Assembly (NCBI RefSeq): GCF_004363235.1
Contig: NZ_SNYW01000007.1
Coordinates: 62,001-126,000 of the forward strand
DNA: 64,000 nucleotides
Origin: Dongia mobilis
GTDB lineage: Bacteria; Pseudomonadota; Alphaproteobacteria; Dongiales; Dongiaceae
Reading direction: 5' to 3'
Shown: one piece after another, positions 1-64,000 of the stretch
Numbering within the stretch: position 1 is the first letter of the stretch
Layout of the letters: each line of letters starts with the position of its first letter
Made by a program: the position numbers and the translations under genes
Notes under the pieces: generated by a model
What the model saw: the letters and a program-made list of their open reading frames with translations, nothing else
Databases searched by the model: none
What the model was told of the DNA's origin: nothing

Positions 1-1162
1 CGAGAAAGCCGCCGAGGCCGAAGGCAATTGCCTGCCCCGCCCCCCACAATCCCATGCGCACGCCGGCCCGTGACGGGCCGCCGGCGCTGGCAAGGTCCAT
101 CATGCAGGCGATGGCTGCGGCGGCAAAGACGCCATTCGCGACACCGAGCAGGAAAACCGTTTCGCGCAGCGGCCAGCCTGACGGAGCGGAGGCAGCGGCC
201 CCGAGTCCGGCGAGGGTGAAGGCGGAAGCGATACACCCGATCAGGGTCCAGCGAGTCATGGAACCAAAGCGCGCTACGCCGCAGGCGCTGCCGCCGAGCG
301 CGATCAGGACCATGCCGAGGAAAACGCCGGCATTCTGCACTCCGGCAAGCTGCGTGGTCTCGCCGGGCGTCAGACCGAAAAGCATGCCTGCGAAGGGCTC
401 AAGGATCAGGTCTTGACCGCTGAAGGCCAGCATGGAGACGAAGATGAAGAGGGTGAAGCGGCGCGTCTTCGGTTCGTCCCAGACCTGGGCAAGGGCAGCA
501 CGGAAACTGCTTGCGGTGGCGGTCGCATCATCCGTTGTGGTGCCTGCCGATACCGGCCCCCGTTCAATGCCGATGACGCCAGCGAGTGCCAGCAGGAAAG
601 CCAATCCGCAGACGATGCCGACGACAGCGACCAGGCGCAGGGGAGAGAAGGGGTCAAGAAAGTGCCCGGCGCCGCCGGCGGTGGCGACGAAGCCCGCAAT
701 CATCATCAGCCAGACAATCGTCGCGGCCGCGGGCCGGCGACGAGGTGCCACACGTGCGGCGAGCAGGGCCAGCAGCGAGACGCCGGCGGCACCGACGCCG
801 AGACCAATCAGGACAAAACTTGTCAAGGCAAGTGCCAAACCCGCGCTTGTATTGCTGCTCATCCAGGCGGTTGCGATGGCCGCGCCGAGGCCGCCGAGCG
901 TAAGGGTCGCCATGCCGCTGATAATCCAGGGCGTGCGTCGCCGGCTGCGATCCGAGCCATGGCCGAAGCCCGGCCGCGAGAGCTGGATGGCATAGTGCAG
1001 ACCGACCAGCGCGCCAGGAACCATGGCCGGCAAGGCCAGTTCGACCACCATCACGCGATTGAGGGTCGATGTGGTGAGGACGACGACAGCACCGAGCGCT
1101 GTCTGCACCAGGCCCAGACGCAGAATGGTCAGCCAGCCGAAGGTGGCGGGTTCGCCGCTCAC
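1..1162 (-). CDS. PucC/Bch2-family transporter-like protein (3' part missing)
   Basis: This is a polytopic membrane protein of the PUCC family within the major facilitator superfamily, which serves antenna assembly or pigment delivery in purple bacteria. The frame is open for 387 codons and runs off the left edge, so the C-terminus is missing. The GTG start overlaps the bchG stop as GTGA, which implies translational coupling. The N-terminal stretch contains TLNRVMVVELALPA, which closely matches the TLNRVMILEMAVPA segment of LhaA at 13590-15020 and places both proteins in one family. Many hydrophobic segments follow. In many purple bacteria bchG is followed by such a gene (bch2, orf428) and then by bchP, so bchP may lie just outside the window. 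Family assignment is firm; the precise role (Bch2 versus PucC) is inference. Confidence 0.88.
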   Translation of the reverse strand, partial: MSGEPATFGWLTILRLGLVQTALGAVVVLTTSTLNRVMVVELALPAMVPGALVGLHYAIQLSRPGFGHGSDRSRRRTPWIISGMATLTLGGLGAAIATAWMSSNTSAGLALALTSFVLIGLGVGAAGVSLLALLAARVAPRRRPAAATIVWLMMIAGFVATAGGAGHFLDPFSPLRLVAVVGIVCGLAFLLALAGVIGIERGPVSAGTTTDDATATASSFRAALAQVWDEPKTRRFTLFIFVSMLAFSGQDLILEPFAGMLFGLTPGETTQLAGVQNAGVFLGMVLIALGGSACGVARFGSMTRWTLIGCIASAFTLAGLGAAASAPSGWPLRETVFLLGVANGVFAAAAIACMMDLASAGGPSRAGVRMGLWGAGQAIAFGLGGFL

Positions 1163-2061
1163 GCCGCACCGGCCAAGGCATGGGCCGTGGCCAGCATACC
1201 CAGAACATAAAGCGTGGTGCCGGTCGCATTGTACCAGGGTGCGCGCACGCGGGGGCTGTCCAGCAGCCGGATCATCAGGCCGAGTTGCACGATGAGCAGG
1301 GCGACGACCGCGCCCGCATGCCAGGGAGCGCCCCAGGCGACAAGCAGCCCGATGACGATGCATTGGGGCAGCGCCATCACCGCGCAGGCCACCCGCGCCG
1401 CTCGTTCCACGCCGAGAAGCACGGGCAGCGAGTCGATTCCCATCGCGCGATCGCCGTCGACTGACTTGAAGTCGTTCAGGGTCATGATTCCGTGCGCCCC
1501 CAGGCTGTAGAGGGCGGCGACCAGCAGGATGTGCGGTGCGGGCATGGCCGTCGCTATGACCGCAGCGCCGGTGATCCAGGGCAGGCCCTCGTAGCAGACG
1601 CCGACGGCGCTATTGCCCCACCAGCCATTTCGCTTCAGGCGGAAGGGCGGCGCGCTATAGGCCCAAGCCAATGCGAGCCCGACCAGCGTCGCGCCGAATC
1701 CCCAGGGACCGAGCAGCATCGCCAACATCATGGATGCGGCCGTCCAGGCAATCGCAATGAACAAGCCCCATCGTCCAGGAATGCGTCCGGAGGGAATCGG
1801 GCGCTGTGGCTCGTTGATCGCATCGACATGGCGATCGAACCAGTCGTTCACGGCCTGGCTGGTGCCGCAGACAAACGGACCGCAGAGCAGAACTCCCGCA
1901 ATGAACTCGACCCAGCGTCCCTCGATCGACTGCCCCGACGAGACGATGCCGCAGCCATAGGCCCACATTGGCGCGAACCAGGTAATGGGTTTCAGCAGTT
2001 GCAGCACAGCCATCGGGGCCGGGAAAGCGAAGCGCGCGTGGGAGATGCTGCGGCTCGCCAT
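1159..2061 (-). CDS. bchG: Bacteriochlorophyll synthase (geranylgeranyl/phytyl transferase)
   Basis: BchG is a membrane prenyltransferase of the UbiA family that esterifies bacteriochlorophyllide a with geranylgeranyl or phytyl diphosphate, the last step before pigment insertion. The 300-residue protein has the usual family length. The first aspartate-rich motif is at residues 72-92 (NDWFDRHVDAINEPQRPIPS) and is diagnostic for chlorophyll synthases. A second one (NDFKSVDGDRAMGID) lies near residues 195-215. About eight hydrophobic segments surround these loops. It lies 9 bases after ppsR and overlaps the following PucC-like gene, so ppsR, bchG and the pucC-like gene look co-transcribed. Confidence 0.96.
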   Translation of the reverse strand: MASRSISHARFAFPAPMAVLQLLKPITWFAPMWAYGCGIVSSGQSIEGRWVEFIAGVLLCGPFVCGTSQAVNDWFDRHVDAINEPQRPIPSGRIPGRWGLFIAIAWTAASMMLAMLLGPWGFGATLVGLALAWAYSAPPFRLKRNGWWGNSAVGVCYEGLPWITGAAVIATAMPAPHILLVAALYSLGAHGIMTLNDFKSVDGDRAMGIDSLPVLLGVERAARVACAVMALPQCIVIGLLVAWGAPWHAGAVVALLIVQLGLMIRLLDSPRVRAPWYNATGTTLYVLGMLATAHALAGAA

Positions 2062-2070
2062 CCTGCCCTG

Positions 2071-3579
2071 CTATTCCGCCTTGTCGGCGATTTCGCCTAT
2101 TTCGGTCAGGCCATAGCGGCGGAGCTTCAGATAGAGGCTCTGCCGGCTGAGCCCGAGAAGTTCGGCGGCAGAGGCTCGGTTGTCGCCAGTCAGCATGAGC
2201 GCCGCCTCAATGCACATCCGTTCGATGACGTCGGTCGATTCGCGGACCAGTTCCTTAAGCGGCACACGACCGACCAGTTCGGTAAGCTGTTCCATGGATC
2301 GAGGCATGATGGCGACACTTATGTCTCCTGCCGCCTTGCCGGGCGAACTCAGCCTACGGGAGACGTCCCGAATGGAGAAACCGAAGGTCGTGCGATTGCC
2401 GTCACGGATTGATACCGCAGAGATCTCTACCTCAGGATTGGAGCCGTACTCCCCGCGCGCGGTCGTGAAGAACAGCCGGACCGTACCATGTTTAGCGAGA
2501 TTGCTGAGCAATACGCTGACATCAACGCCCGAGCGCCCGAGCCAGCGTTCCAAGTGTTCCCCGCGCGCCTGCTCCTCGGTCGCCAGTTGGGCGATTTCGA
2601 GGAATGCAGCGTTGGTGACCAGGATGCATCCCGCCTCGTCAGTAAGGACAAAGCCGTCGGGCAGTGCCTCCACAACTTCGGCTAGTTTCCGCTGCGGGTC
2701 AGGTGCCGGTCCGGCTTCGCCTGACTTAGGTGCCAGCCGCAGCAGCAGGATGGCGTTGTTGTCCTGTCGAAGCAGAGCGCAGGAAGCCACGATGTCCCGC
2801 TTCGCATGCAGAGGATGCAGTGTCAGTTCCTCCGTACGTCCTGTCGCCTCTACCCGCGTAAGCAGGCTTTCGAGCGCCTGTGCGCTGTTTTCGTCAAGAT
2901 GCGCGGTGAGCGGTTTCCCGGACAACTGAGTCGCCCCGTCGCCGAGCAGGTGGGCGGCGCTTGGATTTGCCTCAATCACGGCGCGGGTAGCTGGATCGAG
3001 CATCAGGATGGCGTCCGGCGCGGTGCGGAACAGGATGCGATAGCGTGCCTCCATCTGGCGAAGGCGCACATAGTCGCGCTCCATCGATTGCTGGGCCTGC
3101 AACAAATTCTGCTGCAGGGCCGCCATGGCGCGCTGGTCGCGACCGAAGGCGATGATGCGCTCCGGCGCACCAAGCCGGATTGTCGCATATAACAATGGTA
3201 GGCCAGATGTTCCACCGATGGCGTGATTGACTTGGCGCCAACGCGATGGCTGGCCGGAGCCGGCATCCGCGAGCAACTGGGAGACCTTTGGCCGGCTCTC
3301 GGTCGTAACCATGTCGAGCCAGGGACGACCGATCCAGGAATCGGTGCTGCCGGCCAGCAGCGTTGCGTCCGAACAGGCGATATCGCGCACGATACCTTGA
3401 TCGTCGAGGATGAGGAGAATGTCGGAGGCGGCGGACGCCAGCGCCAGGGCCGAGTCCGAATCAAGTGCTCCGAGCGTCTCGCCGGGGGAGAGGGTTTGTG
3501 TCACGGCAGATGAGATCCTCCATGCGTCGAATCTCCCCCCAGCATCTTTATTGGTTTGTGGTTCGGTTGAGCTCAGCAC
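2071..3579 (-). CDS. ppsR: PpsR/CrtJ transcriptional repressor of photosynthesis genes (copy 1)
   Basis: PpsR represses bch, crt and puc genes under oxygen or light. The 502-residue protein shows the expected order: an N-terminal PAS-like domain (about 45-145), a coiled Q-linker (about 150-175), two PAS domains (about 178-285 and 300-415), and a FIS-type helix-turn-helix at the C-terminus (TGDNRASAAELLGLSRQSLY, about residues 463-482). Cysteines are at 69, 267, 318 and 456. C456 starts the helix-turn-helix region (MCIEAALMLTGDN) at the place of the redox cysteine known from PpsR/CrtJ, so redox control is plausible. Its start overlaps the end of aerR by seven bases (ATGCTGA), giving the classical aerR-ppsR pair. 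Compare the cysteine-free second copy at 20750-22111. Confidence 0.95.
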   Translation of the reverse strand: MLSSTEPQTNKDAGGRFDAWRISSAVTQTLSPGETLGALDSDSALALASAASDILLILDDQGIVRDIACSDATLLAGSTDSWIGRPWLDMVTTESRPKVSQLLADAGSGQPSRWRQVNHAIGGTSGLPLLYATIRLGAPERIIAFGRDQRAMAALQQNLLQAQQSMERDYVRLRQMEARYRILFRTAPDAILMLDPATRAVIEANPSAAHLLGDGATQLSGKPLTAHLDENSAQALESLLTRVEATGRTEELTLHPLHAKRDIVASCALLRQDNNAILLLRLAPKSGEAGPAPDPQRKLAEVVEALPDGFVLTDEAGCILVTNAAFLEIAQLATEEQARGEHLERWLGRSGVDVSVLLSNLAKHGTVRLFFTTARGEYGSNPEVEISAVSIRDGNRTTFGFSIRDVSRRLSSPGKAAGDISVAIMPRSMEQLTELVGRVPLKELVRESTDVIERMCIEAALMLTGDNRASAAELLGLSRQSLYLKLRRYGLTEIGEIADKAE

Positions 3580-4469
3580 TTTAATCCCAGCAGTCCCAAA
3601 ATGTCTTCGGCACGGTCGACGGCTTGCCGTCCGTCAGTCGCCATGGCATCGGCGCCGATCAGGCCGGCAAGGTCATGATCGTCGACGAAGGCGCTTCCCC
3701 CGACGAGGATGCCAATGGATTTGTTGAGCGAGTTTCGCCGCACGGCGTGAATTTGCGCGGCCAAAGCTTCCTTGCGTGTGAGCGAACTCAGCGAGAACCC
3801 GGCAATCGAAAATGACTGGTGGCTTACCAGCGCCACGACGTCCTGCACTGCATGTGATGAGTCGCACCACACTTCCCAGCCGGCCCGGCGGAAGAACTCC
3901 GCCACCATGGTGACGCCGAAGAAATGCTGCTCACCCGGCGCCGGTAGGAGAAGAATGCGTTGCCTGCAACCGGATTCGTCGAGTTCTCCCATGAATTCAG
4001 GACTGAAGCGGCGCAGCAACATTTGCAGCCTTCCGACGCCGATCGTTACCTGGGTGAAGTCGATGAAATCCGCAACCCACATCTCACCCAGCCGCCGGGC
4101 AACGGGAGTCAGCAGGCCAAGGTAGACCTCTTCTACATTGACGCCCGCCTTCAACATTGCGGCGATATAGGCTGCGGCGTCCTCGGATTCGTCGCCCAGG
4201 ATCAGTGTCGTCATCTCGTTGACATGCGCATCCGAGATATTGTGCGGAGCGACGATTGAGATGCCTTGCGCGTATTGTTCGTTATCTCGTCGCGCGAGGA
4301 CGAGGCGCGGAATGATCTCGGTTTCGATCGCCCGGACGAGGCGGGCGACGCCCTGCAGGGGGCCCTGGTCGACTGCCTGGCGCTTGCCGGGCTCCCAGCC
4401 GAGCGAGCGTGGAAGACGCGCCTGTTCGCTGCAGAAACCATCCGCGACCTGCTGGGTCGTGTCAGCCAT
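3573..4469 (-). CDS. aerR: AerR/PpaA cobalamin-binding antirepressor of PpsR
   Basis: AerR/PpaA proteins bind vitamin B12 and counteract PpsR/CrtJ. I use the ATG at 4469 (298 residues) rather than the longest frame (to 4505), because GGGGAGG sits just before it. The middle (about 95-165) matches the helical cap of B12-binding proteins, with a segment around VYLGLLTPVARRLGEMWVAD. The C-terminal half (about 170-295) is a Rossmann-like B12 domain with EQHFFG (His182, Gly185) in the place of the DxHxxG motif, and a late glycine loop (ILVGGSAF). Position directly upstream of ppsR and divergent from bchF is classical. The aspartate of the motif is replaced by Glu, as expected for the divergent SCHIC-type domain. 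Confidence 0.9.
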   Translation of the reverse strand: MADTTQQVADGFCSEQARLPRSLGWEPGKRQAVDQGPLQGVARLVRAIETEIIPRLVLARRDNEQYAQGISIVAPHNISDAHVNEMTTLILGDESEDAAAYIAAMLKAGVNVEEVYLGLLTPVARRLGEMWVADFIDFTQVTIGVGRLQMLLRRFSPEFMGELDESGCRQRILLLPAPGEQHFFGVTMVAEFFRRAGWEVWCDSSHAVQDVVALVSHQSFSIAGFSLSSLTRKEALAAQIHAVRRNSLNKSIGILVGGSAFVDDHDLAGLIGADAMATDGRQAVDRAEDILGLLGLKC

Positions 4470-4826
4470 AGGTTCCTCCCCTGAACGAGATGACCTTGGG
4501 CCCATTGTCCTGGAAACCGGAGCGTTAAGGCGGCTGGAACTCTGCGACTTGACGGACGGCGATACTCCAGACTGATCCGAATTCGGGCTCTTATTGACCC
4601 CACAACCTTATGCGCTGACAAAGTGACTGTCAATTTCATGTTACGTAAAAAAAACTTGACACATTGAACTGTCAATTCTAGCGTGACACACAAGGGCCCG
4701 AGACAAGCACTCAGCATAGAGGTCCGCGATAGTCGTCCTTAAGTTTCAATTGGTTAATCCCTGAACCGCGCCATTCGCACGGGCTCCAGGCGGTACCGAG
4801 AAGCACAGACAGGGGGCTCTCATCGC
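4470..4826. promoter_or_regulatory. Divergent aerR/bchF control region with repeated TGACA/TGTCA words
   Basis: This 357-base gap separates the minus-strand aerR-ppsR-bchG unit from the plus-strand bchF superoperon. It holds TGACA-N7-TGTCA (4616-4632), TTGACA-N8-TGTCAA (4656-4675) and TGTCA-N9-TGACA (4670-4688). It also has two near matches to the PpsR/CrtJ consensus TGT-N12-ACA: 4628-4645 ends in ACG and 4644-4661 begins with CGT. No perfect TGT-N12-ACA occurs. A possible bchF promoter is TTGACA (4656-4661), 17 bases, TAGCGT (4679-4684), with its -10 inside the TGTCA-N9-TGACA dyad. On the minus strand TTGACA at 4675-4670 and at 4633-4628 could serve aerR. Binding by PpsR is inferred from context. 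I see nothing specific in 4700-4826. Confidence 0.6.
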
Positions 4827-6739
<1,913 letters not shown>

Positions 6740-6742
6740 GTC

Positions 6743-8294
6743 ATGCAGCTCGCCCTTTGGACATATGAAGGCCCACCTCACGTCGGCGCCATGCGAGTCG
6801 CTACCGCGTTGACTGACGTGCACTATGTTTTGCACGCGCCGCAGGGTGACACCTATGCCGATCTGCTCTTCACCATGATCGAACGGCGCCACCACCGCCC
6901 GCCGGTTACCTACACAACGTTTCAGGCCCGCGATCTGGGCGGGGACACCGCCGAATTGTTCAAGACAGCGGCCAGGGAAGCCTTCGAGCGTTTCGCGCCC
7001 AAGGCGATGCTGGTTGGGGCGTCCTGCACCGGCGAACTGATCCAGGATGATCCCGGAGGACTCGCCAGAGCGCTCAGTTTGCCAATCCCCATCGTGGCAC
7101 TCGAATTGCCGTCCTACCAGCGCAAGGAGAACTGGGGCGCGTCCGAGACCTTCTACCAGCTTGTGCGCACTCTGGCCGGTCCACAAGCGAGTGCTGAACG
7201 CGCCCCGCGCGACAAATCCCGTCGCCCGCGCTGCAACCTGCTCGGGCCGACAGCACTCGGTTTTCGCCACCGCGACGACGTGAAGGAAGTATCCGGTCTG
7301 CTGAACCAGCTCGGCGTGGACGTCGCGGTGGTGGCGCCGCTGGACGCCAGCGCCGCCGATATCGCGCGATTGGGCGAGGCCGATTTCAATGTCGTGCTCT
7401 ATCCCGAGATCGCGCTGACCGCGGCGCAATGGCTGCAGCGCAATTTTGGCCAGCCGATGCTGCAGACCGTGCCGATCGGCGCCGGGGCGACCCGGGACTT
7501 TATCGCCGAGGTCGTCAAGGTGGCGGGCATCGAGGCGGTTGATCCAGCGCAGTTCGAGCCGCGCGCCACTTGGTATGCCAAGTCGGTCGATTCCACCTAT
7601 CTGACCGGCAAGCGGGTGTACATCTTCGGTGACGCGACCCATGCCATCGCCGCGGCGCGGGTCGCGGTGGAGGAACTTGGCTTCACACTTGTCGGGCTCG
7701 GCACCTATAGTCGTGAATTCGCGCGCGAAACCCGGGCTGCCGCCACAAAATACGGCGTCGACGCGCTGATTTCCGACGACTACCTCGCCGTCGAAGCACA
7801 GATCGAGGCAGTACAGCCGGAACTCGTGCTCGGCACCCAAATGGAACGGCATGTCGCCAAGCGCCATGGCATCCCTTGCGCCGTGATCTCCGCGCCTGTG
7901 CATGTGCAGGACTTCCCCGCACGTTACGCACCCCAGATGGGCGTCGAGGGCGCCAACGTCCTATTCGACACTTGGGTCCATCCGCTGATGATGGGGCTGG
8001 AGGAGCATCTGCTGACGATGTTCCGCGACGACTTCGAGTTTCATGATCAGGCTCGGCCATCTCATCTTCCCGCGCATCGACCTGCCGTGAACCCGGGTGC
8101 CTCGCGCGGTGCCGAGGTCATCCAACTTCCGCAGCGTGAGACGGCGCCGGAAATCGCCGCCGACGTCGCCTGGACGGTCGACGCCGAATCGGAACTCAAA
8201 AAGATCCCCTTCTTCGTTCGCGGCAAGGCGCGCCGCAACACCGAGCGGTTCGCCCGCGACAGCGGCGTTGCCACGATCACAATTGAGACCCTGT

Positions 8295-8323
<29 letters not shown>
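6743..8323 (+). CDS. bchB: Light-independent protochlorophyllide reductase subunit B
   Basis: BchB is the second subunit of the NB protein of dark-operative protochlorophyllide reductase. At 526 residues it is of normal length. Asp36 (PQGDTYADL), the unusual aspartate ligand of the NB [4Fe-4S] cluster, and Cys95 (GASCTGEL) are both in place. The C-terminal region (about 470-526) is the small BchB-type domain that follows a charged linker. It starts three bases after bchN and its last 29 bases overlap the start of bchH in another frame, an unusually long overlap in this operon. Confidence 0.97.
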
Positions 8324-12894
<4,571 letters not shown>

Positions 12895-12895
<1 letters not shown>

Positions 12896-13593
12896 TGACC
12901 AGCGCCACCTACATCGCGCGGCGGGGCGAGCTGCAGACCTATTTCGACCGGACTGCGGTCGATGCCTGGTCGCGCCTTACCTCCGACGCGCCGGTCAGCC
13001 GGATCCGCGCCACGGTGCGGGCGGGCCGCGAGGCCATGCGGACCAACCTGCTGGCCTGGCTGCCGCAAGACCTGACGGGCCGCCGGCTGCTCGATGCCGG
13101 CTGCGGCACAGGCGCCCTCGCCGTCGAGGCGGGGCATCGTGGGGCGCAGGTGACCGCTATCGACCTTTCGCCCACCCTTACCAAACTTGCACGCGAGCGG
13201 CTGCCGGCGGAACTCGATGGCCGCATCGAGTTCCGCGTCGGCGATATGCTCGACCCGGCACACGGTATCTTCGACCATGCGGTGGCAATGGATTCGCTCA
13301 TCCACTACCGCGCGCCCGACATGGTGCGGGCACTGGCCTCCCTGGCGCAGCGCGTCGAGCACTCGATCGCCTTCACTTTTGCGCCACGTACACCGGCGCT
13401 CTCGGTCATGCATGCTGTGGGTCGACTGTTTCCACGCGGCAACCGGGCCCCGGCAATCGAGCCAGTCGGTCCGGTTGCATTGCAACAGCTGTTGGCTGCC
13501 GATCCGGCGCTTGCCGGTTGGCGCGTCAATCGTATCCAGCGCGTCACCACTGGGTTCTACATGTCGCAAGGCGTGGAGCTGGTGCGGTCATGA
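12895..13593 (+). CDS. bchM: Mg-protoporphyrin IX O-methyltransferase
   Basis: BchM methylates the C13 propionate of Mg-protoporphyrin IX with S-adenosylmethionine, giving the substrate of the cyclase AcsF. I use the ATG at 12895, which overlaps the bchL stop (TGATG); the frame is open further upstream but only as a shadow of bchL. The 232-residue protein has the SAM-binding glycine motif LLDAGCGTGALAVE near residues 62-75 and the acidic turn VTAIDLSPTL near residues 85-95, followed by the C-terminal BchM-type region ending GFYMSQGVELVRS. Its end overlaps lhaA by four bases. Confidence 0.95.
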
Positions 13594-15020
13594 AGCGGCT
13601 GGACCACATTGCCGCACGGGGCTGGCTCCACTTGGCGCCGCAATTCCTCCCCTTCGCCGATGCGGCGAGCCGCGAACTGCCGCTTGGCCGCCTGCTGCGC
13701 CTGTCCCTGTTCCAGGTTTCGGTCGGCATGGCCGTAGTGCTGCTCAATGGCACCCTGAACCGCGTCATGATCCTGGAGATGGCGGTTCCGGCCTGGCTGG
13801 TGAGCGTGATGGTGGCCCTGCCGCTTCTTTTCGCGCCCTTCCGCGCGCTGATCGGCCATCGCTCCGACATGCACCGGTCGCTGCTTGGCTGGCGGCGGGT
13901 ACCCTATATCTGGATGGGTACGTTGCTGCAATTCGGCGGCCTGGCGATCATGCCCTTCGCGTTGATCGTGCTGTCCGGTGACACGCATGGCCCGGCTTTT
14001 GTCGGTCACGCCGGCGCGGCGTTGGCCTTCCTCCTTGTTGGCGTTGGTCTGCATACGACGCAAACAGCCGGCCTCGCGTTGGCGACCGACCTGGCTCCCC
14101 CCGGGTCGCGCCCACGCGTGGTCGCGCTGCTCTACGTGATGCTGCTCGCCGGCATGGTGCTGGCGTCGCTGGTGTTCGGTGCGCTGCTCGAGCAGTTCAG
14201 CCAGATGCGCCTGATCCAGGTGATTCAGGGTGCCGCCCTCGCCACCATGCTGCTGAACATCGCGGCGTTGTGGAAGCAGGAGGCGCGTAATCCTGTGCTG
14301 ACCGACCCGGCACGGCCGCGCCAGGATTTCGCCATGGCGTGGCGGCGGTTCATCGCGCAGCCGCGGGCGGCCCGTTTCCTGGTCACGGTCGGACTTGGCA
14401 CCGCCGCCTTCAGCATGCAGGACATCTTGCTGGAGCCGTATGGCGGCGAGATCCTGCATATGGCGGTGGGCAGCACCACGATGCTGACCGCAATACTCGC
14501 CGGAGGCACACTGATCGGTTTTGCAATCGCCGCACGCCATCTGTCCCTGGGCGGTGATCCGTTTCGCATCGCGGCATTCGGCGCGCTCGTCGGACTTGCT
14601 GCCTTTCCCGCAGTGATGATTGCCGCGCCGGCCAGTTCCCTGCTCCTGTTCCTGACCGGTACCGGTCTCATCGGGCTCGGCGGCGGGCTGTTCTCGGTCA
14701 GCACATTGACGGCCGCCATGGCGCTCGACAATGGCGACGGAAGCGGTCTGGCGCTGGGTGCCTGGGGGGCCGTGCAGGCCAGCGCCGCCGGTCTTGCGGT
14801 AGCCGCAGGCGGCATATTGCGGGATGTGGCGAATGTTCTCGCCGATCGGGGCCTGCTTGGCCCGGCACTGACGGGGCGCTCGGTCGGCTACGGATTTGTC
14901 TATCAGGTCGAGATCGTTTTGCTGTTCGCGGCCCTCGTCGCCATCGGACCGTTGGTACGCACAGCGGGAGGCCGGCTGCGGTCGACCGCGAAATTCGGCT
15001 TGGCGGAGTTTCCCGGTTAG
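13590..15020 (+). CDS. lhaA: LhaA/PucC-family light-harvesting 1 assembly protein
   Basis: LhaA is a twelve-helix membrane protein that helps assemble light-harvesting complex 1 around the reaction centre. The start used is the ATG at 13590, overlapping the bchM stop (ATGA), giving 476 residues. The N-terminus carries LFQVSVGMAVVLLNGTLNRV, and a later loop holds SDMHRSLLGWRRVPYIWMGT, both typical of the PUCC family. It shares the TLNRVM motif with the partial protein at 1-1162. The position between bchM and puhA is the classical one for lhaA. puhA follows after 30 bases with its own GGAGGT site. Confidence 0.93.
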   Translation: MKRLDHIAARGWLHLAPQFLPFADAASRELPLGRLLRLSLFQVSVGMAVVLLNGTLNRVMILEMAVPAWLVSVMVALPLLFAPFRALIGHRSDMHRSLLGWRRVPYIWMGTLLQFGGLAIMPFALIVLSGDTHGPAFVGHAGAALAFLLVGVGLHTTQTAGLALATDLAPPGSRPRVVALLYVMLLAGMVLASLVFGALLEQFSQMRLIQVIQGAALATMLLNIAALWKQEARNPVLTDPARPRQDFAMAWRRFIAQPRAARFLVTVGLGTAAFSMQDILLEPYGGEILHMAVGSTTMLTAILAGGTLIGFAIAARHLSLGGDPFRIAAFGALVGLAAFPAVMIAAPASSLLLFLTGTGLIGLGGGLFSVSTLTAAMALDNGDGSGLALGAWGAVQASAAGLAVAAGGILRDVANVLADRGLLGPALTGRSVGYGFVYQVEIVLLFAALVAIGPLVRTAGGRLRSTAKFGLAEFPG

Positions 15021-15050
15021 GGCCCGCCGCTGTCATCTGGAGGTAGCGTC

Positions 15051-15824
15051 ATGCAAGGTGCCATCACTGCCTATATCGACGTCGCGCAGGTCGTGCTCTA
15101 CGCATTCTGGATTTTCTTTGCCGGGCTTATTCTCTATCTCCGGCGTGAAGACAAGCGCGAGGGATATCCGCTCGAGGCAGGGCTGCCGGACCGGGTAATC
15201 GCGCAGGGTTTTCCGGCGATCCCGGAGCCGAAGACCTTCGAACTCACCCATGGCGGCAGCGTGCAGGCGCCCAATCGCATAGGCGATACGCGCGACATTC
15301 GCGCCGCGCCGGTGGGGCCCTGGCCCGGCGCACCGTTGGAGCCGACTGGCGATCCGATGATCGACGGTGTCGGACCAGGTTCCTTCGCCATGCGCTCGGA
15401 CAAGCCGGAACTTGCCTATGACGGCAAGCCGAAGATCGTGCCGCTCCGCATCGCCAGCGATTTCTGGGTCGATTCCGAGGATTCCGACCCGCGCGGCATG
15501 GATGTGATCGGCGCAGACGGCAAGACGGGTGGCATCGTCGTCGAGGTCTGGGTCGATCGCTCGGAGTATCTCATTCGCTATCTGGAAGTCGAACTCGCGG
15601 GTGCCACGGGCGGCGGCCATGTCCTGCTGCCGATCAATTTCTGCAAGATTGACCGCCGGCAGGAATTGGTCCGCGTCAGTGCGATCCTGGCTGACCAGTT
15701 TGCCCGCGTACCGCGCTTGGCCAATCCGGACCAGGTCACGCTGCTGGAGGAGGACCGGATCACTGCCTATTACGGCGGCGGGACACTCTATGCCGAGCCC
15801 TCCCGCCTGGGGCCGCTGCTATGA
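15051..15824 (+). CDS. puhA: Photosynthetic reaction centre H subunit
   Basis: PuhA caps the reaction centre on the cytoplasmic side and shapes the proton path to the secondary quinone. The 257-residue protein has one N-terminal membrane helix (about residues 11-30, VVLYAFWIFFAGLILYLR), then the charged REDKREGYPLE turn, and a cytoplasmic PRC-barrel domain (about 110-245, with SDFWVDSEDSDPRGMDVIGA). A strong GGAGGT lies 6-7 bases before the ATG, the first independent ribosome site since bchF. This fits the need for higher, stoichiometric output of this subunit. The end overlaps puhB by four bases. Confidence 0.97.
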   Translation: MQGAITAYIDVAQVVLYAFWIFFAGLILYLRREDKREGYPLEAGLPDRVIAQGFPAIPEPKTFELTHGGSVQAPNRIGDTRDIRAAPVGPWPGAPLEPTGDPMIDGVGPGSFAMRSDKPELAYDGKPKIVPLRIASDFWVDSEDSDPRGMDVIGADGKTGGIVVEVWVDRSEYLIRYLEVELAGATGGGHVLLPINFCKIDRRQELVRVSAILADQFARVPRLANPDQVTLLEEDRITAYYGGGTLYAEPSRLGPLL

Positions 15825-16480
15825 GCAGGCTGAGGGCCAGGAAGATCCGCGGACTGCCTGACGATCTTCCGGCGGGAGAGCGGCTGCTGTGGCAGGGTGC
15901 GCCGAGCTGGCGGGCGCTCTCTGTGCGTGCCTTTCACATACGCAAGGTGGCAGCCTATTTCGCCCTGCTTATCCTCTGGCGCGTTGCGAGCGGCCTTGCC
16001 GACGGTGCCGGTCTGGCCGAGATTGTCGCTGGCTGCGCAGGCCTCGCCACTCTTGCCGTCGCGGCGATCGGAATACTCTTGATGCTGGCGTGGCTCTCTG
16101 CGCGGACGACGGTCTACAGCATCACCTCGCAGCGGCTGGTGCTTCGCTGCGGCATCGCGCTGTCGATGGATCTCAACATTCCCTTTGGCAGGATCGGAGC
16201 GGCGCAGCTCAGCCTGAACGGGGACGGTACCGGCGACATCGCGCTGACGCTGCCGAAAGGGACCCGCATCGCCTATCTCAATCTCTGGCCGCATGCCCGA
16301 CCATGGAATTTCCGGGCGCCGCAGCCGACATTGCGCTGCATACCGCAGGCAGCCCGGGTCGCCGATCTGTTGTCGCGCAGCCTGGCGGCGGCGACCGGCG
16401 GCCAATCGCATGCTGTCACAGCGAACGTGGGCGAGGCTATTTCGGCGCCGATCCCGCCGCAAGCCAGCGCCGCAGCCTGA
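15821..16480 (+). CDS. puhB: Reaction centre assembly protein PuhB
   Basis: PuhB is a membrane protein needed for efficient reaction centre assembly in Rhodobacter. The 219-residue protein begins with a conserved leader (GLPDDLPAGERLLWQGAPSW), followed by two membrane segments (about 42-60 and 68-92) and a PH-like domain with YSITSQRLVLRCGIALSMDL. The C-terminal 40 residues are Ala/Pro-rich and probably disordered. The start overlaps puhA (ATGA), and puhC follows after ten bases. Confidence 0.93.
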   Translation: MSRLRARKIRGLPDDLPAGERLLWQGAPSWRALSVRAFHIRKVAAYFALLILWRVASGLADGAGLAEIVAGCAGLATLAVAAIGILLMLAWLSARTTVYSITSQRLVLRCGIALSMDLNIPFGRIGAAQLSLNGDGTGDIALTLPKGTRIAYLNLWPHARPWNFRAPQPTLRCIPQAARVADLLSRSLAAATGGQSHAVTANVGEAISAPIPPQASAAA

Positions 16481-16490
16481 GGAGGCGGGA

Positions 16491-16949
16491 ATGAGCGATC
16501 CCTTCGCTGATCGGCCACTGCCACGCGCCACCTTGCTGGGCGCCGGCGCCTTGGTCGCCTTTACCCTGGTGGCGGTCGCTGCGGCGCGTCTTGGCGGGAC
16601 CGAAGCGACTGCCGTGCCATCCGTTCCCAGCCTTGAGAGCCGCGATCTGCGTTTCCTGGATCAGGCAGATGGCGCGGTGGCTGTCTACGACCTGAAGGAT
16701 GGCAGCGCGGTGGCGCTGCTGCCGGCCGGTTCCAACAATTTCATTCGCGGTGCCTTGCGAGGTCTCGCGCGGGAACGCAAGCGCCAGGATATCGGCATGG
16801 CGCCGCCGTTCCGCCTCACCCGCTGGGCCGACGGACGCTATACCCTGGAAGATACGGCCACGCGGCGGACGATCGACCTGCGTGCCTTCGGTTCCACCAA
16901 TGTTCAGGCCTTTGCCGATCTGCTGCAGGCCGGGAAGGGGATGCCATGA
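16491..16949 (+). CDS. puhC: Photosynthetic complex assembly protein PuhC
   Basis: PuhC supports assembly and function of the core complex. The ATG at 16491 is chosen for its AGGAGG site; the frame extends upstream only as a shadow of puhB. The 152-residue protein has one N-terminal membrane helix (about 13-33) and a periplasmic domain with the family's features [19 protein letters not shown] and a C-terminal [14 protein letters not shown]. Its end overlaps the next small gene by four bases (ATGA). Confidence 0.9.
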
Positions 16950-17230
16950 ACCCGCGCCGTCAGGGCATGACAGTTCCCTGTACCGTGGAGATCGCCCATT
17001 CCGCCGAAGCACTCTATGCGCATGTGACACTCGACGGTGTCGACGTCGGCCCGGGCGACGTGGTGGAGATCAAGGATGCGCCCTGTTTCGTCGGTTTCGG
17101 TGGCGCCGTGAAGGCCCGGCGGACTGCGCGCGTCTTCCGCGCAGGTCGGCTGCGGCGCCTGTGGACGCGCTGGTCGGCGTTCCTAGCGCTTGGGCATCTG
17201 TGCGAGGTGGGATTCGACAAAAGGAGATAA
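16946..17230 (+). CDS. Small conserved-position PGC protein of unknown function (94 aa)
   Basis: This 94-residue frame is real by position: its ATG overlaps the puhC stop (ATGA), and its TAA ends two bases before the acsF start, with the acsF ribosome site inside its last codons. I do not recognise a named family. It is probably soluble, with cysteines at 12, 47 and 85. The middle reads as beta strands ([20 protein letters not shown]) and the C-terminal third is Arg-rich ([19 protein letters not shown]). Small reading frames occur at this place between puhC and acsF in other purple bacteria, so a part in pigment-protein assembly or in cyclase function is a reasonable guess. A later ATG at 16967 is an alternative start. 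Confidence 0.75.
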
Positions 17231-17232
17231 AC

Positions 17233-18306
17233 ATGACCGCGATGACAAGGCCGGGACCGGCCGCCGCACCCAATGACACAACCCAGATGGCGCTCACCGA
17301 GACAGTGCTCAGCCCGCGTTTCTACACCACCGATTACGAGGCGATGGACCATATCGACATCGCCCCGGTGCGCGCGGAGTGGGACGAGATGATGGCCGAA
17401 TTCCGCCGCGACTCGAACCACGACCATTTCACCCGACCGCCGGAATTCGAGCTCGATCTCAGCCACATCAAGGATGGCCTGCGCGAGGAGTTTCTCGACT
17501 TCCTGGTCAGTTCCATCACCGCCGAGTTTTCTGGTTGCGTGCTCTATACCGAGATCCGCAAGCGCATCAAGAATCCGGATATGAAGGAACTTTTCGGACT
17601 CATGGCGCGCGATGAATCGCGGCACGCGGGCTTCATCAACGAGGCATTGCAGGGTTTCGGTGTCGGTGTCGACCTCAGCTTCCTCACCAGGGCCAAGGCC
17701 TATACCTATTTCCAGCCGAAATTCATCTTCTACGCGACGTACCTCTCGGAGAAGATCGGCTATGCGCGTTACATAACCATTTTCCGGCAACTCGAGCAGC
17801 ACCCCGAGCTTCGCTTTCACCCGATCTTCAAGTGGTTCGAGCGTTGGTGCAATGACGAGTTCCGCCATGGCGAGGCCTTCGCACTGATCATGCGAGCCAA
17901 CCCACAACTGCTCCGTGGCGTCAACAAGTGGTGGATCCGCTTCTTCCTGCTGGCGGTGTTCGCGACCATGTATGTTCGCGACCACTCGCGGCCTGCTTTC
18001 CACAAAGCGCTTGGACTCGATCCGACGCGCTTCGACATGACGGTGTTCCGCATCACCACCGATATCTCGCGGCAGGTGTTTCCGCTGACCATAGACATCG
18101 AAAATCCGCGTTTTCTCTCCTTGCTCGAGCAATTGCGCCGCATTTCCGAGGTGAACGACCGGGCGCGCGCCCGCGGCGGCATCGTCGGCGCGTGCCAGCG
18201 GGTCGGCTGCATGGCGGCAAGTGCCGTAACGTTCACCCGATTGTTCCTGATGCGCGACAAGGCAAATCCGCTGCCGGCACAGGTCCGCATGGCTCCGGCC
18301 TGGTAG
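17233..18306 (+). CDS. acsF: Aerobic Mg-protoporphyrin IX monomethyl ester cyclase
   Basis: AcsF is the diiron, oxygen-dependent cyclase that forms ring E of the chlorin. The ATG at 17233 follows AAGGAG at a six-base spacing; the longer frame upstream is a shadow. The 357-residue protein has the two ExxH-type iron-binding motifs DESRHAGF (about 127-134) and [10 protein letters not shown] (about 206-215), as well as the further carboxylate helix [15 protein letters not shown]. No bchE (anaerobic cyclase) is present in this window. This suggests bacteriochlorophyll made in air or microaerobically, though bchE could be elsewhere. Confidence 0.96.
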
Positions 18307-18312
18307 CTCGCC

Positions 18313-19254
18313 ATGTGGGACATCGCCCTCCCCGTGCTCTATGCGGCCTTCGTGTGGTGGTTTGCCACCGGGGTGATCCTGCTGCTGGTCGGTCGTCCGC
18401 GTTGGACCTATGGCTGGAGCATGGCGGGGGCCACTGTCCTGCTCATGGTCGCGCTGGGCGGCGTGACGATTTCCGGCGCAATGACGGATGAACGTGGCGC
18501 CTATCTCGGCTTCACCGCCGCCATCCTGGCTTGGGGCTGGTTGGAAATGGCCTTTCTGATGGGCTTCGTGACCGGCCGGCGACCGCCAGTGCGGTCGGAA
18601 CCTGCGGGCAGTTGGCGTCATTTTGTCGATGCCATCGCCGCGATCATCGATCACGAATTGTCGCTTATCGCCGGTGCGGTCGTTGTGATTGGCCTGAGTT
18701 GGGGCCAGCCCAATCAGGTCGCGGCGTGGACCTTCCTGGCACTGTGGGGGATGCGCCAGAGCGCCAAGCTCAACCTCCATTTCGGCGTGCGGAACCTGAA
18801 CGACGAATTGTTGCCGCCGCATCTCCAGCATCTGCGGATCTATCTGCGGCGGCGGACGATGAACCCGCTGTTTCCCGTTTCCATTGCGATCGGTACAGCA
18901 ATCTGCGCCCTGGTCGCGGCGCGGGCCGTAGGGCCCGCCAGCGATTCGTTCGAAGCGGTCGGCCTCACCCTGCTCGCGACGATGCTGGCGCTTGGCGTGT
19001 TCGAACATTGGATGATGATCCTGCCGCTTCCGGTCAACGACCTGTGGCGCTGGAGCCTGCGCGGACGCGGCAGCAACATCGAGCCTGCGTCAAGTGGCGC
19101 AGTCAGTGACATGCTGTCGGTGTCGGAATCGGCGCGTGTCCATGTCTGTTCCACTCCGCCCGCCTGGCAGGCAGCTCGCCGTCGCACGCGCTCCGACGCA
19201 CCGATCTTTGCCGGGCGAACCCGCCGACCCTTCCGCGCCCCTTGGAGGCCATGA
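18313..19254 (+). CDS. puhE: Photosynthetic complex assembly protein PuhE
   Basis: PuhE is a polytopic membrane protein that modulates bacteriochlorophyll production and reaction centre assembly. It has about seven hydrophobic segments within residues 5-240 and the family-typical [20 protein letters not shown] and [11 protein letters not shown]. At 313 residues it is about 45 longer than many homologues: residues after 265 form an Arg/Ser/Pro-rich tail without obvious conservation. It begins six bases after acsF, and its TGA overlaps the hemA start (ATGATG). Confidence 0.92.
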
Positions 19255-20465
19255 TGAACTACGAAGCCTTTTTCCGTCGTCATTTGGAAGAATTGCAGCG
19301 CGAGGGGCGCTATCGGGTCTTCGCCGATCTGGAACGGCAGGCCGGGAACTTCCCATGTGCCACCAATCACCACGCTGACGGCCGGCACGAGGTCGCCGTC
19401 TGGTGCTCGAACGACTATCTCGGCATGGGCCAGCATCCCGACGTGTTGGCAGCCATGCATGAGGCGATCGACCGCTGCGGGGCCGGGGCAGGGGGAACCC
19501 GCAACATCTCGGGCACCAACCACTACCATGTCCTGCTGGAACGCGAACTGGCGGACCTGCACGCCAAGGAATCTGCGCTGCTCTTTACCTCGGGCTATGT
19601 CTCGAACTGGGCGACACTGGCAACGCTGGCCGCACGCCTGCCCGGCTGCGTGGTACTTTCGGACGAGGCCAATCATGCTTCCATGATCGAGGGTATCCGC
19701 CACAGCCGTGCCGAGAAGCTCATCTTCGCACATAACGATCCGGAAGACCTGGCGCGCAAGCTGGCGCGCCTGGATCCGGCGCGGCCCAAACTGGTTGCCT
19801 TCGAATCGGTATATTCGATGGATGGCGACATTGCGCCGATAGCCGAACTCTGCGACGTGGCGGACGCGCACAATGCGATGACCTATCTTGACGAGGTCCA
19901 TGCCGTCGGCCTCTATGGTCCACGCGGCGGCGGCATCGCCGAACGTGAGGGTGTCAGTCATCGCCTCACAGTCATCGAAGGAACGCTGGCCAAGGCGTTT
20001 GGCGTGCTGGGCGGCTACATCGCCGGCTCGGCGGCCTTGTGCGACTTCGTGCGCAGCAACGCTTCCGGTTTCATCTTCACCACGGCGCTGCCGCCGGCTG
20101 TCGCCGCGGGTGCTCTCGCCAGCGTCCGCCATCTCAAGGCGAGCGGTGCCGAACGCCGGCAGCACCAGGCGATCGTGGCCAAGGTGCGTGCGCGGCTGAA
20201 GCAGGCCGGGCTGCCGGTCCTGGAGAATGCCAGCCACATCGTTCCGGTCATCGTCGGCGACCCGGTCCGGTGCAAGGCCATCTGCGATGCGCTGCTCGAG
20301 CGGCACGGCATCTACGTTCAGCCGATCAATTATCCGACCGTGCCGCGCGGCACCGAGCGGCTGCGGGTGACACCGTCCCCGCTCCACGGGGATGCGCAGA
20401 TCGATCGTTTCATCGAGTCGCTCAGCGCCGTGTGGGCTGAGTTCGGCCTGCGACGGGCGGCTTGA
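19254..20465 (+). CDS. hemA: 5-aminolevulinate synthase
   Basis: HemA condenses glycine and succinyl-CoA to 5-aminolevulinate, the first step of the tetrapyrrole pathway in alphaproteobacteria. The ATG at 19254 is preferred to the one at 19251, because GGAGG then sits five bases upstream and the start overlaps the puhE stop. The 403-residue protein shows the PLP fold type I features: [12 protein letters not shown], the lysine region [17 protein letters not shown], and the glycine-rich [17 protein letters not shown]. Standing last in the PGC operon, it may be a copy dedicated to bacteriochlorophyll, tying precursor supply to pigment demand. Confidence 0.97.
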
Positions 20466-20749
20466 TCTGCCCGGCAGGGTCTTTGTGGGCAAATGCTGCG
20501 GAGTTAGGTTCATGAACCTAGGAAAATTATCAATTCCTTGAAAACGTGACAATTTTCCCCACGATTGTTCGGTTGAAGTGACGTCCATCCGCGTCAAGAT
20601 TCCGGCAAAGAGTCGCCCTGCGGCATTAACGAAGTTTTCCACTGTCAAGGTTTCGGGTAGTGTGCTGCGCAATTGCCAGGGCTCGGTCGGACCGGTTCCG
20701 CCCGAGCGATGGTCGCTATGGCCTGACTGATTTTACAAAGCAGAGCTGA
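20466..20749. promoter_or_regulatory. ppsR2 upstream region with a 16-base palindrome and an 8-base inverted repeat
   Basis: This 284-base gap breaks the otherwise continuous PGC operon. It holds a perfect palindrome TAGGTTCATGAACCTA (20505-20520), immediately followed by the inverted repeat GGAAAATT (20521-20528) and AATTTTCC (20551-20558). A near match to TGT-N12-ACA lies at 20566-20583 (ending ACG). The region is AT-richer than its neighbours. A stop codon directly precedes the ppsR2 ATG in frame. This is a likely promoter and operator of the ppsR2-bphP unit. No clear rho-independent terminator for the upstream operon is visible. Confidence 0.55.
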
Positions 20750-22111
20750 ATGAGCATCGGCCGACCAGACGTCACGCTGCTTCTCGACAAGGATGGCATC
20801 ATTCGCGATGTCACCTTGTCCGATGCAGAACCGAAAGATCGGGCGCTCGACCTGATCGGGCAGCCGTGGGTGGACACGGTCGCCGATCTGGGCGGCGACA
20901 AGGTGCGGTCTATGGTCGAGGACGCGCGTGCCAGCCGCGTTTCTGCCTTCCGCCAAGTGACGCAGCGCCTGCCTGGCGGCCGCGAAATCCTGCTGGAATT
21001 CACCACGGTACGGCTCGAAGGCTCGGCCGGCTTCATCGCCGTGGGGCGCAGCCTCCAGGCCGTTGCCGATCTGCAGTCTAAGCTCATCGCCGCACAGCAG
21101 GCCATGGAGCGCGACTACTGGAAGCTGCGCCAGGTCGAATCCCGCTACCGCATTCTCTTCGATGCCTCGGCAGAGGCGGTTGTCCTGATCCGGGCCATCG
21201 ACCTGCGCATCGTCGAGGCCAATCCCGCTGCCCTCCGCGCACTCGGTCTTGCCGCGCAGAAGGGCAAGGCAATTGCCGGACGGGAGTTGCTGCCGGAACT
21301 CGCCGCCGAGGATCGCGAATCGTTCCAGGCGGCGCTGGCGCAGGCCCGAGAACAGGGCAGGGCACCGGGGATCCTGCTGCATCTCGGGCGCGAGGCACAG
21401 CCCTGGATCGTGCGCGTATCCCTGCTGACCGCGGAAGCCGGCCCACTTTATATGCTGCAATTCGCACCAACGGGTGTAGCCGTCAACGGTGGCGATCTTG
21501 GCGAGGCGGTATCGACCGAGGACCTGATCGAGCGCGTCCCGGACGGCTTCGTCGTCATTGATGAAGACGGCATTGTGGTGCGCGCCAATCGCGCCTTCCT
21601 CGATCTGGTGCAGGTCGGCGGTCGTGGCACCGTTGCCGGCGAGCGGCTCAGCCGCTGGCTTGGCCGGCCGGGTGCGGATCTCACCGTGCTCCTCTCGACC
21701 GTGCGCCAGCATGGTGTCGTGCGCATGTTCTCGACCACGCTGCACGGCGAACTCGGCCTGGACACCGAGATCGAGATATCCGCCGTCGGCGCCTACGATC
21801 CGTCGCCCAAATTCATCGGCGTGCTGATCCGCGACGTCAGCCGGCGCCTCAGCCAGACCCCGGTCGAGCGGGGGCCGGACGTCATCCATCTGCCGGCGGC
21901 AGAGGAAATCGGTCGCAGCACCCTGCGCAAGCTGGTGAAACAGACCGTGCAGATGGTCGAACGTCACTATGTCGAGGCGGCGCTGCGCATGACGGGGGAC
22001 AATCGCACCGCTGCCGCGGAACTGCTGGGCCTCAGCCGGCAGAATCTCTATGCCAAGCTCGACCGTTACGGACTGACGGATCGCGCCGACGCCAGCGATC
22101 GCGACGCATAG
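20750..22111 (+). CDS. ppsR2: Second PpsR-type repressor, cysteine-free and N-terminally shorter
   Basis: This PpsR homologue has the same order of PAS (about 5-95), Q-linker helix (about 105-122), PAS (about 124-235), PAS (about 248-360) and FIS-type helix-turn-helix (TGDNRTAAAELLGLSRQNLY, about residues 415-434). It lacks roughly the first 45 residues of the copy at 2071-3579, and an in-frame TGA just before its ATG rules out a longer start. It contains no cysteine at all: the helix-turn-helix cysteine is replaced by Tyr407 (HYVEAALRMTGDN). Redox control by thiols is therefore not possible. It precedes a bacteriophytochrome by 18 bases, the arrangement of ppsR2 with bphP in Rhodopseudomonas and Bradyrhizobium, where the phytochrome antagonises PpsR2. 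The symbol follows that analogy. Confidence 0.92.
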   Translation: MSIGRPDVTLLLDKDGIIRDVTLSDAEPKDRALDLIGQPWVDTVADLGGDKVRSMVEDARASRVSAFRQVTQRLPGGREILLEFTTVRLEGSAGFIAVGRSLQAVADLQSKLIAAQQAMERDYWKLRQVESRYRILFDASAEAVVLIRAIDLRIVEANPAALRALGLAAQKGKAIAGRELLPELAAEDRESFQAALAQAREQGRAPGILLHLGREAQPWIVRVSLLTAEAGPLYMLQFAPTGVAVNGGDLGEAVSTEDLIERVPDGFVVIDEDGIVVRANRAFLDLVQVGGRGTVAGERLSRWLGRPGADLTVLLSTVRQHGVVRMFSTTLHGELGLDTEIEISAVGAYDPSPKFIGVLIRDVSRRLSQTPVERGPDVIHLPAAEEIGRSTLRKLVKQTVQMVERHYVEAALRMTGDNRTAAAELLGLSRQNLYAKLDRYGLTDRADASDRDA

Positions 22112-22129
22112 AGAAACGGGATTGCGGAT

Positions 22130-24301
22130 TTGGTCGCCTCAACCCTCCTCAATCCCGCCTTCGGGCAAGCGAACCTCTCCAACTGCGAACGGGAGCAGAT
22201 CCACCTTGCCGGGTCGATCCAGCCGCATGGTGCGCTTCTTCTGGTGCGCGAGCCGGACCTGGAGATCGTGCAGGTCAGCGCCAATGCTGCCGAATTCCTC
22301 GGCCTCGCCGAATCCCTGCTGGGCCTGCAGCTCAGCCAGATCAAGGGCGATCTTGCCAGTCGTATCCGAACGCATCTCGGTGTGACCCTGCAGACCATTG
22401 CAACGGCGGTGCGCTGCCGCATCGGCGAGCCGGCGGTCGAGTTCGACGCCCTGCTGCACCGGCCTGTTGGGGGTGGGGTAATCATCGAGTTGGAGCGCGC
22501 CGGGCCGAAAGTGGACGTGACGCACCAGATCGAAGGTGCGTTGCGGGCGATTCTAAGCGCGGCGACGCTGCAGTCACTGGCCGAGGAGGCGGCGGAGATC
22601 TTTCGCGCCTATACGGGCTATGATCGCGTCATGGTCTACCGTTTCGACGAGGTAGGCCATGGCGAGGTGTTTTCCGAGCGCCGCCGGCCCGATCTCGAGG
22701 CCTTTCTGGGCAACCGCTATCCGGCATCGGACATTCCACAGATCGCGCGCCGGCTCTACGAGCGCAATCGCGTGCGCTTGATTGGCGACATCAACTATGC
22801 GCCGGTGCCGCTGACACCCCGGCATTCGCCGATGACCGGCCAGGACCTGGACATGTCCTACTGCTTCCTGCGCAGCATGTCGCCGATCCATGTGCAGTAT
22901 CTCAAGAACATGGGCGTTGCGGCGACGCTGGTTGCTTCGCTCGTGGTTGGTGGCCGGCTTTGGGGCTTGATCTCCTGTCATCACTACTCACCGCGGCTGA
23001 TCCACTACGAGGCGCGCGGCGTGTGCGAGGTGCTCGCGGAGGCCATCAGTACCCGCATCGCCGCACTCGAGGGCTTCGTCCAGGCGCAGGCCACGCTTTC
23101 CGTCCGCCGGATCGAGCAGCGGCTGGTCAAGGCCATTGCCGACGATGGCGACTGGCAGGGTGCATTGTTCGACCAGCCGCAATCCCTGCTCGAACCCCTC
23201 GGGGCCAGCGGAGCGGCGCTGCTTTTCGAAGGCCAGGTGCGGGCGGCCGGCGACGTGCCCGGCACGTCTCACCTGCGCGAGATGGGGCGGTGGCTGGACC
23301 AGCAGCCGCGCGCCGGCGTGTTTGCGACTGCCTCGCTCGGTGCCGAGAATCCAGAGTTCGAGGAAATCCAGGCGGTGGCAAGCGGCCTGCTGGCGGTGCC
23401 GCTTTCCAACTCGCCAGGCGAGTATCTGCTCTGGTTTCGACCCGAACAGGTGCGGACGGTTACCTGGGGCGGCAATCCCTTCAAGCCGATGGTGGTCGGT
23501 GACGATCCGGCGGATCTGTCGCCGCGTCGCTCGTTCGCGCAGTGGCATCAGCTGGTCGAAGGAACATCGGAACCGTGGAGCCAGTCGGACTATTCGGTTG
23601 GCCGCCAGGTTGGCGAGATTCTCTCTGATGTCGTGCTGCAGTTCCGCTCGGTGCGAACGCTGATCGTGCAGGAGCAACTGGCCCAGGTCAGCCAGCAGGT
23701 GCGCCAGTCGGAGCATCCGGTGATCGTCGCCGACGGTGCCGGCCGCATCCTGGTCGCCAACGAGGCCTTCGACCGGCTGCTACAGTCGGCCCATCCGCAT
23801 TTCGATACGATCGAGGATCTGGCGCCGTACTTTGCCGAACCCTCGAAGGTGCGACAGGATCTGCGAGAACTGCTGACGCAGCGGCGCAGCTGGCGTACCG
23901 AGCTGCTGCTCAATGCGCGTGGCGGGCAGCCGCGTGCGCTCATGGTCCGCGCCGATCCGGTCTTTGCGGCAGCAGACCGGGTGCTCGGTTTTGTGTTCCT
24001 CTTTGCCGACCTGACCGAGCGCAAGGCGGCCGAGGCCGCGCGGCGGCGGTTCCAGCAGGAGACCATCGAGCGGCATCGAAACATGTCGCAGCCGCTCGAT
24101 ACGCGCGTCGACCTGATCTATAGGAACCTGATGTCATCTCTGGTTGGCAACGCCCAGATAGCCGCCCTGGAGATCACCGACGGGCTTGATCTGGACCGTG
24201 TTCCGGAAATGCTGGACAGCGTCCAATCATCGGTGGCGCGGTCGGCCGAATTGCTGGAGCACCTGTTGTGGTATACAAGCCGGGGCGGCAGCGGCGATTA
24301 G
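22130..24301 (+). CDS. bphP: Bacteriophytochrome with PAS-helix (non-kinase) output
   Basis: This red/far-red photoreceptor has PAS (about 20-125), GAF (about 140-315), PHY (about 325-510), a second PAS (about 525-645) and a C-terminal two-helix region (about 650-723). The biliverdin-attaching Cys19 (LSNCEREQIH) is present, as are PASDIP (198-203), His254, His284 (ISCHHYSPR) and the PHY tongue motif PRRSF (465-469). There is no H-box followed by an ATP-binding domain, so it is not a conventional histidine kinase. The layout resembles R. palustris BphP1, which acts on PpsR2 by direct binding. A TTG at 22130 is the only plausible start after the in-frame stop. No heme oxygenase gene is seen nearby. 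Confidence 0.93.
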   Translation: MVASTLLNPAFGQANLSNCEREQIHLAGSIQPHGALLLVREPDLEIVQVSANAAEFLGLAESLLGLQLSQIKGDLASRIRTHLGVTLQTIATAVRCRIGEPAVEFDALLHRPVGGGVIIELERAGPKVDVTHQIEGALRAILSAATLQSLAEEAAEIFRAYTGYDRVMVYRFDEVGHGEVFSERRRPDLEAFLGNRYPASDIPQIARRLYERNRVRLIGDINYAPVPLTPRHSPMTGQDLDMSYCFLRSMSPIHVQYLKNMGVAATLVASLVVGGRLWGLISCHHYSPRLIHYEARGVCEVLAEAISTRIAALEGFVQAQATLSVRRIEQRLVKAIADDGDWQGALFDQPQSLLEPLGASGAALLFEGQVRAAGDVPGTSHLREMGRWLDQQPRAGVFATASLGAENPEFEEIQAVASGLLAVPLSNSPGEYLLWFRPEQVRTVTWGGNPFKPMVVGDDPADLSPRRSFAQWHQLVEGTSEPWSQSDYSVGRQVGEILSDVVLQFRSVRTLIVQEQLAQVSQQVRQSEHPVIVADGAGRILVANEAFDRLLQSAHPHFDTIEDLAPYFAEPSKVRQDLRELLTQRRSWRTELLLNARGGQPRALMVRADPVFAAADRVLGFVFLFADLTERKAAEAARRRFQQETIERHRNMSQPLDTRVDLIYRNLMSSLVGNAQIAALEITDGLDLDRVPEMLDSVQSSVARSAELLEHLLWYTSRGGSGD

Positions 24302-24363
24302 CGCCGACTCGCCGACCTTGATCCGCTGACTTCCTTGCTTGCCGATAGGCTCATGGCGTTTCT

Positions 24364-26544
24364 TCAGTGACCGTCAACTGACAACCCGGGGGTGGCGTGG
24401 TCAACCGCCTGTTTTGCCGCGGCCACCACTGCTGCATCGCCGCTGCCGCCGCCGCCGGCAACCTGCACCGTCGGGAAGGCGAAGTGGATGCCGTTCTCAT
24501 TGAAGGCCTTGCGGATCATGGCCAGAGCCTTTCTGCGGATGGTGAACTGTTCGCCCGGCTTGGTCATCATCTTGACGCGAATCTGGATGGCGAAGTCGCC
24601 GAATTGCTCGACCCCCTGCATCTTCATCGGCTCGAGGATATGCGGTGCAAACTCCGGATCCGCCGCCAGTTCCTTGCCTACTTCCTTGATCAGCTTGCGG
24701 GCCTTGTCGAGATCGCTGTCATAGGTGATGCCGATGGTCAGCTTGTCGATTACCCAGTCGCGGCTCATGTTCTGCACGGCACCAAGTTCCCCGAAGGGCA
24801 CCGTGTAGAGCGGACCGCGATGATGGCGCAGCTTGACCGAACGCAGGCTGAAGGATTCCACCGTACCCTTGTAGGAGCCGCTCTGGATGTACTCGCCAAC
24901 CCGGAAGGCGTCGTCGAGCAGGTAGAACATGCCGCTGATTACGTCCTTGACCAGGGTCTGTGCGCCGAAGCCCACCGCGACACCGACAACGCCGGCGCCG
25001 GCGATCAGCGGCCCGATCTCGATGCCGAGGCTGGAGAGCACCATCAGAACGGCGATCACCAGAATGACGATGAAAAGGACGTTGCGCAGGATCGGCAACA
25101 GGGTGCGGAGGCGCGCGCGGCGACGCGAGGTCTCATCGCCCGCCTGAGCGGCCTCGTGGTTGGCGCCAGACTGCAGCTGGGAATCGATCATGGCGCGCAG
25201 GGCGTGCCAAAGGAATTCGGCTATCAGGATGATGACGATTGCGGAGAGAATGCCCCGAAGAATCCGGGTTGCGAGCGTATCCTGCATGGTCATGGCGACC
25301 AAATCGATATCCCAGGCCCGCGCCAGAAGAAGTGCCGCCGCAATGATCAGCACGGCGCGCAGGCCGCGATCCAGGCTGACTTCGGCCAGGCCGCGCATCT
25401 GGGCCGGGAGTGAGCCATCGCCCGGCCGCAAGATGTGATTGACTGAGCGCCGCACGAGCCGAATTGCCGACGGCAACGCAACGACAACCACCGCGAGGGA
25501 GAAGAGCGGCATTGCGCTGGCGACCCAGAGCAGCCAAAGCACTGCGAAATAGACCGACACCAGCGCGTTTTTCAGCCTGCGACGTTCACCGCCACGGTCG
25601 CCGTCGGCGCTGGAAGCGGGACCCGGCCGCCGCCAGACGGCCTCCAGGCCAATTGCCAGCAGGACGAGGCCCAAGGCATAGGCGATCAGCTTGCGTACCG
25701 GCGGCATGACGTCCATCGCCTGCAGCAGTGCCACGGTAACCCAGGCAATGCAGAGCCATGCCACGGCAACGCCGATCCGGCGATACCAGAACCACGCTGC
25801 CGGTGTCGGCATAGGTACCAGGCGAAAGCGTTCACCGCCCGGAGCCAGGGCGAAGCGGGCGATGGCCAGGGCCAACCGTGTCACCAGGAACGCCACGAGG
25901 TAGGCAAGCACGATTTCGCGCAGGAGGGCCGGCCAATCGAAGGCCAGAAAGGCGCCGACGCTGCCGATGGCGAAGGAGAGGACAACACCTACCGAAAACG
26001 CCAGCCGAACCCCCGCCGCCCGCAGCCGTTCGGTCGAGCTTTCGAGATCAACTCCAACAATCCAGGTCTGCGCCCCGCGCGTGGCGCGCCAATAGACGAG
26101 TTCGACCACCAGGCCAAGGCCGAGAAAGGCGAAGATCAGCGCGATTGTCTCAAGAACACCGTGATCCGCCATCTCCAGGATCAGGCGGTCGCGGAGCCGC
26201 ATCATTTCACCCGAGACGTTCGGTACGGCCGCGATGATCCCGTCGATATGCTGGCGAATTTCGCGCAGGCGCTGGTCCATAAAATGGGCAGGATTCTGCA
26301 TCATGCCGGCAGACGTCGGTGAGGCCGGCTGGACTCCAGTCTCGCCGGTCTGCTGCGCGACCCATTCACGCACGGCGGGATCATCCATGAGGCGCAGCAA
26401 TTCCTGCACCTTTTCCGGCATTGCCTCCTGGGCAATGGATGGCGTGGCAAGGACCAGGAACAGGATGCCGAAACCGGCAATCAATTGCCTGCGGCAACGG
26501 GCAAGCCCGCGCAAGGTGCGCAAATTAAAGACCCCGATTTTCAT
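24364..26544 (-). CDS. MscS-family mechanosensitive channel with periplasmic N-terminus
   Basis: The 726-residue protein is a large member of the MscS family, a tension-gated channel releasing solutes on osmotic downshock. A signal peptide (about 1-39, ending PSIAQEA) and a periplasmic helical segment come first, then about ten membrane helices. The MscS core is near residues 500-700, with the pore-helix type sequence GAGVVGVAVGFGAQTLVKDV and the beta domain VGEYIQSGSYKGTVESFSLR. Such large members resemble YbiO/MscM of E. coli. The C-terminus is Gly/Ala-rich. It converges with bphP across 62 bases in which I see no clear terminator. Confidence 0.87.
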   Translation of the reverse strand: MKIGVFNLRTLRGLARCRRQLIAGFGILFLVLATPSIAQEAMPEKVQELLRLMDDPAVREWVAQQTGETGVQPASPTSAGMMQNPAHFMDQRLREIRQHIDGIIAAVPNVSGEMMRLRDRLILEMADHGVLETIALIFAFLGLGLVVELVYWRATRGAQTWIVGVDLESSTERLRAAGVRLAFSVGVVLSFAIGSVGAFLAFDWPALLREIVLAYLVAFLVTRLALAIARFALAPGGERFRLVPMPTPAAWFWYRRIGVAVAWLCIAWVTVALLQAMDVMPPVRKLIAYALGLVLLAIGLEAVWRRPGPASSADGDRGGERRRLKNALVSVYFAVLWLLWVASAMPLFSLAVVVVALPSAIRLVRRSVNHILRPGDGSLPAQMRGLAEVSLDRGLRAVLIIAAALLLARAWDIDLVAMTMQDTLATRILRGILSAIVIILIAEFLWHALRAMIDSQLQSGANHEAAQAGDETSRRRARLRTLLPILRNVLFIVILVIAVLMVLSSLGIEIGPLIAGAGVVGVAVGFGAQTLVKDVISGMFYLLDDAFRVGEYIQSGSYKGTVESFSLRSVKLRHHRGPLYTVPFGELGAVQNMSRDWVIDKLTIGITYDSDLDKARKLIKEVGKELAADPEFAPHILEPMKMQGVEQFGDFAIQIRVKMMTKPGEQFTIRRKALAMIRKAFNENGIHFAFPTVQVAGGGGSGDAAVVAAAKQAVDHATPGLSVDGH

Positions 26545-26707
26545 CGCCGATCACCCCATCCCACTGCAGGCTTCGGTGGCAGCCGCCAGTTGCAGCACGA
26601 GGGCAACTCTAGGGCGACTTTTTCCATCTGTCTCTTACTACCCGCGCCGATCCCATGTATTCTACAGTAACTTGCGCCCGGCTGCTGTCGGGATTGCGCA
26701 GCGCATT

Positions 26708-26730
26708 CTAGATTGATCGCCCTAGATTGA
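26708..26730. repeat. Direct repeat CTAGATTGA x2 before the AI-2E-family gene
   Basis: Two exact copies of CTAGATTGA start 14 bases apart (26708-26716 and 26722-26730), 29 bases before the TTG start at 26759, in the 214-base gap between the divergent mscS-like and AI-2E-like genes. The spacing is close to one and a half helical turns. It could be an operator, but no factor is suggested. The rest of the gap shows nothing I recognise. Confidence 0.35.
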
Positions 26731-26758
26731 GCGCCTGCCGCCTTGGAGGTCAGCCAGC

Positions 26759-27823
26759 TTGCGTAACGACCTTACCCGCCTCATCCTGTCAGTCCTTTTC
26801 ATCGGCGCATTGATTGGTGTGTCGGTCTGGATCCTGAGGCCTTTTTTGCCCGCCATCGTCTGGGCGACGACCCTGGTGATTGCCACCTGGCCAATTCTGC
26901 GGCGTACTGAGGACCGGTTGTGGGGAAGCCGTGCCCTTGCCACTCTGGCCATGACGCTCGCCCTGCTGCTGGTCTTTGTCCTGCCCTTTTCCCTCGCCAT
27001 AGGAACAATTGCTGCCAATGCGGGGCAGGTGCTGGACTGGGCGGAATCCGCTTCTTCGGCCACGCTGCCGGCCCCGCCGGATTGGCTCTCCGGCATTCCG
27101 TTGGTGGGCGATTCCCTGTCCCGGGCCTGGGACAGCGTCACTCAGGCGGGGAGCCGCGAATTGCTGCAGAAGCTGCGGCCCTATGCCGGCATGTTGACGG
27201 AATGGTTCATCGGTGCCGTGGGCGGCTTTGGCGCGGTCGTTCTGCAATTCCTGCTGACCATCGCCATTTCGGCGATCTTCTACCTCAACGGCGAAAAAGC
27301 TGCAGCTGCCGTGATCGCCTTCGCCGTGCGGCTGGCCGACGAGCGTGGCCGCCAATCCGCGATCCTGGCGGCGCAGGCCATTCGCGGCGTGGCGCTGGGC
27401 GTCGTGGTGACCGCGTTCATCCAGTCTGCCATCGGCGCATTGGCATTGCTGCTGGCTTCCGTTCCCTATGCCGCCATCCTCATTGCCATCATGTTCATGC
27501 TGTGTATCGCACAGCTGGGCCCGGGGCTGGTGCTGGTTCCGGTCGTCATCTGGTTGTTCAGCCAGGGCGAGGCCGCCATGGGTACCGTTGCCCTGGTTAT
27601 CAGCCTGGCGGCGATCGGCTCGGACAATATCCTGCGCCCGGTCCTTATTCGCCGCGGTGTCGATTTGCCGATTCTGCTGATTCTGGTGGGTGTGGTTGGC
27701 GGCTTGGTGGCATTCGGCCTTATCGGCATCTTTCTCGGACCGACCGTGCTGGCGGTCGCCTATACACTGCTCGGCGCCTGGGTCGCCGAGGGCCGAACCT
27801 CGGCCGGCAGACGCCTCGACTAA
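26759..27823 (+). CDS. AI-2E-family membrane protein (YdiK-like permease)
   Basis: The 354-residue protein belongs to the AI-2E/PerM transporter family, which includes E. coli TqsA and YdiK and also Na+/H+ antiporters. About eight hydrophobic segments are present, with a hydrophilic loop at about 90-145 and the conserved late segment DNILRPVLIRRGVDLPILLI. Substrate cannot be inferred; the family name does not prove autoinducer transport. The start is TTG, with TTGGAGGT eight bases before it. Its TAA overlaps the stop of the convergent ackA (27820-27823). Confidence 0.85.
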   Translation: MRNDLTRLILSVLFIGALIGVSVWILRPFLPAIVWATTLVIATWPILRRTEDRLWGSRALATLAMTLALLLVFVLPFSLAIGTIAANAGQVLDWAESASSATLPAPPDWLSGIPLVGDSLSRAWDSVTQAGSRELLQKLRPYAGMLTEWFIGAVGGFGAVVLQFLLTIAISAIFYLNGEKAAAAVIAFAVRLADERGRQSAILAAQAIRGVALGVVVTAFIQSAIGALALLLASVPYAAILIAIMFMLCIAQLGPGLVLVPVVIWLFSQGEAAMGTVALVISLAAIGSDNILRPVLIRRGVDLPILLILVGVVGGLVAFGLIGIFLGPTVLAVAYTLLGAWVAEGRTSAGRRLD

Positions 27824-29037
27824 GCCTTGGCAGCGGTGCCGAGCACGTCCGCCGTGTGGCGGGCGATCATGCCTTCCTCGTCAGTCGGGATCACGAGGCC
27901 AGCGACCGCCGAGCCGTCGGCTGTAATGCGACCGCCGGTTTCCTTGCCGGCGTTCGAGTTGCGCCCGGCGTCGGCGACAACCCCAAGCCATGCGCAACCC
28001 GCCATGACGGCGGCTCGGGTCGCCGAATCGTTTTCGCCGATGCCGGCAGTGAAAACGATCGCGTCGACGCCGCCCAGGGTTGCGGCCAAAGAACCGATTT
28101 CTCGGACGACCCGGTATTCGAACAGCGCGACTGCCTCGGCCGCCTCCGGCGCGGATGATGCGCGCAGCGTACGCATGTCCGATGATATGCCGGAAATGCC
28201 AAGCAGGCCCGACCGACGATAGAGGAGGTCGGCGACAGTGCGGCTGTCGAGGCCCTCCTCATCCATCAGGTACAGGATGACACCGGGGTCAATGGCGCCG
28301 CAGCGTGTTCCCATCATCAGGCCGTCGACCGCGGTGAAGCCCATGGTGCTGGCAACCGAGTGACCATCCCGCATGGCGCAGAGGCTGGCGCCGTTGCCGA
28401 GGTGGGCGACGATCACCCGGCCACGTGCCAGACCGGGCGCAACCTGATGCAGGCGCTGGGCAATGTAGGCATAGGAATGCCCATGGAAGCCATAGCGCCG
28501 GATACCCTTGGCGAAATATGCCCGCGGCAGCGCGAAGGTTTGCGCGATTGCCGGCTGGGTCTGATGAAAGGCGGTATCGAAGCAGGCGACCTGCGGCAGG
28601 TCTGGATAGCGTGCGGCGATGGCCTTGATCGGGGCAAGGTTGTGCGGCTGATGCAGCGGCGCCAGCGGTATCAGGCCGGCAAGGTCGGCCAGGACGCGAT
28701 CATCGACCCGCACCGGTCCGCAATGGAAGATGCCGCCATGGACCACGCGATGGCCGACCGCGGAGAGGCGGACGCCGGGCATCGTGGCGGCGGCGGCGAA
28801 GACCTCGCGCGTCGCACTGTCATGGTCGAGTTCATCGGCGGCCCAGCGCCGCTCGAACCGCTCACCGCTGTCACCCATGACCCAGGCGAGATGCGGGTTG
28901 GTGCCGATGCCTTCCACCTGGCCGTGCAACCGACGGTCCCTGCCGGCTGCATCGTAGAGCGCGAACTTGATGCTGGACGACCCGGCGTTGATGACGGCAA
29001 GGCAATCCGGCCCGCTTTGCTGCATGCCGGCGCTCAC
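27820..29037 (-). CDS. ackA: Acetate/propionate kinase
   Basis: AckA interconverts acetyl phosphate plus ADP with acetate plus ATP. The 405-residue protein has the acetokinase signatures VINAGSSSIKFALYD (residues 15-29), RYGFHGHSY and HLGNGASLCA, and the late VFTAGIGEND. It starts at a GTG that overlaps the fabI stop (GTGA); an ATG four codons later (29025) is an alternative. It is the last gene of the unit DUF3141, phosphate acyltransferase, fabI, ackA, and with the acyltransferase would form a substrate-level phosphorylation route. Confidence 0.94.
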   Translation of the reverse strand: MSAGMQQSGPDCLAVINAGSSSIKFALYDAAGRDRRLHGQVEGIGTNPHLAWVMGDSGERFERRWAADELDHDSATREVFAAAATMPGVRLSAVGHRVVHGGIFHCGPVRVDDRVLADLAGLIPLAPLHQPHNLAPIKAIAARYPDLPQVACFDTAFHQTQPAIAQTFALPRAYFAKGIRRYGFHGHSYAYIAQRLHQVAPGLARGRVIVAHLGNGASLCAMRDGHSVASTMGFTAVDGLMMGTRCGAIDPGVILYLMDEEGLDSRTVADLLYRRSGLLGISGISSDMRTLRASSAPEAAEAVALFEYRVVREIGSLAATLGGVDAIVFTAGIGENDSATRAAVMAGCAWLGVVADAGRNSNAGKETGGRITADGSAVAGLVIPTDEEGMIARHTADVLGTAAKA

Positions 29038-29813
29038 GCCACGATGTTGGCGCCACCGTCGACATAGACGGTGCTGCCGGTCACGCGTTTCGCGAAAGGC
29101 GTTGCCAGATAGGCACAGGTATAGCCGACATCCATGATGTCGACGAGTTCACCGAGTGGCGCGGACTCGGCGGCTTTGCTGAGCAGCAGATCGAAGTCCT
29201 TGAGGCCAGATGCGGCGCGCGTCTTGAGCGGCCCAGGCGAAATCGCGTGCACGCGAATTCCCTGCGGCCCCAGCTCATAGGCTAGGTACCGGCAGGCGGC
29301 TTCGAGCGCGGCCTTCACCGGACCCATGACGTTGTAGTTTGACACCACCCGGTTGGCGCCGTAATAGCTCATCGCGAACATCGACCCGCCCTCCTTCATC
29401 AGGGGTGCCGCCAGCCGCGCCATGCGCACGAAGGAGTGACAGGAGATATCCATCGCCTTGGCAAACCCTTCGGCCGAGCAGTTGAGGAGACCGCCGGCAA
29501 GATCCACTTTCGGAGCGAAGGCGATCGAATGGACCAGGATATCCAGCCGTCCCCAGGATTCGCCAATGCGATCGAAAACGGCCTCAAGCTGGCCGTGTAC
29601 CGAGACATCGAGCGGTGCCGTGAGCTCGGCGCCCAGTTCCGTTGTCAGGGGTTCGACATGCGGGCGCGCCTTGTCGTTGAGCCAGGTGATCGCGAGGTCG
29701 GCACCGGCGCGGCGAAAGGCGCTGGCGCAGCCATAGGCGATCGAATGCTCGTTGGCGATGCCGACCACAAGGGCCTTCATGCCGGAAAGAACGGGACGAA
29801 TCTGATCAGTCAT
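29034..29813 (-). CDS. fabI: Enoyl-[acyl-carrier-protein] reductase (FabI type)
   Basis: FabI reduces trans-2-enoyl-ACP with NAD(P)H in fatty-acid elongation. The ATG at 29813 is chosen for the GAGGAG upstream, giving 259 residues. It has the divergent short-chain dehydrogenase features of FabI: the N-terminal GIANEHSIAYGCA, the SIAFAPK segment, and the active-site Tyr/Lys in SYYGANRVVSNYNVMGPVK. It lies between two acyl-phosphate enzymes rather than with other fatty-acid genes, so it may be a second FabI working with this metabolic unit. The gap to the acyltransferase is 34 bases, and its end overlaps ackA. Confidence 0.92.
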   Translation of the reverse strand: MTDQIRPVLSGMKALVVGIANEHSIAYGCASAFRRAGADLAITWLNDKARPHVEPLTTELGAELTAPLDVSVHGQLEAVFDRIGESWGRLDILVHSIAFAPKVDLAGGLLNCSAEGFAKAMDISCHSFVRMARLAAPLMKEGGSMFAMSYYGANRVVSNYNVMGPVKAALEAACRYLAYELGPQGIRVHAISPGPLKTRAASGLKDFDLLLSKAAESAPLGELVDIMDVGYTCAYLATPFAKRVTGSTVYVDGGANIVA

Positions 29814-29847
29814 GCAAACTCCTCGACGACGGACAAAGCCGGCATGG

Positions 29848-30804
29848 TCAGATAATGGCCTTTGCCGCATCCTTGCGCCGGGCTTCTGCCAGCAGGACGG
29901 CAACGGCGCAGGAGGCAAGCCGGGTCAGCAGCGAATCGGCGCGGCTGGTCAGGATGATCGGGACCCTGGCGCCCAGCACGATGCCGGCGGCATCGGCGCC
30001 CGCCAGGAAGGATAGGCTCTTGGCCAGCATATTGCCGGCCTCGAGATCGGGCACGACCAGGACATTGGCGCGACCGGCGACCGGCGAATGGATTCCCTTG
30101 ATCCGCGCCGCTTCCTCGTTGATTGCGTTGTCGAGGGCGAGTGGTCCATCCAGAACCGCTCCGGTGATCTGGCCGCGATCTGCCATCTTGCAAAGCGCAG
30201 CAGCTTCGATGGTGGAGCCGACCTTGGGGTTTACCGTCTCCATGGCGCTCAGGATGGCAACCCGCACTTCATCGAATTGCAGGGCACGGGCGAGATCGAT
30301 CGCATTCTGGACAATGTCGACCTTCTCCTCGAGGCTGGGCGCGATGTTCACTGCCGCATCGGTGATGATCAACGCCTGGTCGTAACCCGGGATATCCATG
30401 ACGAAGCAATGGCTGATGCGCCTCGCCGTGCGGATACCGGTGTCGCGCGCGACCACCGCGCCCATCAGTTCGTCGGTGTGCAGGCTGCCCTTCATCAGGG
30501 CCTGCACGCTGCCCTCGCGTACCAATGCCACGGCCCTTGCAGCCGCGTCATGGCTGTGCGCCGCATCGACCAGCGGCAATCCGGCGATATCGCAACCGGC
30601 CTTGTCGGCAGTGGCACGGATTTTCGCCTCGGGTCCGACCAGAACCGGCGCGATCAGGTTGCTTTCAGCCGCTGCCAAAGCCGATTCCAATGATACCGGG
30701 TCGCAGGGGTGGACCACAGCCGTCGGCATGACGCCCATCCCGCGCGCGGCGGCAAGAAGCTTTTCGTATTTGTCGTGCGGTCGTTCGATGCGCTGGGGAA
30801 TCAT
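29848..30804 (-). CDS. Phosphate acetyl/butyryltransferase
   Basis: The 318-residue protein belongs to the phosphate acetyl/butyryltransferase family, which moves acyl groups between CoA and phosphate. Conserved stretches include ALMKGSLHTDELMGAVV, DIPGYDQALIITDAAVN and the late VVPDLEAGNMLAKSLSFLAG. It is of the short type without the DRTGG regulatory domain of long Pta, and similar to the acyltransferase half of MaoC-Pta fusions. Together with ackA it would make ATP from acyl-CoA. Substrate (acetyl versus propionyl or butyryl) cannot be told from sequence. Confidence 0.9.
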   Translation of the reverse strand: MIPQRIERPHDKYEKLLAAARGMGVMPTAVVHPCDPVSLESALAAAESNLIAPVLVGPEAKIRATADKAGCDIAGLPLVDAAHSHDAAARAVALVREGSVQALMKGSLHTDELMGAVVARDTGIRTARRISHCFVMDIPGYDQALIITDAAVNIAPSLEEKVDIVQNAIDLARALQFDEVRVAILSAMETVNPKVGSTIEAAALCKMADRGQITGAVLDGPLALDNAINEEAARIKGIHSPVAGRANVLVVPDLEAGNMLAKSLSFLAGADAAGIVLGARVPIILTSRADSLLTRLASCAVAVLLAEARRKDAAKAII

Positions 30805-30844
30805 GCCTCAAATCCGGTTATTTCAGGTCTATCGGTCAGGCGCG

Positions 30845-33034
30845 TCAGGCGGCGTCACGCTTTTTCGGCGGAAAACCGAAAATCTGCTCGATTTCCGCCA
30901 GCCGCCGGCTGCTCTCATCCGGCAGCGCACCGCGCGCCGTTACCACCCGGCGCACCAGATCCAGCAGCGCCGCCCGTTGGCCGCTTTCCGCCGGCAGCAA
31001 CTGCGGCATGGCGGCAATTGCCTCGCGTTCGTGATAGAGCAGGATCAGGTACTGCTCGCGCAGCACATCCTTGAAGCGGGAGAGCGACATCACCGGCCCG
31101 CCGCGCTCGGCCGCAATCTTCTTGAGGGCGGCAAAGGCCCGTTCGTCGATGCAGCCTTCCGCCATGCGGACATAGATCATGGCGCGCAGCCCGGCTTCGA
31201 TCAGTCCGCCAGTTCCGATCCGCGTGGCGAGGTCCCGGGCCATGTGCTGTTGGCGCAGCTCGCTGGCGAGATCGCGGTTGTAGCGTCGGCGACCGGCACC
31301 GTCCGAAGCGGCATCGACGCCGGCGAGGGCCTGCACCACCGGCGACCCATAGATGGCAAAGAAGCCGGCTTCCTGTGCGGCGTCGCGCCAAATCGTCCAG
31401 GCCTCCATGCCCTGCACGATCGAGGCGGAGACATGCCTTTCCAATGCGCTGAATGGATTGTCGACCGTCGCCTGGTGACGGTCCCGACGCACTGCTTCCG
31501 CCATGGCGGCGACCGGCGCCATCAGCGGATTGCGGTCGGAGAAGGCGCTGAAGCGCTGCCTGTTGGGATGCAGCTCGCGCGCCACTCTGGCGACATGCTC
31601 GTTGGCGAACGGACGGACGACGGGCGCCATCATGGTCCTGTAGAGAGCCAAATTGGCGCGCGAGACATGGGCCGCTGCCTCAAAGCAGCGCTCGTCCACC
31701 GGGTTCGGCTGGCAGATCTGCCGCAGGTCGTCGAAGCTGCGGCGCTCCAGTTGGAACAGATAGTCCCCGGCGATGAGGTCCGGATTAGCCGCGTTCTCGT
31801 CGATGCCGGAGATCACCGCCTCGTAGAGGCCCGGCGGTGTCACGTCGATCAGATCCATTGATTGGGCGAACTCGCCATGCTCGCGGGTGGCGACCTTGCC
31901 GGAAACAAAGATGCCGAGATGTCCGATGCTCTGATGCAGGCAATAGATGATGGTCTGACCGCCGGCGACAATCTCCTGCTCGCTGCCATAGAGGTCCAGA
32001 ACCCACTGCAGGGCCTGCGGCGGCGGCGTGATGTCGTCCCCCCAGGAACAGAACACGACGATGGGCGACTGGATTTGGCGCAGGTCGACGCGCACCCCAT
32101 CGGGCGTCTCGATCTCCCCAGCCGTCAGCCTGTTGCCGACGAAAAGCTCATCGGCGATCGACTGCATCTCGCCGGCATTGAGAAGAACCGGGCTGCCCCA
32201 CCACTTCTCGAACTCCAGGAAGCGTTCGGCCTCGGTATCGACCTTGGAATAGAGATCGTAGGGCTTTTTCCACAGGGTATTGGCCGGATGCAGCGATTCG
32301 AAATTGGCGACCAGATTGGCGCCATCGAAAATGCCGTTGCCGAGATCGCCGGTCAGGGCGGTCAGCCAGGTCCCGCCGAGCAGCCCGCCGAGATAGCGCA
32401 TGGGCGCCTTGCCGCGATGCCCCGCCCAATAGGATAGCGGCGAGCCGGCGAGGAGGATAGGGCCGGGCAGGTCCGGTCTTATCGCCGCCGTCATCATGAT
32501 CTGCCAGCCGGCCTGGCAATTGCCGATCAGGGCCGGCTTGCCGTCCGCCTCCGGGTGGCGCGCGATCACCTGTTCCAGGAAATGTGCCTCGGCGGCGCAG
32601 ACATCGGCGATGGTTTGACCGGGTACCGGTTCTGGCAGGAACCCCACGAAATAGCAGGGATGTCTCGCCTTGAGCGCGACGCCGATCTCGCTGTCGTGCT
32701 TCATGCCCCCGATGCCGGGACCATGCCCGGCGCGCGGGTCGAACACGACGAAGGGCCGCTTGCGGGGTTCGATTTCGGTGCCGGGCGGCGGCACGATGCG
32801 CATCAGTGCGTAGTTGACGGGACGCGCCAGATTGCGCCCATCCACGACCGTCTCGGCGGCAAAGGTCAGAACGGATGGCGCTTCCTCGCGGCGGCGCGCT
32901 TCGAAATTGATACCGCGCTCATGCAGCACGTCGAGGGTGAGGATCGAGCGTTCCCAAGCATCCAGACAGTAATCATTGAAGGCCTGGATCGTGTTGAGCG
33001 GAAAGAACGAGCCGCCTGATTCCGGTGCAGACAT
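30845..33034 (-). CDS. DUF3141 protein, PHA-synthase-like alpha/beta hydrolase
   Basis: This 729-residue protein matches the DUF3141 family, whose N-terminal half resembles poly-3-hydroxyalkanoate synthase. A lipase-like box with cysteine, GNCQAGW, places the putative nucleophile at Cys173, as in PhaC (GxCxG). A probable acid and histidine are in FCSWGDDITPP and IGHLGIF. The C-terminal half (about 450-729) is mainly helical and of unknown role. The ATG is backed by GGAGGT. As first gene of the unit with phosphate acyltransferase, fabI and ackA, it suggests acyl-CoA or polyester turnover coupled to acyl-phosphate chemistry. Actual polymerase activity is unproven. Confidence 0.88.
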   Translation of the reverse strand: MSAPESGGSFFPLNTIQAFNDYCLDAWERSILTLDVLHERGINFEARRREEAPSVLTFAAETVVDGRNLARPVNYALMRIVPPPGTEIEPRKRPFVVFDPRAGHGPGIGGMKHDSEIGVALKARHPCYFVGFLPEPVPGQTIADVCAAEAHFLEQVIARHPEADGKPALIGNCQAGWQIMMTAAIRPDLPGPILLAGSPLSYWAGHRGKAPMRYLGGLLGGTWLTALTGDLGNGIFDGANLVANFESLHPANTLWKKPYDLYSKVDTEAERFLEFEKWWGSPVLLNAGEMQSIADELFVGNRLTAGEIETPDGVRVDLRQIQSPIVVFCSWGDDITPPPQALQWVLDLYGSEQEIVAGGQTIIYCLHQSIGHLGIFVSGKVATREHGEFAQSMDLIDVTPPGLYEAVISGIDENAANPDLIAGDYLFQLERRSFDDLRQICQPNPVDERCFEAAAHVSRANLALYRTMMAPVVRPFANEHVARVARELHPNRQRFSAFSDRNPLMAPVAAMAEAVRRDRHQATVDNPFSALERHVSASIVQGMEAWTIWRDAAQEAGFFAIYGSPVVQALAGVDAASDGAGRRRYNRDLASELRQQHMARDLATRIGTGGLIEAGLRAMIYVRMAEGCIDERAFAALKKIAAERGGPVMSLSRFKDVLREQYLILLYHEREAIAAMPQLLPAESGQRAALLDLVRRVVTARGALPDESSRRLAEIEQIFGFPPKKRDAA

Positions 33035-33092
33035 TGGCCACCTCCGGGTTTCGAGAATTGCTTATCCTAAGTCACTTTTGTGCAGTGCGATA

Positions 33093-33106
33093 TTGATCTG
33101 GATCAG
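33093..33106. promoter_or_regulatory. FNR/FixK-type box before the DUF3141-pta-fabI-ackA unit
   Basis: TTGAT-CTGG-ATCAG matches the FNR/Anr/FixK consensus TTGAT-N4-ATCAA at nine of ten positions. It lies 59 bases before the start of the minus-strand DUF3141 gene, a normal promoter distance. The 125-base gap holds no other strong signal. Regulation by an oxygen-sensing Crp/FNR protein is inferred and fits the fermentative enzymes downstream. Confidence 0.55.
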
Positions 33107-33159
33107 TCGCCGGAGATTTCACGCAAGCTTCACGGAATGTCAGGCTTCATTTCCCAATT

Positions 33160-34416
33160 TTACTGCGTGATGGGCACCTTTCGGCCGACGAAATCGGTGA
33201 GGGCGAATCCGCGCTTGGCCAGCTCTGCCTTCAGCCTTGGGCTCGCGGTCCCGGTCGTCCAGATGTCGAAACCCTGCCGGAAGCCGGCCTTCTCGAATTC
33301 CTGCCGGCCATAATCGATGCGCTGGGCAATGGCGGGATCATAGACGCCATTGTCCCAGGCCAGCGAGATTACGATACGGCCGTTCTCGGCGCTGGCCGCC
33401 GCGATGCCCAGCAATGGCATCAACTCGACCAAGCGCGCAGCGCTGAGGTGATAGCCGCGCAGGATCTCGGCGCTGTTCTGATAGAAATTCGCCCCGACCT
33501 CGTCCTGGGCGCGCAGGCAGAGTTCCAGGTACCGCTCGATTCCCTTGACGCCTTGCAGCGCTTCCAGGGCCGAGACGATGAGGGTCGCGTGCCGGGGCGT
33601 GTAGGCTGGATGGTCCAGGAACTTCTGTGCCAGTTCGTCTGGCACGCCAAGGCCATGCAATTTCCCCTCGTTGATGATGCGCAGGCGCGACGGCGGTTCG
33701 GATCGCAGGGCTTCGTTCAACTGGTCGGAGGTGCGGACCAGGCTGAAAGCCATCACGGCGCCACCCGACGCAGCAGTTGTGGCGCCCGAGACCGCTAGGC
33801 CGCCGATTGCAGCCGCCCAGCCGATGCGATTGAGTTCTTCCTGCAGGACCTTGTTGCTGGAATAGACGTCGCAACCCATTTCGGCGCAATACTCGCGCTT
33901 CCAGGACGATACCATGAGGGCCTGCTTGATACGGGCATCCTCGCTGGGATTGGCATCGCTGGTCGCGCTTTCGGCCACGTTCTCGAAGATCGAGAACAAG
34001 CCGCGTGGTATCCCGGTCACCGTGTCGACCGGATCGGTAATCATGCTGGCACCAAAGCGCAGCGGCGACTTTGCCGCATGGAGTACGGAATCGGCGAAAG
34101 CCTCGGTGCGGCTGATTTCCTGGAGGGCGGCGATAACCTGGATCTCGGTCAGGATCTTCTGTAGCGCATAGTTTCCCGTCGGCCGGAATGTGCCGAACTC
34201 TGATTCGACCGTGTAGGTATAGAGCAAGCCGTCACTGACCACCTTGTCGGCAATGCGATAGTGCCGTCCGGCAATCACGTTGGCCGGCAGCACCTGGCTC
34301 GCCGTTGTGTTGCCGCCGAGTTCGAATTCGTTACCCAGTGCGGATGGAACTGTAAGCGCGAAGGCGGCCAGGACCGGCGCCACCACGAAGCCAGCAAGTT
34401 GTCGCGGATTGATCAT
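33160..34416 (-). CDS. Exported protein of unknown function
   Basis: I do not recognise this 418-residue protein. I start it at the ATG at 34416, because a purine-rich GAGGAGTAGGG precedes it and a signal peptide follows directly (about residues 1-26, ending PSALGNEF). The frame is open to 34611, but that part overlaps the divergent gene's leader. Features include a conserved-looking block RFGASMITDPVDTVTGIPRG, a short hydrophobic Gly/Ala-rich segment (about 205-230, IGGLAVSGATTAASGGAVMA), and a helical C-terminal half. Two cysteines (CAEMGC) are close together and may form a disulfide. It is probably periplasmic or membrane associated and is divergent from the DUF4105 gene. Confidence 0.8.
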   Translation of the reverse strand: MINPRQLAGFVVAPVLAAFALTVPSALGNEFELGGNTTASQVLPANVIAGRHYRIADKVVSDGLLYTYTVESEFGTFRPTGNYALQKILTEIQVIAALQEISRTEAFADSVLHAAKSPLRFGASMITDPVDTVTGIPRGLFSIFENVAESATSDANPSEDARIKQALMVSSWKREYCAEMGCDVYSSNKVLQEELNRIGWAAAIGGLAVSGATTAASGGAVMAFSLVRTSDQLNEALRSEPPSRLRIINEGKLHGLGVPDELAQKFLDHPAYTPRHATLIVSALEALQGVKGIERYLELCLRAQDEVGANFYQNSAEILRGYHLSAARLVELMPLLGIAAASAENGRIVISLAWDNGVYDPAIAQRIDYGRQEFEKAGFRQGFDIWTTGTASPRLKAELAKRGFALTDFVGRKVPITQ

Positions 34417-34534
34417 TTCCCTACTCCTCGGCTTTCCTGAAATGGCAACATTTGATTGCGGGCGCGAAGCGCGACATGATACCCGCGGTTCGACACGCGG
34501 AAGACTCGATCCGTCCTTGCAGAGGAATTTCCTG

Positions 34535-35539
34535 ATGGCCCGTCGCGTCATTCGCTGGGCATTTATCTCGCTCGGTTGGCTGACCCTTGCCGGTGCCATG
34601 GCCTGGGCCACCGCGGCCCTTCACTTCGACATCCCGATCCCCGATCTCCGGATTCCGGCAGCCCTGGCCTATGTCGCCGTCAACGTTGGCTTGCTCATCC
34701 TGCTGCGTGGTTGGCGCGGGAAATCGATTGGTTGCCTGGTTGTCTTCGTGGCCGTGCTCGGCTGGTGGCTCAGTCTCAAGCCAAGTAACGACCGTGCGTG
34801 GCAGCCCGATCTTGATCGAACGGCCTGGGCGGAGATTGCCGGCGACCGGGTCACGATTCATAATCTGCGCAATGTCGATTACCGGACCGAGACCGACTTC
34901 ACGCCGCGCTGGGAAGAACGCACCTACGACCTTGCCGCGATCGAAGGTATCGACATCTTCATCACCTATTGGGGTTCGGAGTGGATCGCCCATCCGATCC
35001 TGAGTTTCCGCTTCCAGGGCGCGCCGCCGGTCGCAATCTCGGCCGAAGCGCGCAAGGAAGTGGGCGAGGCCTATTCTTCGGTCGCCGGGTTCTTTCGCCA
35101 GTACGAACTGATCTACGTCATCGCTGACGAGCGTGACGTGATCCGGCTTCGTACCAATTACCGGACCGGCGAGGAAGTTTTTCTTTATCGCACCACGGCG
35201 ACACCTGATGTCGCCCGGGGGATTTTCCTCGACTATCTGCGGCGCGCCAACGCGCTCCATGAGCGCGCCGAATTCTACAATGCGCTGACCAGCAATTGCA
35301 CGACCAACATTCGCATCCACACCTTGGCCGAGCACGCCGCGTTGCCCTGGGACTGGCGCCTGCTGCTGAACGGCAAGGCTGACGAGTATGCCTTTGCAAA
35401 CGGCCGCATTGCCGGCGAGCCGCCGTTTGCCGAGCTCAAGCAGCGCGCTCATATCAATGCCGCCGCGCGCGCCGCCGACCAATCGCCCAATTTCTCGCTG
35501 GAAATTAGGCGGGACCGGCCAGGTTTCGACGCGCCCTGA
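34535..35539 (+). CDS. DUF4105 (Lnb_N-like) membrane protein
   Basis: The 334-residue protein has three membrane helices (about 8-28, 40-58, 63-82), then a large domain of the DUF4105 family, now linked to the N-terminal periplasmic domain of the Bacteroides lipoprotein N-acyltransferase Lnb. The two residues expected for catalysis in that family are visible: His153 (EWIAHPILSF) and Cys255 (SNCTTNIR). The ATG at 34535 is preferred; AGAGGA is ten bases upstream and the longer frame overlaps the divergent neighbour. A role in acyl transfer or thiol hydrolase chemistry at the membrane is inference. Proteobacteria normally use Lnt for lipoproteins, so this may have another substrate. Confidence 0.82.
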   Translation: MARRVIRWAFISLGWLTLAGAMAWATAALHFDIPIPDLRIPAALAYVAVNVGLLILLRGWRGKSIGCLVVFVAVLGWWLSLKPSNDRAWQPDLDRTAWAEIAGDRVTIHNLRNVDYRTETDFTPRWEERTYDLAAIEGIDIFITYWGSEWIAHPILSFRFQGAPPVAISAEARKEVGEAYSSVAGFFRQYELIYVIADERDVIRLRTNYRTGEEVFLYRTTATPDVARGIFLDYLRRANALHERAEFYNALTSNCTTNIRIHTLAEHAALPWDWRLLLNGKADEYAFANGRIAGEPPFAELKQRAHINAAARAADQSPNFSLEIRRDRPGFDAP

Positions 35540-35553
35540 GGCTCTTGCCGCCA

Positions 35554-36945
35554 TCAGAAGCTCTTCGCCACCTTGATGCGTTTTTGGCGGGCGGCGGCCT
35601 GCATCAGGGCAAAATCCTTCTCGTTCTGGTCAGCTGCCGCGACGGCAAATGTGGTCAGTGCCTCGTCAAGTGCCTCGCTCTTCCCGACATAGCCGGCGAT
35701 CATCGCCGCGTCGCCGGACTTGGCGTGGGCGAGCGCCAGCGCCCAGCCGCAAGCCATGCAATAGGAATTGAGCCTTTCCGGGTCCCAGTTCTCCGGATCA
35801 AACTCGACCGAGCCCTTCATGTCGCGAAGCTGACGAACATAAAAATCGACATCATTGGTGCGACCCCAGCCGAGCAGGATGTCAGGCGCTCCCTGGATCA
35901 GGCGCTGACCAATCACCACACGATGGCCCTGATTGTCATACGAGGCTGACTTCAGGAGGTGCGGCGCCAGAACCGATTGCTGGGCTTCCTTGGCTTGCAG
36001 GAAGAGCGGGTCATCCCGATCCGCACCTTCCATCAGCACCACCCAACATCGGGTTCCGACGCTGCCGACACCCACCACCTTGCGGGCAACGTCCACGATC
36101 CGATATCGCGACAGCAGCCAGCGGCGATCTTCACTCAGGGTTTCCATGTACGCCTTGAAGAAGCGACCAAGGGCAACTTTGATGTCATTGCCTCGTCCGT
36201 CTTTGGTTTCGCGCACGATCAGCGGCCGGTCCTCGATAATGCGCCACTTGTCATCGAACAGTTCCGTCTGGCTGGAGAGGACCTGGAGATGCGTCCGCTT
36301 GCGCGCCCGTTCCATCAGGTTCTCCTCAGCCATTCGGCGCACGCGCGGCGGCAGTGCATCAAGCAGGCGACGATCGTCAATTCTCTCGTACCAAAGCTGG
36401 AGATAGCCCATCTCGGCAAAATCGCGCATATGCTCGCGGTAGGATTTGACCGCAATACGGGTTGCTTCCTCGCAGACTACCTTGTCGGCACCAAGGAAGC
36501 GACCTGCCACGACAATGCTCGTGACAAGGCGCTTCAGGTCCCACTCCCAGGGACCTGGCAAGGTTTCGTCGAAATCGTTGATTCCGAAAACGAGGTTACG
36601 TTCCGCCGATGCGAAAACACCAAAATTGGCGACATGCATGTCACCACAAATCTGAACGCTGATTCCTGAACTGAGCGACGTACGGAGATCCTGTGCCATG
36701 ATCGCGGCGCCGCCGCGAAGAAACGCGAAGGGTGACGTCAGCATGCGGGCGTGACGCACCGGCACCAGGTTCTCGATGCGGGTCTTGCCTTGGGCAATCA
36801 GCAGGTCGATGGGGTCGACCCGGTTGACCGGCAGGACAAATTCCGCCTGGGCATTGCGCGAAACCTTCTTGCGCAGGTTTTTGCCGGCATCCATGCGCGC
36901 GGCAATGCTCGGTTTTGGGGTGTCGAAATCAAACTCGTTTGGCAC
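35554..36945 (-). CDS. DUF2252 family protein
   Basis: The 463-residue protein belongs to DUF2252, a family with a kinase-like fold of unknown substrate. Family hallmarks include FAFLRGGAAIM, the ICGDMHVANFG motif with the metal-binding-like His/Asn, and the NDFDETLPGPWEWDLKRL segment, which resembles the catalytic and metal loops of small-molecule kinases. No signal peptide is present. It follows the SulP gene by 67 bases on the same strand and converges with the DUF4105 gene (14 bases between stops). Function is not known. Confidence 0.85.
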   Translation of the reverse strand: MPNEFDFDTPKPSIAARMDAGKNLRKKVSRNAQAEFVLPVNRVDPIDLLIAQGKTRIENLVPVRHARMLTSPFAFLRGGAAIMAQDLRTSLSSGISVQICGDMHVANFGVFASAERNLVFGINDFDETLPGPWEWDLKRLVTSIVVAGRFLGADKVVCEEATRIAVKSYREHMRDFAEMGYLQLWYERIDDRRLLDALPPRVRRMAEENLMERARKRTHLQVLSSQTELFDDKWRIIEDRPLIVRETKDGRGNDIKVALGRFFKAYMETLSEDRRWLLSRYRIVDVARKVVGVGSVGTRCWVVLMEGADRDDPLFLQAKEAQQSVLAPHLLKSASYDNQGHRVVIGQRLIQGAPDILLGWGRTNDVDFYVRQLRDMKGSVEFDPENWDPERLNSYCMACGWALALAHAKSGDAAMIAGYVGKSEALDEALTTFAVAAADQNEKDFALMQAAARQKRIKVAKSF

Positions 36946-37012
36946 AGTTGCTTACTCCATATTTTCAGCGTGTCGGAGAACGGGCGGCAGCCAGGGCGTC
37001 AGCGACCCCTTC

Positions 37013-38743
37013 CTAAGCCTTCCAATCACTGGCCGGCACTGCTTGGTCTCGTCGTGCCGGCGTCTTGGTCGTGAAGGCATCGATGGCTGCTTCGGTGCTG
37101 CCGAATAACATATCCTGCCCCAACCGATCGGCGAGTCCGGCACGCCGCAATGCGGTACGCGCCTGGCTGTTCAGTTCGCTGAAGCAGAGCCGGATGCCGG
37201 CGTTAGCCAGTATGAGGCGCAATTCCTCCAGCTTGGCGACGGCGGTGCTGTCGAGCATGTTGATGGCCGAAGCGTCTATCACAAACCACGAGGTCTCTGC
37301 CCGGCGTGCGAGTGCAATCTTCTGCAGCCGCTGCTTGAGGTAATCGGCGTTGAAGAAGAGGATCGCCGACTGCACCATGACGATAACCATCCCCGGCACC
37401 GGTACAGCCTCCGGATGCTTGTGCAGCTTGACGAGGCCGGTTTGACCCGGCAGGCGGCCGAGCAAGGCGGTCCGGGGATAGGACGCCGTCCACAGCAGTT
37501 GTGCCAGGGTCACGGCAATGGCCAGGAACACCCCCTGCAGGACGCCGACAATCACGACGCCGAAAACCGTGACCAATGCGAATGCGAACTCGGTCTGGTT
37601 GATGCGGCGAATTGCATTGAGTTCCTTGAGGTCGATGAGGTCGATGGCAGCCGAGATCAGGATGGCACCCAGGGTAGCCGTGGGCAGGAAGGCCAAAAGG
37701 TCGCCGATGAACAGGATGGCAGCGGCGAGGCCTCCCGCCGCGACCAATGCCGCGACCTGTGTTTTCCCGCCGATCGCGAAATTGACTGCCGTCCGCGAGT
37801 CCGACGCGGTGACGGGGAAGCCGCCAAACAGGCCGCTGCTGATATTGGCGCCGCCGAATCCTATAAGTTCGCGATTGGCGTCGACATCGACCCTTGATTT
37901 CATGGCGAAGCTGCGGGCTGTGACGATTCCGGACCCGAAGCCGACGATCGTGATCGCGATTGCACCACCGACCAGATCGGGCAGCAGGTCGAGGTGGTGC
38001 CAGGCCGGCAGGCTGATCGAGAAAGATACTGCCGGCAACTGGCCGAGGACGGCAATTCCAGCCTCCTGCAGTCCAAAGGCGGCCGACGCAGCAATGGCAA
38101 GGCTAATTGCAAGAAGGGGGGCCGGCAAACCGGGAAGCAGGCGCTGTGCGAGACGAATGAAGAGCAATGAGGAAAGAGCCATTATCAGCGTGGGAATATG
38201 GACCTGCTCGAACTTGCCGAGGAGTTCAATTATGGGCCGCAGCAGGCCGCGGCTTTCAATCGGCACGCCGGTCAGGCGTGTGAACTGGCCGATGATCAGA
38301 CTGATCGAGATGCCGATCAGGAACCCGACCAGCATCGGTCGTGACAGGAAATTGGCAACCATGCCGAAACGGAGCAGGCCGGCGCCAAGGCAGACAACGC
38401 CCACCAGAATGGCGAGCGACTGCGCGAAAAGCGCCCGGTCCTCGGCTACCGTAGCACCCAGGGCGCCGATCACGCTGGCCAGCATGATACAGGTGGCGGT
38501 ATCAGGCCCGACCATGAGCTGGCGCGAGGGGCCGGTCAGCGCATAGCCGATCATCGCGAAAACCGCGGCAAAGAGTCCGGTCTCGATAGGCAACTGGGCG
38601 ATTGCCGGGTAGGCGATCGCCGAAGGCAGCGAGACCGCGGCGATCGATAGTCCGGCCGCCAGGTCAAGTCTCAACCAGCCCGGCTGATATCCCTTGATTT
38701 GCCGCCAGAGTGGTAACTGATCCAGGGCGGTGATGAGGTTCAT
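37013..38743 (-). CDS. SulP-family anion transporter with STAS domain
   Basis: The 576-residue protein is a SulP (SLC26-type) transporter. About 12-14 hydrophobic segments occupy residues 25-430, beginning with GWLRLDLAAGLSIAAVSLPSA and including the conserved GGFPVTASDSRTAVNFAIGG. A C-terminal STAS domain (about 450-560) carries the IDASAINMLDSTAV motif. Substrate could be sulfate, bicarbonate or a dicarboxylate; there are no sulfur-assimilation or carbonic anhydrase genes nearby to decide. GGAG lies six bases before the ATG. Confidence 0.9.
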   Translation of the reverse strand: MNLITALDQLPLWRQIKGYQPGWLRLDLAAGLSIAAVSLPSAIAYPAIAQLPIETGLFAAVFAMIGYALTGPSRQLMVGPDTATCIMLASVIGALGATVAEDRALFAQSLAILVGVVCLGAGLLRFGMVANFLSRPMLVGFLIGISISLIIGQFTRLTGVPIESRGLLRPIIELLGKFEQVHIPTLIMALSSLLFIRLAQRLLPGLPAPLLAISLAIAASAAFGLQEAGIAVLGQLPAVSFSISLPAWHHLDLLPDLVGGAIAITIVGFGSGIVTARSFAMKSRVDVDANRELIGFGGANISSGLFGGFPVTASDSRTAVNFAIGGKTQVAALVAAGGLAAAILFIGDLLAFLPTATLGAILISAAIDLIDLKELNAIRRINQTEFAFALVTVFGVVIVGVLQGVFLAIAVTLAQLLWTASYPRTALLGRLPGQTGLVKLHKHPEAVPVPGMVIVMVQSAILFFNADYLKQRLQKIALARRAETSWFVIDASAINMLDSTAVAKLEELRLILANAGIRLCFSELNSQARTALRRAGLADRLGQDMLFGSTEAAIDAFTTKTPARRDQAVPASDWKA

Positions 38744-38890
38744 CGGACTCCAGTCCCGGCTCGGCCCTGAGGCTATGGCAAGGAATGACCTGGATCAGCG
38801 GAAATGGGTCAGGCAGACATGAGCGGACAACATACGGCAGGCACTTTGACCGGAAAGGGGGCGCATGGCCGTCACCCGTCAATCCGATCA

Positions 38891-38911
38891 CGGCGCCGCA
38901 TCGTGGCGCCG
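38891..38911. repeat. Inverted repeat CGGCGCC-N7-GGCGCCG
   Basis: A perfect 7-base inverted repeat with a 7-base loop lies in the 299-base gap between the divergent SulP and CYTH-CHAD genes. It has no following T-run, so it is not a terminator by itself. It may be an operator or only a product of high GC. Confidence 0.3.
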
Positions 38912-38970
38912 ACAGCAGCATGCCGGTCCAGTGCCGGGCAGGTGGAGTAGTTTACAGTAGCGTTCGAATA

Positions 38971-38999
38971 TTGACCTCACCTTGGTCGACGCCTTTGCT
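38971..38999 (+). promoter_or_regulatory. Possible promoter of the CYTH-CHAD/ppk2 unit
   Basis: TTGACC (38971-38976) is followed after 17 bases by TTTGCT (38994-38999), 43 bases before the ATG at 39043. The -35 matches well and the -10 poorly, so this is only a plausible sigma-70-type promoter. Confidence 0.3.
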
Positions 39000-39042
39000 A
39001 GGGTCTGCCATTGCTTTGGCGTGCCGGCGATGCGAAGGGGCG

Positions 39043-40650
39043 ATGCCAATGGAGTGCTCCGGCCCGGACACAGGACATGACTTCTTCGTGCCAGTCGAGA
39101 CTGAGATAAAATTGCAGTTCCTGGAGGATCTCGGCGACCGCGCGTTCCGGAGCGCACTCCGCAATGCTGTCGGCCCGGTCATACCGCGTTGCCTCAGGCG
39201 CCACCTGGTCAGTACATATTACGACACCGGCACTCGCGATCTCGCCGCCCGAAACTGCACCTTGCGCCTGCGGCGCGTCGGCGATGCGCGGACGCAAACC
39301 CTGAAAATCCCGATGAAGGCTGTTTCCGGCAAGAATATCGGACTTCAAACCTACCACGAGTTCGAAAGCCCGGCAGACGGACAGCGCCCGGATTTGTCCC
39401 AATTGGCAGTAAGCAACAAGGTGATTGCCTGGCTGCGCCAATGCGAACCGGCCCTTAAGCCCGTTTTTACGACCGATATTCGTCGCACCATCTGGCTCGT
39501 GCAGCAAAATGTCAGCCAAATCGAACTCGCCTGGGACCGCGGCGATATCCAGGCGGAGGGCAGGGTGGAACCGGTCAATGAGCTTGAACTTGAACTGAAA
39601 TCCGGAAGCCGCAGTGACCTTCTCGATCTCGCCGCAAGCCTCGTTGAGCACCTGCCAGTGCGGCTGGGAGATGCCACCAAGGCGGAACGTGGCGATGCAT
39701 TGGCCCATGACCAGGATCCCGTCGCGGTGCGGTCGAGCGCGCTGCACCTGCCCGGAAAAACCCCCATCAGCGATGCCTTTCGACGCTGCGTCGCCGATTG
39801 CATTGGCCAGATGCGGGCCAATGAGCGCGGCATCCGGGCGGGCGGCAATCCGGAGGCGGTGCATCAGTTCCGGGTTGCCCTGCGCCGGCTCCGTGCCGTG
39901 ATCAGCACCTGCCGTGATATCGTGGACGAGGATGTCTACGCGCATTGGCAGGCCGATCTGCGCTGGGCGCATCAGGCATTCGGGCGTGCCCGGGACCTCG
40001 ATGTGCTGGCGGGCGCAACATTGGCGCCGCTGCAGCGCCAATTGCCTGAGGATCGCGACATTGCGGCCTTTGCCCAACTCGTGGCCGAGACACGCGAACA
40101 GGCACACCGGCAGGCACGCTCCGCAATCGAGGAAAAGCGGTATACACTGGTCCTCCTCGACATCGCGCAGCGCCTTGATGCCGCGGACTGGGGAAGACGG
40201 TCGGCGGCGGCGACTGCCGCATTGCCGGCTCGGGAGTTTGCGGTCGCGCGATTGCAGCGGCGGTTCAAGAAAGTCCGGAATCTGTCGGAAAAATGGTCCA
40301 GGCTTACCGCCGCCGAAAGGCACAGGCTGCGCATTCATGTCAAGAAGCTGCGCTATATGACGAATTCATTCGCATCCCTGTTCCCGACCCGGGTCACGCG
40401 CTATTTTCAGCAGGGGTTGGAGCGGCTTCAGGACGTGCTTGGTGCGCTGAACGACGCCTGGGTTGGCCGCCAATACGTCCAGGACCTGACTGGAGTTGCG
40501 ATCGGCAGCGGCAGCCTGACCGAAACTGCCGCCTTGCGCCTGCGGGCTCTGTTTGCCGGTTGGCATAGGCGCGGCATCGCAGATTGCGACCAACAATTCG
40601 ACACGGCTTGGCGTGCCTTTGCCGCGCAGCGTCGATTCTGGAAAACCTAG
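39043..40650 (+). CDS. CYTH-CHAD domain protein (inorganic triphosphatase-like)
   Basis: The 535-residue protein joins an N-terminal CYTH domain (about 15-215) to a C-terminal CHAD domain (about 245-520). The CYTH signature ExExK is Glu19-Thr-Glu21-Ile-Lys23, near the N-terminus as expected. CYTH proteins act on triphosphates with Mg2+ or Mn2+; CHAD helices are rich in His, Arg and Lys and bind polyphosphate, visible here in AVHQFRVALRRLRAV and RLRIHVKKLRYM. The ATG at 39043 follows AAGGGG; the open frame to 38785 has no conserved content. The next gene, ppk2, lies 18 bases on, which supports a role in polyphosphate metabolism. Confidence 0.9.
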   Translation: MPMECSGPDTGHDFFVPVETEIKLQFLEDLGDRAFRSALRNAVGPVIPRCLRRHLVSTYYDTGTRDLAARNCTLRLRRVGDARTQTLKIPMKAVSGKNIGLQTYHEFESPADGQRPDLSQLAVSNKVIAWLRQCEPALKPVFTTDIRRTIWLVQQNVSQIELAWDRGDIQAEGRVEPVNELELELKSGSRSDLLDLAASLVEHLPVRLGDATKAERGDALAHDQDPVAVRSSALHLPGKTPISDAFRRCVADCIGQMRANERGIRAGGNPEAVHQFRVALRRLRAVISTCRDIVDEDVYAHWQADLRWAHQAFGRARDLDVLAGATLAPLQRQLPEDRDIAAFAQLVAETREQAHRQARSAIEEKRYTLVLLDIAQRLDAADWGRRSAAATAALPAREFAVARLQRRFKKVRNLSEKWSRLTAAERHRLRIHVKKLRYMTNSFASLFPTRVTRYFQQGLERLQDVLGALNDAWVGRQYVQDLTGVAIGSGSLTETAALRLRALFAGWHRRGIADCDQQFDTAWRAFAAQRRFWKT

Positions 40651-40668
40651 CGCAGCGGGGAGGCGAAC

Positions 40669-41532
40669 ATGAGAAGCGAGTCCGCAGGAAAGAAAACCAA
40701 AGGCAGGTCGGCAGGCAAGGATTCCCCGACACGTCCGTCGACCAAGGCAGTCCCGGCCGAGAAACTCGGCAACAAGGCATACGCCGCAGAGCTCAAGAAG
40801 CTGCATGTCGAACTGGTCCATCTGCAGGACTGGGTAAAGGAAACCGGCGCCAAGGTCTGCATTCTGTTCGAGGGGCGGGATACGGCTGGAAAAGGCGGCA
40901 CGATCAAGGCGATCACGGAACGGGTAAGTCCCCGGGTCTTTCGCGTCATTGCGTTGCCGGCGCCGACCGAGCGCGAGAAATCCCAGATGTATGTGCAGCG
41001 CTACCTGCCGCATCTGCCCGCGGCTGGCGAGATCGTCATCTTCGACCGCTCCTGGTACAATCGGGCCGGCGTCGAGCGGGTCATGGGTTTCTGCACGGAA
41101 GAACAGGTGCAGAAATTCCTGCGCATGGCGCCGGCCGTGGAGAAGGCCATGGTCGAATCCGGCATTATCCTCATCAAATATTGGCTGGAAGTCAGTGAAG
41201 CGGAACAGACGCGGCGGCTGAAGTCGCGGATCGGCGACGGCCGCAAGACCTGGAAACTGTCGCCGATGGATCTCAAATCTTATGGTCGCTGGTACGACTA
41301 TTCCCGCGCCCGCGACGACATGATCCAGGCGACAGATACGGCCTGGGCCCCCTGGTATGTCGCGCATACGGACGACAAGAAGCGCGGGCGCCTCAACATC
41401 ATCACCCACCTTCTAGGATTGATCCCCTATCATCCCGTAGACAAGCCAAAGGTGAAGCTGCCCAAACGCCAGCAGGTGAAGGGCTATCGCGAACCGAAAT
41501 ACGCCTTCAAGCGGGTACCGGAGAAGTTCTGA
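40669..41532 (+). CDS. ppk2: Polyphosphate kinase 2
   Basis: PPK2 uses polyphosphate to phosphorylate nucleotides, or runs in reverse. The 287-residue protein is the one-domain form. Walker A is FEGRDTAGKGG (residues 67-77) and Walker B is IFDRSWYNR with Asp126; the lid-type segment SDRTWKLSP-like (RKTWKLSPMDLKS) follows. The first 35 residues are Lys/Ser-rich and probably disordered. GGGGAGG lies before the ATG. Which class (ADP-, GDP- or NMP-preferring) cannot be told with certainty. It forms a two-gene unit with the CYTH-CHAD protein. Confidence 0.94.
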   Translation: MRSESAGKKTKGRSAGKDSPTRPSTKAVPAEKLGNKAYAAELKKLHVELVHLQDWVKETGAKVCILFEGRDTAGKGGTIKAITERVSPRVFRVIALPAPTEREKSQMYVQRYLPHLPAAGEIVIFDRSWYNRAGVERVMGFCTEEQVQKFLRMAPAVEKAMVESGIILIKYWLEVSEAEQTRRLKSRIGDGRKTWKLSPMDLKSYGRWYDYSRARDDMIQATDTAWAPWYVAHTDDKKRGRLNIITHLLGLIPYHPVDKPKVKLPKRQQVKGYREPKYAFKRVPEKF

Positions 41533-41542
41533 CCATGACGCC

Positions 41543-41561
41543 AGCAAGCGCCGCTTGTTTT
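41543..41561 (+). terminator. Weak rho-independent terminator after ppk2
   Basis: A hairpin AGCAAG-CGCCG-CTTGTT (with one G-U pair) runs into a short T-run, eleven bases after the ppk2 stop. The stem is short, so termination may be partial. Confidence 0.4.
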
Positions 41562-41655
41562 GCACTGCGGCGAAGGCGCCATTTTCGGCAATCCGCGCAT
41601 CCTGCTATGTGGCAGTCGAATGACGGTCGACGTTGTCCATGAAGTAGCGCTGGTA

Positions 41656-41668
41656 CGTTACCGTAACG
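41656..41668. promoter_or_regulatory. Palindrome CGTTAC-C-GTAACG before arcD
   Basis: A perfect 13-base palindrome lies 70 bases before the arcD start, in the 205-base gap after ppk2. The eleven-base word TTACCGTAACG inside it (41658-41668) recurs as part of a dyad in the porin/RND control region (51223-51233). The repeated word suggests a shared regulator. No FNR-type box is seen before arcD. The remainder of the gap, besides the terminator-like hairpin at its start, shows nothing I recognise. Confidence 0.4.
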
Positions 41669-41737
41669 ATCCCTCTCCTGATCTGGGCAGGCGCGTAGCG
41701 TAGCCAGCGTGACCAGAATGGATCGGGAGGCAGTGCC

Positions 41738-43213
41738 ATGGCCGAATCGACGGCGTCGACGGAAAAAGCCGCCAGCCCTGCCGGCAGCGACAAGCTGACC
41801 CTGTTGCCCCTGATCGCCCTGGTCGTCGGCTCGATGATCGGTGGCGGTGTGTTCAACCTCCCCTCCGACATGTCGGGACGCGCGTCTCCCGGCGCCATCA
41901 TCATCGGCTGGCTGATAACTGGTTTCGGCATGTTGATGTTGGCCTTCGTCTATCAAAGCCTTGCCGTCCGCAAGCCGCAGCTCAATGCCGGCCCCTATGC
42001 TTATGCCCGGGCCGGTTTCGGTACCTATATCGGATTCAACAGCGCCTGGGGCTATTGGCTCAGCGCCTTCCTCGGCAACGTTGCCTATGCGGTGGCGATC
42101 TTCTCCGCGCTCTCCTATTTCTTCCCGATCTTCGGCGGCGGCAACAACCTTGCCTCCATAGCCGGGGCATCAATCTGCCTGTGGCTGGTCCACGGGCTGG
42201 TGCTGAAGGGGATCAAGCAGGCAGCCTTCATCAACGCGGTGACGACGATTGCGAAGCTGGTTCCCCTGTTCCTCTTCATCCTGCTGGCCATCGTCGGCTT
42301 CAACCTCGACAAGATTTCCTTTGACTTCTGGGGCCAAGGCGGCACCGACGGCTCCGCCGGCTTGGGTTCGGTCCTGGACCAAGTCAAAGGAACCATGCTG
42401 GTCACCCTTTGGGTCTTCATCGGCATCGAGGGGGCCAGCGTCTATTCCGCCCGCGCCGCGAAGCGGTCCGATGTCGGCCGCGCCACGGTGATCGGATTCC
42501 TCGGTGCCCTCGGCATCTATGTGCTGGTCTCGCTGCTTGCGGCCGGGGTCATGACCCAGCCGGAACTCTCGGGGCTCAAGGTGCCCTCGATGGCGGGCGT
42601 GTTCGAGACCCTGGTCGGACCCTGGGGTGCTGCCCTCATCAATTTCGGCCTCATTCTCTCCGTAGGTGGGGCCTTTCTGTCCTGGACGCTGCTATGTGCC
42701 GAGATTCCCTATAGCTGCGGCCAGGACGGAACCTTTCCCAAATGGTTCGCGCGCGAAAACAGCAACGGTGCCCCGGCCAACGCGCTCTGGGCGACCAATC
42801 TGCTGATCCAGGCATTCCTGGTTCTCAGCCTGTTTTCCCAAAGCGCCTACCAGTTCTTCTATTTCATCGCCTCGGTCGCGATCCTGCCGCCTTATGTCTT
42901 CTCAGGCGCCTACGCCCTGAAGCTGGCGCTGAGCGGCGAGGGTTACGCAGGCGGCAACGGCCGTGGCCGCGATGTCGTGGTTGGTGCTCTGGCGACACTT
43001 TACGGCCTGTGGCTGGTCTATGCCGCAGGGCTCGACTACCTGCTGATGTGCACGGTGCTCTTCGCACCCGGCATCGCGATCTATGTCATGGCCCGGCGCG
43101 AGCGTGGCCAGGCACCTTTCGTCGGCGGCGAGGTCGCGGTCGCGGTCGTTATTGCGATCCTCGCCCTGGTCGCGATCTGGCTGATGTGGACCGGCCGGAT
43201 CAGCCCCCTCTGA
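41738..43213 (+). CDS. arcD: Arginine/ornithine antiporter
   Basis: ArcD exchanges external arginine for ornithine, feeding the deiminase pathway without energy cost. The 491-residue protein of the APC superfamily has about 12-13 membrane helices, with the first-helix glycine motif VVGSMIGGGVFNLPSDM (about 29-45) typical of amino-acid antiporters. GGGAGG precedes the ATG. It is first in arcD-A-B-C, 33 bases before arcA. Confidence 0.92.
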   Translation: MAESTASTEKAASPAGSDKLTLLPLIALVVGSMIGGGVFNLPSDMSGRASPGAIIIGWLITGFGMLMLAFVYQSLAVRKPQLNAGPYAYARAGFGTYIGFNSAWGYWLSAFLGNVAYAVAIFSALSYFFPIFGGGNNLASIAGASICLWLVHGLVLKGIKQAAFINAVTTIAKLVPLFLFILLAIVGFNLDKISFDFWGQGGTDGSAGLGSVLDQVKGTMLVTLWVFIGIEGASVYSARAAKRSDVGRATVIGFLGALGIYVLVSLLAAGVMTQPELSGLKVPSMAGVFETLVGPWGAALINFGLILSVGGAFLSWTLLCAEIPYSCGQDGTFPKWFARENSNGAPANALWATNLLIQAFLVLSLFSQSAYQFFYFIASVAILPPYVFSGAYALKLALSGEGYAGGNGRGRDVVVGALATLYGLWLVYAAGLDYLLMCTVLFAPGIAIYVMARRERGQAPFVGGEVAVAVVIAILALVAIWLMWTGRISPL

Positions 43214-43246
43214 CAAATCTGCCAATCCACACCCAGGAGACAGACA

Positions 43247-44476
43247 ATGCGCACATTCGGCGTGCATTCGGAAGTCGGGAAGCTTCGGACCGTTATGGTC
43301 TGCCGCCCGTCGCTTGCCCATCAGCGCCTGACCCCGGCTAATTGCCACGATCTGCTCTATGACGACGTGATCTGGGTGCACGAAGCACAGAAGGACCATT
43401 ACGACTTCACCCTGAAGATGCGGGAGCGCGGCGTCGAGGTGCTGGAGCTTCACGACCTCCTGGCGGAAACGCTGGCCGACAAGGAGGCGCGGAAGTTCGT
43501 GCTCGACCGGCGCGTCACCAGGCATTCGGTCGGCATCGCCAATTCCGCCGTCATCCGTCCCTGGCTCGACGACTTGCCGGCGGACAAGCTCGCCACGCAT
43601 CTGATCGGCGGGATCGCCATCTCCGATCTGCCGGACAGTGCCGCCCAGCGCATGCTGGCCGAGGCCTTCGGTGGCACCGAATTCATCCTGCCGCCAATTC
43701 CCAACACGCTCTTCCAGCGCGACCCGTCCTGCTGGATCTATGGTGGCGTCACCTGCAACCCGATGTACTGGCCCGCGCGCCAGCCGGAAACGCTGCTGCA
43801 GCGCGCGGTCTACAAGTTCCACCCCACCTTCAAGGGCGGTGCCTTCAAGATCTGGTGGGGCGATTCGGACGAACAGTTCACTGGCGCCTCGATGGAAGGC
43901 GGCGACGTGATGCCGGTCGGCAAGGGCGTCGTGCTCATCGGCATGGGCGAGCGCACGACCCACCAGGCGGTCGGCCAGGTGGCGCAGAGCCTGTTCAAGA
44001 ACAAGGCGGCGACACGCGTCATCGGCTGCCTGATGCCGAAGAGCCGGGCTGCCATGCATCTCGATACCGTGTTCAGCTTCTGTGATCGCGACCTCGTTAC
44101 CGTGTTCCGCGAGGTGGTCGACCAGATCCGCTGCTACAGCGTTTATCCCGAGGGGGATGACGGGCGTTTCAAGGTAGTGGCCGAGCCCAAGCCACTGCTC
44201 GAAGTCGTGCGTGAGGCGCTGGGCCTCAAGGAACTTCGCGTCGTCGGCACCGGCGGCGACAGCTATGAGGCCGAGCGCGAGCAATGGGATGACGGCAACA
44301 ACGTCGTGGCGCTGGAGCCGGGCGTGGTGGTTGCCTATGACCGCAACATCTACACCAACACCCTGCTGCGCAAGGCGGGCATCGAGGTGATCACCATCCG
44401 CGGTGCCGAGCTCGGCCGCGGGCGCGGCGGCGGGCATTGCATGACCTGCCCGATCTGGCGCGACCCGGCCTACTGA
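43247..44476 (+). CDS. arcA: Arginine deiminase
   Basis: ArcA converts arginine to citrulline and ammonia. The 409-residue protein has the guanidine-modifying fold. Visible catalytic features are the N-terminal [18 protein letters not shown], the FQRDPSCWI and MEGGDVMPV loops with acidic residues, a HLDTVFSF histidine segment, and the nucleophile Cys398 in GGGHCMTCP near the end. AGGAGA precedes the ATG. Ammonia release may also serve acid tolerance, which fits the antiporter at the end of the cluster. Confidence 0.97.
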
Positions 44477-44507
44477 TCGTCATTTTCCAGGAAGAAAGGG
44501 CAGTTTC

Positions 44508-45512
44508 ATGAGCTTCAACCTGCGCAACCGCTCCCTCCTCACCGTCCAGGACTACACGCCGCGCGAGTTCCGCTACGTGCTCGATCTGGCGCGTGACCTC
44601 AAGCGCGCAAAATATGCTCGCACCGAGCAGAAGCACCTGGAAGGCAAGGAAATCTGCCTGATCTTCGAGAAGACATCGACGCGCACGCGCTGTGCCTTCG
44701 AGGTCGCCTGCTACGACCAGGGCGCCAACGTCACCTATCTCGACCCGGCGGGATCGCAGATAGGGCACAAGGAATCCTTCAAGGACACGGCCCGTGTTCT
44801 CGGACGCATGTATGACGCGATCGAGTATCGCGGCTCGGCGCAGCAGGGGGTCGAGCAACTCGCCAAATATGCCGGCGTCCCGGTCTATAACGGTCTCACG
44901 GACGAATACCATCCGACCCAGATGCTGGCCGACGTCATGACCATGCGCGAGCACAGCGACAAGCCGATCGCCGAGATCAAGTATGCCTATGTCGGTGACA
45001 CGCGATCCAACATGGGGCATTCCCTGATGATCGTCGGCTGCCTGATGGGCATGGATGTCCGCATCTGCGGACCGAAATCGCTCTGGCCGTCGGACGAATA
45101 CCGCAAGATCGCCGAGGATCTGGCGGCGAAATCGGGGGCCCGGCTGCTCATCACCGATGACACCGCGGCTGCCGTAAAAGGCGTCGATTTCATCCACACG
45201 GATGTCTGGGTGTCGATGGGTGAACCCAAGGAGGTCTGGAAAGAGCGCATCAAGCTGCTGACGCCCTACCAGGTCAATTCCGCCCTTATGAAAGCCAGTG
45301 GCAATCCGCAGGTCAAGTTCATGCACTGCCTGCCGGCCTTCCACGACACCGAGACGACGCTCGGCAAACAGATCGCCCAGGATTATGGCATGTCGAACGG
45401 CCTCGAGGTCACCAACGACGTGTTCGAATCGGAAGCCAACGTCGCCTTCGAGCAGGCGGAGAACCGCATGCACACGATCAAGGCGCTGCTGGTCGCCACC
45501 CTCGGGGATTGA
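44508..45512 (+). CDS. arcB: Ornithine carbamoyltransferase, catabolic
   Basis: ArcB splits citrulline with phosphate into ornithine and carbamoyl phosphate. At 334 residues it is of the ArcB/OTC type. The carbamoyl-phosphate loop STRTR is at residues 57-61, and the ornithine-binding HCLPAFHD is near residue 272. Genomic context with arcA and arcC favours the catabolic direction over arginine biosynthesis. It starts 31 bases after arcA with an AGGAAG-type site, and arcC follows after four bases. Confidence 0.96.
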
Positions 45513-45516
45513 GGCC

Positions 45517-46455
45517 ATGCGTATCGTGGTAGCCCTGGGCGGCAATGCCCTGCTGAAACGCGGCGAACCGATGACCGCCGAGGTGCAGCGTGCCAATACG
45601 CGGGTAGCGGCCCGCGCCCTCGCGCCCGTGGCCCAGGAGCACCAGCTGGTCATCAGCCATGGGAACGGCCCCCAGGTCGGCCATCTGGCGCTGCAGGGTG
45701 CTGCCTACAAGCCGGACGAGGCCTATCCGCTCGACATCCTGGGGGCCGAGACCGAGGGCATGATCGGCTACATGATCGAGCAGGAACTCGGCAACCTGCT
45801 TCCTTTCGAGGTGCCGTTCGCGACGATCCTCACCATGGTCGAGGTGGACGGCGACGATCCAGGCTTCCGCAACCCGACCAAGTTCGTAGGGCCGATCTAC
45901 GATGCCACTGCGGCCGAGCGAATCAAGGCCGAGAAGGGTTGGACATTCAAGCAGGACGGCGACAAATGGCGCCGCGTCGTGGCGTCCCCGGCACCCAAGC
46001 GAATCTTCGAGTTGCGGCCGATCAAATGGCTGCTGGAGAAGGGCACCATCGTCATCTGTGCCGGCGGCGGCGGCATTCCGACCATGTACAAGAAAGGTGC
46101 CGTGCGGGAATTGATCGGCGTCGAGGCGGTGATCGACAAGGACCTCTGCTCGGAGCTGCTGGCGCGGGAGGTCGGCGCCGAGATGTTGATCATGGCGACC
46201 GACGTCAACGCCGTCTACGAGAACTGGGGCAAGCCTGACGCGCGTGCGCTGCACAAGGCGCATCCCGATGCCATTGCGGCGGAGTCCTTTCCGGCGGGCT
46301 CGATGGGGCCGAAAGTCGCGGCGGCACGCCAGTTTGCCGCCGAAGAGGGGCGCATCGCCGCGATCGGCGCGCTGGCCGATATACCAGCCATCATCCGTGG
46401 CGAGAAGGGCACCGTGATCAGCCGGTCTTTCAACGGATTGACGTGGCACCCTTGA
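45517..46455 (+). CDS. arcC: Carbamate kinase
   Basis: ArcC transfers phosphate from carbamoyl phosphate to ADP, the ATP-yielding step of the pathway. The start at 45517 gives 312 residues, the family's usual size; the longer frame overlaps arcB as a shadow. The amino-acid kinase fold is shown by [13 protein letters not shown] (residues 3-15), SHGNGPQVG, and the glycine loop ICAGGGGIP, with [11 protein letters not shown] near the nucleotide site. The next gene starts within or directly after its stop codon. Confidence 0.95.
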
Positions 46456-46457
46456 CC

Positions 46458-47939
46458 ATGGCAGCGGGTTCCAACGGCTCCCAAGAAGCGCCATCCGGCC
46501 GCCGCCCGGTGCGGCCGCCGAGCCTGATCGATGCATTGATCCCGCTGGCGGCGCTGGTTGCCCTGCTTAGTGTTTCCTATGTCCTGTTCGGCGACCGCGC
46601 CTCGGCCGGCCCCAACCAGATCGCGCTCCTGTTCTGCGGGATCATCGCAGCGAGCATCGCCTACAAGAATGGCATGAAATGGGATGGCATCCGCCAGGCG
46701 GTGGTCGACGGCATGGCGACCGGCCTGACCGCCATCATGATTCTGCTGGCGGTGGGTGCGCTGATTGGCACCTGGGCAATGTGCGGTACGATCATGTCGA
46801 TGGTCTATTATGGTCTGCACATCCTCAATCCGAATTTCTTCTTTGCGTCCACCGCGCTCATCTGCGCAATCGTCGGCTTCAGCATCGGCAGTTCGTGGAC
46901 GGTCGCCGGTACCATCGGCGTCGGCCTGATGGGGGTCGCTGCCAGCATGGGTCTTTCACTGGAGATCACGGCCGGTGCCATCATTTCCGGCTCCTACTTC
47001 GGGGACAAGGCATCCCCGCTTTCGGATACAGCCAATCTGGCGACTGCTGTCGCAGGCTCAAGTATCTACGACCATATCCGCGAATCGCTCTGGACGTCGG
47101 TGCCGGCCCTGCTGATCGCGGTGGTCGGTTTCAGCCTGCTGGGCGCCCCGGGCGATTTCGACGCGACCGTCATCCTGATGCGCATCGACGAGGCATTTCC
47201 TGTCTCGCTCTGGGGATTCACGCCCTTGCTGCTGGTGCTGGCGATGGCAATTCTGCGCTTCCCGCCTTTTGTCACCATTTTCATGGGCGCGCTTGCTGGC
47301 GGCATCTTGGCTGCGATCGAGAATTCCGGCAGCGTCATTGCATTTGCCAATGCCGCGGATCTGCCGGCGGGTCTTGCACTGGTCAAGGGCGTGTGGTCGG
47401 CCATGGCCTGGGGCTATTCGGTCGAGAGCGGCGACGCGGCAATCGATGCCATGCTGTCTCGGGGCGGGATGGCCAGCATGATGGGCACGGTCTGGCTGAT
47501 CCTGACGGCGCTGGCCTTTGGTGCCACCGTCGAGCATGCCGGATTGCTCAGCCGGCTGATCGACCCGATCATAAGACGGGTACGTTCCGTGGCCGGATTG
47601 GTGGCGTCGCTGGTCGGCACCTGTGTCGTCGCCAACGGGGTGACGTCGGACCAGTACATTGCCATCGCCCTGCCAGGCCGGCTGTTCCGCCTGCCGTTCC
47701 GGGAACGCGGCCTGGCTCCGGTCATGCTGTCGCGTGTCGTAGGTGATTCCGCCACCGTCACCTCGCCGCTCATTCCCTGGAATTCCTGCGGCGCCTATAT
47801 GGCGGCAGCACTCGGCGTCGCCACCACGGCCTTTGCCGGCTATTGTTTCTTCAACCTGCTCAACCCGGTGATCACCATTCTGTTCACGCTGATGGGTTGG
47901 CGCGTGATCCGCCAAGCCGGCGATGCCGGGGGAAAGTGA
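46458..47939 (+). CDS. NhaC-like Na+/H+ antiporter
   Basis: The protein (493 residues from the ATG at 46458; a GTG at 46443 inside arcC is an alternative) is a polytopic carrier of the NhaC/ion transporter superfamily. Diagnostic segments are GSSWTVAGTIGVGLMG, GSYFGDKASPLSDTANLA and the mirrored ANGVTSDQYIAIALPGRLF. Because it directly follows arcC with no gap, it is probably co-transcribed with the arc genes. It could act in pH or Na+ balance during arginine breakdown, or be an amino-acid/H+ carrier of the same fold. Neither start has a strong ribosome site, so coupling to arcC is likely. Confidence 0.85.
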   Translation: MAAGSNGSQEAPSGRRPVRPPSLIDALIPLAALVALLSVSYVLFGDRASAGPNQIALLFCGIIAASIAYKNGMKWDGIRQAVVDGMATGLTAIMILLAVGALIGTWAMCGTIMSMVYYGLHILNPNFFFASTALICAIVGFSIGSSWTVAGTIGVGLMGVAASMGLSLEITAGAIISGSYFGDKASPLSDTANLATAVAGSSIYDHIRESLWTSVPALLIAVVGFSLLGAPGDFDATVILMRIDEAFPVSLWGFTPLLLVLAMAILRFPPFVTIFMGALAGGILAAIENSGSVIAFANAADLPAGLALVKGVWSAMAWGYSVESGDAAIDAMLSRGGMASMMGTVWLILTALAFGATVEHAGLLSRLIDPIIRRVRSVAGLVASLVGTCVVANGVTSDQYIAIALPGRLFRLPFRERGLAPVMLSRVVGDSATVTSPLIPWNSCGAYMAAALGVATTAFAGYCFFNLLNPVITILFTLMGWRVIRQAGDAGGK

Positions 47940-47943
47940 ACCG

Positions 47944-47988
47944 GATCTGATGACCGGCAGGCCGCTTGCCAGTCGCGGGAATCAGATC
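47944..47988. terminator. Inverted repeat between convergent nhaC-like and TPR genes
   Basis: GATCTGAT (47944-47951) pairs perfectly with ATCAGATC (47981-47988), with a further GGCA/TGCC pairing inside. It sits between convergent genes and includes the last codons of the minus-strand gene. There is no T-run, so it may act only as an mRNA-end structure. Confidence 0.3.
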
Positions 47989-49781
47989 GCAAGCCCTGCC
48001 TTGCGCAGGCCGTCAACAATGGCCTCGATGAGGTCCGGCATCATGTTGCGCTTGGCGAGGTCGGTCCGCGCATTGCTGCCATATTGCGGATCGATGCGCA
48101 GGATGTCGGCGACGGCCTCGGCAGCACGGGACAGTTCCCCCAACTGACCGAGAGCGGCGGCCCGGGCAACATGGCTGTAGATCGTCGTCGCAGCTCCCAT
48201 CTGCTCGGCCTGTGCCAGGGCATTGCGATAATTGCCGGTCATATAGGCATGCAGGAAATGGACAGCGCGGTAGCCGCTGGGAGCCGAAGGGTCGCGCTGA
48301 TACGCTTCGTTGGTCAGCGCCAGGGCCCTATCCCATTGGCCAAGCTGGGCGTAGCGCAGGCCGAGATCCGCCATCAACTCGGCGTTGTTGGGGTTGAACG
48401 ACAGGCCGCGTTCCGCCGTCGCTATGCTCTCATCGATCCGATGCTGGAACCAGAGGGACAGCGAAAGAGCCAGATAGGGCTGGCTGCTGCGCGGCTCGAG
48501 TTGCTCTGCCTTGCGGGCAAGCTCTTCCGCACGCGCCAGGGCGGTGCCCGCCGCATCGCCCCCGCCAAACCCGAATCGGTATCGGTCGACATTCATCAGG
48601 GCGAGGGCGCTGTAGGCCGGGGCGAATCCGGGCTCTCTGGCGATCGACCGCTCCAGGCATTCCCAGGTGTCGTCGAAACTGTTGCGGGCATAACTGCGCC
48701 AATAGGTGCGGAACGAGATGACGCATTGGTAGGACGACAGGTTGATCGAAGGCTTGTGCGCGATCTCCTTCTGGAATTCATCAAGAAGGACGCCATCGGG
48801 CTGGGCCAGAACGTTGACGATGTTCCGACTGATCGATTGGGTTGCCGCTATGATGCCGGAGGGTGACAGGGTCTCCTCCCGGGTCCAGGCCCAAAGGCTG
48901 CGTCCCGTTGCCTGCTCGGTCAGCATGATGTTGATTCGGATCGATCTGTCGGTTGCCTGCACCGTGCCGGCCAGGACGAAATCCGGGGTTCGGGTCAAGT
49001 CGGGCGTATCGGTGACCGAGTGGGGCAACGCGTTGCGCGGGCCGAACACGAAGAAATCCTCAAAGCGTGTCAGCTGGGAGATGATCTCGTAGGTCATTCC
49101 CGTGGCGATATAGGCATAACGATTGTCGATATCGACGTTTTCGAAGGGCAGCACCATGATCGACGGGCGCTCGAGCGCGGTTCCGCGTGCATCCGGCAGC
49201 GATCCCTGGAACCGGCCGCCGACATAGGCGACGGCAATCAAGGCCAGCACCAAGGCGGCAAACAGACCGATGGCAAGCCGTCGGTATTTCCAGGCTGGCG
49301 CGGCAATACCTGCATCCATCGCCGCCGGCACAGGTCTCGGGGTTTCTGCCGGCAAGGGTGGCCGGACTGAACTGGAATCGACCTCTTCCGGTGCTACAGA
49401 GGAGAAAGTCGGGATGTAGGAGCCCTTCGGCATATCGACCCGGATCCGGTCGTGCTTGCCGGCAGTAAGGTAGTAATGCTCGATCGCCCGGCGCAGGCGG
49501 CTTGCCTCGATGCGCACAATCGGGTCGGTCAGCGGGTCGAAATCTTCGCCGCGATCGAACACGGCCAGCGCGATGGTGTAAGCCTTGATCCGCGCCGCAC
49601 GACCGGCCAGCGTCTCGTCAACGACATAGGAGAGAAAGCGGCGGTTTCGGGCCGAGGCATCGAACTCGGGGCGCGACATCATCAACTCGATCTGCGCCCG
49701 CACTGCTTCGGCGTCGGGATATTCTGTCGCGCCACGCATTGCTGCAGGATCGAGATGAACCGGTGCGACTTGCCCTGACAT
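47982..49781 (-). CDS. Membrane-anchored TPR protein, regulator-like (TolB/FlgO-like plus TPR)
   Basis: The 599-residue protein has a cytoplasmic N-terminal domain (about 15-130) with the often-seen pattern RNRRFLSYVVDETLAGRAARI and DPIVRIEASRLRRAIEHYY. One membrane helix (about 170-190) follows, then an FlgO/TolB-N-like domain (about 205-345, SIMVLPFENVDIDNRYAYIA) and TPR helices (about 365-595). This layout is common among alphaproteobacterial proteins annotated as adenylate-cyclase-like or transcriptional regulators. A cyclase domain is absent, and DNA binding is unproven. ATG 49781 is used; a longer start at 49847 is possible. A perfect FNR-type box lies upstream. Confidence 0.78.
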   Translation of the reverse strand: MSGQVAPVHLDPAAMRGATEYPDAEAVRAQIELMMSRPEFDASARNRRFLSYVVDETLAGRAARIKAYTIALAVFDRGEDFDPLTDPIVRIEASRLRRAIEHYYLTAGKHDRIRVDMPKGSYIPTFSSVAPEEVDSSSVRPPLPAETPRPVPAAMDAGIAAPAWKYRRLAIGLFAALVLALIAVAYVGGRFQGSLPDARGTALERPSIMVLPFENVDIDNRYAYIATGMTYEIISQLTRFEDFFVFGPRNALPHSVTDTPDLTRTPDFVLAGTVQATDRSIRINIMLTEQATGRSLWAWTREETLSPSGIIAATQSISRNIVNVLAQPDGVLLDEFQKEIAHKPSINLSSYQCVISFRTYWRSYARNSFDDTWECLERSIAREPGFAPAYSALALMNVDRYRFGFGGGDAAGTALARAEELARKAEQLEPRSSQPYLALSLSLWFQHRIDESIATAERGLSFNPNNAELMADLGLRYAQLGQWDRALALTNEAYQRDPSAPSGYRAVHFLHAYMTGNYRNALAQAEQMGAATTIYSHVARAAALGQLGELSRAAEAVADILRIDPQYGSNARTDLAKRNMMPDLIEAIVDGLRKAGLAI

Positions 49782-49901
49782 GCGACGGCACCCTTCACTG
49801 GATGGAGCAGCGCACCTGCCGTAACCCCGGCTCGACGGTCGTTGCATCTTCCAAGAGTTTCACTCTTTGATACTTTTACGTGGCCGTGCAATCAGAAGTC
49901 A

Positions 49902-49915
49902 TTGATATGAATCAA
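49902..49915. promoter_or_regulatory. Perfect FNR/FixK-type box
   Basis: TTGAT-ATGA-ATCAA matches the FNR/Anr/FixK consensus at all ten defined positions. It lies 121 bases before the chosen start of the minus-strand TPR gene (55 before the alternative start at 49847) and 69 bases past the porin stop. The TPR gene is therefore the likely target. The shorter distance to 49847 mildly favours a promoter just upstream of that point. Confidence 0.6.
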
Positions 49916-49983
49916 CTTGAGTCGGGCTTCTAGCCGGGAATCTCTGGTTCCAGGAATAATTTCCGCTAACAGGCCGTTCTGTC

Positions 49984-51102
49984 CTAGAACGTGATCGCGG
50001 ATCCGATGGAGAACTCTATGGCGTCGTATTCGTCGCTGGGATCGGCGCCATCATCGGCCGCCTCGCCCCACGTGTAGAATATGCCGCCATCCAGACTGAT
50101 GCCGGGACCAAGGTCGTAATTCGCGGTAATGCCGGCACGGTCGATGACGTCATTGTCGCTGGAGCCGTTCTGCTCGATTTCTGCGTGGGCCCAGCCGCCG
50201 CCCACAGTCCACCTGTCGAAGCCGTAGGTAAGACCGACACCTGTCACCCAGATGTCGTTACCGGCGCCGTTGCCGTCATCAAGGAAGGTGCCTGCCGCAC
50301 CGATCGTCCAGGGCCCCAGCATGAAATTGGCGCCTGCGTTATAGCCGGCCTGTTCGGTGTCTCCCGGCGCTGCCCGATTGACATCACCTTCCCAATAAGC
50401 CGCGGCGCCGAGGTCGATGCCCCAGTCCTCGCCCTCATGGGTGAAATGCGCAGCGAGGGCGAAATTGTTGCTGGCCGAGCCGGCTGGCTTGTCCGGACGC
50501 CACGCGCCGTCGATGTTGTCGCCACCGTTATAGGTCTTTTCGTCATCATTCGGCGTGTAGGAGGCGGCAAAGCTGAAGCCACCCCATTGCGGCGAGAAAT
50601 AGACCAGCTTTTGTGGCTTGTCCTTGATAGTCAGCAGGTTTTCGGGATCAAAAAAACCGGGCGAGAGGGCCGCTCCGGTGGTTTCCGGGGAGTATGGTCC
50701 GAAATTCGAGGTGGAACCAGGCGGCAGCATGTACATGTTGCCCGCTGCGCCATCGACAACGCCGATCCTGAACTCGCCGAATCCGCCGCTGTAATGGGCA
50801 TAAGCCTGATCGATCTGGTCGCCATCCTCGTCGCCGCCCTCCAATTCAATCTTGGCGCCGACCGTTATCCCGTTATCGAGCGTGACGCTGCCGCTGAAAT
50901 GAAGCTCGGCATCGGTGCCGACGCCGGACAGGTTGATATTGTCGCCGGCTTCGCCGGCGCCGTCGTCGTCAAAGGCGACGCCAAAGGCGCTATAGATGAA
51001 CCCGCCGAGGCTAAGCTTGACGCCATCGCTGGCCAATGCCTGTCCGGTCAGCAAGTTGACGCCGATCAGTGCGGAACTCCCGATCAATAACTGGCGCATC
51101 AT
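49984..51102 (-). CDS. Outer-membrane porin
   Basis: The 372-residue protein is a general porin of the Gram-negative type. From the ATG at 51102 (GGAGGGG upstream) a signal peptide runs to ALASDG (about residue 25). The mature part alternates in beta-strand fashion with acidic, Gly-rich turns, and ends with Phe (GSAITF) as required for BAM recognition. The acidic loops (Asp/Glu-rich, for example EGGDEDGDQIDQAYAHYSG) suggest a cation-leaning pore, which is inference. It is divergent from the operon leading to the RND pump and has inverted repeats in its upstream region. Confidence 0.87.
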   Translation of the reverse strand: MMRQLLIGSSALIGVNLLTGQALASDGVKLSLGGFIYSAFGVAFDDDGAGEAGDNINLSGVGTDAELHFSGSVTLDNGITVGAKIELEGGDEDGDQIDQAYAHYSGGFGEFRIGVVDGAAGNMYMLPPGSTSNFGPYSPETTGAALSPGFFDPENLLTIKDKPQKLVYFSPQWGGFSFAASYTPNDDEKTYNGGDNIDGAWRPDKPAGSASNNFALAAHFTHEGEDWGIDLGAAAYWEGDVNRAAPGDTEQAGYNAGANFMLGPWTIGAAGTFLDDGNGAGNDIWVTGVGLTYGFDRWTVGGGWAHAEIEQNGSSDNDVIDRAGITANYDLGPGISLDGGIFYTWGEAADDGADPSDEYDAIEFSIGSAITF

Positions 51103-51123
51103 GGTTTTTTCCCCTCCACCTCG

Positions 51124-51163
51124 CCGTGTCACCGCTTCTCGGCGGCTCTGTTCCGTGACACGG
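51124..51163. repeat. Inverted repeat CCGTGTCAC-N22-GTGACACGG before the porin
   Basis: A perfect 9-base inverted repeat lies 22-61 bases before the porin start. At this distance it could be a stem-loop in the porin 5' leader or an operator. Porin leaders are common sRNA targets, but no sRNA gene is identified here. Confidence 0.45.
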
Positions 51164-51206
51164 TTGCCCATTTGTTTAATCATACTGCGTAGCTGCCAGG
51201 ATGCAG

Positions 51207-51232
51207 GTTACGGAACCCGGCTTTACCGTAAC
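51207..51232. promoter_or_regulatory. Dyad GTTACGG-N12-CCGTAAC between porin and RND operon
   Basis: A perfect 7-base dyad with a 12-base spacer, a form typical of dimer-binding sites, lies near the middle of the 239-base gap between the divergent porin and the small-gene/RND operon. Its right arm is part of TTACCGTAACG (51223-51233), the word also found in the palindrome before arcD. It could control both directions. Confidence 0.45.
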
Positions 51233-51341
51233 GTGCTTCGTTCTGCGCACCGGAACGATCAGCTTGGGAATAGCAGCTGGCTGGCCGGCAGTTCCCGGAT
51301 GCCCGCGAGTTGTCGCATCCCCAGCCTGGAAGGCGCCATGA

Positions 51342-51626
51342 ATGTCGCCGCGGATCGAGAAGGTTTGCCAGTTGTTTCCGGATGAAACCTACCTCGTCAT
51401 GCGCCTTGCGCGGAGCAGCGAGGAATTCCGGTCTCTGTGCGAGGAATATGATCTTGCCGTTGATGCATTGCATCAATTGGAAGGGCGAGAGAACCGGATG
51501 GCGGCCGACTTGATCCGTGTGGCAGAGTATCGCGCTCTGATCGAAGAACTGAAGGTCGACCTGTTGCGTCAACTGCAGGCATCGAAGTCAGCCGATCAGC
51601 AATCGTCGGGAGGGCGGGCGAGGTAG
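51342..51626 (+). CDS. Small YdcH/DUF465-like protein
   Basis: The 94-residue protein is predicted to be two helices with a pattern like the small DUF465/YdcH family: LFPDETYLVMRL, EFRSLCEEYDLAVDALHQLE, then EYRALIEELKVDLLRQL. It is probably cytosolic and the resemblance is by eye. GGAAGG lies eight bases before the ATG. It is first in a run of seven same-strand genes with gaps of 2-26 bases that ends in the RND pump; the next gene begins two bases after it. Confidence 0.7.
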   Translation: MSPRIEKVCQLFPDETYLVMRLARSSEEFRSLCEEYDLAVDALHQLEGRENRMAADLIRVAEYRALIEELKVDLLRQLQASKSADQQSSGGRAR

Positions 51627-51628
51627 GC

Positions 51629-52138
51629 ATGAAAAACCATCGCGATATGGAAAACCCACCGAGAATTCTGACCAATCTGGCCCCGCCCAGCGGTGGTCAT
51701 CTGGCACGGCGCCAATTCTGTACCGGCCTTGCAGCACTGGGTGTGGTCGGTGCTGCCGGCTTGGCACGTGCTGACCTGGCGGCATCCGGTACGGTTCGGA
51801 TCGAGCAGGTGCAAATCGCCTTCATCGGCAGCGGCAATCTGGGTGGCGGCACACTGCAATTTGGCGGCCAATCGTATGGCTTTACCATAGGCGGCCTGGG
51901 GGTCGGCGGTATCGGGGTGTCAAAGATCGAGGCAACCGGGACGGTCTACAACCTCAATCGGGTCGAGGATTTCGCCGGGGCCTATATCCAGGCACGTTAC
52001 GGTCTGGCGGTTGCCGATATAAGCACCGGTCAGTTGTGGCTGCAGAACACGAGCGGCGTCGGCCTCGCACTGAAGGCAGAGCGCACCGGTCTTGCCCTGT
52101 CACTCGGTGGCGATGCGGTCTACATCAATCTCGACTGA
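51629..52138 (+). CDS. Exported protein of unknown function, Tat-like signal
   Basis: The 169-residue protein starts with a twin-arginine-like signal (ARRQFCTGLAALGVVGAAGLARA, split by a hydrophobic core at about 32-48). The mature part is a Gly-rich beta structure with GGTLQFGGQSYGFTIGGLGV and DFAGAYIQARYGLAVADIST. It recalls DUF1134/EipA-like envelope proteins in style, but I cannot assign it firmly. A GGGAGGGCGGG tract precedes the ATG. It lies in the unit upstream of the RND pump. Confidence 0.75.
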   Translation: MKNHRDMENPPRILTNLAPPSGGHLARRQFCTGLAALGVVGAAGLARADLAASGTVRIEQVQIAFIGSGNLGGGTLQFGGQSYGFTIGGLGVGGIGVSKIEATGTVYNLNRVEDFAGAYIQARYGLAVADISTGQLWLQNTSGVGLALKAERTGLALSLGGDAVYINLD

Positions 52139-52159
52139 ACAGGATAAAGGAGGGGGAGA

Positions 52160-52714
52160 ATGCGCTTCTCCACACGATTCGTCATCGCTCTCAGCCTCAT
52201 GGCGCCGATCTGCGCGGCGTTCCCGGTCCTTGCCGAAGATGTGACGGAACAGACGATCAAGGCATTTTCCGCGTGGCAGGGGCGGGGGCAGGTCTTCGAA
52301 ACGGCCGAAAACCGGGCCACTTTCGTCGGCTCGTTCAGCGGCGTTGTCTATGTGGAGTCCGAGAAGGGGCCGCTTGATGCCGGATTCATGATCTGCCCGG
52401 CCATCGTCGACATCGACCTGCGCGACGGCACGCAGCAGGCCAAGGGACGCTGCACGATCGTCGCAAAGGATGCGTCCCGGGCCTATGCCGACATCAACTG
52501 CACAGGCGTGCATCTGGTCGGCTGCGACGGCGAATTCACTTTCACCGGTGGCACCGAACGTTTTGCAGGCATTACCGGCGGTGGTCCGGTAACCATCCGG
52601 TCCTCACTGCATGAAATTCCGGCCGGCGCCGGGAATGTGGTGCAGGAGTCAGCCGGCGGGATCATTGTCTGGCCGGCACTGACCTACAGGCTGGCCGAAT
52701 CGGCGCAGCAATAG
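52160..52714 (+). CDS. Secreted protein of unknown function
   Basis: The 184-residue protein has a clear signal peptide (residues 1-25, ending PVLAED) and a mature domain likely rich in beta strands. Four cysteines in the mature part (ICPAIV, RCTIV, NCTGVHLVGC) are spaced to allow disulfides. A TFTGGTERFAGITGGGPVTI stretch resembles dirigent-like or allene-oxide-cyclase-like beta-barrel proteins, only by eye. AAGGAGG precedes the ATG. It sits in the same unit as its neighbours. Confidence 0.78.
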   Translation: MRFSTRFVIALSLMAPICAAFPVLAEDVTEQTIKAFSAWQGRGQVFETAENRATFVGSFSGVVYVESEKGPLDAGFMICPAIVDIDLRDGTQQAKGRCTIVAKDASRAYADINCTGVHLVGCDGEFTFTGGTERFAGITGGGPVTIRSSLHEIPAGAGNVVQESAGGIIVWPALTYRLAESAQQ

Positions 52715-52726
52715 GCGGGGGCAGTT

Positions 52727-53224
52727 ATGTTGCAGAGCAAGCGCCACCGATTCCAAGTCGCCGGCTGTGCCGCGATCCTGGCAGTACTTATGGCCGTTCC
52801 TGCCGAACCCGCCTTGGCCCAGGCGGCGCCGATTGTCTATCCCAGCGCCGGGCAAACGATGGACCAGCAGGCACAGGACGAGGGGGCCTGTCGCAATTGG
52901 GCGACCCAGCAGACGGGCATCTATCCTTACCAATCGGCGCCCACTTATTATGGCGACACCAGCAGTGGCGCCCCGATCCTCGGCGGCGCAGCGCGGGGGG
53001 CGGCACTCGGCGCTGTGGGCGGCGCCATCGCCGGTGACGCCGGCAAGGGCGCTGCCATCGGCGCCGGTGTCGGCGCCACAGCCGGTTTGATTCGGAAAAA
53101 CCGCGATCGCCGACAGCAGGCCAATGCCAACGAGCAGGCGATGATGCAGTATCAGTCGGATATGGGCCGCTACAATCAGGCCTTCGCGGCCTGCATGCAG
53201 GGCAGGGGATATGTGGTGCGATGA
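52727..53224 (+). CDS. Glycine-zipper envelope protein
   Basis: The 165-residue protein has a signal peptide (about 1-32, ending PALAQAA) and a glycine-zipper segment at about residues 85-120 (GGAARGAALGAVGGAIAGDA, then GAAIGAGVGATAGL), a motif that packs helices in membranes. The C-terminus is basic then Gln/Tyr-rich (NEQAMMQYQSDMGRYNQAFA) with a final Cys (ACMQGRGYVVR) matching the family's CxxGRGY-like end. Another Cys (GACRNWA) precedes the zipper. It is probably an envelope-associated protein of the OmpA/YmgG-like glycine-zipper kind. Confidence 0.82.
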   Translation: MLQSKRHRFQVAGCAAILAVLMAVPAEPALAQAAPIVYPSAGQTMDQQAQDEGACRNWATQQTGIYPYQSAPTYYGDTSSGAPILGGAARGAALGAVGGAIAGDAGKGAAIGAGVGATAGLIRKNRDRRQQANANEQAMMQYQSDMGRYNQAFAACMQGRGYVVR

Positions 53225-53239
53225 AGGAGGAGTACTGGC

Positions 53240-53674
53240 ATGGTTGAACTGCTGCGCCCGCAGGATCTGAAAAAGATCACCGATGATATCGACACGGAAA
53301 TGGCGAAGAAGGCCTTCGAAAAGATGCAGGCCAAGGAGCGCGAGGAGCGGGAGCTCAAGGAATCCTTCATGCATCGCGACCTTCACCCCGATGTCAAGGA
53401 ACGCGTGAACAACGCCATCAAGCGGGCCGCCGAACAGGGGCTCAACCAGATCCAGGTGCTGACCTTCCCGGCCTCCTATTGCAACGACCGCGGCAGGCGC
53501 ATCAACAATCTGGAGCATGACTGGCCGGATTCACTAGAAGGCTTCGCAAAACACGCATATGATTTCTACGTCAAGGAACTGAAGCCCCTTGGTTTCCATC
53601 TGAACGCACAAATTCTGGACTATCCGGACGGCATGCTTGGCAATGTAGGAATATTCCTCAGCTGGGACCGTTAG
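53240..53674 (+). CDS. Cytosolic protein of unknown function
   Basis: I do not recognise this 144-residue protein. It has no signal peptide. The first 50 residues are a charged helix (MAKKAFEKMQAKEREERELK), and the rest looks like an alpha/beta domain with ALNQIQVLTFPASYCNDRG-type strand and DFYVKELKPLGFHLNAQILD. GGAGG lies eight bases before the ATG. It is the last small gene before the RND adaptor, 26 bases upstream of it. Confidence 0.78.
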   Translation: MVELLRPQDLKKITDDIDTEMAKKAFEKMQAKEREERELKESFMHRDLHPDVKERVNNAIKRAAEQGLNQIQVLTFPASYCNDRGRRINNLEHDWPDSLEGFAKHAYDFYVKELKPLGFHLNAQILDYPDGMLGNVGIFLSWDR

Positions 53675-53700
53675 CAAGTACAGGAAGTGGAGGCGATACA

Positions 53701-54849
53701 ATGGTGAGGGCTGGCGCAGTATCGATGAGCCTCCTGGTTGCTGCCGGCCTGATGATTGGCTGCCTGACGTTCTCCAACGCTGCCCGTGCCGATGAAGAGG
53801 CCGCACCGGCGGCGGTTCCAGCCCTGACCGTCGGTACCGTCGCGGCGGCGAAGCGCGCTGTCGCTCGATCCGAGAGTTTCGTCGGCCGCGTGGAGGCGGT
53901 GGAACGGGTCGAGATCATGGCGCGGGTGTCCGGATTTCTCGAACAGATCCACTTCACCGAAGGCAGTCTGGTTCAAGCCGGCGATCCGCTTTACACCATC
54001 GAAAAGGGTCTCTACGAGGCGGCGCTGCAGCAGGCGAAAGGCAGTGTCGAAAGTGCCAAGGCGGCCGTGGTCCTCGCCCAGCAGCAGAAGGGCCGCACCC
54101 AGGAATTGCTGTCCAAGGAAGTCGCCAGCCAGATGACCATGGACCAGCGTGTCGCGCAAACCCAGCAGGCCCAGGCCAGCCAGGCGATGAGCGAAGCCGA
54201 TGTCCGCACTGCCGAGATCAACCTGAGCTATACCGAGATCACCTCGCCGATCACCGGCAGGATCGGCCGGACTTCCGTGACCAAGGGCAATGTCGTCGGA
54301 CCCGATAGCGGCATCCTCACCGTGATCGTCAGCCAGGATCCGATGTACGTGACATTTCCGGTCAGCCAGCGTGAATTCCTGGGCGCCGGCATGGGCGTCG
54401 CGGGTGCGGCCCGCGACGAGATACTGGTCAAGATCGCGTTCGCCGACGGCTCGCTCTATCCCGAGACGGGTCGCATAAACTTCGTCGACGTGACCACCGA
54501 CCGCACCACGGACACCATCGCCGTGCGTGCCACTTTCCCCAATCCCAAGGGGGCCCTGGTCGATGGCCAGTTTGTCAATGTGGTTCTGGAAAGCGGAACG
54601 CCGGACGAGGTTGTCGTCGTTCCGCAATCGGCTTTGCTGGCAGACCAGCAGGGCGTCTACGTCTTCGTGGTAGAATCGGGTAAGGCAGTAGTGAAGCGGA
54701 TCAAGCCGGCCGGTGAAACCGGGCCGAACACGATTGTCGGCGAAGGCCTGACCGAGGGCGAGATGGTCATTATCGAGGGACTGCAGTTCGTGCGGCCCGA
54801 CATGCCGGTCCAGGCAGCGCCCATTTCCAATCCCGCCAATCCCAGCTGA
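53701..54849 (+). CDS. RND efflux periplasmic adaptor (AcrA/MexA type)
   Basis: The 382-residue protein is the membrane-fusion subunit that links an RND pump to an outer-membrane channel. A signal peptide (about 1-30) is followed by the lipoyl-like half motif (VEAVERVEIMARVSGFLEQI), a helical hairpin (about 95-170, Gln/Ala-rich), the second lipoyl half (YTEITSPITGRIGRTSVTKG), and beta-barrel and membrane-proximal domains. A cysteine in LMIGC could be a lipobox, but it fits poorly, while ARA-DEE fits signal peptidase I. The pump gene follows after nine bases. No TolC-like gene is in the window. Confidence 0.93.
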   Translation: MVRAGAVSMSLLVAAGLMIGCLTFSNAARADEEAAPAAVPALTVGTVAAAKRAVARSESFVGRVEAVERVEIMARVSGFLEQIHFTEGSLVQAGDPLYTIEKGLYEAALQQAKGSVESAKAAVVLAQQQKGRTQELLSKEVASQMTMDQRVAQTQQAQASQAMSEADVRTAEINLSYTEITSPITGRIGRTSVTKGNVVGPDSGILTVIVSQDPMYVTFPVSQREFLGAGMGVAGAARDEILVKIAFADGSLYPETGRINFVDVTTDRTTDTIAVRATFPNPKGALVDGQFVNVVLESGTPDEVVVVPQSALLADQQGVYVFVVESGKAVVKRIKPAGETGPNTIVGEGLTEGEMVIIEGLQFVRPDMPVQAAPISNPANPS

Positions 54850-54858
54850 GGCAGGCCT

Positions 54859-57800
54859 ATGCTCTCTGCCGTCTTCGTCGACAGACCGCGCCTTGCCATT
54901 GTCATCGCGGTCGTGACCGTGATTGCGGGCATCCTCTCCCTCTTCGTCATTCCCGTCGCGCAATATCCCGACATCGTGCCACCGCAGGTATCCGTTACGA
55001 CATCCTATCCGGGTGCATCTGCGGCTATCGTCGATGCGACGGTAGCGCAGCCGATCGAGGCACAGGCGGTTGGCGTCGACAAGATGATGTATATGAAGAG
55101 CGTCAGTGGAAATGACGGCTCCTATTCGCTGACAGCCTCCTTTGAACTTGGTACCGATCCCGACATCAATACGGTCAACCTCAACAACCGCGTGCAGATT
55201 GCCCTATCGAAACTGCCGCAGGAGGTGCAGCGTCAGGGTGTCACCGTCAAGAAGAAATCCTCGGCGCTGCTGGGCGTCATCGCGGTCTATTCACCCAATG
55301 GCACGCATGATCCCCTCTTCATCTCCAACTATGTCACCATCAACCTGCTCGACCAGGTGAAGAGCACGCCGGGTGTCGGCGACGCAAGCCTGTGGGGGCC
55401 GCAGGACTATGCCATGCGCGCGTGGCTGCGGACCGACCGCCTGACCGGCCTCGGCCTGACCGCGGGCGACGTGATCCAGGCAATCCAGGCGCAGAACGTG
55501 CAGGCGGCGGTGGGCCGCATCGGCGCGCAGCCAATCTCGGACGAGCAGCAATTCCAGCTCAACATCCAGACGACCGGCCGTCTGGCCTCGGTCGAGGAGT
55601 TCGAGAAGGTCGTCGTTCGCACCAATCCGGACGGCTCGGTCTTGCGCCTTGGCGATATTGCCAGGCTCGAACTGGGCGCTGCCAATCTCGATCGCGAGAC
55701 GCGCTTCAATGGCGGTGCATCGGCGGTGATGGCGATCTACCAGGCGCCGGGTGCCAATGCCATCACTACCCTGCAGGGCGTGGTGGATCGACTGACCGAA
55801 CTGGAAAAGTCGTTTCCCGAGGATCTCGCGTGGAAAGTGACCTACGACCCCACCACCTTCGTCAAGGAGACCGTCCACGAGGTACAGAAGACGCTGGTCG
55901 AGGCCTTCATCCTGGTGGTCATCGTCGTCTATCTGTTTCTCGGCTCAATCCGCGCCACCCTGATTCCGATTCTTGCCGTGCCGGTCAGCCTGATCGGCAC
56001 GTTCATCGTTCTCAACGCGATCGGCTATTCGGCGAACTCGGTCTCGCTGCTGGCGATCGTGCTGGCAATTGGCATCGTCGTCGACGATGCCATCGTCGTG
56101 GTGGAGAATGTCGAGCGCGTCATGGAGGAGCAGCCCCATCTTACGCCGGCCGAGGCCACGAAGATGGCCATGGCCGAGATCACGGCGCCGATCATCGCCA
56201 TCACGCTTGTCCTGCTATCGGTCTTCGTGCCGGTCGCCTTCATTCCCGGCATTTCCGGCGAACTGTTCCGTCAGTTCGCCATTACCGTGGCGGTCGGCAT
56301 GTTCCTGTCCGCCATCAATGCGCTTACCCTGTCGCCGGCGCTTTGCGGCGTACTGCTGCGCCACCATGCCGGGCCCAAGCGCGGTATCATGGGCCGTGTC
56401 ATGCGCGGCATCGACTGGGTGCGCGACCGGTATGGCGAGATCGTGGCGCGCCTGTTGCGCATTTCCATCATTGGACTGGTCGTGGCGATTGCCGCCGGCG
56501 TCGGCACCGCCGCCCTCTTCAAGATGACGCCGACGGGTTTCCTGCCGGAAGACGATCAGGGGGCCTTTTTCGTCGTGGTGCAGTTGCCGGAGGGTGCTTC
56601 GCTGCAGCGGACACAGAATGTCATCGCCTCGGCCGAGAAGATGCTGCGGGAGGAGGAAGCGGTGGCCGACCTCACCTCGGTGGTCGGCCTCAATTTCATC
56701 GACAACTACTCCCAGGCCAATGCGGCCTTCATCGTTGTCACGCTGAAGCCGTTCGAGGATCGCGCCGACCCGGCCAATGGCGCCGACGCACTCATCCAGC
56801 GGCTGGCCGGGAAATTCCGCGGCATCCGTGGTGGCGTCGTGGTGCCGCTGGCTCCGCCGCCGATCATCGGTCTCGGCACTGGCGGTGGGTTCACCTATGT
56901 CCTGAAGGACCTGCGCGGCGGCGATCCCAAGGCGCTGGCCCAGGTGCTGCGCGGCCTCGTGGTCGCCGCCAATCAGGAGCCGCAGCTGAAGGGCGTTTTC
57001 ACCACCTTCTCTGCCACCAGCCCGTCCGTGTTCCTCGATATCGACCGCGACAAGGTTCAGGTCCTGGGGGTGGCGCTCAATGACGTGTTCCAGGCGCTGC
57101 AGGCCTATCTTGGCGGCTATTACATCAACGACGTCAACCTGTTCGGACGCACCTGGCAGGTGCAGATCCAGGCCGAAGCGGCTGACCGGGCGCGCATCGA
57201 CGACATCTACCGCATAAACGTACGGAACCAGAACGGGCAGATGGTGCCGCTGCGCAGCCTGCTCGAGGTGCGGGTGGTGACCGGACCGCCCGGCATCATC
57301 CGCTACAACAATACCCGAGCTGTCACCATCCAGGGTGCGCCGGCGGAAGGGATCTCATCCGGCCAGGCCCTGGCCGTGATGGAGGCGGTGGCGGCGAAGA
57401 CCCTACCAGACGGTTACGCCGGAGAATGGACCGATACCGCCTTCCAGGAAAAGCGCGCCGAGGGCAAGACGGCCTTCATCCTGGCGATGGCCGTGTTGTT
57501 CGCGTATCTCTTCCTGGTGGCGCTCTATGAAAGCTGGACCATCCCCGTTCCGGTGCTGCTGTCGGTGACGGTCGGCATCCTGGGCTCCGTCGGCGCCGTC
57601 CTGCTCGCCGGTCTTACCTTCGACCTCTATGCCCAGATCGGCCTCATCGTCCTCATCGGCCTTGCCGCAAAGAACGGCATCCTGATCGTGGAGTTCGCCA
57701 AGGAGTTGCGCAGCAAAGGGCATTCGCTGATGTGGGCAGCGACCGAAGGCGCCAGGCTTCGCTTTCGCCCGGTCATGATGACGTCCTTCGCCTTCATTCT

Positions 57801-58041
57801 CGGGCTCTATCCGCTGGTCGTGGCGACCGGCGCGTCGGAACTGGCCCGGCGCGATGTCGGCACGCCGGTGTTCGGCGGCATGATTGCGGCCTCGTTCGTC
57901 GGTATTTTCGTCATTCCGCCGCTCTACATGACCTTCCAATGGCTGCGGGAAAAGATGCGCCCTGGAGCTCGGCCGGCGCAGGAAATTCCCGATGAGTCGC
58001 CCGGCCAGCCTGCCGCCGCGACCGAGAATCTCGCTCCCTAG
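54859..58041 (+). CDS. RND efflux pump inner-membrane subunit (HAE-1, AcrB/MexB type)
   Basis: The 1060-residue protein is a proton-driven hydrophobe/amphiphile exporter. Twelve membrane helices and two large periplasmic loops give the usual duplicated layout. The proton-relay aspartate pair is in [17 protein letters not shown] (about residues 403-419), and [18 protein letters not shown] is the matching late motif. The start of the protein ([19 protein letters not shown]) and [19 protein letters not shown] are family-typical. Substrates cannot be told. With the adaptor and five small upstream genes it forms one apparent unit. Confidence 0.95.
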
Positions 58042-58384
58042 GCGCGCCACCCTTCGCCAGGCGGCAGCGGAGTATCTGATCGACTGACTGTCGGCACTGG
58101 CATCACTGGCAGCTGGCCGAACAACCTGTCAGCTAGCTTGCCTTGGTTTGCAAGGCTTGGCGCCGATTTGCCGGTGATTGCCCGACTGGGCACTGCCGCC
58201 GCATGATTTCCACCCATTTTCGTTCGCTTTCTTCGGCCGGCCCCCGGCCGGATTCGCCCAGGTAATTTGCTGCCGCCGGCTAAGTTCCCAGAGGCATTGA
58301 TTAATTTGCCCGGCCATGTGTAAAAGGGGGTGAGCGCACGGTCGCCGATGAGGCGAACGGGGATCGACACGCCCGGGGGGTCAG
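58042..58384. other. 343-base intergenic region before lptD
   Basis: This gap follows the RND gene. It holds two hairpins without T-runs, GCCTTG-GTTTG-CAAGGC (58140-58156) and CCGGCC-CCC-GGCCGG (58237-58251), which might mark transcript ends. Near its right end TTGATT, 16 bases, TGTAAA is a weak promoter candidate for lptD. No gene, tRNA or coding frame is convincing here. Confidence 0.4.
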
Positions 58385-60628
58385 GTGAGTTATCGCAGGT
58401 CAATCTCGTCGCTGCCAGCCGCAGCCGCCTTGGCATTCGCCTTGCTGGCGGTCACTTTGCCGGGACCGTCGCTGGCGGATGAAGACCGTACCCACCTGGT
58501 TGCCGACGAAGTCGGGTATGACGAGGAATTCGGCCTGTTTGTGGCCCGCGGCAATGTCGAGATGCAGCGCGACGACAAGATCGTCATGTCCGACGTGCTG
58601 ACCTATAACGAACGGACCAAGACCCTGACGGCAAGCGGCAATGTGGCAATCCTGCTGCCCAGTGGGGACACCATTTTCGGCTCCTATGCCGACATCACCG
58701 AGGACATGAATGACGGCCTGATCCGCGATTTCCGCGCCCTGCTGGCGGACCAATCGCGCCTCGCCGCATCCTCGGCGCAGCGCATCAACGGCACCACCCT
58801 GTCCCTCACCAATGCCGTCTACACCCCCTGCCTGCCGTGCCGGGAAGACCCGTCCCGGCAACCGATCTGGCAGGTTCGGGCCGATAGTGCCGTCCAGGAC
58901 GACATCGCGCAGACCGTCACCTATGACAATGCGCGCCTCGAGATGTTCGGCCTCCCGGTCTTTTGGACGCCCTATTTCCAGCACCCGGCGCCGGGTGTCA
59001 AACGTGCCTCCGGCCTCCTGGAACCCAGATACAGTTTCTCCTCGGGTGACGCCGGCTATCAGGTGGCGGTGCCCTATTTCATCACGCTCGGCACCGACAA
59101 GGACATCACGCTGACGCCCATCCTGCGCGTTGGTGGCGGCCCGGATCCGGCGGCCGGTGTCGGCTTGGTGGAATACCGGCAGCGCTTCCGCGATGGCGGC
59201 ATCAAGCTCGAGGGCTCCGGCACGATGGAGGATCGCGAGGGTGATGACGATCGCGACATCGACAAGAACAACGAGTTTCGCGGCCATGTCGCCGCCGATG
59301 GCCTGTTCGAGATAAACCGCGACTGGCGCTGGGGCGGCAACCTGAAGGCGGCGACGGACAAATCCTATCTTCGCCAGTACCACCTTGGCTCGCCCAGCTG
59401 GATCGAGAACCAGCTCTGGGCCGAGGGATTTTTCGGCCGCTCCTATTTCGAGGCGCGGGCGCTGGGCTTCCAGTCGACCAAGCGCAAGCGCGACCGGCCG
59501 TTCCGCGCGCGCGGCAATGTGTATGACGACGAGAATGCGCCGATCGTGTTGCCGGCCATGCGCTACGCTTTCGTGAGCGAGCCGGATTCCTATGGGTCCT
59601 ATCTGGGCCTCGAGGTCGGTACCGCCAACATCATGCGACAGGACGGTCGCGAGTATTTCCGGCTGTCCGCCAAGCCGAGTTGGACCCTGCCCTACACGTC
59701 GTCGATCGGCGATATCTACGAATTGCATCTGTCGCTGCAGAGCGACCTCTATGTAGTGAACGGTGTCGATACGGAATCCGATCTGGTCGACCCCAACGGC
59801 GCCAACGAATTCAACGGCACGGTCGGGCGCGTCTTTCCGCAGGCCAGCCTGAAATGGCGCTATCCGTTCGTGCGTCCCGGCGAATCCATTACTCAGGTCT
59901 TCCAGCCTATCGCCCAGTTGGTAATGTCGCCGGATATCGGCAATTCCGGCAAGATTCCGAACGAGGATACCGCGGATTTCTCCTGGGACACGACACGCCT
60001 GTTCGAGCCGGACCGCTTCTCCGGCAATGATCGCGTCGATAACGGCTCGCGCGTGAACTATGGCCTGCAATGGCTGGGTTATTTTGAGGGCGGCGGCACG
60101 GCGGAAGTCACGATCGGGCAGAGCCTGCGCTTCCTCGGCGATTCGACCAGCAATTTCAATGACTCAGGCATCGAGGACGATCTATCCAACCTGATCGGGC
60201 GCCTGGCCGCGACGCCCACGGACTGGCTGCATGCATCCTACGAGTTCGAGCTCGATGTCGACGATGGCAACATGGAATGGCAGACCGGCACCGTCGCCCT
60301 CGGCGATCGGAACCTGCGCGGCGTCGTGTCCTATACCTCTTCCAACAAGGAAGATCCCTGGAATGACGACGAGCAGATCTATGCCGGCCTGTCGAGCGAG
60401 TACTTCACCAACTGGGAATTCAAGATCGGCGCCGCCTACAGCCTCGAAGACGACGATATCATCAGCCTGCAATCCGGAATCGAATACCAGGACGAATGTT
60501 TCGGCGCGACCCTCGCGGTCAGCTATGTGACCGACGACGCGCGTGAGGATGATGATCTGTCTGGCGATTTCACCGCGCTCGTGCAGTTCCGCTTCACCAA
60601 TCTGGGCAGTATCGGCGCAGGCGGCTAG
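58385..60628 (+). CDS. lptD: LPS-assembly protein LptD
   Basis: LptD is the outer-membrane beta-barrel that, with the lipoprotein LptE, inserts lipopolysaccharide into the outer leaflet. The 747-residue protein (GTG start after a G-run) has a signal peptide to about residue 32, a LptA/OstA-type jellyroll (about 35-135, RTHLVADEVGYDEEFGLFVA), and the barrel (about 190-747). Cysteines 149 and 152 (TPCLPCRE) and Cys705 allow the disulfides needed in this family, though the CxxC layout differs from the E. coli one. The usual alphaproteobacterial neighbours (lptF/lptG, surA, pdxA) are absent. Its TAG overlaps the stop of the convergent ABC gene. Confidence 0.92.
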   Translation: MSYRRSISSLPAAAALAFALLAVTLPGPSLADEDRTHLVADEVGYDEEFGLFVARGNVEMQRDDKIVMSDVLTYNERTKTLTASGNVAILLPSGDTIFGSYADITEDMNDGLIRDFRALLADQSRLAASSAQRINGTTLSLTNAVYTPCLPCREDPSRQPIWQVRADSAVQDDIAQTVTYDNARLEMFGLPVFWTPYFQHPAPGVKRASGLLEPRYSFSSGDAGYQVAVPYFITLGTDKDITLTPILRVGGGPDPAAGVGLVEYRQRFRDGGIKLEGSGTMEDREGDDDRDIDKNNEFRGHVAADGLFEINRDWRWGGNLKAATDKSYLRQYHLGSPSWIENQLWAEGFFGRSYFEARALGFQSTKRKRDRPFRARGNVYDDENAPIVLPAMRYAFVSEPDSYGSYLGLEVGTANIMRQDGREYFRLSAKPSWTLPYTSSIGDIYELHLSLQSDLYVVNGVDTESDLVDPNGANEFNGTVGRVFPQASLKWRYPFVRPGESITQVFQPIAQLVMSPDIGNSGKIPNEDTADFSWDTTRLFEPDRFSGNDRVDNGSRVNYGLQWLGYFEGGGTAEVTIGQSLRFLGDSTSNFNDSGIEDDLSNLIGRLAATPTDWLHASYEFELDVDDGNMEWQTGTVALGDRNLRGVVSYTSSNKEDPWNDDEQIYAGLSSEYFTNWEFKIGAAYSLEDDDIISLQSGIEYQDECFGATLAVSYVTDDAREDDDLSGDFTALVQFRFTNLGSIGAGG

Positions 60629-62484
60629 GCGGGGGCCCCCGAAACCGTGCCGCCGCCGCTCGCGGGCGGCTCCAGCACGGCAGCCAGCAATTGACGGGTA
60701 TAGGTGTGCGCGGGTGCCGCGCAAACCTGCCGCGCTTCGCCCAACTCGACCAGCTGACCGCGATAGAGAACCGCGATCCGGTCGGCAATGGCATTTACCA
60801 CGGCGAGATCATGTGACACGAACAGGCAGGCAACCTGTTTCTCCTGCGTCAGTTCCCGTATGATCTGCAGCACGGAAGCCTGCACCGAGACGTCCAGCGC
60901 CGAGGTGATCTCGTCGCACAGGATGACGTCGGGCTCTGCGGCAAAGGCGCGGGCAATCGCCACCCGCTGACGCTCGCCGCCTGACAATTCCGCGGGCTGG
61001 CGGTCCAGATAGCTGGCATCCAGGCGGACATCGCCCAGCAGCCGGCTTGCACGCGCCTCCACTTCTGTGCGCGACAGCGAGAAATACAGCCGGAGCGGCT
61101 GCGACAGGATCTCGCGAATTGTATGCCGTGGATTGAGCGATGCATCCGGGTTCTGGAATATGAGCTGCATCCGGCGGAGCGAATCGCGGTCCCGCTTCTG
61201 GACCGGCTCGGTGAGGTCGCGATGCTCGTCCATGACGGCACGACCTTCAAGCACCGGCCACAATCCCGCCAGCGCCTTCAATAGGGTCGACTTGCCGCTC
61301 CCCGATTCGCCGACCAGGCCCAGGATCTCGCTCCGGTGCAGGATCAGGCTGACTCGGTCGAGGGCCCGCTTTGCCTGAGTCTGACGCAGGCCCGGCAACA
61401 GACCGCGCCTCTGATAGGTGACAGAGAGGCCGTCGACCAGAAGCCTCGCCTCGGTTGCACCGGGATGTTGCCGCGTAGCGAGTTTGGCCACCGCAGATCC
61501 TGGCTCCATGCCGAGCTGCGGATGATGGCACGCAACCAGATGGCCGGTTGTGAGGTCGCGGCTCGGTGGTACCACGTCGCTGCAGGTCCGGTCGGCGTGG
61601 CGGCAGCGTGGCGCAAAGCGGCAGCCGGCCAATGCCTGGTCCGGTGCCGGTGGGCGCCCGGGGATCCCGGTCGGAATACCAGCTGAGGCAAGACGCGGGA
61701 TCGAGGCCAGCAAGGCCCTGCTGTAGGGGTGCGCCGGCTGCGTCAGCAGCCTTGTGGCGGGTCCCTGTTCGACGAGCCTTCCCGCATACATGATGGCAAT
61801 GTCGCCGCACAGTCTGGCCAGCACGCCGAGGTCATGGCTCACGCAGACCATGGCCATGCCCTGCTTCCGGCGGATATCCTCGAGCAGTTCGAGGATGCCG
61901 AGCTGCGTCGTGACATCCAGACCGGTCGTGGGCTCGTCGAGCAGAAGCAGGTCGGGCTGTCCTGCCAGCGCCATGGCAATGCCAACCCGCTGCAACTGGC
62001 CACCCGACAATTCGTGCGGGAACCGACGGCCCAGCAACTCCGGATCCGGCAGGCGCACCAGGGCGAGGAGTTCGGCAATGTGTGCATTGTGCCGTTCCTG
62101 ATCTGCCGGCCCGGCATGATAGCGCAGCACCTCGGCGATCTGGTCGCCGATACGGATATTGGGTGTGAGCGCCAGTCCGGCATTCTGCGGCACAAGGGCG
62201 AGGCGGCCGCCGCGCAGCTTTTCCAGTGCTGCAGGCGGTGCCGCAAAGAGATCCAGCTGGCCAAAGCGGCAGGTGCCGGCGCGTAGCTCCAGACCCGGCT
62301 TGACCACGCCCATCATGGCAAGCAGCAACGTACTTTTCCCGCTGCCGGACTCCCCGGCAATGCCAAGGGCACTGCCTTGGGCGAGGGTGAGGTCGATCCT
62401 ATCGACCACGGGGGCGACCTCGCTTTCGCCACCCGCACCAATGGTGAGGCCGTCGACCGCCAGAATTTTGTTGCTACTACTCAT
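60625..62484 (-). CDS. Fused dual-ATPase of a peptide-type ABC importer
   Basis: The 619-residue protein joins two ABC ATPase domains, as in GsiA and YejF, combining the DppD and DppF roles. Domain 1 has Walker A GESGSGKS (44-51) and signature LSGGQLQRV; domain 2 has GESGSGKS again (about 395-402) and LSGGERQRV. Between them is the oligopeptide-type cysteine region (CRFAPRCRHADRTC). The ATG at 62484 overlaps the permease stop (ATGA); the longer frame has no homology. Substrate could be peptides, nickel or glutathione. The binding protein gene is not in the window and may lie beyond the right edge. Confidence 0.92.
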   Translation of the reverse strand: MSSSNKILAVDGLTIGAGGESEVAPVVDRIDLTLAQGSALGIAGESGSGKSTLLLAMMGVVKPGLELRAGTCRFGQLDLFAAPPAALEKLRGGRLALVPQNAGLALTPNIRIGDQIAEVLRYHAGPADQERHNAHIAELLALVRLPDPELLGRRFPHELSGGQLQRVGIAMALAGQPDLLLLDEPTTGLDVTTQLGILELLEDIRRKQGMAMVCVSHDLGVLARLCGDIAIMYAGRLVEQGPATRLLTQPAHPYSRALLASIPRLASAGIPTGIPGRPPAPDQALAGCRFAPRCRHADRTCSDVVPPSRDLTTGHLVACHHPQLGMEPGSAVAKLATRQHPGATEARLLVDGLSVTYQRRGLLPGLRQTQAKRALDRVSLILHRSEILGLVGESGSGKSTLLKALAGLWPVLEGRAVMDEHRDLTEPVQKRDRDSLRRMQLIFQNPDASLNPRHTIREILSQPLRLYFSLSRTEVEARASRLLGDVRLDASYLDRQPAELSGGERQRVAIARAFAAEPDVILCDEITSALDVSVQASVLQIIRELTQEKQVACLFVSHDLAVVNAIADRIAVLYRGQLVELGEARQVCAAPAHTYTRQLLAAVLEPPASGGGTVSGAPA

Positions 62485-63362
62485 CCCTGACCCCTCGCGT
62501 TCCGGTCGATGCCGAGCGCCTTGGCCGTGGCGTCGACGGCGAGGTTGGCCCCGATGATCAGGCTGCTGAGTGCCAGCATGGGGAAGATTGCCGTCCAGGG
62601 GGCAGCAGACATGATGCTGCGCGCATCCGCCACCATCAGACCCCAATCGGGATTGGGCGGTGGCACGCCCATGCCGAGATAGGACAGCGAACTGACACCG
62701 AGAATCATCCATGACCATTGCATGGCGCCCTGGACCGCGAGGCTGTCGCGGACATTGGGCAGAAGCTCGCGAAAGATGATGGTGCGGCGGGACTCGCCAC
62801 GCGCCTGGGCGGCAAGGACGAAGTCCCGAGTCACGAACTCAAGCGCCGCGCTGCGCGCCAGATAGACGACAGACAGGCCATAGGACACGGAAAGGATCGG
62901 AATCAGCGTCGCCGTGCCAGTGCCGAGTGCCGCCACGAAAATCATCACGAAGAGGATCCATGGCATCGACATCAGCGCGTCGGCGCAGCGCATCACTGCG
63001 TTGTCGATCCAGCCACCCACAAGCGCTACGAGGATCCCGACGATGCCGCCCCAAAACACCGCCAGCGCCGTGGCGATGGTGCAGATCAGCATGGCTTCCC
63101 GCCCGCCCAGCAAAGTCCTGGTGAAAACGTCGCGCCCGAGCATGTCGGTACCGAACCAGTACCGGGTCGAGGGCGGCAGCAGGATCGCATCGGCATTCTG
63201 TGCCGCAAAATCGTGGGGCACGAGGAACGGAGCCAGGAGTGCCACACCGACATGCAGGATCACCAGGGCAAGACCGACGGCACCGGACGGCCTCGCCACG
63301 ATCCGGGCGAGCAGCCGAGGCTGCCTGGCGTTTCGGCCAATCTCTGGCGCTGCTCCGATCAT
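62481..63362 (-). CDS. ABC importer permease, DppC type
   Basis: The 293-residue permease has an N-terminal helix after a basic leader, the conserved YWFGTDMLGRDVFTRTLLGG, five to six helices, and the EAA-like loop AAQARGESRRTIIFRELLPN that touches the ATPase. It overlaps both the ATPase and the DppB-like gene by four bases, consistent with a tightly coupled transporter operon read right to left. Confidence 0.92.
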   Translation of the reverse strand: MIGAAPEIGRNARQPRLLARIVARPSGAVGLALVILHVGVALLAPFLVPHDFAAQNADAILLPPSTRYWFGTDMLGRDVFTRTLLGGREAMLICTIATALAVFWGGIVGILVALVGGWIDNAVMRCADALMSMPWILFVMIFVAALGTGTATLIPILSVSYGLSVVYLARSAALEFVTRDFVLAAQARGESRRTIIFRELLPNVRDSLAVQGAMQWSWMILGVSSLSYLGMGVPPPNPDWGLMVADARSIMSAAPWTAIFPMLALSSLIIGANLAVDATAKALGIDRNARGQG

Positions 63363-64000
63363 GTCCGGTAGGTCCGCAGGCGCGGGTTGAGCATGAGCGC
63401 CAGCACATCGGTCGCCAGATTGCTGAGAATGTAGAGGCCGCAGATCAGCAAGGCGATCGCCTGGATGAGTGGAATATCACGGTCGGCGACGGCATCTACG
63501 GCCATGCGGCCGAGGCCGGGATAGTTGTAGACGCTTTCCACCACCACGACGCCGCCCAGAAGCCAGGCCATGGTCAGGCCGATGACGCTGATGGCCGGCA
63601 GCAGGGAATTCGGCAGCACATGGCGCCAGACAATGCGGCCGAATGGTACCCCCTTGAGGTGCGCCATGAGAACGTACTCGCTCTCCAGCACATCGATGAC
63701 CGATGAGCGCACCATGCGCAGGATATGTGCGGTCAGCACCAGCGTCAGTGTCACCGCCGGCAGGATCGAATTGGCCAACAGATCGAGGACCGGCGCCTTG
63801 TAGCTTACCGTCACCACGCCCGCGGCCCAGCCGAGGCCGATCGAGAAAACAAGGATGAGTAGGGTCGCCGAGACGAATTCGGGAATCGTCATGGCAAAGA
63901 TGGCGGTTGTCGAGAGGAGTATGTCGACTGGCCTGTCGCGGCGGAGGGCCGCCAGGACACCAAGGCCGATGGCGATCGGAATGCCGAAGAGCAGGGCGGT
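63359..64000 (-). CDS. ABC importer permease, DppB type (5' end outside window)
   Basis: The frame is open for 213 codons to the right edge, so only the C-terminal two-thirds of a typical 310-residue DppB is seen. It contains ALLFGIPIAIGLGVLAALRR and the EAA loop YVLMAHLKGVPFGRIVWRHV followed by VLPNSLLPA. An internal ATG at 63892 is not the start, because homology continues upstream of it. Its stop overlaps the start of the DppC-like gene. With DppC and the fused ATPase it forms a peptide/opine/nickel-type importer. Confidence 0.88.
   Translation of the reverse strand, partial: TALLFGIPIAIGLGVLAALRRDRPVDILLSTTAIFAMTIPEFVSATLLILVFSIGLGWAAGVVTVSYKAPVLDLLANSILPAVTLTLVLTAHILRMVRSSVIDVLESEYVLMAHLKGVPFGRIVWRHVLPNSLLPAISVIGLTMAWLLGGVVVVESVYNYPGLGRMAVDAVADRDIPLIQAIALLICGLYILSNLATDVLALMLNPRLRTYRT

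Follow-up and report, generated by a model that had tools for sequence, protein, structure and literature searches.

What does a PpsR without a single cysteine do when it lies directly upstream of a bacteriophytochrome gene, in a genome that also carries a cysteine-bearing PpsR? R. capsulatus CrtJ and R. sphaeroides PpsR are present as one copy each. The stretch of DNA analysed here (64,000 nucleotides of Dongia mobilis contig NZ_SNYW01000007.1, hereafter the window) holds two copies, and an earlier note had proposed that they divide control between a redox/B12 branch and a purely light branch, with the loss of thiols making the second blind to oxygen. We think it likely that PpsR2 and BphP are the known PpsR2-BphP far-red switch and that PpsR1 carries the redox/B12 input. 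This division into branches fits the published PpsR2 systems, but it is a model already in the literature, described in the sources cited below, and is not new. The genes and sites concerned lie in the window as follows.

2071-3579, minus strand: ppsR1, 502 aa, with the HTH Cys456 codon at 2212-2214
3573-4505, minus strand: gene for an aerR-like B12-binding protein, overlapping the ppsR1 start
19242-20465, plus strand: gene for a hemA-like PLP enzyme, upstream of ppsR2
20750-22111, plus strand: ppsR2, 453 aa with no Cys; N-terminal PAS, Q-linker helix, PAS1, PAS2 and a Fis-type HTH
21947-22069, plus strand: HTH_8 domain of PpsR2, residues 400-440
21968-21970, plus strand: Tyr407 codon of PpsR2, in the column of PpsR1 Cys456
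22130-24301, plus strand: bphP, a type-3 bacteriophytochrome (PAS-GAF-PHY-PAS9-HOS) of 723 aa with a TTG start
24029-24298, plus strand: BphP residues 634-723, a conserved region whose name, HOS (two-helix output), is that of PMC6899989

PpsR1 is encoded between a UbiA-family gene and the overlapping B12-binding gene, with bchF, nitrogenase-like and Mg-chelatase genes beyond; the assignment of the UbiA-family gene as bchG, the B12-binding gene as aerR and the PLP enzyme as hemA is our own reading. The HTH cysteine of the CrtJ/PpsR redox repressors is found in PpsR1, whose four cysteines are residues 69, 267, 318 and 456. It is absent from PpsR2, where two alignments place Tyr407 in the column of Cys456, as the earlier note had stated along with the complete lack of cysteine in the 453 residues. 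The column of the second redox cysteine (Cys249/251, where we take 251 to be its residue number), set by the 4hh2 alignment, holds Leu in both proteins. At the 0.97% Cys of 14 hand-picked window genes, a protein of this length would be expected to have 4.4 cysteines, and to have none with P = 0.012; one of those 14, at 13518-15020, is likewise without Cys.

The N-Q-PAS1-PAS2-HTH architecture of PpsR2 is seen in the domain scan, the AlphaFold model and the fold match. The first fold match of the model is R. sphaeroides PpsR (4hh2), and by sequence the solved relatives, 3 different chains at E of 0.001 or below, are R. sphaeroides PpsR constructs alone. Mean pLDDT is 79.7 and pTM 0.34, and the domain arrangement is therefore unsure; the N-terminal PAS domain is complete. 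PpsR2 is 46 residues shorter than PpsR1 at the N-terminus, with 1 residue against 47 ahead of the column of PpsR2 residue 2, in agreement with the difference of about 45 noticed earlier. The ATG of ppsR2 is immediately preceded by TGA, so that no longer frame is possible.

Relatives of the two proteins were drawn from named genome contigs (80 of 114 kept) and from genomes sampled at three levels: the class, the phylum, and the family to which locus L030, from R. pentothenatexigens, belongs. From 293 PpsR frames, 220 distinct proteins were kept after removal of cores below 320 aa, of frames left open at their 3' end and of copies identical over their last 250 residues. In part of the genome searches about four or five candidates were scored per genome, so second copies may be missed, and partial matches in G414 and G441 and one match in G937 are outside the sample. 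A scan of viral contigs gave no relative. A FastTree phylogeny of the 220 proteins, computed without the trait column, places the window protein in a PpsR2 clade of 61 members with support 100, and the clade was recovered in a quick IQ-TREE run of 95 representatives (23 rows, support 100); L081 and L216 were assigned by tree and not by BLAST score. Window PpsR2 is thus an ordinary clade member in an unexpected host. Its short N-terminus is equally the rule of the clade and no truncation, the median number of residues before the N-terminal column being 4 in the clade against 33 in the remaining PpsRs (medians in which two rows were missorted by BLAST score). A truncated or mis-started ppsR2 was ruled out by the TGA before the ATG, the complete N-terminal PAS and the shortness of the whole clade.

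When the cysteine column was scored across this alignment, as the earlier note had suggested, Tyr was found in 56/61 clade members, with Cys in 4 and His in 1; the other 159 PpsRs have Cys (103), Phe (31), Ser (24) or Tyr (1). The aligned core is free of any Cys in 28/61 of the clade, as against 3/159 of the others. A bphP frame lies downstream of ppsR2 in 56/61 loci, or in 57/61 if L022 is counted, where the ppsR2 frame runs into bphP. No BphP follows at L018, L020 and L021 (Thiodictyon titles) or at L031, the sequence at L021 ending 1.0 kb past ppsR2. The four members with Cys in the column (L032, L202, L034 and L036) have kept BphP. They are nested in the clade by FastTree, which suggests that Cys may have been regained; the tree of representatives leaves their placement open.

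Eighteen bases separate ppsR2 from bphP in the window. A Pfam scan of BphP gave PAS_2-GAF-PHY-PAS and no kinase domain, and the best PDB match is 4gw9, described as RpBphP1 without HOS (PMC6899989). The chromophore-pocket residues are intact. Among the full-length BphP partners of the clade, the window's included, Cys19 is kept in 55/55 and Asp201, His254 and PRRSF in 54/55, the single exception being the Imhoffiella protein (L019), which has lost Asp201, His254, His284 and His285. The HOS region is also conserved among the partners. Identities of BphP and PpsR2 correlate (Pearson 0.80, Spearman 0.63, over 1485 non-independent pairs), as expected from co-inheritance. We also considered Tyr as a contact for BphP. 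This was unsupported, as Q-PAS1 without the HTH is reported already to bind BphP1 (PMC13058837); an HTH-HOS contact has been modelled in PMC6899989.

How the clade came by its Tyr was judged from the trees and from conservation. Within the clade the column reaches 92% conservation, the average over 445 columns being 66%, and loss of Cys by drift alone is not favoured, although one column in four is as conserved. That the lineage never had a cysteine was considered in view of other HTH_8 domains, which have Cys at this column in 0/32 cases and Leu in 27/32 (a match was obtained for 32 of the 35 other loci). The midpoint-rooted tree, however, nests the Tyr clade, with a Phe group (support 98), within Cys-bearing rows. 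Replacement of Cys by Tyr in the PpsR2 lineage is favoured by this tree, with a polarity that is provisional under a midpoint root.

The column itself is a suggestive, not a decisive, marker of a redox/light split, because of three observations. First, of the 61 genomes with PpsR2, 56 contributed a full-length PpsR1 to the count. The column of this PpsR1 holds Cys in 33, Ser in 22 and Tyr in 1, so that the HTH cysteine is lacking from PpsR1 in 23/56 two-copy genomes; the 22 Ser cases, all from the G436 family, do not count as independent. The remaining five genomes gave either one match (G418, G437) or extra matches that were partial or dropped (G414, G441, G502). Second, Phe occupies the column in 27 PpsRs, all from loci titled as Gemmatimonadota or as members of that phylum, with no BphP in the fetched stretch, the part in which it was looked for. 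Photosynthesis gene expression in Gemmatimonas phototrophica is reported to be unaffected by oxygen despite the presence of ppsR (PMC11406998). The word 'cysteine' does not occur in the main text of that paper, and the link that we draw to Phe is our own inference. Third, aerobic repression persists in Rubrivivax PpsR C436A (PMC4452267). The proposal that PpsR2 is oxygen-blind because it is thiol-free is consequently plausible but unproven.

In the far-red switch, by analogy with published relatives, PpsR2 would be a redox-insensitive repressor that sits on photosynthesis promoters with or without oxygen. Far-red light would give active BphP, probably with biliverdin as chromophore, which would bind PpsR2 in a light-dependent complex and remove it from the DNA. 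PpsR1, through its HTH cysteine, and the product of the overlapping aerR-like gene would provide the redox/B12 input. We prefer this reading because of the full support of the clade, the prevalence of Tyr and of a neighbouring BphP within it, the retention of pocket and HOS, the 4hh2 fold and the published light-only PpsR2. Counted against it are the C436A result, the four Cys-bearing clade members that retain BphP, the lack of exact-operator enrichment in the window, and a half-site excess upstream of ppsR2 that is not significant.

4506-4826, no strand given: aerR/bchF region (divergent genes); five half-sites, TGTCA/TGACA, at 4616, 4628, 4657, 4670 and 4684
20466-20749, plus strand: stretch preceding ppsR2; half-sites at 20547 and 20643, not significant

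The 64-kb window shows no enrichment of the exact operator TGTN12ACA (4 found against 5.54 expected). At aerR/bchF the half-sites number 5 against 0.76 expected (0.0005), a value that is optimistic, as the motif was picked after the region had been viewed; upstream of ppsR2 there are 2 against 0.5 (0.085, not significant), so that of the two regions tested aerR/bchF alone is enriched. Fewer than half of the other loci compared have exact sites at the aerR/bchF region; L106, with TGTCAAAGAAAATTGACA, is one of them.

Six BphP-linked PpsRs elsewhere in the survey have a weakened HTH: L034 and L036 of the PpsR2 clade, and L071, L074, L213 and L214 of the Phe group. By record title L034, L036, L071 and L074 are betaproteobacterial. 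The six score 21.6-39.0 bits on a PpsR HTH profile built from the other 214 proteins, which themselves score at least 85.8; on a profile made without the six and without the PpsR2 clade they score 17.3-36.1, against at least 65.5 for the other 59 clade members. With Pfam HTH_8 (cut-off 22 bits), L034 and L036 give no match, L213 and L214 reach 16.4 and 16.7, and L071 and L074 pass at 33.8 and 34.7. Every one of the six adjoins a BphP with its pocket residues and a second PpsR that has Cys in the column and an intact HTH of at least 100.7 bits. Among the titles listed from the open literature none was on a weakened HTH in a BphP-linked PpsR, and this lead is more novel than the PpsR2-BphP switch itself. 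Such copies raise the question of whether the light branch works through PpsR1.

Another possibility is that PpsR1 and PpsR2 associate into mixed oligomers at common operators, with BphP acting on PpsR1-bound promoters via PpsR2. We hold this to be unlikely for the window. The HTH recognition regions of the two proteins are near-identical (LLGLSRQ(S/N)LYxKLxRY), and the six weakened copies, each with its intact neighbours, would need a DNA-binding partner; the proteins as a whole are, however, about 40% identical, the HTH of window PpsR2 is intact, and just 4/6 of the weakened domains fall below the Pfam cut-off. That L071 and L074 pass lowers the odds of mixed oligomers. It is slightly more doubtful still that light and redox meet on one PpsR1-PpsR2 complex and that in some other phototrophs the BphP partner is a non-DNA-binding, light-gated adaptor of PpsR1, a reading whose odds are lowered in the same way.

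Oxygen sensing by PpsR2 without a cysteine, for example via a bound tetrapyrrole, seems to us very improbable. Rubrivivax C436A, which represses in air, is in its favour, as is a title in the reference list of PMC4452267 that names heme-sensing by PpsR, but the literature describes the relatives of PpsR2 as responding to light only. It is scarcely credible that lateral acquisition of a photosynthesis cluster brought the module along as an inactive passenger: the host distribution given below and the lack of exact-operator enrichment would suit it, but the frames are open, the HTH and the BphP pocket and HOS residues are kept, the gene order is that of relatives, and half-sites are enriched at aerR/bchF (with the motif chosen after looking).

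Among the 17 genomes examined in its order, neither PpsR nor the reaction-centre family PF00124 occurs outside this one, and the photosynthesis cluster was either acquired here or lost in the other 16. The PpsR2-BphP switch is thereby placed in the sole reaction-centre bearer of those genomes, and what had been reported for a few genera becomes a rule for the whole clade, its exceptions counted (Tyr in 56/61, Cys in 4). The function of the redox cysteine may be probed in naturally occurring variants: these exceptions, the genomes whose PpsR1 carries Ser, and the Phe-bearing Gemmatimonadota.

Compared with known systems, window PpsR2 has the architecture and fold of R. capsulatus CrtJ and R. 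sphaeroides PpsR. Redox control of CrtJ/PpsR is described as using an HTH cysteine (Cys420/424) together with Cys249 (PMC5362033, PMC4452267); PpsR2 has neither of these and PpsR1 lacks the second. The R. palustris pair RpPpsR2-RpBphP1 (PMC6899989) likewise includes a type-3 BphP with PAS9-HOS, to which the best PDB match of the window protein, 4gw9, belongs. The Rhodopseudomonas loci L022 and L030 have Tyr in the PpsR2 column, as in the window, whereas Rhodopseudomonas PpsR1 (genomes of L030 and L212) has Ser in the HTH column where window PpsR1 has Cys. In L030 PpsR2 (464 aa, counted from MTTKPVH) residue 407 stands in the redox column and residue 428 is Leu. The cysteine of CGA009 PpsR2 is given as R428C in PMC6899989 and, judged from L030, may lie off the redox column. 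The same source describes wild-strain PpsR2 as under light control alone, light and redox being divided over two PpsRs. An arrangement of ppsR2 upstream of bphP is reported in Thiocapsa too (PMC5362033), and both genes are described in Bradyrhizobium clusters (PMC10569730). A hemA-like gene precedes ppsR2 in the window and likewise in 11 related loci, ten of which have it no more than 0.9 kb away and one, L005, at 3.3 kb. The G436-family loci, by contrast, have ppsR1-bchG in front of ppsR2, and their fetched stretch contains no hemA. Another close parallel is Bradyrhizobium ORS278 (Jaubert 2004, as cited in PMC4452267 and PMC5362033), which has the same placement of ppsR2 upstream of bphP and, as in the window, a PpsR2 without the HTH cysteine beside a second, Cys-bearing PpsR1. 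PMC4452267 regards Bradyrhizobium PpsR2, with no such HTH cysteine, as probably serving light alone and states that R. palustris PpsR2 is also without this cysteine; the window differs from ORS278 in belonging to another genome and order.

Among the 220 distinct PpsR proteins surveyed, six that are linked to a bacteriophytochrome (BphP) carry a weakened helix-turn-helix (HTH) domain (coordinates within each surveyed locus):

L034:7992-9329, BphP-linked PpsR, weakened HTH
L036:7878-9323, BphP-linked PpsR, weakened HTH
L071:13340-14971, BphP-linked PpsR, weakened HTH
L074:13340-14971, BphP-linked PpsR, weakened HTH
L213:10008-11594, BphP-linked PpsR, weakened HTH
L214:5863-7329, BphP-linked PpsR, weakened HTH

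Their HTH regions score 21.6–39.0 bits, versus at least 85.8 bits in the other 214 proteins, from which the PpsR HTH profile was built, and four of the six fall below the Pfam HTH_8 cut-off of 22 bits. Each adjoins an intact, Cys-bearing PpsR1 as well as a BphP whose chromophore pocket is intact. It is possible that the six proteins act as light-gated adaptors or decoys.

No bphP was found in the fetched stretches around the Thiodictyon PpsR2 loci L018, L020 and L021, the last of which extends just 1.0 kb past ppsR2; all three proteins have Tyr at the redox column. The BphP that adjoins PpsR2 in Imhoffiella purpurea (L019:9373-11460) keeps Cys19 and has lost the pocket residues Asp201, His254, His284 and His285.

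In 22 genomes of the G436 family, Ser replaces Cys at the PpsR1 HTH column and PpsR2 carries Tyr; the redox cysteine is therefore absent from both copies.

Reaction-centre genes (PF00124) occur in one of the 17 genomes searched from the order, that of the Dongia mobilis host, which by gene content is the lone predicted phototroph among them. A text search of open papers found none that mentions both Dongia and a photosynthesis gene cluster. Two sequence features stand out in the window:

4616-4688, five half-sites (TGTCA or TGACA) clustered in the aerR–bchF intergenic region, among them the inverted pair TTGACA-N8-TGTCAA
20521-20558, inverted repeat GGAAAATT-N22-AATTTTCC 5' of ppsR2, read by eye

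The redox column is Phe in 27 Gemmatimonadota PpsRs (L040-L048, L050-L053, L055-L063, L066, L069, L079, L081 and L083), and no BphP was found in the fetched stretch of each locus. This agrees with Gemmatimonas phototrophica, in which oxygen control is reported to be absent (PMC11406998).
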